Virus record (IMG/VR): IMGVR_UViG_3300025138_004750
Coordinates: 1 to 25,232 of that record
Origin: a virus
Direction: 5' to 3' (one strand)
Length of the DNA: 25,232 nucleotides
The notes beneath the pieces are model-generated. The model was not told where the DNA came from and ran no database searches. It saw nothing but the letters and a program-made list of their open reading frames with translations. The translations under genes and the position numbers were made by a program. Below are positions 1 to 25,232 of the stretch, piece after piece (positions within the stretch are counted from its first letter, which is position 1; the number at the start of each line of letters is the position of its first letter).

Positions 1-309
1 GCGTGGGGTGTCAAATACAAAACAGTAGGTTTTACATGGGCGAAGCAAAATAAAAATGATATGGGTATGTTTACAGGTTTAGGTTATTGGACAAGATCAA
101 ACCCCGAAATGTGTTTACTTGCAACAAAAGGTAAACCTAGCAGACTATCAAAATCAGTAAGACAATTAATACATGCACCAAGACAAGAACATAGTAGAAA
201 GCCAGACGAGATTTATACTAGGATAGAACAATTACTACCTGGTCCTTATGTTGAATTGTTTGCAAGAAGAGAACGAGAAGGTTGGGATAGTTGGGGTAAT
301 GAATTATGA
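1..309 (+). CDS. MT-A70 family adenine-N6 methyltransferase, C-terminal part (5' truncated by window)
   Basis: The frame is open from base 1 and ends at TGA 307-309, so only about the last 102 residues are visible. They match the C-terminal half of MT-A70-type N6-adenine methyltransferases: a GYWTRSNPEMCLLATKGKP segment, then QLIHAPRQEHSRKPDE, then the closing PGPYVELFARR and GWDSWGNE. In this family the first segment continues the SAM-binding Rossmann core, and the HSRKPDE segment is near-invariant. The catalytic DPPW motif should lie upstream, outside the window, so activity cannot be judged. The reaction would be SAM-dependent methylation of adenine, most likely in phage or host DNA. The stop overlaps the next start (ATGA), so the two are probably co-translated. 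The family call is firm; the target is unknown. Confidence 0.85.
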   Translation, partial: AWGVKYKTVGFTWAKQNKNDMGMFTGLGYWTRSNPEMCLLATKGKPSRLSKSVRQLIHAPRQEHSRKPDEIYTRIEQLLPGPYVELFARREREGWDSWGNEL

Positions 310-779
310 TGAAAAAATGGAAAAATAATTTAGAAGATTTTTTTAAGTGGGTCAAAGGTTCAGAGTTAGTTGAACTTGATGACATTGATGTAGCAGAAGA
401 CCCTGTAAGACCTGAATTAACTTTAGGCTTTAGAATTACAAATGGTAGAAAAATATTTGGGTTAAAGTTTGAAGATAAGATAGAAGCAATTATTTGTGTT
501 GCCTTTTGCCCCGAAGTACCATTTACAGTAAGAGAAATGGATTACATGTCTAGAGTAAAAGATGGTAAGATTGCAGTTGCTTATACTGTTTGGTCAAGAA
601 AAAGAGGTGCAGGTAAAGAGATTGTTAAAAAATTATTTGATTGGGCAAAGAGTAATAAGATAGAAAGATTAGTTACATTATCACCATTGAATCCAATGGC
701 AACACACTTTCATATTAGTAACGGAGCCAAACAGGTTCACGTTAATTCAGAAACACAAAACTTTGAGTATAAATTATGA
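306..779 (+). CDS. GNAT-like N-acetyltransferase
   Basis: This 157-residue protein has a GNAT-type fold signature in its C-terminal half. A strand (KIAVAYTVWS) leads into RKRGAGKEI, which fits the R/Q-x-x-G-x-G/A acetyl-CoA pyrophosphate-binding loop and following helix. Then comes IERLVTLSPLNPMATHFHISNGA, resembling GNAT motif B, where an Asn/His-rich segment precedes the last strands. The N-terminal 60 residues are acidic and less diagnostic. It starts on ATG 306 inside the stop of the methyltransferase gene and its own stop overlaps the start of gene 46, so it is translationally coupled to both. The acceptor substrate is not evident; phage GNATs may modify proteins, small molecules or modified bases. 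Confidence 0.6.
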   Translation: MMKKWKNNLEDFFKWVKGSELVELDDIDVAEDPVRPELTLGFRITNGRKIFGLKFEDKIEAIICVAFCPEVPFTVREMDYMSRVKDGKIAVAYTVWSRKRGAGKEIVKKLFDWAKSNKIERLVTLSPLNPMATHFHISNGAKQVHVNSETQNFEYKL

Positions 780-2482
780 TACATTTTAGAAGCATTAAAT
801 GGAAAAACTTTTTAAGTACAGGAAATAGTTTTACAGAAATACAATTAGACAGACAAAAATCTACATTGATTGTTGGAGAAAATGGTAGTGGTAAATCTAC
901 TATTCTTGATGCATTATGTTTTGCTTTGTTTGGTAAACCATTTAGAGTAATATCTAAATCACAATTAGTTAATACAGTTAATAATACGGATTGTGTTGTT
1001 GAGATTGAATTTAGAGTTGGTACTAAAGAATGGAAGATTGTTAGATCAATCAAACCTAATAAGTTTGAAATCTATTGTGATGATGTAATGATAAATCAAG
1101 AAGCAAATGCTAGAGACTATCAGAAGTTTTTAGAGCAACAAGTATTAAAATTAAACTTTCGTTCATTCACCCAAGTTGTTATTTTAGGTAATGCATCATT
1201 CGTACCTTTTATGCAATTGAAAGCAATACATCGAAGAGAAGTTGTTGAAGAAATATTAGATATTAAAATATTCTCAATCATGAATATGATACTTAAATCA
1301 AAACTAAAAGACTTAACAGATGAAGTAAAAGATTTAGATTATCAATTTAATATGGCAGTTGAAAAGATTGCGTTACAAGAAAACTTTATTAGTGATATTA
1401 AAAATGATAAAGATGAAATTATAAATGATAAAGAAAAAACATTAGAAGAGAATAAAGAAATACTATCTGAAAGAAATGATGAAAGTACTATTCTAAAAAA
1501 TCAAATAGAAGAGTTAAAATCTAAAGTTACAGATGAATCATTGTATGATAATAGATTACGAAAGTTAAGAGACGTTAGATCAACACTAACAGAAAAACAT
1601 AAAGCATTAACAAAAGAATTAGTATTCTTTGCTGATAATGAAAACTGTCCTACATGCCATCAAGATATAGATAGCGTACACAAAGAACACATGGTAACAG
1701 AAAGAAAAAATAAAGTTTCTGAAATATCTGATGGTGCAAGTAAATTAAAAGTAGAAATGGAAAAAGTTAAACAACAAGTTGATGATATTGATAAAGCATT
1801 ACAAGTTATTAGAGGATCAGAAGCTCAACGTGCTGGATTGTTATCTTCTATTGTAGAACTAGAAAAGTATAATGCAAAACTAGAAATAGATATAGAAAAA
1901 TTTAAATCAGGTAAAGTATCTGAAAAAGATGAAGAGAACCTTAGACTTGAAAAGGATAAGTGTAAAGGTGTTGAAGCATCACGTTCAAAACTTAAAGAAG
2001 AAATGGTTTATGTTAATACTGCTAGAGAGATACTAAACGATACAGGAATTAAAACTAAAATCATTAAACAATATTTGCCTATTATGAATCAACTAATTAA
2101 TAAGTATCTTATGAGTATGGACTTCTATGTTAATTTTCAACTTGACGAAAACTTTACTGAAACAATTAAGTCAAGGTTTAGAGATACATTTAATTATGCT
2201 TCGTTTAGTGAAGGTGAGAAAATGCGTATTGACTTAGCATTATTATTTACATGGAGAGCAGTAGCAAAAATGAAAAACTCTACTAATACAAATCTATTAA
2301 TACTAGATGAGATATTTGATTCAAGTTTAGATGATACAGGTACAGGAGAGTTTTTAAGAATACTGAATACACTAGAAGGTGAAAATACTTTTGTCATATC
2401 TCACAAAGGTGATCAACTAGCAGATAAGTTTAGAAACAGTATTAGATTTGCTAAAGAACAAAACTTCAGTAGGATAATGTAA
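776..2482 (+). CDS. 46: gp46-like recombination endonuclease subunit (SbcC/Rad50 type ATPase)
   Basis: At 568 residues it is close to T4 gp46. It has the Rad50/SbcC layout: Walker A GENGSGKST at residues 34-42, a long charged coiled coil (about 170-440) broken by a zinc-hook CPTC at 291-294, an ABC signature FSEGEKMR near 477-484, and Walker B LLILDE at 507-512. With gp47 (the Mre11-like nuclease, not in this window) it resects DNA ends for recombination-dependent replication and host DNA breakdown. Its ATG overlaps the stop of the upstream gene. In T4 gene 47 is adjacent to 46; here the two genes directly upstream are a GNAT and an MT-A70 methyltransferase, so 47 would lie beyond the left edge. 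The identification is confident. Confidence 0.95.
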   Translation: MIHFRSIKWKNFLSTGNSFTEIQLDRQKSTLIVGENGSGKSTILDALCFALFGKPFRVISKSQLVNTVNNTDCVVEIEFRVGTKEWKIVRSIKPNKFEIYCDDVMINQEANARDYQKFLEQQVLKLNFRSFTQVVILGNASFVPFMQLKAIHRREVVEEILDIKIFSIMNMILKSKLKDLTDEVKDLDYQFNMAVEKIALQENFISDIKNDKDEIINDKEKTLEENKEILSERNDESTILKNQIEELKSKVTDESLYDNRLRKLRDVRSTLTEKHKALTKELVFFADNENCPTCHQDIDSVHKEHMVTERKNKVSEISDGASKLKVEMEKVKQQVDDIDKALQVIRGSEAQRAGLLSSIVELEKYNAKLEIDIEKFKSGKVSEKDEENLRLEKDKCKGVEASRSKLKEEMVYVNTAREILNDTGIKTKIIKQYLPIMNQLINKYLMSMDFYVNFQLDENFTETIKSRFRDTFNYASFSEGEKMRIDLALLFTWRAVAKMKNSTNTNLLILDEIFDSSLDDTGTGEFLRILNTLEGENTFVISHKGDQLADKFRNSIRFAKEQNFSRIM

Positions 2483-2616
2483 TGAATAAAAGATTATTAA
2501 AATTATATCTTATATTTTATTGGAATAGAATTAAATATATTTTTATTAAACCGAAGAGATCAAAAAGTGTTAGTTTCATTTATGAAAATGATCTAGATAA
2601 AAAAGATGATAGTTAA
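2482..2616 (+). CDS. small basic hydrophobic peptide, unknown
   Basis: A 44-codon frame starts on ATG 2482, sharing one base with the stop of gene 46 (TAATG), and ends at TAA 2614-2616, overlapping the radical SAM gene by 11 bases. It fills what would otherwise be a 123-base gap in a tightly packed operon. The N-terminal half is aromatic and hydrophobic with scattered Lys/Arg (LLKLYLIFYWNRIKYIFI), which could be an amphipathic or membrane-touching helix. The C-terminal half is charged and ends in KKDDS. No family is recognisable. The coupled start and exact fit support a real gene, but I see no other proof. Confidence 0.45.
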   Translation: MNKRLLKLYLIFYWNRIKYIFIKPKRSKSVSFIYENDLDKKDDS

Positions 2617-3259
2617 ACAACTTGATATTGCAATTACTAATCTATGTAACGCTAGATGTCCACAATGCGATAGAACAGATAAAAATAATATTACAAAGAC
2701 GTATGATTATATACCATTAACACAATGGTCGTTTGAAGATTTTAAAAATAAATTTCCAATAGAAACACTTAACGATGTAGAAGAATATAGTTTTTGTGGT
2801 ACATGGGGTGACCCTATGATGTGTAAAGATATTCAAAAGATCGTACAATATATTATTGATAACTCAAAATCAAACGTATCAATCACAACAAATGGTAGTA
2901 TTCGTAACGAAGAGTTTTATTGGAACATAGGTGTTCTTTGTGGTAAAAGACTTTCTATTGTATTTGATATTGACGGAATAAATGAAGACATGCATCAAAA
3001 ATATAGAAGAGGTGCATCATTAAAAAGGTGTTTGGCAAATATGAGTACATTATCAGAAACACAATCAATTGTATTATCTCAAACAATATTATTCAAACAT
3101 AATCAAGATTACATAGAAGAAATAAAAAAACTAGTAAAGGATAATGGTTCTTCTAATCATGTTTTTTATAGATCAGATAGATTTGAAAATGATGAAGGCA
3201 TATTTACTTTTACAAATGAACAAGGTAAAATAGAACACTTAGAAAGAGCTGATGCCTAA
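2606..3259 (+). CDS. radical SAM protein, core domain
   Basis: The 217-residue product has the radical SAM cluster motif CNARCPQC (C14-x3-C18-x2-C21), which binds the [4Fe-4S] cluster that cleaves SAM. It is followed by SFCGTWGDPMM, in the place of the GGEP motif, and by SITTNGS, typical of the barrel strands. It ends at 3259, where SPASM-type relatives would continue into a cysteine-rich C-terminal domain. Here that domain is in the next frame (3252-3575), overlapping by eight bases. The enzyme probably works with that second polypeptide, and the ferredoxin at 7400 could supply electrons. The substrate is unknown; SPASM relatives act on peptides and small molecules. Confidence 0.85.
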   Translation: MIVKQLDIAITNLCNARCPQCDRTDKNNITKTYDYIPLTQWSFEDFKNKFPIETLNDVEEYSFCGTWGDPMMCKDIQKIVQYIIDNSKSNVSITTNGSIRNEEFYWNIGVLCGKRLSIVFDIDGINEDMHQKYRRGASLKRCLANMSTLSETQSIVLSQTILFKHNQDYIEEIKKLVKDNGSSNHVFYRSDRFENDEGIFTFTNEQGKIEHLERADA

Positions 3260-3575
3260 AATAGATTGTAAATTTTTAAATCATAAAACAAAAACAATGG
3301 TTCAAACAGATGGGTCAGTTTGGCCTTGTTGTTATTTGGGTACTTATAATTGGCGTGAAGATAAAAAAGTTACAGATCAAAATTTGTTTAAAGAATATAG
3401 AAAGACTAAAGACAAACAAAATTTAAATAATCATTCGTTAAAAGAAATATTAAATAGTGAGTGGTTTACTAAAACATTACCAGAGTCTTGGAAAGATGAA
3501 AAGACTTGTGCCAGACAATGCAAATTTTGGTGTACTCAAGGACACGATCCAGCAGAATTAAGGATTAAAAAATGA
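3252..3575 (+). CDS. SPASM-like iron-sulfur domain protein (partner or detached C-terminus of the radical SAM protein)
   Basis: This 107-residue protein reads like the C-terminal auxiliary domain of SPASM radical SAM enzymes. It has C6, then VQTDGSVWPCCYLG with C26 and C27, and a late cluster C86-x3-C90-x3-C94 (CARQCKFWC). The TDGSVWPCC segment is the hallmark: these domains usually show D-G-x-V-x-x-C before extra Fe-S ligands. The ATG at 3252 sits inside the last codons of the radical SAM frame, one base forward (+1), so it is either translated by coupled reinitiation or is a fused gene broken by a frameshift. Its stop overlaps the carbamoyltransferase start (ATGA), so it is still kept in the operon. 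Confidence 0.7.
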   Translation: MPKIDCKFLNHKTKTMVQTDGSVWPCCYLGTYNWREDKKVTDQNLFKEYRKTKDKQNLNNHSLKEILNSEWFTKTLPESWKDEKTCARQCKFWCTQGHDPAELRIKK

Positions 3576-4912
3576 AACAAACTAATTTAGGTATATCAGA
3601 AGGGTTTCATGATGCGTCTGTAACACACCTTTACGGACAAAATATAATATCAGCTTCACACGCAGAAAGATATAGTGGAATTAAAAATGATCGATGGGTA
3701 CATAAAGATCAATTAGCAAAGACACCTTATTATGATAACATGGCATTTTATGAAAATTACTTTTGGAAAAATACTAGAAATTTTTGGAGTGGTCAACCTA
3801 GAGTAAAGTATAAAAGAAAATATTCACACATATTTAAACATCACGAAACTCATGCAGCTGCAGGTTATTATACTTCTAAGTTTAATACTTGTAATGTAAT
3901 TGTTATTGACTCCATAGGTGAATGGGATACAGTTTCTATATGGGAGTGTAATGGTGACAAGATGAAAAAAATCAAGTCATGGAAGTATCCATATTCACTT
4001 GGTTTATTATATTCTGCAATTACACAAAGACTTGGTTATAAACCAAACGAAGAAGAATATATTGTAATGGGTATGGCTGCATACGGAGTACCTAAGTTAG
4101 ATTTAGAACCTTTACTTTACAAAAACAATCACAAAGGTTGTGGTCAAATATTTCCTAATGAACATCCATATGATATTGCAGCTAGTATGCAAAATCTATA
4201 TGAAACAAAACTATTACAATTATTAAAATATACTACATCTAAAAATCTTGTTATCATGGGTGGGTGTGCTTTAAACTGTGTAGCAAATAGTAAGATACCA
4301 GAAAGATTTAATATTTGGATTATGCCAAATCCTGGCGATGCAGGTTCTAGTCTTGGTGCAGCTGCTTTAATAGAAAAGAAGAAGTTAAAATGGAAACACC
4401 CATACTTAGGTCATAACATTTCTAATAAGATCAATCCAAAAGAAGTTGTTAAACATATATTGAAACATGGATATTGTGGTGTTGCAAACGGAAGAGCAGA
4501 GTTTGGCCCAAGAGCATTAGGAAACAGATCACTACTTGCTGATCCTAGATTAGATATTAAAGATACAGTTAATACTATTAAACGTAGAGAAAAGTTTAGA
4601 CCATTTGCTCCAGCGATACTTGAAGAGTTTGCACCAGAATACTTTGAAGGTCGTATGAATAGATACATGCAATTTACAGCAAAGGCAATGCATGATTATA
4701 AATCAGTTACACACGTTGATGGTAGTGCCAGAGTACAATTAGTTGAAATTAGTTGTGTATCTGTTATCAGAGATATTCTAGAAGAGTTTTACGAACAAAC
4801 AGGTTGTCCTATGTTATTGAATACAAGTTTAAATATAAAAGGAAAACCAATGGTTAATACATGGCATGATGCTATGGAGTTTGAAAAGTTATACAATGTC
4901 AAAGTATTTTAA
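3572..4912 (+). CDS. carbamoyltransferase (NodU/CmcH/TobZ family)
   Basis: The 446-residue protein carries the family's conserved blocks in order: GFHDAS at 11-16, HHETHAAAGYY at 90-100, GGCALNCVANS at 230-240, GRAEFGPRALGNRS at 307-320, REKFRPFAPA at 339-348, HVDGSARVQ at 381-389, and LLNTSLNIKGKPMVNT at 415-430. In this family the C-terminal YrdC-like part makes carbamoyl-adenylate from carbamoyl phosphate and ATP, and the N-terminal Kae1-like part transfers the carbamoyl group to a hydroxyl. Phage members have been shown to carbamoylate 5-hydroxymethylcytosine in DNA, but no hydroxymethylase is visible here. It is coupled to the SPASM-like gene by ATGA and followed after 9 bases by an SGNH-like gene. 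Family call firm; acceptor unknown. Confidence 0.9.
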   Translation: MKQTNLGISEGFHDASVTHLYGQNIISASHAERYSGIKNDRWVHKDQLAKTPYYDNMAFYENYFWKNTRNFWSGQPRVKYKRKYSHIFKHHETHAAAGYYTSKFNTCNVIVIDSIGEWDTVSIWECNGDKMKKIKSWKYPYSLGLLYSAITQRLGYKPNEEEYIVMGMAAYGVPKLDLEPLLYKNNHKGCGQIFPNEHPYDIAASMQNLYETKLLQLLKYTTSKNLVIMGGCALNCVANSKIPERFNIWIMPNPGDAGSSLGAAALIEKKKLKWKHPYLGHNISNKINPKEVVKHILKHGYCGVANGRAEFGPRALGNRSLLADPRLDIKDTVNTIKRREKFRPFAPAILEEFAPEYFEGRMNRYMQFTAKAMHDYKSVTHVDGSARVQLVEISCVSVIRDILEEFYEQTGCPMLLNTSLNIKGKPMVNTWHDAMEFEKLYNVKVF

Positions 4913-4921
4913 GGTTATAAT

Positions 4922-5569
4922 ATGATAATAGTAGCAGGCGACAGCAATCACGATCCAAAATATTCTGGTTACAGAAAAAATAATATTACTGTTTGGACAG
5001 ATAAGTTAAATGTTAAAGTAGATAATATTGCTGAGTCAGGTGTGGGGAATGATGTTATATGTGACAATACACTAAAAGCAATAAGAGAGCATGATTACAA
5101 AGTTGATCATGTATATGTGTTTTGGTCAGATTGGTATAGAGTTTACAAAGAACAAAATAGAAATCATGATGTTGAGGCTTACCGTAAATGGCAAACTGAT
5201 ATAGTGCATGGCAGACTTAATGCTGATCTAGAAACACTTATTAATCTAAATCTAAAAACATTCTACACGCTACAAACAGCATTAAAAGAGTCTAATATAG
5301 ATTACACTTTTTATCAAGAATTAAACCCCCTACCAATGATAGAGTATGAACAAGAAATGTTTGCCACTAAATTTATTTTTAATCATCCTTTATTTGATTT
5401 CATCGATAAAGATAGATTTTGGGGTTGGCCTATACTAAGATTTATAGGTGGCAAGAATTTATATGATAGTGTAAAATTAGATGATCTAACAGATACAGAT
5501 AGTCACTATGGTCAAAAGACTCATGACCATTACGCAGAATTTATTATACAAAAAGGTATGGACTTATGA
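4922..5569 (+). CDS. SGNH/GDSL-like hydrolase family protein (paralogue of 7723-8562)
   Basis: The 215-residue protein opens with VAGDSN, matching the GDS nucleophile block (Ser8). It continues with ESGVGND, a G-x-G-N block, and ends with DTDSHYG (Asp193, His195), a plausible Asp-x-His catalytic pair. The protein at 7723 shares the same plan, including V-x-WS-x-W-x-R in the middle and a GWPI...GG-x-N segment, so the two are probably paralogues. SGNH enzymes remove or transfer acyl groups on sugars, lipids or small molecules. It starts 9 bases after the carbamoyltransferase and its stop overlaps the amidinotransferase start (ATGA). No signal peptide is seen, so it should act in the cytoplasm. 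Substrate unknown. Confidence 0.6.
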   Translation: MIIVAGDSNHDPKYSGYRKNNITVWTDKLNVKVDNIAESGVGNDVICDNTLKAIREHDYKVDHVYVFWSDWYRVYKEQNRNHDVEAYRKWQTDIVHGRLNADLETLINLNLKTFYTLQTALKESNIDYTFYQELNPLPMIEYEQEMFATKFIFNHPLFDFIDKDRFWGWPILRFIGGKNLYDSVKLDDLTDTDSHYGQKTHDHYAEFIIQKGMDL

Positions 5570-6840
5570 TAACAAAGAAAAAATATTCTAAGGTTAATAG
5601 TTGGACACATTTTGATCCATTAAAACAAGTTGTAATTGGAAACATTTACGATCCTAAGTTTTTTGATGATCTACCAGATACTAGTATAAGAGATAGTATT
5701 CAGAAAGTTATGTATGAAACTATTGAAGACTTAGATATTATAAAGAAAAAACTTATAGATTTAGGTGTAGAAGTTATTCAAACAGATTCTAAATGGACAC
5801 AAAACGGAAACATTTTAAAAGAAAACTCTTTTATGGAATGGCAAGAGAATAATCCAAATGGTTCATTACCCAAACCAATGATTAATCCTAGAGACAATTA
5901 TATAACAATGGGTGATGAGATATTTCTAACAGACGGATTTTCTCTACATTGTAAAGAAACAGGTGAACACCCATTAGATATGTTTGATTGTAATATTACT
6001 CTATGTAAAGATATGTTTAGTAATTATGTGTTAAATAAAATTCATGATGTACCAACAATGCTTGGACCATTCACGCCACAACTAGAAGGTCAATTTGAAG
6101 ACGGGGTTCCTAATTCATGGGAGCCATCGTGGGATGTTCAAGAATATTTTGAAGCAAATATAAAAAAGCATCCTATTGAGTTTAGCAAATTTCTTTGGTC
6201 AACATGGCAAATGTCAGCTGCATCATTAACAAGACTTGGTGATAAGTTAATTGTTGATGAAGTTGACAAGTCAGGTTTCTTTGATTGGTATACTAAACAA
6301 CGACCAGACACCAAGTACAAAAAAGCAACATGTGCTATTGGTGGCCATACTGATGGTAGTATGTGTTTAGTTAGACCTGGGTTGATTATAGGATCGCCGT
6401 GGATGAAAGAAGATTTCTTTAATAAAACTTTTCCTGGTTGGGATTGTATGATTATAAATGATCCAAATGATTTTGCATCTACAAAAGATTATGCGAAATT
6501 AGTAGAAGATCAATATAATAGAAAAATTAAAAAGAAAGAAAGAATTAATTGGTTTGTAAAAGAAAAAATGCATGACCATAAGTTTGTTAAGTTTGTAGAT
6601 CAATGGTTATATGATTGGGTTGGTATGCAAGATGAAACATTATTTGAAGTTAATATGTTAAGTCTAGATGAAAAGAATATACTAACATTAAACTATCAAA
6701 CAGAAGTACATGATAAATTAAAATCAGCAAACGTAAATCCAATATACGTTCCTTTTAGACATAAAAGATTTTGGGATAGTGGATTACATTGTTTAACATT
6801 AGATACATACAGAGAAGGTGAGTGTCGTGAAATTAATTGA
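5566..6840 (+). CDS. amidinotransferase-family protein (glycine/inosamine amidinotransferase superfamily)
   Basis: The 424-residue protein has the hallmarks of Arg:Gly and inosamine-phosphate amidinotransferases. Near the N-terminus is DPLKQVVIGN. Mid-protein is NPRDNYITMGDEIFLTDG. GGHTDGS follows with His261 and Asp263, and FWDSGLHCLTLDTYREG carries the expected nucleophile Cys409. These enzymes move an amidino group from arginine to an amine through a Cys-amidino intermediate. By eye, the active-site Asp of the family's FDAAD segment (Asp254 in human AGAT) falls on SAAS here (Ser217/Ser220), so the donor or acceptor chemistry may differ. It is coupled by ATGA to the SGNH gene and overlaps the next gene. 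A hydrolase role within the same superfamily is possible. Confidence 0.8.
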   Translation: MITKKKYSKVNSWTHFDPLKQVVIGNIYDPKFFDDLPDTSIRDSIQKVMYETIEDLDIIKKKLIDLGVEVIQTDSKWTQNGNILKENSFMEWQENNPNGSLPKPMINPRDNYITMGDEIFLTDGFSLHCKETGEHPLDMFDCNITLCKDMFSNYVLNKIHDVPTMLGPFTPQLEGQFEDGVPNSWEPSWDVQEYFEANIKKHPIEFSKFLWSTWQMSAASLTRLGDKLIVDEVDKSGFFDWYTKQRPDTKYKKATCAIGGHTDGSMCLVRPGLIIGSPWMKEDFFNKTFPGWDCMIINDPNDFASTKDYAKLVEDQYNRKIKKKERINWFVKEKMHDHKFVKFVDQWLYDWVGMQDETLFEVNMLSLDEKNILTLNYQTEVHDKLKSANVNPIYVPFRHKRFWDSGLHCLTLDTYREGECREIN

Positions 6841-7393
6841 GTTTTGTAAAACATATCATAATGCAGCTACACCAGAATTATGCGAAGAGTTAATTCAATG
6901 GTTTGAAAGCGCTGGTGCAAAAACAGTAAGAGCAAATAGAGACACTAGACAAGATATACAAAAGTGGGTTGATCCTATTACTGATCAGTTGTTATATGAT
7001 AAAATAGAAACTATTAAAAGAGAAACATTAAATTCTTATCTAGCAGATTATCCTTTTGTTTATAGAGGAAACAGAAAACTAGTATCAGAAGAAACTAAAA
7101 TACAAAGAACTGATCCTAAAGGTGGTGGATTTCATAACTTTCATGCTGAGGTATCTCATTATAAAAACATTAGAAGATGTTTGGCGTGGACGATTTATTT
7201 AAACGATATACCAGACGAAGAAGGTGAAACAGAATTTTTATATGAAAAGTTAAGAATACAACCACAAAAAGGTATGATGGCTATATTCCCAGCATCTTTT
7301 GCTTGGGCTCATAGAGGCAATCCTGTACATACAGAATCAAAATACATATCAACAGGTTGGTGGTTATATCCAAAAGAAGGTAAACAAGATTAA
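6827..7393 (+). CDS. 2-oxoglutarate/Fe(II) oxygenase, phage prolyl-hydroxylase-like
   Basis: The product is 188 residues from GTG 6827. The iron ligands appear as FHNFHAE (His106, Glu108; an H-x-E form of the usual H-x-D) and WAHRGN (His162). LAWTIYLND and GETEFLY mark the double-stranded beta-helix core, and KYISTGWW carries the basic residue that holds 2-oxoglutarate. I chose GTG 6827 over GTG 6818 because AGAAGG at 6813-6818 then lies 8 bases upstream, whereas it abuts the earlier GTG. The gene overlaps the amidinotransferase by 14 bases and precedes the ferredoxin by 6. It would hydroxylate a product of this cassette or a protein side chain; nothing in the sequence decides which. Confidence 0.75.
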   Translation: MKLIEFCKTYHNAATPELCEELIQWFESAGAKTVRANRDTRQDIQKWVDPITDQLLYDKIETIKRETLNSYLADYPFVYRGNRKLVSEETKIQRTDPKGGGFHNFHAEVSHYKNIRRCLAWTIYLNDIPDEEGETEFLYEKLRIQPQKGMMAIFPASFAWAHRGNPVHTESKYISTGWWLYPKEGKQD

Positions 7394-7399
7394 AACTAA

Positions 7400-7726
7400 A
7401 TGACTTATATTGTAAACGACAATTGTATTAAATGTAAACTAATGGACTGTGTTGAAGTTTGTCCTGTCGATTGTTTTTATGAAGGTAAAAATATGCTTGT
7501 AATTAACCCCGATGAGTGTATCGATTGTGGCGTTTGTGAACCAGAGTGCCCTGTTGATGCTATTGTTAGTGATGCAGAATCTGGTATAGAAAAGTGGTTA
7601 GAAGTAAATGACAAGTACAGTCAGATATGGCCAAGAATAACAGAAAAAAAAGAACCACCTTTAGATTCAGAAAAATATAAAAATGAAGAAAATAAATATG
7701 AAAAATATTTTAAGGAAAATCTATGA
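7400..7726 (+). CDS. fdxA: seven-iron ferredoxin (FdxA type)
   Basis: This 108-residue protein closely resembles Azotobacter ferredoxin I. All nine cysteines of that protein are present with identical spacing: C9, C12, C17, C21, C25, C40, C43, C46 and C50. By homology C9/C17/C50 bind the [3Fe-4S] cluster and C21/C40/C43/C46 the [4Fe-4S] cluster. Distinctive stretches include [13 protein letters not shown] and [14 protein letters not shown], and the tail keeps [10 protein letters not shown]. It is a cytoplasmic electron carrier. In this cassette it could reduce the radical SAM enzyme or another redox step, though it might also serve host metabolism. It begins 6 bases after the oxygenase and its stop overlaps the next start (ATGA). 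Confidence 0.9.
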
Positions 7727-8562
7727 GTAAAATTATAGTTGGTGGATGTTCATTTACAGATAAGGGTATGCCAAAGCATGCCAAGCCAAATGCTATGGAT
7801 TTTAAAATGTGGCCTGAAGTATTAGGTGAGGTTACTGAGCGTGAAGTTATCAATGTGGGTGTATGTGGTTCTGGTAATAGATCGATATTACATAATGTTG
7901 TTAAAGAAGTATTAAAACATAATCCTAAAGATATTGATGCTGTCATTGTTGCTTGGTCAGAATGGACTAGACAAGATATACTATCTGATAATAAAGATTA
8001 TACAGACTATCCGTTTCGTACAATTCTTCCTAGAGTGTCAGATGTAAAAGATAGTTTTACTAAAGACAGTATTGTTGATTCTGAAACAAAAGTAGATTCG
8101 TACTATGATATGTTAGAAACAAAGTTTCCTAAAGATATTGATATTATGAATGACAACTTACAAATAATGTATATGTTTCAATGTTTCTGTAATGAGAATC
8201 ATTTAAATTTCTTACAAATGCAGATGTTACCGACATATAATAAATTTAGAAAAGAGTCTAATACAACTGCAAATTATGATACAGAAGAAACTTTAGACCC
8301 CGATAAATATCCAACTGATCTTGAAATGGAAAAACGACAGATAAGAGAACGTGATTTTATCAAAAATCCTATTTCATTGTTAATAGAAGATAGTAAATTT
8401 ATTGGATATCCTATATTCGAAAGATTAGGTGGATATAATATGTTAGAATTACTAAGGAAAACATACGGAGAATCATACAGAATCAGTGGCATCGATGCCC
8501 ATCCAAATGAGGAATCCCATAGATTTCTCGCTGATCGTGTACTAGAAGCCCTTGATTTATAA
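7723..8562 (+). CDS. SGNH/GDSL-like hydrolase family protein (paralogue of 4922-5569)
   Basis: The 279-residue product starts IVGGCSFT, with Ser10 at the SGNH nucleophile position. It has [10 protein letters not shown] (the G-x-G-N block), [21 protein letters not shown], and near the end [11 protein letters not shown] with Asp258 and His260 as the likely Asp-x-His pair. The shared blocks with the protein at 4922 indicate an old duplication; this copy has a longer middle section. It is the last gene of the accessory cassette: coupled by ATGA to the ferredoxin, and a terminator hairpin begins inside its last codons. The role is probably acyl or ester chemistry on the cassette's product, but that is inference. 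Confidence 0.6.
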
Positions 8563-8571
8563 GGGTTTTTT
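8546..8571 (+). terminator. rho-independent terminator at end of the accessory cassette
   Basis: AAGCCCTT, an 8-base loop and AAGGGTTT form a stem of about 8 pairs (one G-T) that runs into six T residues at 8566-8571. It overlaps the stop codon of the SGNH gene. The AAGGG arm could instead pair with a second CCCTT at 8575-8579, which touches the next promoter's -35. Confidence 0.7.
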
Positions 8572-8577
8572 AAGCCC

Positions 8578-8606
8578 TTGACAATTCCCTCATAACCTGT
8601 CATTAT
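8578..8606 (+). promoter_or_regulatory. sigma70-like promoter for the VWA/metallopeptidase gene
   Basis: A perfect -35 TTGACA (8578-8583) is followed after 17 bases by CATTAT (8601-8606, 4/6 match). TATAAG at 8604-8609 is a closer hexamer but lies 20 bases away. Transcription would start near 8613, downstream of the first in-frame ATG at 8611, so translation should start later. Confidence 0.65.
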
Positions 8607-8634
8607 AAGGATGATGATACAGAAAGAGGTTAAA

Positions 8635-10896
8635 TTGAAAACAATAAATCAAAACAAAAAGAGTACTATTGCAAAATTACTTGCTACTGAAAATGTACAC
8701 GTTGTACACAAAAAGACTCAGACAGCAAGTTTCAATGTTGCAACTAGAGAACTAACTTTACCAATATTTAAAAACGATATATCAGATGATGTATATGACA
8801 TGTTTGTATGTCATGAAGTTGCCCATGCATTATGGACACCTTTAGATATGTTAAAAAAATCTCACGATTTAGGACTTAATAAGTCTGTTGTTAATGTTCT
8901 TGAAGACGCAAGAATTGAAGCAATGATACAAAAAAAATACCCTGGTTCTGTTAAGAACTTTACAAATGGTTACAAAGAATTATTAAAACAAGATTTCTTC
9001 GGTATCAAAAATCAAGATTTATCTAAGATGAATATTATTGATAAAATTAATATTTACTTTAAGACAGGTCTTGATGTTTTCTTTAGTGATGAAGAAAAAA
9101 AACTTGCAAAAAAAGTTGGTGCATGTAAGACTCCTCAAGACGTTCTTGATCTTGCAGTTGAGATCGCTGGATACCACAAAGAAAAAAAGAAAAAAGAAGA
9201 ACAAGAATCTGCTGGAAAATCTAAAATGAAAATGGATGATGACGGCGAAAAACAAGAAGGTGCTGGAGAAGCTGGAGATTCAAAAGAAGAAGACGATCAA
9301 CAAGAAGATACATCTGGTGAAGATGATAATCAAGATGATCAAGAAAAAGAAGATAAAGAATCTGATACAGAAAAAAGTAAATCAAAATCAGCTGAACATG
9401 CAAGTGCTGGGGGAAAATCTGACGGATCAGAATTAACGTCTGCTACTGACATGAAAGAAAAAGATTTAGAGAATGGAAGTTTCTTAAATCAAATTGACGA
9501 TAATGCTAGAGACAGAGATTATGTTAATATACCTAGTAAATTTGATTTGACTAAATTGATTATTCCAACAAAACAAATTATGCAAGAATTGTCTGGTGAG
9601 AGATATTGGACAAATAAAACTAATCACTATGCTGAAGACGCATTTAAAAAATGGTTAGATGCTGAAATCATTAAACTATTTAATGACAATAAAAAAGTTG
9701 TTCAATACATGGTCAAAGAGTTTGAAATGAAAAAATCTGCTGATATGTACAAGAGAGCTACTACTTCAAAAACTGGTATGTTAGATATGAACAAGATTCA
9801 TACTTACAAATACAATGATGATCTGTTTGCAAAAATGACAACTATACCTGGTGCAACTAATCATGGAATGATTATGTACTTAGATTGGTCTGGTTCAATG
9901 GCCTACAATATGAGAGATACCGTAAAACAGTTATTCAATCTTATTTGGTTTTGTCAAAGAACTAAAATTCCATATCAAGTATTTGCATTTTCAGATCAGT
10001 ATGGTAGAGTACAAGGTGATTATGGTAGATATGGTGAAACCCCTGTTGAAGAACTATCTCAAGAAATGATTCATAATGATATGAATATTGACAATACAAG
10101 ATTGTTAGAATACTTTAATTCTAATATGACTAAAGATCAAACTATGACAATGATGAAATATCTTTTAGGATTTTCTTACTATTGGGTAGATAGAAGAGGG
10201 AATGGAACAAACGAATATGACGGTGATCCTCTTTATGTTCCTACTGCTTACAATCTTGGTGGAACACCATTAAATCATTCAATCCTTACAATTCCTCAAA
10301 TTGAAAAAACATTTGTTGAAAAATACAAAGTACAAAAATCAAATATTGTAATTTTAACTGATGGTGATAGTCATTCTCTTAGTGACGCATTTAGATCAGA
10401 TAGTCAAGGAAATATAACTAGAGACAGTTTCCAACCTTGGAATAAAGAGACTCATGTTACTCACAAAGAGTCTGGCAAGTCTATTGTAGTTACAGACGGT
10501 TATAGAAGTGAAATGACAGAATCATTACTGACACTAGTTAAAAAGATCAAACCATCATTGACTATTACAGGATTCTTTATTGCTGGATCAGGCAGAGCTG
10601 GAAGAGTTACTCTTAGAACTATTGAAGAGAAGTTTAAACTGTCTAGCTATTCAGATAAAAAGAAAGTTGTTGAAATTCAAAAAGAATTAAGAAAAAACAG
10701 AGTAGCTGTTTGTAAGACTCAAGGATATGATGAGTATTACATCCTACCATCAGGTGGCAATTCAACCGAATCAGAGGAATTGACAATCAAACCTGGTGCA
10801 AAAGTAGGGTCAATTAAGAGTGCTTTTGCAAAATCTATGAATGCAAAAACTGTTAATAGACAATTACTCAACAAATTCATAGGGTTAGTTGCCTAG
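8635..10896 (+). CDS. CobT-like protein with HExxH metallopeptidase motif, acidic linker and VWA domain
   Basis: About 753 residues from TTG 8635. That start has GAGG 5 bases upstream; the earlier in-frame ATG at 8611 lies at or before the predicted transcription start. An N-terminal domain holds CHEVAHALW (His60-Glu61...His64), a zinc-protease-type HExxH. Residues about 182-275 form a highly charged Lys/Glu/Asp/Ser linker. The C-terminal VWA domain has the metal-ion site DWSGSM (from Asp417) and a later ILTDGDSH strand. CobT-type cobaltochelatase subunits combine an acidic linker with a VWA domain and work with a CobS AAA+ ATPase, and such an ATPase is the next gene. Without a CobN-type subunit, a MoxR/VWA-style remodelling role seems likelier than cobalt insertion. 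Confidence 0.75.
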   Translation: MKTINQNKKSTIAKLLATENVHVVHKKTQTASFNVATRELTLPIFKNDISDDVYDMFVCHEVAHALWTPLDMLKKSHDLGLNKSVVNVLEDARIEAMIQKKYPGSVKNFTNGYKELLKQDFFGIKNQDLSKMNIIDKINIYFKTGLDVFFSDEEKKLAKKVGACKTPQDVLDLAVEIAGYHKEKKKKEEQESAGKSKMKMDDDGEKQEGAGEAGDSKEEDDQQEDTSGEDDNQDDQEKEDKESDTEKSKSKSAEHASAGGKSDGSELTSATDMKEKDLENGSFLNQIDDNARDRDYVNIPSKFDLTKLIIPTKQIMQELSGERYWTNKTNHYAEDAFKKWLDAEIIKLFNDNKKVVQYMVKEFEMKKSADMYKRATTSKTGMLDMNKIHTYKYNDDLFAKMTTIPGATNHGMIMYLDWSGSMAYNMRDTVKQLFNLIWFCQRTKIPYQVFAFSDQYGRVQGDYGRYGETPVEELSQEMIHNDMNIDNTRLLEYFNSNMTKDQTMTMMKYLLGFSYYWVDRRGNGTNEYDGDPLYVPTAYNLGGTPLNHSILTIPQIEKTFVEKYKVQKSNIVILTDGDSHSLSDAFRSDSQGNITRDSFQPWNKETHVTHKESGKSIVVTDGYRSEMTESLLTLVKKIKPSLTITGFFIAGSGRAGRVTLRTIEEKFKLSSYSDKKKVVEIQKELRKNRVAVCKTQGYDEYYILPSGGNSTESEELTIKPGAKVGSIKSAFAKSMNAKTVNRQLLNKFIGLVA

Positions 10897-10904
10897 AATA
10901 ATGA

Positions 10905-10920
10905 GGGGCCCCGCCTTTTT
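10905..10920 (+). terminator. GC-rich palindrome plus T run, probable terminator
   Basis: Eight bases after the VWA gene stop, GGGGCCCC (10905-10912) and GCC lead straight into five T residues. A short stem (AGGGGC / GCCTTT with G-T pairs, loop CCC) can form, and the CCCC can also pair with GGGG at 10922-10925 next to the promoter. Confidence 0.5.
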
Positions 10921-10925
10921 AGGGG

Positions 10926-10955
10926 TTGACAATAACGCATGAATCGTGTTATTAT
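10926..10955 (+). promoter_or_regulatory. sigma70-like promoter for the CobS-like gene
   Basis: TTGACA at 10926-10931, an 18-base spacer, then TATTAT at 10950-10955 (5/6 match). GGGG sits directly before the -35. The predicted start near 10962 leaves a leader of about 33 bases before the ATG at 10995. Confidence 0.7.
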
Positions 10956-10994
10956 ATACTAATGATGAGAAAACAACAATCGAGAGGATATATT

Positions 10995-12194
10995 ATGAAA
11001 TCATTGAACAATAATAAAGAGTCATTTATTGATGCGATATCAAAAAAGTATGGACAAGGTGCCATTCTTTCTAGATCAGACATTAATAACTTTGCAACCA
11101 AGAACGGATATTCTAATCCTAGTTGGTTAAAGAAACCCGAATATAAAGTTGGACATGGACAATACAAATTACCTATTGAAGGTGAGGTGTCTGTTGGAAA
11201 ACTAGTTTCTAAAACAGAAACGGTTAATGTTCCAAAATCAATACCTGAATCAATGGAAGTGAACTTGTTCGCTACTCACATGGAAAAAGAAAATCTTATT
11301 CCTAGTAAGTTTAAAGGATTTGTACCTTGGGGTCATTATCAAACGATGAAACAAGTTATTAAATCTAACATGTTCTATCCTGTATTCATTACAGGTCTAT
11401 CTGGTAACGGTAAGACTTTAATGGTCGAACAATTACATGCCGAACTTAAGAAAGAGTTAATCAGAGTTAACATTACAATTGAAACGGATGAAGACGATCT
11501 TCTTGGTGGATTCAGATTAGTATCTGGTGAAACTAAATTTGTTCCTGGCCCTGTTATTGAAGCTATGGATAAGGGATGTACTTTGTTGCTTGATGAGTGT
11601 GACCTAGGTTCAAACAAGTTAATGTGTTTACAACCTATCTTAGAAGGTAAAGGTGTTTATCTTAAAAAAGTAAATAAATGGATTACACCAAAGAACGGTT
11701 TCAATGTTATCGCTACTGCCAATACCAAAGGTAAAGGTTCAGAAGACGGTAGATTTATCGGAACTAACATTCTTAACGAAGCATTTCTAGAAAGATTTGC
11801 CGTAACAATCGAACAACCTTATGCTGCGAAAAAAGTAGAAGAAAAGATTGTTATTAATTCTATGGATAAGTATGGCAAAATGGATAAGAAGTTTGCCGCC
11901 AACTTATGTACTTGGGCAGAAGTCATTAGAAAAACTTTCTATGAAGGTGGAGTCGATGAGATTATCTCAACAAGAAGACTTGATCACATTGCAAAAGCAT
12001 TTTCAATCTTCGGTGAAAAAATGAAAGCCGTTGAGTTGTGTGTGAATAGATTTGACGATGATACAAAAGAATCATTCTTAAATCTTTACACTAAGATTGA
12101 TGCTGGAGTTGATGTTTCAAAAATCAGTACGGATGATCAATCAGAGATCGAACAAGATGAAGTATCAGAAGACGAAACTGATACAAACATTTAA
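10995..12194 (+). CDS. cobS: CobS-like AAA+ ATPase (MoxR type)
   Basis: 399 residues from ATG 10995, chosen because GAGAGGA at 10982-10988 lies 6 bases upstream and the promoter -10 ends at 10955; longer frames would start at or before the -35. Walker A is TGLSGNGKT (133-141) and Walker B TLLLDE (to Glu201), followed by NVIATANTKGKG as sensor 1 and FLERFAV, where MoxR-class proteins put the arginine-finger region. The C-terminal tail is acidic. CobS genes are widespread in marine T4-like phages and are often read as cobalamin genes. Here the partner is the VWA protein upstream, so it more likely powers that protein's remodelling activity. It has its own promoter. Confidence 0.85.
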   Translation: MKSLNNNKESFIDAISKKYGQGAILSRSDINNFATKNGYSNPSWLKKPEYKVGHGQYKLPIEGEVSVGKLVSKTETVNVPKSIPESMEVNLFATHMEKENLIPSKFKGFVPWGHYQTMKQVIKSNMFYPVFITGLSGNGKTLMVEQLHAELKKELIRVNITIETDEDDLLGGFRLVSGETKFVPGPVIEAMDKGCTLLLDECDLGSNKLMCLQPILEGKGVYLKKVNKWITPKNGFNVIATANTKGKGSEDGRFIGTNILNEAFLERFAVTIEQPYAAKKVEEKIVINSMDKYGKMDKKFAANLCTWAEVIRKTFYEGGVDEIISTRRLDHIAKAFSIFGEKMKAVELCVNRFDDDTKESFLNLYTKIDAGVDVSKISTDDQSEIEQDEVSEDETDTNI

Positions 12195-12204
12195 GTAAAA
12201 TTTT

Positions 12205-12244
12205 TATGGGGGTTGACTTTTGAAGTTTAATCCCCATATAAATA
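12205..12244 (+). promoter_or_regulatory. Hsp20 promoter: sigma70-like with embedded T4-type late sequence and inverted repeat
   Basis: TTGACT (12213-12218), an 18-base spacer and TATAAA (12237-12242) form an early-type promoter. TATAAATA at 12237-12244 also matches the T4 late-promoter consensus exactly. TATGGGG (12205-12211) and CCCCATA (12232-12238) form a perfect 7-base inverted repeat enclosing the -35. Confidence 0.6.
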
Positions 12245-12307
12245 AGTATGATACGCTCATTAGAGGTATCAAATTTAAACTTTGCTTAAAATAAGGAGGT
12301 ACATATA

Positions 12308-12751
12308 ATGACCAGACTAAGCATATTTCAACAACTGCAACCAGTATCAATTGGATTTGATGACGTTTTTTCTCAATTCGATAAAATGTTTGATGCAGAC
12401 AATCAATTTATAAATCAAGTAAACTACCCACCATACAATATCATTCAAACTGATAAAAATAAGTTTGATATCGAAGTTGCCCTAGCAGGGTTCTCTAAGA
12501 AAGATATTAAAGTGGAAGTAGAAGCAGGTAAACTTACTATCGAGTCTATTAAAGACAAAGACACTAAAGAGGTCGAAGATAATAATGGTGTACTGCATAA
12601 AGGTATTTCAAAGAGATCATTCAAGAAAGTTTGGACAATCGCTGATGATGTAAAAGTCACTGGTGCTGAACTTAAAGATGGTCTATTGAAAGTGTCAATG
12701 GAAAAGGTTGTACCAGAGAAAGATAAACTCAAAACAATCACTATAAAGTAA
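12308..12751 (+). CDS. hsp20: Hsp20 / small heat-shock protein (alpha-crystallin family)
   Basis: The 147-residue protein has an alpha-crystallin domain at about 38-135. Typical strands are KFDIEVALAGFSKKDIKVEVE, GKLTIES, then KRSFKKVWTIADDV and the conserved GLLKVSMEK. The tail ends ITIK, an I-x-I motif that in IbpA-like chaperones mediates oligomer assembly. It should bind unfolding proteins without ATP, in the cytoplasm; in marine phages it is often proposed to help capsid or scaffold folding. The ribosome site AAGGAGGT (12293-12300), 8 bases before the ATG, is the strongest in the window and suggests high expression. It is a single-gene unit with its own promoter. Confidence 0.93.
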   Translation: MTRLSIFQQLQPVSIGFDDVFSQFDKMFDADNQFINQVNYPPYNIIQTDKNKFDIEVALAGFSKKDIKVEVEAGKLTIESIKDKDTKEVEDNNGVLHKGISKRSFKKVWTIADDVKVTGAELKDGLLKVSMEKVVPEKDKLKTITIK

Positions 12752-12770
12752 TATATCATAAAAGTAAATT

Positions 12771-12805
12771 AGGGGTTGACAACAGCCCCTAGTTTATGAT
12801 AGATT
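12771..12805 (+). promoter_or_regulatory. sigma70-like promoter inside a GGGG/CCCC inverted repeat
   Basis: TTGACA (12776-12781) sits in the 10-base loop between AGGGG (12771-12775) and CCCCT (12786-12790); flanking T-A and T-G pairs extend the stem to 7. The -10 is weaker: TAGATT at 12800-12805 with an 18-base spacer, or ATAGAT with 17. It should drive the gene at 12831 and the replication genes after it. Confidence 0.6.
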
Positions 12806-12830
12806 GCTACTAACAGTAAGGAAATAAATT

Positions 12831-13391
12831 ATGAAAGCATTTGACCAAATAGGAAATCAGATTACGCCTGACGAAGATTTTAATAAAGAGGCAAAAGTAA
12901 TTGATGAAAAACTACAAGAACAAACACAATCTCTAGAAAAAGAACAACAAGAAACTAATAAAGGTTTGAAAATCGAAATGAGGAATCAAACCATGTGTCC
13001 TATTATGCGTGTTGAATTTCCAAATGAGATTGCTGAAGAAATTAAGAATACACCTGATGAAGACGCATTAGATGCTATTCTACAAAAAGTTTCAAAAACA
13101 TATTTGAAAAAAGCATACGATCTTGAAAAGATGATTACTATTACAAATCCTAGTGACGAGGGTTATGATGCAAGTAATGATCAATTAAAGGTTGTTTTGT
13201 TTCTAGATAACATCGGTGACATGAATGTTACTTGGGGTTCTGCTGAAAACTTTGGATACGGACATGATCTATATCCTAAAATTTATGATAGTGTTCCAGC
13301 AGAGTCAGGTGTGATGTTAATCATTCCAGCGTATGCAACTTTAAATTTAATGAGACTAAAAGAGTTTAGGTTGTGGGGGGTGAAGTTTTAA
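12831..13391 (+). CDS. hypothetical protein
   Basis: A 186-residue protein that I do not recognise. Residues about 20-48 are rich in Glu, Gln and Lys and could form a short coiled coil. The rest looks globular, with KVVLFLDNIGDMNVTWGS, an aromatic Gly/Tyr stretch (FGYGHDLYPKIYD) and a hydrophobic C-terminus ending RLWGVKF. There is no signal peptide or clear membrane segment, and no metal or nucleotide motif. It has AAGGAA about 9 bases before the ATG and its own promoter. It is the first gene of the unit that leads within two bases into the DUF3310 gene and then the sliding clamp, so a role in replication or its control is possible but unsupported. Confidence 0.75.
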   Translation: MKAFDQIGNQITPDEDFNKEAKVIDEKLQEQTQSLEKEQQETNKGLKIEMRNQTMCPIMRVEFPNEIAEEIKNTPDEDALDAILQKVSKTYLKKAYDLEKMITITNPSDEGYDASNDQLKVVLFLDNIGDMNVTWGSAENFGYGHDLYPKIYDSVPAESGVMLIIPAYATLNLMRLKEFRLWGVKF

Positions 13392-13392
13392 T

Positions 13393-13671
13393 ATGAAATA
13401 TAATGAAGAACAAATTCTTGAACAAATCAAAAACTATATTGATGTAACTTATAAAGAACATTATAGTGTAGATAAAGATGGGTTTCAAGTACAAGATATG
13501 CTAAGGCATCTTGGAATAGCAGAAGATTTTTGTCAGGCCAATGCAATAAAATATCTTGCAAGGTATGGTAAGAAGAATGGTAAAAACAGAATGGATTTAT
13601 TTAAAGCAATACATTATATCGTTTTGTTAATATCAAGTAATGATAACAATATGGAGAAAGTGAAAAAATGA
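13393..13671 (+). CDS. DUF3310-like protein
   Basis: The 92-residue product matches the small DUF3310 family common in phages. The signature is FCQANAIKYLARYGKKNGKN followed by RMDLFKAIHYIVLL: a helix with N-x-I-K-Y-L-x-R-x-G-K-K, then a D-L-x-K-A-x-x-Y helix. The function of the family is not established; many members sit near nucleotide-metabolism or replication genes, as here. The start lies one base after the previous stop, preceded by GGGGGGTGAAG, and the stop overlaps the sliding clamp start (ATGA). It should therefore be made in step with the clamp. Confidence 0.7.
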   Translation: MKYNEEQILEQIKNYIDVTYKEHYSVDKDGFQVQDMLRHLGIAEDFCQANAIKYLARYGKKNGKNRMDLFKAIHYIVLLISSNDNNMEKVKK

Positions 13672-14345
13672 AACTAAATGATAATACAGTAAATGTACTA
13701 AAAAACTTTTCTACAATCAATCCTAATCTATTGGTTAAAGAAGGTAGCACACTTACTACAATGTCAGCAATGAAAAACATTGTTGCCAAAGCAGATGTTG
13801 AAGAAGTATTTCCTCAACAATTTGCAATATATGATTTGAATGAATTTCTGTCTAGTACAAGTTTATTTAAAGCACCTGTGATTGATTTTCAAGATCAATT
13901 TTTAACAATCAAAGAAGAGACAAGTAAAGGTACAAAACTTAAGTACTTCTATTCAGACCCATCGGTTGTGACAAGTCCTAGTAAGATGATTACTATGCCA
14001 TCAACGGATGTTACTTTTGAATTGACTAGTGATACACTAAATCAATTGAAACGAGCTGCGTCTGTAATACAAGCACCTGATTTGTGTTTACAGAAAAAAG
14101 GTGGCAAGACAACTATGAAAGTATCAGATAAGAAAAATGATACTGCAAATGATTATTCAGTAGATGTTGTTACTCAAGATAGTGCTAAGTCTTTTGAGTT
14201 TTTCTATAAAGTAGAGAACCTTAAATTATTACCTGGTACTTATGATGTATCTGTTTCTTCAAAAAATATTAGTCACTTCAAATCAAGAACTAATAAAGTG
14301 GAGTATTGGATTGCATTAGAACCTGAATCAAAATTTGAGGTTTAA
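13668..14345 (+). CDS. 45: gp45-like sliding clamp (DNA polymerase processivity factor)
   Basis: The product is 225 residues against 228 in T4. It opens MKLNDNTVNVLKNFSTINPN, very like T4 gp45, and keeps AIYDLNEFL, YSDPSVVTSP and the closing VEYWIALEPES. It should form a trimeric ring that tethers gp43 to DNA, and in T4-like phages it also activates late transcription together with gp33 and gp55. The possible late-type sequence upstream of hsp20 makes that second role relevant here. It is coupled by ATGA to the DUF3310 gene and followed two bases later by the clamp loader gene, the standard T4 order. Confidence 0.95.
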   Translation: MKLNDNTVNVLKNFSTINPNLLVKEGSTLTTMSAMKNIVAKADVEEVFPQQFAIYDLNEFLSSTSLFKAPVIDFQDQFLTIKEETSKGTKLKYFYSDPSVVTSPSKMITMPSTDVTFELTSDTLNQLKRAASVIQAPDLCLQKKGGKTTMKVSDKKNDTANDYSVDVVTQDSAKSFEFFYKVENLKLLPGTYDVSVSSKNISHFKSRTNKVEYWIALEPESKFEV

Positions 14346-14347
14346 TA

Positions 14348-15283
14348 ATGGAAACATTTTTATGGGTCGAAAAGTATCGACCATCTAAAGTAGAAGATTG
14401 TATTCTTCCGTCCAAACTAAAAAACACATTTCAAGAGTTTGTTGACACAGGTCACATTCCAAATTTAATATTATCTGGTAGTGCTGGAACTGGCAAAACT
14501 ACTATTGCAAAAGCAATGGTGGAACAGATCGGTAGTACATGGATGATTATAAATGGATCAGAAGAATCTGGTATTGATGTATTAAGAACTAAGATTAAAA
14601 ACTTTGCATCAACTGTTTCATTAGAAGGTGGACGTAAGTACATTATTCTAGATGAGGCAGATTATCTAAATCCTCAATCTACTCAACCTGCGTTGCGTGG
14701 TTTCATGGAAGAGTTTCATAAGAACTGTGGATTCATTCTTACATGTAATTACAAAAACAGATTAATAGAACCTTTACAATCAAGATGTTCTAATATTGAT
14801 TTCCAAATCAAGAATGGTGAACGTATTAAACTTGCAGAAGCTTTCTTTAAAAGAACGCAAACTATTCTTGCCGATGAAAAAATTAAGTTTGAACCTAAAG
14901 CTGTTGCTGAATTAATCAATTCATATTTTCCCGATTGGCGAAGAACTTTAAATGAACTACAAAGGTATTCTGTATCTGGTCAAATAGATGCTGGTATTCT
15001 TTTAGATATTGGAAGTGCAAATATTAAAGAGTTGGTATCTCATCTTAAGAAGAAAGAATTTACCAATGTTCGTAAATGGATTGTAAATAATCTAGATAAC
15101 GATCCTAGCAGGGTGTATAGAACGATCTATGATAGTCTTTATGACAATGTAGACCCAAGTACAATACCACACGCTGTGGTCATCTTATCAGACTATCAAT
15201 ACAAGTCAGCATTCGTAGCAGATCAAGAAATTAATATGCTTGCGTGTATGACAGAAATCATGAGTCAGGTGAAATTCAAATGA
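14348..15283 (+). CDS. 44: gp44-like clamp loader large subunit (AAA+ ATPase)
   Basis: The 311-residue AAA+ protein starts with LWVEKYRPSKVEDC, the usual opening of clamp-loader ATPases. Walker A is SGSAGTGKT (43-51), Walker B ILDEAD (around Asp102-Asp105), and the SRC motif is at 145-147 with its arginine finger. Four gp44 subunits with one gp62 open the gp45 ring and load it at primer ends. The C-terminal third is the helical collar. Its stop overlaps the next gene's start (ATGA), so a 2OG oxygenase is inserted between 44 and 62, which are adjacent in T4. Confidence 0.95.
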   Translation: METFLWVEKYRPSKVEDCILPSKLKNTFQEFVDTGHIPNLILSGSAGTGKTTIAKAMVEQIGSTWMIINGSEESGIDVLRTKIKNFASTVSLEGGRKYIILDEADYLNPQSTQPALRGFMEEFHKNCGFILTCNYKNRLIEPLQSRCSNIDFQIKNGERIKLAEAFFKRTQTILADEKIKFEPKAVAELINSYFPDWRRTLNELQRYSVSGQIDAGILLDIGSANIKELVSHLKKKEFTNVRKWIVNNLDNDPSRVYRTIYDSLYDNVDPSTIPHAVVILSDYQYKSAFVADQEINMLACMTEIMSQVKFK

Positions 15284-15801
15284 TAATCTGTAAAGATAAT
15301 TTTTTAGAACATCATCTTGCACAATTGATTGATGGGTCTGTACACAATACAGACTTTAATTGGCATTGGCATTATAAAGCAAACAAGAACGAACCAGATA
15401 GACATTGGCATACATTGGCAGGTCATAATATAGAAGAAATGACAGCAAATGGTCTTGATTATCTTATTCCTTTATGGGAAGGTATCGAAAACTTGCCAGA
15501 TGTTCCTAAAACAAAAATCATTAGAGCATATTTTAACGCACATACACCAGGTGTAGAACCATCTATTCATCAAGACGATGGCGAGATAACATATATTTAC
15601 TATCCTAATATGGATTGGAATATCAATTATGGTGGTGGAACAACAGTTTATGATGATGATCTAGTAAAAGGTACTTTACTTAATTACAAAGGCAATAGAC
15701 TAATTGGATTTACTGCTAAGAACCATCATCAAGCAATGCCAGTAAGCAAGAAGTGTTTTATGTTAAGAACATGCGTGGTGTTTAAAACAAAGAAAGTATA
15801 A
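15280..15801 (+). CDS. 2-oxoglutarate/Fe(II) oxygenase
   Basis: 173 residues from ATG 15280, which overlaps the gp44 stop (ATGA) and has AGGTG about 9 bases upstream; longer frames start inside gp44 without support. The fold markers are IHQDDG (His97, Asp99) for the first two iron ligands, GGGTTVY in the core, KNHHQAMPV (His149 or His150) for the third ligand, and Arg163 for 2-oxoglutarate. An unusual His/Trp-rich stretch (NWHWHYK...DRHWH) lies at 27-44. It is placed between clamp loader subunits, so it is made with the replisome; the substrate could be a protein side chain or a base, with no direct evidence for either. Confidence 0.75.
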   Translation: MIICKDNFLEHHLAQLIDGSVHNTDFNWHWHYKANKNEPDRHWHTLAGHNIEEMTANGLDYLIPLWEGIENLPDVPKTKIIRAYFNAHTPGVEPSIHQDDGEITYIYYPNMDWNINYGGGTTVYDDDLVKGTLLNYKGNRLIGFTAKNHHQAMPVSKKCFMLRTCVVFKTKKV

Positions 15802-15803
15802 TT

Positions 15804-16199
15804 ATGTATGAATTGAAAGAATATTTAAATTCTATTAACCACACAAAAACTAATTTAATGGATGGTGATGATCCTATGTGGGAAAAAAAATATCCAGCGT
15901 ATATAGTAAATAAATGTCTAGCGCCCTTTAGCGATACTGTATCACTGGTTAATGAAATGAATCGTATGCATCACATTGACAATAAACTACAATATGATTT
16001 TTTACTAAATAGCATTAGAAGTCGAAAAAGGTTTGCACCATTTATGAAAGCAAGCAAACAAAAAGACTTAGAAGTAGTAAAAGAGTATTATGGTTACAGT
16101 AATGAGAAAGCCAAATCTGCTCTTGGCATACTAAGTAATGAACAAATTATAAGAATTAAAGAAAGATTGAATAAGGGTGGTAAGCATGGAAAACATTAA
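15804..16199 (+). CDS. 62: gp62-like clamp loader small subunit
   Basis: The 131-residue protein is recognised by MWEKKYPAYIVNKCLAPF and the following SDTVSLVNEMN, the signature of T4-like gp62, then LQYDFLLNSIRSRKRFAPF. It has no ATPase motif, as expected: gp62 is the non-catalytic member of the 4:1 gp44/gp62 complex. It is shorter than T4 gp62 (about 187 residues), as is usual in marine relatives. It starts two bases after the oxygenase stop and its 3' end overlaps regA by 14 bases, which keeps the T4 order 62-regA-43. Confidence 0.9.
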   Translation: MYELKEYLNSINHTKTNLMDGDDPMWEKKYPAYIVNKCLAPFSDTVSLVNEMNRMHHIDNKLQYDFLLNSIRSRKRFAPFMKASKQKDLEVVKEYYGYSNEKAKSALGILSNEQIIRIKERLNKGGKHGKH

Positions 16200-16599
16200 T
16201 TGGACTAAAGAGCAAATGCTCGAAGTGATATTGAAAGAACCAGATGACTTTTTAAAAGTCAGAGAAACTCTTTCTCGTATTGGTGTCGCATCTAGAAAAG
16301 AAAAAATCTTATATCAAAGTTGTCATATCCTACACAAACAAGGCAAGTACTATATTGTACACTTTAAAGAACTATTTGCTTTGGATGGTAAAGAAACAAA
16401 TCTAACAGAAAACGATATTGGTCGTAGAAACAGAATCGCTAATCTTTTAAAAGATTGGGGTCTTGTAACTATTCCTAGTGGTGATCAAGAAAACATGTCA
16501 CCATTAAGTCAGATTAAAATCATTTCGTTTAAAGATAAAAAAGATTGGGAATTGAAAACTAAGTATAATATTGGTAAGAACATTAAAGAAGCGAAGTAA
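16186..16599 (+). CDS. regA: RegA translational repressor
   Basis: 137 residues from ATG 16186, preceded by AAGG 9 bases upstream; a GTG at 16177 would add three residues. It aligns clearly with T4 RegA: LKEPDDFLKVRETLSRIG, KILYQSCHILHKQGKYYIVHFKEL, LLKDWGLVTI and IKIISFK. RegA binds the start regions of many early mRNAs, including its own and clamp genes, to block ribosome loading, so it probably controls the 45-44-62 unit here too. An extra ~8 residues precede the T4 start and the tail is a little longer. It overlaps 62 and precedes 43 by 25 bases. Confidence 0.95.
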   Translation: MENINWTKEQMLEVILKEPDDFLKVRETLSRIGVASRKEKILYQSCHILHKQGKYYIVHFKELFALDGKETNLTENDIGRRNRIANLLKDWGLVTIPSGDQENMSPLSQIKIISFKDKKDWELKTKYNIGKNIKEAK

Positions 16600-16624
16600 A
16601 CATTAATACATTGAAGGTTATATT

Positions 16625-19099
16625 ATGAGGTTTTATACGAACATTGTGCCGTGGGGTAATTCATTACTCTTGCGTGAGGTAGTCAATGGAGAACGAGTTG
16701 CTAGAAAAATTAAGTACTCGCCAACTCTCTATTGCCCTGTTATGCGTGAGACTAAGTTTCAAACGCTAGACGGAAAATACGTTACACCAGTAAAACATCA
16801 AACAATCAAAGAAGCCAAAGAGTGGGTTGAAGCATATAAAAATCAACCACACTTAGTATATGGTAATACACAATTTCAATATTCATTTTTAAATGAAGAA
16901 TACAATACAGACTTTGACAAAGATCAAATTCTAATTACTACAATCGATATAGAAGTCGCTTGTGAGAATGGGTTTCCTAACCCCGATGTAGCAGAAGAAG
17001 AAATGCTATCAATTACATTAAAAAATCAATCAAACAAAGAGATTATTGTATTTGGTTTACACGAATATAAAACAAACAGAAAAGATGTAACTTATATCAA
17101 ATGTAATAGTGAAAAAGATTTACTATACGATTTTCTAAACTTCTGGTGTTCTAATTACCCCGATATTATTACTGGTTGGAATACAGAGTTTTTTGATATT
17201 CCATATCTAGTTAATAGAATTAAAAAGGTCTTAGGCGAAGATGATGCTAAAAGATTATCACCTTGGAAATCTGTACATTCAAAAGATGTATATCAAATGG
17301 GTAGAACTCAAATGGTATATGACATTCAAGGTATTGCAGCTTTAGATTACTTTGACCTTTATAGAAAATTTACATACACCAATCAAGAAAGTTATAGACT
17401 AGATCATATTGCTAGTGTTGAACTTGGTGTAAAAAAAGATGAAAACCCACACGATACATTTAGAGATTGGTACACAAACGATTATCAATCATTCATCGAT
17501 TACAATATTAAAGATGTAGAAATTGTTGATGCATTAGAAGACAAGATGAAACTAATTGAACTATGTTTAACTATGGCATATGAAGCCAAAGTAAATTATA
17601 CAGATGTTCTTGGTTCGGTTAAGTATTGGGATATTCTAATACACAATTACTTAATGAGTAAAGGTGTTGTTATACCACAGAAAAAATCATCATCTAAAGA
17701 TAGTAAGTATATGGGTGCATATGTTAAAGACCCTCAAGTCGGTATGCACAAATGGGTATTATCTTTTGACTTAAACTCTTTGTATCCACACTTAATTATG
17801 CAATATAATATATCACCAGAAACAATGAAGTCTGAACAAACGGTACCTGGTATGACAATTGATAAACTTTTAAACCAAGAAGTTGATACATCACCACTTG
17901 GTGATAACGTAACGATGACTCCTAATGGTGCATTATTCAATACAAAGAAACAAGGATTCCTACCAGAGATTATGCAGACCATGTATAATGATCGTGTAAA
18001 ATACAAACGTTATATGTTGGATGCAAAACAACAATATGTAAATACAAAAGACCCAAAATTTGTTAAACAGATATCAAAGTTTGATAATATTCAAATGGCA
18101 AAAAAGATATCTCTTAACTCAGCTTATGGTGCGATTGGAAACAATTGGTTTAGATATTATTCAAACACAATGGCAGAGGCAATCACTTCTTCTGGTCAGT
18201 TATCTATTCGTTGGATTGAAAAAAAGATTAATGAATTTATGAATGATTTGCTTAAAACAAAAGATAAAGATTATGTAATTGCTTCTGATACAGATTCAGT
18301 TTACATTACATTCGATACATTGGTAGAAAAGTTTCAACCAAAAAACCCTGTGGACTTTCTTGATACAATTGCAAAAGAAAAGATTGAACCTTTTATTGAT
18401 ACATCATACAAAGAACTTGCAGAGTATTTAAATGCATATGATCAAAAGATGCAGATGAAACGAGAAGTTATCGCAGACAAAGGTATATGGACAGCAAAGA
18501 AAAGATATATTCTAAATGCGTGGGATGTTGAAGGTGTTCGATACAAAGAACCTGAACTTAAGATTATGGGGATTGAGGCAGTTAAATCATCCACACCAGC
18601 TGCATGTAGAGATAAGATCAAGGAAGCATTACATATTTTGATGTCTGGTACTGAAAAAGAAATGAACACATTTATACAAACGTTTAGAGAAGAGTTTATG
18701 AACTTACCACCTGAACTAGTTGCGTATCCTAGAAGTGTAAATGGTTTATCTAAATGGACAGAATCACATTCACTATTTAAGAAAGGTGCCCCTATACATG
18801 TTAAGGGTGCAATACTTTACAATCATTTAATAGAAAAGAATAAATTACAAAGTCGTTATCCTTATATTCAAGAAGGTGATAAAATTAAGTTTCTTTATAT
18901 GAAATTACCAAACATATATCAATCTTCTTCTATTGCATTTATGACAAAACTTCCAAAACAATTAAACTTTGCAATTGACTATGAACTACAATTCGAAAAG
19001 TCTTTTGTTGAACCACTAAACTATATCATTGAAAAAATCAATTGGAATGTTGATAGATCATATGGTACTGCTGGAAACCTAGAGGATTTCTTTGTATGA
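16625..19099 (+). CDS. 43: DNA polymerase gp43 (family B)
   Basis: The 824-residue family-B polymerase has the proofreading exonuclease site TIDIEVA (Asp108, Glu110). Its palm motifs are FDLNSLYP (motif A, Asp382), KISLNSAYG (motif B, Tyr501) and ASDTDS (motif C, Asp555 and Asp557). It is shorter than T4 gp43 (898), as in many marine T4-like phages. All catalytic residues appear intact. The start ATG follows GAAGG at 16613-16617 with a 7-base gap. Its stop overlaps the next gene (ATGA), so the modification genes behind it are translationally coupled to the replicative polymerase. Confidence 0.97.
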   Translation: MRFYTNIVPWGNSLLLREVVNGERVARKIKYSPTLYCPVMRETKFQTLDGKYVTPVKHQTIKEAKEWVEAYKNQPHLVYGNTQFQYSFLNEEYNTDFDKDQILITTIDIEVACENGFPNPDVAEEEMLSITLKNQSNKEIIVFGLHEYKTNRKDVTYIKCNSEKDLLYDFLNFWCSNYPDIITGWNTEFFDIPYLVNRIKKVLGEDDAKRLSPWKSVHSKDVYQMGRTQMVYDIQGIAALDYFDLYRKFTYTNQESYRLDHIASVELGVKKDENPHDTFRDWYTNDYQSFIDYNIKDVEIVDALEDKMKLIELCLTMAYEAKVNYTDVLGSVKYWDILIHNYLMSKGVVIPQKKSSSKDSKYMGAYVKDPQVGMHKWVLSFDLNSLYPHLIMQYNISPETMKSEQTVPGMTIDKLLNQEVDTSPLGDNVTMTPNGALFNTKKQGFLPEIMQTMYNDRVKYKRYMLDAKQQYVNTKDPKFVKQISKFDNIQMAKKISLNSAYGAIGNNWFRYYSNTMAEAITSSGQLSIRWIEKKINEFMNDLLKTKDKDYVIASDTDSVYITFDTLVEKFQPKNPVDFLDTIAKEKIEPFIDTSYKELAEYLNAYDQKMQMKREVIADKGIWTAKKRYILNAWDVEGVRYKEPELKIMGIEAVKSSTPAACRDKIKEALHILMSGTEKEMNTFIQTFREEFMNLPPELVAYPRSVNGLSKWTESHSLFKKGAPIHVKGAILYNHLIEKNKLQSRYPYIQEGDKIKFLYMKLPNIYQSSSIAFMTKLPKQLNFAIDYELQFEKSFVEPLNYIIEKINWNVDRSYGTAGNLEDFFV

Positions 19100-19911
19100 T
19101 AGATAAACTGCTAGTTGAACATATAGATAAAACTGTAAAAGATGATTATGTTGCAGTATTATTATCTGGTGGAATTGACAGTATATCAGTAGGTTTAGCA
19201 GCTCAAGAGTGTGGAAAAAAGATCAATGCATACTCTTTTTGCCTTGACAATCAGGTCAGTTATGATTATAATAAGGCTAAAGAGATTGCAATTAAAAACG
19301 GCTGGGGATTCGTTGGAACTGTAATTGATACGAGCAAACTAGAGGAAGACTTTTACAAACTAGTAAACTTAGGATGTGTAAAGAAAACTCATTATGAATG
19401 TGTGTATCCTTTTATGTACGTCTACCCAAAGATTGCAGAAACGTATGTTCTATCTGGTTGGGCTGCAGATGGTTATTATGGAGTGAGTAAAAAAGCAAAT
19501 ATCCATTACAAACATACAAAAGAAAAGTTTGATGAATTTAGAGATAACTATTTCTTGCCCGAGAATACTGCTGGATACAACTGGCACAAAAAAATTGCAG
19601 ATAAGTATAATAAAGTTTTTGTTACACCTTATCTAACAAAGGAAGTGAAAGATTATTTTTATAGTATGGATTGGTATCAATTAAATCAACCTTATCAAAA
19701 GCATCATGTTAGAACTGCTTTTAATATTGGTAAAGATGTTAAGAAACATTTAAACTTACAATTAGATTCTGGTGTCAACTTACTATTTGAAAGACTGCTA
19801 AATAATACTGAAATTAATTACAAAGGTAGAACAAGAGTAATGGATTTAGTAAGAGATTGGCCGAAACAAAAACAAACTGTACCTGCAAACTTGGAGGCAT
19901 TTATATTATGA
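19096..19911 (+). CDS. asparagine-synthetase-like (AS-B domain) ATP-dependent amide-forming enzyme
   Basis: This 271-residue protein is an ATP-pyrophosphatase of the asparagine synthetase C-terminal type. The PP-loop is LLSGGIDS (22-29), and VLSGWAADGYYG (118-129) corresponds to the AsnB SG-x-x-x-D-x-x-x-G block. AsnB relatives adenylate a carboxylate and join it to ammonia or an amine. The glutaminase domain (N-terminal Cys) is absent, so it needs free ammonia, a separate amidotransferase or another amine. It is coupled to gp43 by ATGA, and its 3' end overlaps the cytosine methyltransferase by 4 bases. That context suggests the carboxylate is on a modified base. A QueC-like or tRNA-modifying role is the main alternative. 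Confidence 0.75.
   Translation: MIDKLLVEHIDKTVKDDYVAVLLSGGIDSISVGLAAQECGKKINAYSFCLDNQVSYDYNKAKEIAIKNGWGFVGTVIDTSKLEEDFYKLVNLGCVKKTHYECVYPFMYVYPKIAETYVLSGWAADGYYGVSKKANIHYKHTKEKFDEFRDNYFLPENTAGYNWHKKIADKYNKVFVTPYLTKEVKDYFYSMDWYQLNQPYQKHHVRTAFNIGKDVKKHLNLQLDSGVNLLFERLLNNTEINYKGRTRVMDLVRDWPKQKQTVPANLEAFIL
19244..19272 (+). promoter_or_regulatory. perfect-consensus sigma70 promoter inside the AsnB-like gene
   Basis: TTGACA (19244-19249), a spacer of exactly 17 bases, then TATAAT (19267-19272). Both hexamers match consensus at all positions. It would start transcription near 19279 and express the cytosine methyltransferase, CmoA-like, MazG-like and uvsX genes independently of the polymerase operon. 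Confidence 0.65.
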
Positions 19912-21044
19912 AGTACAAACCATATCTAATGAAAGACGTTTATGCTGGAGAAGCATTAGAAAAATTTAGAGTAATATCTACTTTCGCTGGTGGTGGTGGA
20001 TCATCAACAGGTTACAGACTTGCTGGTGGTAAGATACTTGCAATCAATGAATTTGTTGAAGAGGCAAGAAATACTTACAGAGATAATTATCCAAACACAC
20101 CTATACTTGATGGTGATATAAAAGATTTAAAAGGAGAAGACTTTCTAAAACTTACAGGTTTAAAAGAAGGCGAACTAGATTTATTAGATGGTAGTCCACC
20201 TTGTTCAGCATTTAGTATGTGTGGTACTCTTGCAAGAGAGGGAACTGTACATAGTGATGGGTTTGGAAAAACTAAACAATATTCAGATGGCAAAACAGTA
20301 ACTAACATTGAAGATTTATTCTTTGAGTTTTTAAGAGTTGCTAATGTTATCAGACCAAAAACTATTATTGCAGAGAACGTTGAAGGTCTAACAGTTGGAG
20401 AAGCAAAACAATACTTCAACAAAATACAAAATACATTTGAGGACATTGGATATCAAGTAGTTGCAAAAGTACATGATTGTTCTCTATTTGGTGTTCCACA
20501 AAGAAGACGTAGAGTTTTCTTCATGGGAGTAAGAGACGATATTATGGATCAAGTTGGTTTAAACTTTATGACATTATCATCTTTGTTTCCTACACCAAAC
20601 AATACAATAACAACTTTACAGGGTGCATTTGACGGATTAGAGTATGATCAAGAAGAACTTGAAATGCTTACTACTAAATGGAAAGAAACAGCATACTATA
20701 AACAAACGTGTACATTGATGCCAAGAAATCCAGCAAAGGTTATTACAGGAACAGATTATCATCCTAAAGGATGGCATTTCAATCTTAAGATTGCTTCAGA
20801 ATTTCAACCAAGTCCTACTATTACAGCAATGGGTGCAACAGAAAAAACTGCTGGTGTTTGTCATTGGAATGATGATAGAAAATTTACTTTGGGTGAATTA
20901 AAAAGAGTGACATCATTACCTGATGATTTTAAATTGACAGGGAAGTGGTCACAAAAAAGTGAACGTTGTGGTCGTATGGTTCCTAGTTTAATGATGGCTC
21001 ATCTTGCAGACTCGATGTATAAAAAAGTTTTAAAAAATATATGA
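19908..21044 (+). CDS. C5-cytosine DNA methyltransferase with Arg in motif X
   Basis: 378 residues from ATG 19908, which has GGAGG (19893-19897) 10 bases upstream. Motif I is TFAGGGGSSTGY (25-36), motif IV GSPPCSAF with nucleophile Cys99, motif VI ENVEG (156-160) and motif VIII QRRRRV (198-203), so the enzyme should be active on cytosine C5. The target-recognition region is short. Motif X reads CGRMVP where family members read GNAVP or GNSV: the conserved Asn is Arg356. Substituting Lys at this position is known to let C5 methyltransferases use carboxy-SAM, giving 5-carboxymethylcytosine. A CmoA-family gene follows. Plain 5-methylcytosine remains the alternative product. Confidence 0.9.
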   Translation: MKYKPYLMKDVYAGEALEKFRVISTFAGGGGSSTGYRLAGGKILAINEFVEEARNTYRDNYPNTPILDGDIKDLKGEDFLKLTGLKEGELDLLDGSPPCSAFSMCGTLAREGTVHSDGFGKTKQYSDGKTVTNIEDLFFEFLRVANVIRPKTIIAENVEGLTVGEAKQYFNKIQNTFEDIGYQVVAKVHDCSLFGVPQRRRRVFFMGVRDDIMDQVGLNFMTLSSLFPTPNNTITTLQGAFDGLEYDQEELEMLTTKWKETAYYKQTCTLMPRNPAKVITGTDYHPKGWHFNLKIASEFQPSPTITAMGATEKTAGVCHWNDDRKFTLGELKRVTSLPDDFKLTGKWSQKSERCGRMVPSLMMAHLADSMYKKVLKNI

Positions 21045-21106
21045 TAGAGTTTTTAATAATACTCTTTGTGTGTTTAGTTATGTATAGGTATAAAACAAAA
21101 TTATGA
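21041..21106 (+). CDS. 21-residue hydrophobic peptide, possible membrane microprotein
   Basis: ATG 21041 overlaps the methyltransferase stop (ATGA) and TGA 21104-21106 overlaps the next start. The product is mostly one hydrophobic stretch (FLIILFVCLVMYRY) with a basic tail, which could form a short transmembrane helix. No homology is recognisable. Coupling on both sides is the only support. Confidence 0.35.
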   Translation: MIEFLIILFVCLVMYRYKTKL

Positions 21107-21267
21107 TCAGAGTAGTAAGAAAATTTATAGTTAAACTAAGAATGAAATGGGCAGATATAAGAGGACATCATGGCAAGAAGTGGGATTATGAAGCAGGTGA
21201 ATTTTATATGGGAATTAGAAAGAGTAAGAAGTATGGACATAAATTTAAAAATAAAGAGAGGATGTAA
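21103..21267 (+). CDS. small basic protein, unknown
   Basis: A 54-residue frame begins on ATG 21103 inside the preceding stop and ends at TAA 21265-21267, whose last base begins the CmoA-like start (TAATG). The product is rich in Lys, Arg, Gly and aromatic residues (RGHHGKKWDYEAGEFYMG, then RKSKKYGHKF). Its high positive charge would suit binding to nucleic acid, but no motif proves this. AAAGAGAGG lies near its 3' end and serves the next gene. It and the 21-residue peptide fill the 222-base gap between the methyltransferase and CmoA-like genes. Confidence 0.5.
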   Translation: MIRVVRKFIVKLRMKWADIRGHHGKKWDYEAGEFYMGIRKSKKYGHKFKNKERM

Positions 21268-21959
21268 TGGCTGATTTTACTTTTGCACATAGAGAAGAAG
21301 GTTTTGATAATCACATAGATAAAAGTATTCGTGGGTATCAAGATTTACTAACCGATGTAGTTTCATTGTCTAGATACTTTATTGAAAGTCATACCAACGT
21401 TTATGATGTTGGTTGTTCAACAGGTAAACTAACAGAAGCATTAATTAAAAAGAATAAGGATATTGAAGATGTATATTACCACGGTATAGAAGTTGCTGAC
21501 GGATTTGTTGGTGATATGAAACATAGAGGTAATCTTTTAAAACAAGAATATCCTAAACAAAAAATTCAATTCCTACATGAAGATGTAAGAGACTCTACAA
21601 TGTCTAATGCATCATTAATTACTTCAATATTTACTTTACAGTTTATGTCAATGAAAGATAGAGCACCAATGATTAAAAAGATTTATGATGGTTTAAATGA
21701 AGGTGGTGCGTTTGTCTTTGCAGAAAAAACTATATGTGAGAATGCTAAGTTTCAAGAAATGATTACTTTTAACTTCTATGATTACAAACGAAAGTATTTT
21801 ACTACCGAAGATATTATGGACAAAGAACAAGTGTTAAGAAATATTATGAAACCTAATACTTGGAAACAAATAGAACAATACATGTATGATGCAGGTTTCA
21901 AAGATGTACAACCATTCTGGCGTAATCATATGTTTGTAGGAGCAGTAGCAGTAAAATGA
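21267..21959 (+). CDS. CmoA-family SAM-dependent enzyme (carboxy-SAM synthase-like)
   Basis: The 230 residues align along most of E. coli CmoA: FTFAHREEGFDNHI at the start, SIRGYQDL, VYDVGCSTG (GCS at 49-51), FTLQF, KIYDGLNEGGAFVFAEK, and a C-terminal DAGF...VAVK. CmoA converts SAM plus prephenate to carboxy-SAM, which CmoB uses on tRNA uridine-34. Two SAM/carboxy-SAM contacts differ by manual alignment: Asn132 becomes Ile121 and Arg199 becomes Glu187, although Arg191 lies one helical turn later. It may therefore make carboxy-SAM with a shifted arginine, make a different SAM analogue, or be an ordinary methyltransferase. No CmoB homologue is visible, but a C5-cytosine methyltransferase is two tiny genes upstream. 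Confidence 0.8.
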   Translation: MADFTFAHREEGFDNHIDKSIRGYQDLLTDVVSLSRYFIESHTNVYDVGCSTGKLTEALIKKNKDIEDVYYHGIEVADGFVGDMKHRGNLLKQEYPKQKIQFLHEDVRDSTMSNASLITSIFTLQFMSMKDRAPMIKKIYDGLNEGGAFVFAEKTICENAKFQEMITFNFYDYKRKYFTTEDIMDKEQVLRNIMKPNTWKQIEQYMYDAGFKDVQPFWRNHMFVGAVAVK

Positions 21960-22342
21960 GCAACTTTAAAAAAGTAGAAAAGTTTATGAAAGCGTATGAT
22001 CAAGAAGTTTTAACTACGCCACAATTACCAACATTTGAATTAGCAGAATTAAGAACTGAATTAATTAAGGAAGAATTTACCGAACTTATTACAGCAATAA
22101 ATAAGTTTGATCTGGTAGAGATAGCAGATGCATTGACAGATATCCTATACGTCACCTATGGAGCTGGACATGCAATGGGCATCGATCTTGATAAATGTTT
22201 TAAAGAAGTACACACTTCTAACATGAGCAAGATGGGTAAAGACGGCAAACCAGTAAAAGGCCCTAGTGGAAAAGTAATGAAAGGTGAAAACTATAAAGAA
22301 CCCAATTTAAACAAGGTTCTATTTGGAGATAATAATGAGTGA
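21956..22342 (+). CDS. MazG-like nucleotide pyrophosphohydrolase
   Basis: The 128-residue protein carries the all-alpha NTP-pyrophosphatase pattern: [13 protein letters not shown] (E-E-x-x-E metal ligands) then [19 protein letters not shown] (E-x-x-D-x-x-x-D helix). The tail [13 protein letters not shown] after [17 protein letters not shown] is typical of phage and phosphoribosyl-ATP pyrophosphohydrolase-like members. It would hydrolyse an NTP or dNTP to the monophosphate plus pyrophosphate. That could clean the nucleotide pool, remove an unwanted dNTP or adjust alarmone signalling; the sequence does not decide. It is coupled by ATGA to the CmoA-like gene, and its last 8 bases overlap uvsX. 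Confidence 0.8.
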
Positions 22343-23366
22343 TTTTTTAAAAGATATAATTAAGAGTACGGGCAATGAATATGCTAATCTAGTATCAGAT
22401 GGTGTCGAGTCTGGTGATGTAGAGAACTTTATCGATACAGGAAGTTACATGATGAATGCAATCTTATCAGGTTCTATTCATGGTGGATTGGCAGGTAATA
22501 AAATTACTGCATTGGCAGGTGAATCTGCAACAGGTAAAACATTTTTCTTAATGGGAATGTGTAAACATTTCTTAGATCAGAACCCAGAGGGTGGTGTTAT
22601 ATTTTTTGAATCAGAAAGTGCGATTACTAAAAATATGGTAGAAACTAGAGGAATTGATTCTAAGAGAATGGTTATAATGCCAGTTGCAACTGTACAAGAA
22701 TTTAGAACTCAAGCATTAAAAGTTTTAGAAACATATCAACAAACACCAGAGGCAAATCGTAAACCAATGTTTATGTGTTTAGATTCTCTTGGTATGTTAT
22801 CAACTACAAAAGAAGTAGAAGATACTGCTGAGGGTAAAGAGACTAGAGACATGACAAGAGCTCAAGTCTTGAAAGCTGCATTTAGAGTATTAACATTAAA
22901 ACTTGGTAAAGCAAAAGTACCAATGGTTGTTACTAATCATACTTATGATGTAGTTGGATCGTATATACCTATGAAAGAAATGGGTGGTGGAAGTGGATTA
23001 AAATATGCAGCTTCTTCTATTGTATATCTTTCTAAGAAAAAAGAAAAAGACGGAACAGAGGTCGTAGGTAATATTATAAAGATTAAGAATCAGAAATCTA
23101 GATTGACAAAAGAAAACTCTATGTGTGAAGTTAGACTTACATACGATAAAGGTCTTGACAGATACTATGGTCTATTATCACTTGCAGAGAAATATAATAT
23201 CTTCAAGAAAGTATCTACAAAATACGAACTACCAGATGGCAAGAAATTTTTTGGTAAAACAATTAATGATAACCCCGAAACATACTTTACAGAAGAGGTT
23301 CTAGAAAAACTAGACATCGCTGCAAAGAAAGAATTTATGTATGGAAATGAAGAGGAAAGTGAATAA
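22335..23366 (+). CDS. uvsX: UvsX, RecA-like recombinase
   Basis: 343 residues from ATG 22335, with GGAG at 22325-22328 giving a 6-base spacing; a TTG at 22323 would add four residues. Walker A is GESATGKT (62-69) and the Walker B strand is FMCLDSLG (Asp150). [21 protein letters not shown] matches the L2 DNA-binding loop region and YLSKKKEK the following strand. UvsX coats single-stranded DNA and drives strand exchange for recombination-dependent replication, working with gp46/47 resection. It overlaps the MazG-like gene and its stop overlaps the next start (TAATG). Confidence 0.95.
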
Positions 23367-23920
23367 TGGAAAAAGATAATCTAATAAGAGTATTTCCCAA
23401 AGCGTTTAGTGAAGAACTATGCGATAGGTTAGTTAAAAAGTATGAGGACTCTCTTGACAAAGACAAACAAAGACATGGTGCTGGACGTATGAATTTCACA
23501 CAACTAAATCTTAGAGAAGCAGGTTGGGAAAAAGAACAAGCTGAACTTGTACAAATATATGTTGAACATGCTAAGAAGTATGCATCTTCTGTGGGTATCA
23601 CAAACGAATGGCCAATGAAATATGCATTGGAAGACCTTAGATTAAAAAAATATTTACCTAATGATCATGATGAGTTTGGACCTCATGTGGATGTAGGTGA
23701 TAATAAAAACTGTACAAGATTTATGGTTTTCTTTGTTTATCTAGATGATAATGAAGAAGGTGGTACCGTATTTCCAAAATTAAACTTTCATGCTAAATGC
23801 AAGAAAGGTGACATGTTAATGTTTCCGCCTATGTGGACACACTTACATGCTGGGTTAAAACCAAAAGACAAACCGAAGTATATGATAGGAAGTTATTTAC
23901 ATTACGTTGGCGACATTTAA
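23366..23920 (+). CDS. 2-oxoglutarate/Fe(II) oxygenase, prolyl 4-hydroxylase-like
   Basis: The 184-residue protein has the full iron triad: FGPHVDVGD (His107, Asp109) and THLHAGLKP (His161), with Lys171 in KPKYMIGSYLHY positioned for 2-oxoglutarate. RFMVFFVYLDD and EEGGTVFPKL are typical prolyl-4-hydroxylase core strands. This is the most canonical of the three 2OG oxygenases in the window. It lies between uvsX (TAATG overlap) and a small gene before 41, in the stretch where T4 has gene 40. The substrate is unknown; protein prolyl or another side-chain hydroxylation is the default inference. Confidence 0.85.
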   Translation: MEKDNLIRVFPKAFSEELCDRLVKKYEDSLDKDKQRHGAGRMNFTQLNLREAGWEKEQAELVQIYVEHAKKYASSVGITNEWPMKYALEDLRLKKYLPNDHDEFGPHVDVGDNKNCTRFMVFFVYLDDNEEGGTVFPKLNFHAKCKKGDMLMFPPMWTHLHAGLKPKDKPKYMIGSYLHYVGDI

Positions 23921-23922
23921 GA

Positions 23923-24204
23923 ATGACAAAATTTAGTTATATAGAAACTGCAAAGTACCCCGAACAAACTTGTATAGGAATCAATGAAGGCAAGTTTGCA
24001 GGTGTTGTGTACAAGTATGGTAAAGTCACACCAATTGAGAAAGATAATATGTTGACAATGCAGTTTGAATATGATATAGTTGAAAACAATGCAATACCAA
24101 GAGATCAATTTGATGATAAATTTTTTAAATTGATTGGTGATATATTAATGGAAGTAATGGATGAAAAATATAGAACGGACAATACTAGCAAATCTGATAT
24201 GTAA
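23923..24204 (+). CDS. small conserved-looking hypothetical protein
   Basis: 93 residues from ATG 23923, two bases after the oxygenase stop; longer frames run back into that gene without a ribosome site. The protein is acidic and looks like a single small globular domain: FSYIETAKYPEQTCIGINEG, then GVVYKYGKVTPIE, an acidic strand (LTMQFEYDIVEN) and a helix (FKLIGDILMEVMDEKY). I recognise no family. Its position directly before gene 41 and the 44-base overlap with that gene suggest a replication-linked role. A strong promoter-like sequence lies inside its coding region. Confidence 0.7.
   Translation: MTKFSYIETAKYPEQTCIGINEGKFAGVVYKYGKVTPIEKDNMLTMQFEYDIVENNAIPRDQFDDKFFKLIGDILMEVMDEKYRTDNTSKSDM
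24052..24080 (+). promoter_or_regulatory. sigma70-like promoter upstream of gp41
   Basis: TTGACA (24052-24057), exactly 17 bases, then TATAGT (24075-24080, 5/6 match). It lies inside the 93-residue gene, 80 bases before the gp41 start. The -35 continues as TTGACAAT, as at three other promoters here. Confidence 0.5.
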
Positions 24205-25232
24205 TGATGAGTACGCAAGAAAAGTACTACCATTTCTAAAGCCAGATTATTTTCAAGACAATAACGAAAAGATTGTATTTGATGAGATAAGCAAATTTGC
24301 TATGAAGTATAGCAAGTTGCCAACAACAACATCATTACAAGTTGAACTTGGTACTAGGAAAGATTTAAACGAACAGCAGTTTAAAGATATATCAGAATTA
24401 GTAACAACGTTATCGACAGACGATGTTGATAGTCAATGGTTGTTAGATACTACTGAAACATTTTGTAAAGACAAAGCAGTTTATAACGCAGTAGTTGACG
24501 GTATATCTATTATTGAGGGAAGAGATAAAAATAGAAAGCCAGATGCATTACCTAGTCTATTAACGAATGCTCTTGCAGTATCTTTTGACAATAGAGTTGG
24601 ACATGATTATCTAACAGATGCAGAAGAAAGATTTGATTTTTATCACAAAACAGAAAAACGTATTCCATTTGATTTAGATTTCTTTAACAAGATTACTAAA
24701 GGTGGACTACCACAAAAAACACTAAACATTGCATTGGCAGGTACAGGGGTTGGTAAATCTTTGTTCATGTGTCACATGGCTGCAAACTGTTTAAATCAAG
24801 GACGTAGTGTTCTTTATATTACAATGGAAATGGCAGAGGAACGTATCGCAGAAAGAATAGATGCAAACCTTATGAATATTTCTATGGAAGATTTACATGA
24901 CTTACCAAAAAAAATGTACGAAGATAAAATGGAAAGAATTGCCAACAAGACTAAAGGCAGACTTATCATAAAAGAATACCCAACCGCATCAGCACATACA
25001 AATCATTTTAGAGCATTGATACAAGAACTAGCAATTAAGAAGAGTTTCAAAGCAGACATCATCTTTATTGACTATCTAAATATCTGTGCATCATCTAGAT
25101 TTAAAGGTGGATCAAATATAAATTCTTATACAATGATTAAGTCTATCGCAGAAGAATTGCGAGGACTTGCAGTAGAGAATAACTTACCAATTGTTTCGGC
25201 AACACAAACAACAAGAAGTGGATTCGTATCTA
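24161..25232 (+). CDS. 41: gp41-like replicative DNA helicase (DnaB type), 3' truncated by window
   Basis: The frame begins at ATG 24161, overlapping the previous gene by 44 bases, with GGAAG 6 bases upstream, and is open to the window end (about 357 residues). The opening IERTILANLICNDEYARKV aligns with the T4 gp41 N-terminus, which fixes the start. Walker A is AGTGVGKS; before it lies FFNKITKGGLP and after it VLYITMEMAEERIAERIDAN, a strong match to T4. IIFIDYLNIC is Walker B, followed by NSYTMIKSIAEELRGLAVE. As a hexamer it unwinds DNA 5'-3' at the fork with the gp61 primase. The C-terminal part, including loader contacts, lies beyond the window. Confidence 0.93.
   Translation, partial: MKNIERTILANLICNDEYARKVLPFLKPDYFQDNNEKIVFDEISKFAMKYSKLPTTTSLQVELGTRKDLNEQQFKDISELVTTLSTDDVDSQWLLDTTETFCKDKAVYNAVVDGISIIEGRDKNRKPDALPSLLTNALAVSFDNRVGHDYLTDAEERFDFYHKTEKRIPFDLDFFNKITKGGLPQKTLNIALAGTGVGKSLFMCHMAANCLNQGRSVLYITMEMAEERIAERIDANLMNISMEDLHDLPKKMYEDKMERIANKTKGRLIIKEYPTASAHTNHFRALIQELAIKKSFKADIIFIDYLNICASSRFKGGSNINSYTMIKSIAEELRGLAVENNLPIVSATQTTRSGFVS

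Follow-up and report, generated by a model that had tools for sequence, protein, structure and literature searches.

Directly behind the DNA polymerase gene of an uncultured virus, in a stretch of 25,232 nucleotides (the window, a 25 kb fragment of the virus), stand genes for a ligase of the asparagine-synthetase type, a C5-cytosine methyltransferase and a CmoA-like protein, which raises the question of whether the three together modify DNA. A first-pass annotation had placed them between genes 43 and uvsX and had proposed a route from carboxy-SAM to carboxymethylcytosine and on to an amide. The three open reading frames are intact, lie on one strand and are overlapping or closely spaced (Table 1). 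Moreover, the Pfam and phmmer E-values given below exclude chance for the three identities, so the grouping stands as it was first described. The position holds as well, with a polymerase gene before the trio and a uvsX-like gene after it; the names 43 and uvsX rest on the annotated layout of phage S-CRM01 and on the polymerase matches. Judged by its polymerase, the virus has its closest isolate in Methylophilales phage Melnitz (63.8%). The small ORF in the gap may lie outside the system, and the TTG at 19857, the listed start of the methyltransferase ORF, makes an upstream extension of it.

Table 1. Features of the locus and its surroundings, in positions of the window.
Feature	Positions	Strand	Remarks
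DNA polymerase gene	16625-19099		directly before the ligase ORF
CmoY-like stand-alone ATP-dependent amide ligase (predicted)	19096..19911	+	asparagine-synthetase domain; 271 aa
SGGIDS motif codons of CmoY	19165..19182	+	residues 24-29; read from the sequence
CmoX-like predicted DNA cytosine C5-carboxymethyltransferase	19908..21044	+	378 aa from the ATG at 19908
Predicted catalytic Cys99 codon of CmoX	20202..20204	+	in SPPC (residues 96-99); equals SpCmoX Cys98; alignment
Arg356 codon of CmoX	20973..20975	+	column of SpCmoX Arg350; alignment
Small ORF	21103..21267	+	54 aa; gap between CmoX and CmoA
CmoA-like predicted carboxy-SAM synthase	21267..21959	+	230 aa
MazG-like gene	21956-22342		after the CmoA-like gene
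uvsX-like gene	22323-23366		downstream of the MazG-like gene

A pathway of this kind has been described by Yang et al. (Nat Commun, Dec 2025; PMC12783734) for Synechococcus phage S-B43, whose CmoA, CmoX and CmoY give 5-carboxymethylcytosine and then its glycine amide. According to the passages of that paper drawn on here and below, all three reactions were demonstrated with the S-B43 homologues, the glycyl base was found in S-B43 virion DNA (m/z of the glycyl product 343.1) and the modification falls in a GC motif. The window has the same three clustered enzymes; CmoX keeps its residues for catalysis and for binding the carboxylate, and CmoY is stand-alone and 271 aa long in both phages; identity is 56-60% for CmoA and CmoX and 47% for CmoY. 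The arrangement differs, being cmoA-cmoY-cmoX beside primase-helicase and pyrophosphatase genes in S-B43 and cmoY-cmoX-cmoA between the polymerase and uvsX-like genes in the window. With the homologues demonstrated in S-B43 and all three of them, key residues included, present in the window, the three-step idea is supported; it is right but no longer new, having been shown in S-B43 in late 2025.

The 378-aa protein matches the Pfam family DNA_methylase at 2.1e-50 and, among PDB sequences, 8yf3 at 5.1e-143 (phmmer), and is 59.5% identical over 99% to S-B43 CmoX. The alteration of the cofactor site noticed at first is confirmed, as motif X reads GRMVP with Arg356 in place of the Asn of ordinary C5 methyltransferases. 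A basic residue at this Asn position is also found in the engineered M.MpeI N374K, where it reportedly lets a C5 methyltransferase use carboxy-SAM; unlike that enzyme, the window has a natural Arg, a dedicated CmoA and a ligase step. M.MpeI N374K is named in PMC12783734, where it is further stated that SpCmoX Arg350 contacts the carboxylate of Cx-SAM and that Cys98 is catalytic. The residue set taken from the CmoX/Cx-SAM structure in the same source (Phe25, Glu47, Phe48, Asp69, Cys98 and Arg350) corresponds to Phe26, Glu48, Phe49, Asp70, Cys99 and Arg356 of the window protein, and all six are invariant in 8/8 aligned CmoX. The paper recognises CmoX by the SPPC motif together with Arg in the Arg350 column, and the window protein has both, in addition to its homology to SpCmoX and a neighbouring CmoA.

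For the third protein Pfam gave generic methyltransferase domains only. The best NCBIfam model is TIGR00740 CmoA (1.1e-36), with the next non-CmoA model far behind at 1.3e-6, and E. coli CmoA (4iwn) was matched at 1.8e-28 (phmmer, PDB sequences), which bears out the family assignment first made. A Glu aligns with the E. coli residue which we take to be Arg199, presumably the carboxylate contact, and S-B43 CmoA also has Glu there. The score of 126.7 bits lies under the curated equivalog cut-off of TIGR00740 (193.3 bits); the protein is filed as CmoA-like because its nearest tested relative, at 56.1% identity, is the S-B43 CmoA reported to be active (PMC12783734).

A CmoA homologue for carboxy-SAM is common to the window and to the bacterial CmoA/CmoB pathway of tRNA cmo5U34, which CmoA usually serves and for which CmoB may come from the host. 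The trio might therefore consist of an ordinary 5-methylcytosine methyltransferase, named at NCBI by the dcm superfamily only, beside a tRNA-acting CmoA and a free-standing ligase with another function. This we consider very improbable. No CmoB-family match was found in the window or in 12 related records, so that CmoA occurs there without its usual tRNA partner, and a tRNA gene accompanied by its own CmoB was rejected (0/12 related records, 0/1 for the window); the predicted acceptor is DNA cytosine in place of tRNA. Moreover, wild-type SpCmoX is reported to accept Cx-SAM only (PMC12783734).

The distribution of CmoA also speaks against an ordinary methyltransferase. Co-occurrence of CmoA with Arg-type methyltransferases, on which the first-pass annotation had staked its proposal beforehand, was found for 74 of the 79 distinct Arg-type methyltransferases from viruses (methyltransferase queries, among the matches listed), counts that are not independent because these loci are mostly close relatives. 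CmoA is present in 42/42 of those listed whose contig extends 1.5 kb or more in both directions, and the five listed loci without it are all on contigs that end early on one side. In contrast, it lies beside none of the 52 control methyltransferases (45 Asn, 6 Met, 1 Glu). The viral set comprised 78 loci and 64 new ones from the best 80 of a second methyltransferase query, whereas loci fetched with the CmoA query (best 80) were excluded from the 79 because they are biased; the controls were the distinct readable methyltransferases of 80 loci. Loci with a methyltransferase short of 1e-10 or gapped in the Arg350 column were left uncounted. The comparison of Arg- and Asn-type enzymes provides an independent control for the rule that a motif-X Arg predicts carboxy-SAM use.

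On bacterial genome contigs CmoA accompanies 35/38 Arg-type methyltransferases and 1/25 others. One Arg-type locus with room (L309) has a ligase, with CmoA not found, and a CmoA locus without the Arg (L372) has a doubtful alignment. From the 64 bacterial loci fetched, 10 picked neighbouring proteins were scanned against PHROG, and the terminase large subunit was the best match in eight, the remaining two being an epimerase (L337) and a peptidase (L309). The loci thus look like prophages, and on these ten proteins the idea that bacteria have a version of their own, apart from phages, was rejected.

In T4 the interval between polymerase and uvsX holds gene 42 and beta-gt. The same interval in the window could accordingly suggest a pre-polymerisation modification of the dCMP hydroxymethylase type, with the trio acting on something else. 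Gene 42 belongs to the thymidylate-synthase family, and no match to this family was found in 12 related records, two of which are complete phage genomes; in addition, the C5 methyltransferase of S-B43 works on DNA. A gene-42-type route was rejected on the 0/12 count, and we give it next to no credence. A search of the window for further hypermodification genes found a NodU-type carbamoyltransferase (3572-4912), which we do not connect with DNA modification; of 20 related records searched, 10 have it, but so do many cyanophages (144 records).

The DNA-modifying reading is the one retained. Its basis in the window virus is homology, key residues, gene order, the association with controls, and the fold and exchange of CmoY described below. 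We are highly confident that a marine, T4-like phage has here a CmoA-CmoX-CmoY cluster for DNA hypermodification with the three-step chemistry set out below, by which the three genes very probably add first a carboxymethyl group and next a small amine to cytosines of the virus DNA. CmoA would convert SAM and host prephenate into carboxy-SAM, and CmoX, with Arg356 gripping the carboxylate, would transfer the carboxymethyl group to C5 of DNA cytosine after replication. CmoY would then activate the carboxylate with ATP and couple it with a small amine, for which glycine or some other amino acid is the likeliest candidate, and the bulky charged base would probably shield the phage DNA against nucleases. 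For the window virus we infer the activity, the sequence preference and the amine. A proven hypermodification, in print from one phage together with database counts, is in this way extended to an uncultured marine lineage.

The ligase has an Asn_synthase match at 7e-10 and a sub-threshold match to QueC, and no N-terminal glutaminase domain was found by Pfam in its 271 residues. The AsnB-like ATPase of the first-pass annotation therefore holds as an Asn_synthase-type ligase, whereas a complete glutamine-hydrolysing asparagine synthetase B (AsnB) is ruled out by the missing domain. An AlphaFold model (mean pLDDT 87.4) resembles asparagine synthetase from human (9b6c_B; Z 22.9, with 250 aligned at rmsd 2.7) as well as beta-lactam synthetase (1mbz_A; Z 22.8), and the SGGIDS motif is presumably the ATP-pyrophosphatase loop. 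Asparagine, beta-lactam and carbapenam synthetases share this fold and the SGGxDS loop, but CmoY is without the glutaminase half and that of S-B43 acts on a DNA base.

Polymerase sisters of the window carry a different CmoY clade, in a tree comparison that took 24 of the 78 loci, picked for long pol and CmoY genes. Tree tests on 15 of those 78, with groups named only once the trees had been seen, reject agreement of pol and CmoY in both directions. It looks as if the ligase gene has been exchanged among close relatives, independently of its neighbours. This goes beyond the passages of PMC12783734 drawn on here and is what remains interesting, the pathway itself being known.

As a member of a clade that seems to have been swapped in, the CmoY of the window may, within the same pathway, take something else in place of glycine, be it a polyamine, ammonia or a different amino acid, which is a serious possibility although not the one we favour. 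The independent exchange points that way, as do an identity of only 46.7% over 97% to the tested S-B43 CmoY gene product (SpCmoY; tblastn) and the alternative amines inferred in PMC12783734 for other ligase clusters. Against it, 13/13 aligned stand-alone CmoY share invariant positions that include Ser131-Lys132-Lys133 and Lys96-Lys97, with the SKKA stretch also in SpCmoY, and the lack of a glutaminase domain speaks against glutamine-derived ammonia. The amide step first proposed is upheld in that a carboxylate becomes an amide in S-B43, but not as to the amine, since the tested CmoY ligates glycine and not ammonia (PMC12783734). For the last step, the joining of glycine or some other amino acid is more likely than simple amidation.

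Tentatively, and with some doubt, the ligase might be a swappable cassette in one marine T4-like phage lineage, in which the core is kept and the capping enzyme recombined, so that relatives would carry different amines and evade cap-specific host nucleases. With the carboxymethylation core kept and the capping enzyme swapped, close relatives would put different amines on the same cytosines. The swapping of the last step between sister phages suggests a diversifying pressure on the chemical cap, and the CmoY variants form a panel of natural ligases, open to testing, whose amines may differ.

The first-pass annotation had proposed that three enzyme types lying between the polymerase gene and uvsX convert cytosine, by way of carboxy-SAM (Cx-SAM), to carboxymethylcytosine and then to an amide. 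In this 25,232-base IMG/VR virus record the trio is intact between these two genes, and a MazG-like gene follows the CmoA gene. Of the proposed AsnB-like ATPase the asparagine-synthetase domain is present and the glutaminase is absent.

Features of the window
Feature	Position	Remark
Single gene run: radical SAM protein, NodU-type carbamoyltransferase, 2OG oxygenase, ferredoxin-like protein, amidinotransferase-like protein	2606-7726	
Family-B DNA polymerase	16625-19099	5' of trio
CmoY, asparagine-synthetase domain	19096-19911	ORF intact
CmoX, C5-cytosine methyltransferase	19908-21044	ORF intact
Gap between CmoX and CmoA	21044-21267	two very small ORFs
CmoA homologue	21267-21959	ORF intact
uvsX-like gene	22323-23366	3' of trio

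The same route has been demonstrated in Synechococcus phage S-B43, according to the accessible text of Yang et al. (PMC12783734, Nat Commun, 7 Dec 2025). There CmoA makes carboxy-SAM, CmoX carboxymethylates cytosine within GC motifs, CmoY joins glycine and the virion DNA contains the glycyl base. Wild-type SpCmoX accepts Cx-SAM as its sole cofactor, the carboxylate being contacted by Arg350 (8YF3, 1.9 A), and 5,615 candidate CmoX are reported from phage sequence sets. The annotation was correct from sequence alone, and the discovery of the pathway was already in print earlier. No other paper on the phage CmoA-CmoX-CmoY system was found in a search that left aside preprints and most subscription papers.

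Judged by sequence, the window trio very probably belongs to this pathway. Identities to the S-B43 proteins (tblastn) are 59.5% for CmoX, 56.1% for CmoA and 46.7% for CmoY, and in the alignment every residue named for cofactor binding or catalysis in SpCmoX is conserved, Arg356 corresponding to Arg350. Window CmoA scores below the curated NCBI cut-off, which counts against membership. Moreover, at Arg199 of E. coli CmoA, which we take to be an important residue, it carries Glu, as does the active S-B43 CmoA. The predicted CmoY model (mean pLDDT 87.4, built on a 13-row alignment) resembles asparagine, beta-lactam and carbapenam synthetases (for the eight best-ranked matches, Z 20-23 across 241-254 residues). 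Glycine is our best guess for the amine; a different one is less probable, but a substantial possibility.

The annotation would have been refuted had CmoA genes not accompanied methyltransferases with Arg or Lys in motif X in related phages; the Arg-type enzymes mostly do have one in the locus. Relatives were fetched by methyltransferase sequence and the residue in the Arg350 column was then read. Among the matches listed, CmoA was in the locus for 74 of 79 distinct viral methyltransferases, all Arg-type and mostly close kin of the window, so that this is a strong association and not 79 independent events; it was likewise present, among those matches, in 42/42 viral Arg-type loci with at least 1.5 kb of contig on both sides. 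In contrast, the 6 kb flanks of control methyltransferases, obtained by querying with Asn-type phage enzymes, held CmoA in none of 52 readable distinct cases (45 Asn, 6 Met, 1 Glu). On bacterial genome contigs CmoA was found in 35 of 38 Arg-type loci versus 1 of 25 others, that one (L372) being doubtful. These bacterial loci are probably prophages, since terminases made up 8 of 10 scanned neighbour proteins. CmoX-CmoA pairs (within L309-L372) occur in Verrucomicrobia MAGs (JAKQDD 6 loci, JAOSKK 5 Arg-type, JABTUJ 3), Bacteroidota, Nonomuraea, Streptomyces and Endozoicomonas.

Exceptions to this association, and other variants, also exist. In two Staphylococcus phages (L084:4947-6646, L091:4950-7468) CmoA adjoins a C5 methyltransferase that lacks the Arg: its motif X is GGVIN, with Gly aligned in the Arg350 column. 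This enzyme is possibly a CmoX that would slip past an Arg350 filter. Met-type enzymes (GMSVP), a variant at the cofactor site, were seen in 25 loci (6 viral, 19 bacterial, e.g. L346, L350, L367), none with CmoA. In the 35 kb record L228, CmoA is present but no C5 methyltransferase matched anywhere on the fragment; its CmoX may lie outside. Alcaligenes phage Afa-NA1 (L093:4917-9461) carries CmoA (TIGR00740, 4.1e-38), followed at a distance of about 2.5 kb by an N6-adenine methyltransferase of the D12 class, and has no C5 methyltransferase match in its 78 kb record, making it a candidate for adenine carboxymethylation, for which a preliminary search was negative according to the accessible text of PMC12783734. 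Methylophilales phage Melnitz-3 (L087:1-10188), the nearest isolate by polymerase, has behind that gene a C5 methyltransferase whose residue in the Arg350 column is Leu and a Tet_JBP oxygenase (3.6e-11), with a RimK-like ATP-grasp gene upstream and no CmoA match; the same genomic place seems to be taken by another cytosine route. In the CmoX-like protein of Erwinia phage pEa_SNUABM_5 (L085:22053-24158) SPP is separated from the catalytic Cys by a large insert, which would be intein-like by position.

Elsewhere in the window, the NodU-type carbamoyltransferase is present in 10 of 20 related records; the amidinotransferase-like protein is so named by eye only, with no Pfam or NCBIfam match. In some relatives an IMP dehydrogenase/GMP reductase family gene (1e-70) directly follows CmoA (L058:10445-11512).

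The ligase slot, examined in 28 loci, is variable. A 468-aa glutaminase-plus-synthetase protein replaces CmoY in L049, L052, L053, L067 and L074 (by Pfam in L067 only), and the polymerase-CmoX interval is empty in L051, L057, L058, L068, L070, L071, L073 and L075. Where a distinct locus has 3 kb on each side (30 cases), a stand-alone ligase lies within 4 kb in 25 and is missing from the other five. Ligase clusters, the glutaminase type among them, are already described in the accessible text of PMC12783734, which also mentions ParBc proteins without an assigned role. Proteins of 348-455 aa adjoin the ligase or CmoX at L067:5410-6555, L056:3569-4936 and L054:2347-3444 (ParB-like by eye only) and at L063:294-1340 (a weak ParB_N match, below cut-off).

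The ligase gene has been exchanged between related phages. CmoY was compared in 24 of 78 fetched loci; CmoX is at least 88% identical to that of the window in 15 of them, not counting the identical L002, and among these 15 CmoY is 42-48% identical in 12 and 79-81% in 3. For L007, identities to the window are 88% (polymerase), 87% (uvsX), 94% (CmoX) and 46% (CmoY), and at third codon positions 67, 66, 81 and 46%. In trees of 15 loci the window groups with L007, L010 and L034 by polymerase and with L017, L021 and L022 by CmoY, and L013 shows the reverse placement. AU tests, on groups picked once the trees had been seen and with CmoY short, reject both alternatives for the window and for L013: placing CmoY with the polymerase sisters gives p 5.7e-65 and 7.7e-11, respectively, and placing the polymerase with the CmoY sisters gives 6.9e-8 and 1.2e-4, each with a likelihood gap above 200 units. 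Exchange of the ligase within a lineage was not found in the accessible text of PMC12783734, where "horizontal" has 0 occurrences, and may be a novelty over the published system. The interest of this locus rests on the exchangeable ligase together with the clean methyltransferase control.

Follow-up and report, generated by a model that had tools for sequence, protein, structure and literature searches.

A probable CmoA-CmoX-CmoY-type cytosine hypermodification module with an exchangeable ligase gene in an uncultured marine T4-like phage

Our combined findings indicate that an uncultured marine T4-like phage carries a further member of the published CmoA-CmoX-CmoY system. The module is found in a 25-kb virus record (IMG/VR IMGVR_UViG_3300025138_004750; 25,232 nucleotides, the whole of which is referred to here as the window), surrounded by a T4-like phage replication region with polB, UvsX/RecA, clamp loader and helicase genes (Table 1). 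Judging from the sequence and by analogy with the characterized system, it is highly probable that the three genes form a phage DNA hypermodification module, in which CmoA would provide carboxy-SAM, CmoX would use it to form 5-carboxymethylcytosine and a CmoY-like ligase would convert this base to an amide. This reading is based on gene content, gene order, homology and residue conservation in the window, and on enzymatic steps that were all established by others for Synechococcus phage S-B43. The natural system itself is thus already published; what is new here is the association between a single residue of CmoX and the presence of CmoA, and the exchange of the ligase gene as a cassette. Together they extend the newly found carboxymethylcytosine/amide hypermodification to a group of uncultured marine T4-like phages.

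Table 1 Features of the predicted hypermodification module and its flanking genes in the window.
Feature	Position	Strand	Evidence
DNA polymerase B (polB), upstream in the same gene run	16625..19099	+	PF00136
cmoY-like, predicted AMP-forming amide ligase (synthetase half of asparagine synthetase), 271 aa, PP-loop SGGIDS	19096..19911	+	PF00733 E 7e-10; 47% identity to SpCmoY
cmoX, predicted DNA cytosine-C5 carboxymethyltransferase (C5-MTase fold), 378 aa	19908..21044	+	PF00145 E 2e-50; PDB 8YF3 E 5e-143
Motif IV SPPC with catalytic Cys99	20193..20204	+	Equivalent to SpCmoX Cys98
Motif X GRMVP; Arg356 codon 20973-20975	20970..20984	+	Direct reading; equivalent to SpCmoX Arg350 and M.HhaI Asn304
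cmoA, carboxy-S-adenosyl-L-methionine synthase homologue, 230 aa	21267..21959	+	TIGR00740 E 1.1e-36; 56% identity to S-B43 CmoA
MazG-like pyrophosphohydrolase, overlaps cmoA stop	21956..22342	+	PF01503 E 9e-23

The original prediction drew attention to an arginine in place of the usual asparagine in motif X of CmoX, and was exact in every detail. Read directly from the ORF that begins with the ATG at 19908, motif X is GGT CGT ATG GTT CCT, with CGT as codon 356, and alignment to M.HhaI pairs Arg356 with the asparagine of GNSV (Asn304). The gene had also been described as not decaying, and indeed the protein is intact: the C5-DNA-methylase family spans residues 20-371, and SPPC (96-99, including Cys99), ENV (156-158) and PQRRRR are all kept. 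A decayed-gene reading is ruled out by this intact, conserved ORF and its motifs. Since the arginine is invariant among relatives down to 44% identity, and GRMVP is present in 76 of the 83 loci read (most others being truncated or divergent), this conservation argues that Arg356 is neither a chance substitution nor a sequencing error. An AlphaFold2 model of CmoX built from a 12-sequence alignment (pLDDT 39.6, pTM 0.43) was too poor for an arginine-cofactor distance.

Yang et al. (Nat Commun, December 2025; PMC12783734) proved biochemically that S-B43 encodes CmoA, CmoX and CmoY, with carboxy-SAM, 5-carboxymethylcytosine and its glycine amide as the respective products, and reported 5-glycylcarboxymethyl-dC in S-B43 virion DNA. 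In their crystal structure of SpCmoX with carboxy-SAM (8YF3), Arg350, the counterpart of HhaI Asn304, contacts the carboxymethyl group; the wild-type enzyme accepted only carboxy-SAM (Cx-SAM), and an R350N mutant accepted neither SAM nor Cx-SAM (PMC12783734). The window CmoX is about 60% identical to SpCmoX (225/371; 59.5% against the phage record), and 8YF3 matches its residues 5-377. All six named residues are kept, with F26, E48, F49 and D70 matching the Cx-SAM adenosine pocket of SpCmoX (F25, E47, F48, D69), and C99 and R356 matching C98 and R350.

The proposal that this enzyme uses carboxy-SAM is therefore backed both by the structure of a protein with about 60% identity and by the neighboring cmoA gene, and we consider such use very likely in this virus. 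The cmoA and cmoY neighbors, which were absent from the original prediction, are the strongest evidence for it. The laboratory parallel that had been invoked, an asparagine-to-lysine change, stands in that both place a positive charge at this position, but a natural arginine family had already been published in December 2025 (PMC12783734). In the engineered carboxymethyltransferase M.MpeI N374K, a positive charge at the motif X asparagine likewise gives Cx-SAM use; that enzyme, however, is a laboratory mutant with lysine and a CG target, whereas the window has a natural arginine and its own cofactor synthase (PMC12783734). Because SpCmoX R350N took neither cofactor, an R356N change in the window CmoX would, by analogy, probably not restore a methyltransferase.

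We sought to determine whether the motif X residue predicts CmoA. This is the reverse of the approach in PMC12783734, in which sequences were picked by the arginine. We compared 197 loci that encode a matching enzyme: 82 had arginine at motif X, and 77 of these carried CmoA in the same locus, compared to none of the 115 non-arginine loci (81 leucine, 24 asparagine, 3 methionine, and 7 truncated, misaligned or odd); many loci in this count are closely related, such that it overstates independence. Of the five arginine loci lacking CmoA, two are on contigs that end just past the gene, one is on a 5.4-kb contig, one is from an Erwinia phage that has CmoA elsewhere in its genome, and one is unexplained. 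A search seeded with the asparagine-type enzyme of Aphanizomenon phage CL131 provides a cleaner part of this test: CmoA was found in 0 of 15 asparagine loci and in 2 of 3 arginine loci. The named phages follow the same pattern, with arginine and CmoA occurring together in S-B43, S-CRM01, PaBG, TurkishDelight, Mcat8 and the Erwinia phage, and asparagine, methionine and leucine types occurring without CmoA. The 197-locus count thus tests, by association, whether the motif X arginine marks carboxy-SAM use.

These findings bear on the possibility that CmoX is an ordinary SAM-dependent C5-methyltransferase in which the asparagine-to-arginine change is neutral or structural. All of the remaining C5-MTase motifs are intact, as such an enzyme would have them, and the leucine or methionine at motif X of other phage C5-MTases lacking CmoA means that asparagine is not strictly required. 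However, the arginine is invariant across the family and tracks the presence of CmoA, and wild-type SpCmoX took Cx-SAM only. We thus regard an ordinary methyltransferase as very improbable, and carboxymethylation with carboxy-SAM as the preferred reading.

Separately, the CmoX homologue of the Erwinia phage, pEa_SNUABM_5 (locus L087, 2666-4768), is split by an intein with Hint and Intein_splicing domains. The insertion point lies immediately ahead of the catalytic SPPC cysteine, and this cysteine would take the +1 extein position.

The cmoA gene starts 222 bases downstream of cmoX. TIGR00740 is by far the best named family for its product, with 126.7 bits, which is below the curated cut-off of 193.3 (NCBIfam); the CmoA homologues of phages PaBG, TurkishDelight and Mcat8 likewise score under it. 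The protein is similar over its full length to the experimentally active SpCmoA, and is matched by CmoA-family crystal structures with E values of 4e-26 to 2e-28, those of E. coli CmoA being at ~1e-28. Arg199 of E. coli CmoA is replaced by glutamate in the aligned phage proteins, the active SpCmoA among them; this and the sub-threshold score count against the preferred reading. The segments of the E. coli sequence used here match those in the 4GEK alignment.

CmoA could instead serve wobble modification (cmo5U) of phage or host tRNA, with the adjoining methyltransferase and ligase being unrelated to it. E. coli CmoA works in the cmo5U pathway, and the PHROGs label of the CmoA family is tRNA methyltransferase. 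The CmoA homologue and carboxy-SAM are indeed what the module has in common with the CmoA/CmoB pathway of Gram-negative bacteria, yet the transferase in the window is a C5-DNA-MTase rather than CmoB, and its likely substrate is DNA cytosine. Furthermore, no tRNA genes were found in the window, and CmoA adjoins arginine-type C5-MTases in unrelated phages of Synechococcus, Pseudomonas, Streptomyces and Moraxella, the Erwinia phage being the one with CmoA at a distance. A role in tRNA modification is therefore scarcely credible, and we retain DNA hypermodification as the function of the module.

In this module, CmoA would convert host SAM and prephenate to carboxy-SAM. CmoX would take this cofactor in place of SAM and bind its additional carboxylate through Arg356. 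It would then place the carboxymethyl group onto cytosine C5 of phage DNA after replication, by the usual covalent mechanism through Cys99. The CmoY-like ligase would adenylate the carboxylate and couple it to what is probably a small amine such as glycine, and the amide-modified DNA would be masked from host restriction. Since DNA treated with SpCmoX resists HhaI (PMC12783734), restriction evasion is, by analogy, the likely purpose.

S-B43 and the window agree in having the three genes, with cmoY adjacent to cmoX, and in the catalytic cysteine and the residues that bind the cofactor, among them the motif X arginine. They differ in that cmoA is upstream in S-B43 and downstream in the window, where the module sits between polB and mazG/uvsX in another marine T4-like phage, and in the lower identity of both the ligase (47%) and the DNA-recognition region of CmoX (36/88 identical, 41%). 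Because of this low identity in the recognition region, a GC target for the window CmoX is uncertain. GC dinucleotides showed no marked depletion in the window as a sign of a target motif (odds 0.91), which is not informative.

The cmoY-like gene overlaps both polB and cmoX by 4 bases. An AlphaFold2 model of its product (pLDDT 86) matches beta-lactam synthetase, carbapenam synthetase and asparagine synthetase, and the protein is thus a predicted AMP-forming amide ligase with an asparagine-synthetase fold and no glutaminase domain. Amide ligation by this virus is likely, and that the amine is glycine has an about even or slightly better chance. The carboxymethyl group could also be made but joined to something else, be it ammonia, an amino acid other than glycine or some further amine, a variant of the last step only that is compatible with the rest and to which we assign somewhat less than an even chance. 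The limited identity to SpCmoY and the wholesale exchange of the gene among relatives (see below) speak for it, and PMC12783734 itself leaves open the amine of other clusters. Against it, the window ligase, with 271 aa and no glutaminase domain, belongs with the compact SpCmoY-like enzymes and has their invariant residues. Many class-specific residues differ among ligase types, with none attributable to an amine pocket. In some members of one type (L023, 4564-5382; L038, 9180-9998) the PP-loop reads GGGADS rather than SGGxDS, and ADSHYV replaces ADGxYG; such ligases may lack activity or carry out a changed reaction.

We surveyed the gene between polB and cmoX in 78 IMG/VR relatives. Six or more CmoY-like types occur in this slot; in other relatives it holds a 468-aa glutamine-hydrolysing asparagine synthetase or a ParB-like protein, or is empty. 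The CmoY-like types are 39-62% identical to each other, except for one at only 21-25%. In the relatives L063 and L065, polB, CmoX and CmoA proteins are 97%, 99% and 99% identical, respectively, whereas their ligases are 40% identical. At the DNA level, these two contigs match at 97-100% along almost the whole of cmoX and cmoA but at 50-66% in the ligase gene, and the change sets in at the cmoY-cmoX junction. Similarly, between the window and L023, identity is about 80-96% in polB, falls to 52-62% in cmoY and returns to mostly 83-97% for cmoX. These sequence comparisons show that the ligase gene is swapped as a cassette between otherwise near-identical viruses, out of step with its neighbors. 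The main text of PMC12783734 reports ligase diversity and does not report cassette exchange.

The ligase is thus the part that evolution exchanges, which suggests that these phages keep the carboxymethyl handle and vary the final amide. Recombination of an interchangeable ligase, with CmoX and CmoA near unchanged, could give close relatives chemically different bases and thus act as a switch of modification type, similar to antigenic variation, against host restriction; we put this forward tentatively, at a little below even probability. Near-isogenic loci of this kind could be used to look for new amide-modified bases and to test whether the swap evades restriction by the host. Some relatives also have differing, unnamed ORFs between polB and the ligase (L063, 3046-4032; L065, 6886-8340; L059, 3584-4681). 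Two such ORFs, in L060 and L065, resemble GIY-YIG-type nucleases by eye, the one in L065 having no Pfam match; nucleases of this kind could drive ligase exchange.

The closest cultured relative of the window polB is that of Methylophilales phage Melnitz (64% identity), in which a homologous C5-MTase (39%) also adjoins polB. The Melnitz enzyme differs in having GLMV at motif X, and the locus in having no CmoA and a Tet_JBP-family dioxygenase directly downstream (L005, 3866-6050), such that its handle is probably oxidised 5mC. It looks like a parallel cytosine hypermodification locus in the same place beside polB. Melnitz-type C5-MTases form a large marine phage family (L120-L199) with leucine at motif X, GLMV in 80/80 loci and no CmoA.

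Additional enzymes are encoded elsewhere in the window. An amidinotransferase-like protein (5566-6840) has weak matches to HsvA and SxtG, and its relative in phage S-SCSM2R is annotated as a glycine amidinotransferase. Such genes lie directly upstream of polB in many relatives; we do not claim them as a further modifying step, since they are near polB and not cmoX. At 2606-3575, two ORFs that lie in different frames and overlap by 8 bases encode a radical SAM protein and a SPASM domain, as would result if a frameshift or an assembly error had broken up a single gene. A Nol-like carbamoyltransferase (PHROG 1601) is found at 3572-4912 and, in the same stretch, a 2OG-Fe(II) oxygenase (6818-7393) and a ferredoxin (7400-7726), with more 2OG-oxygenase-like genes at 15244-15801 and 23366-23920.
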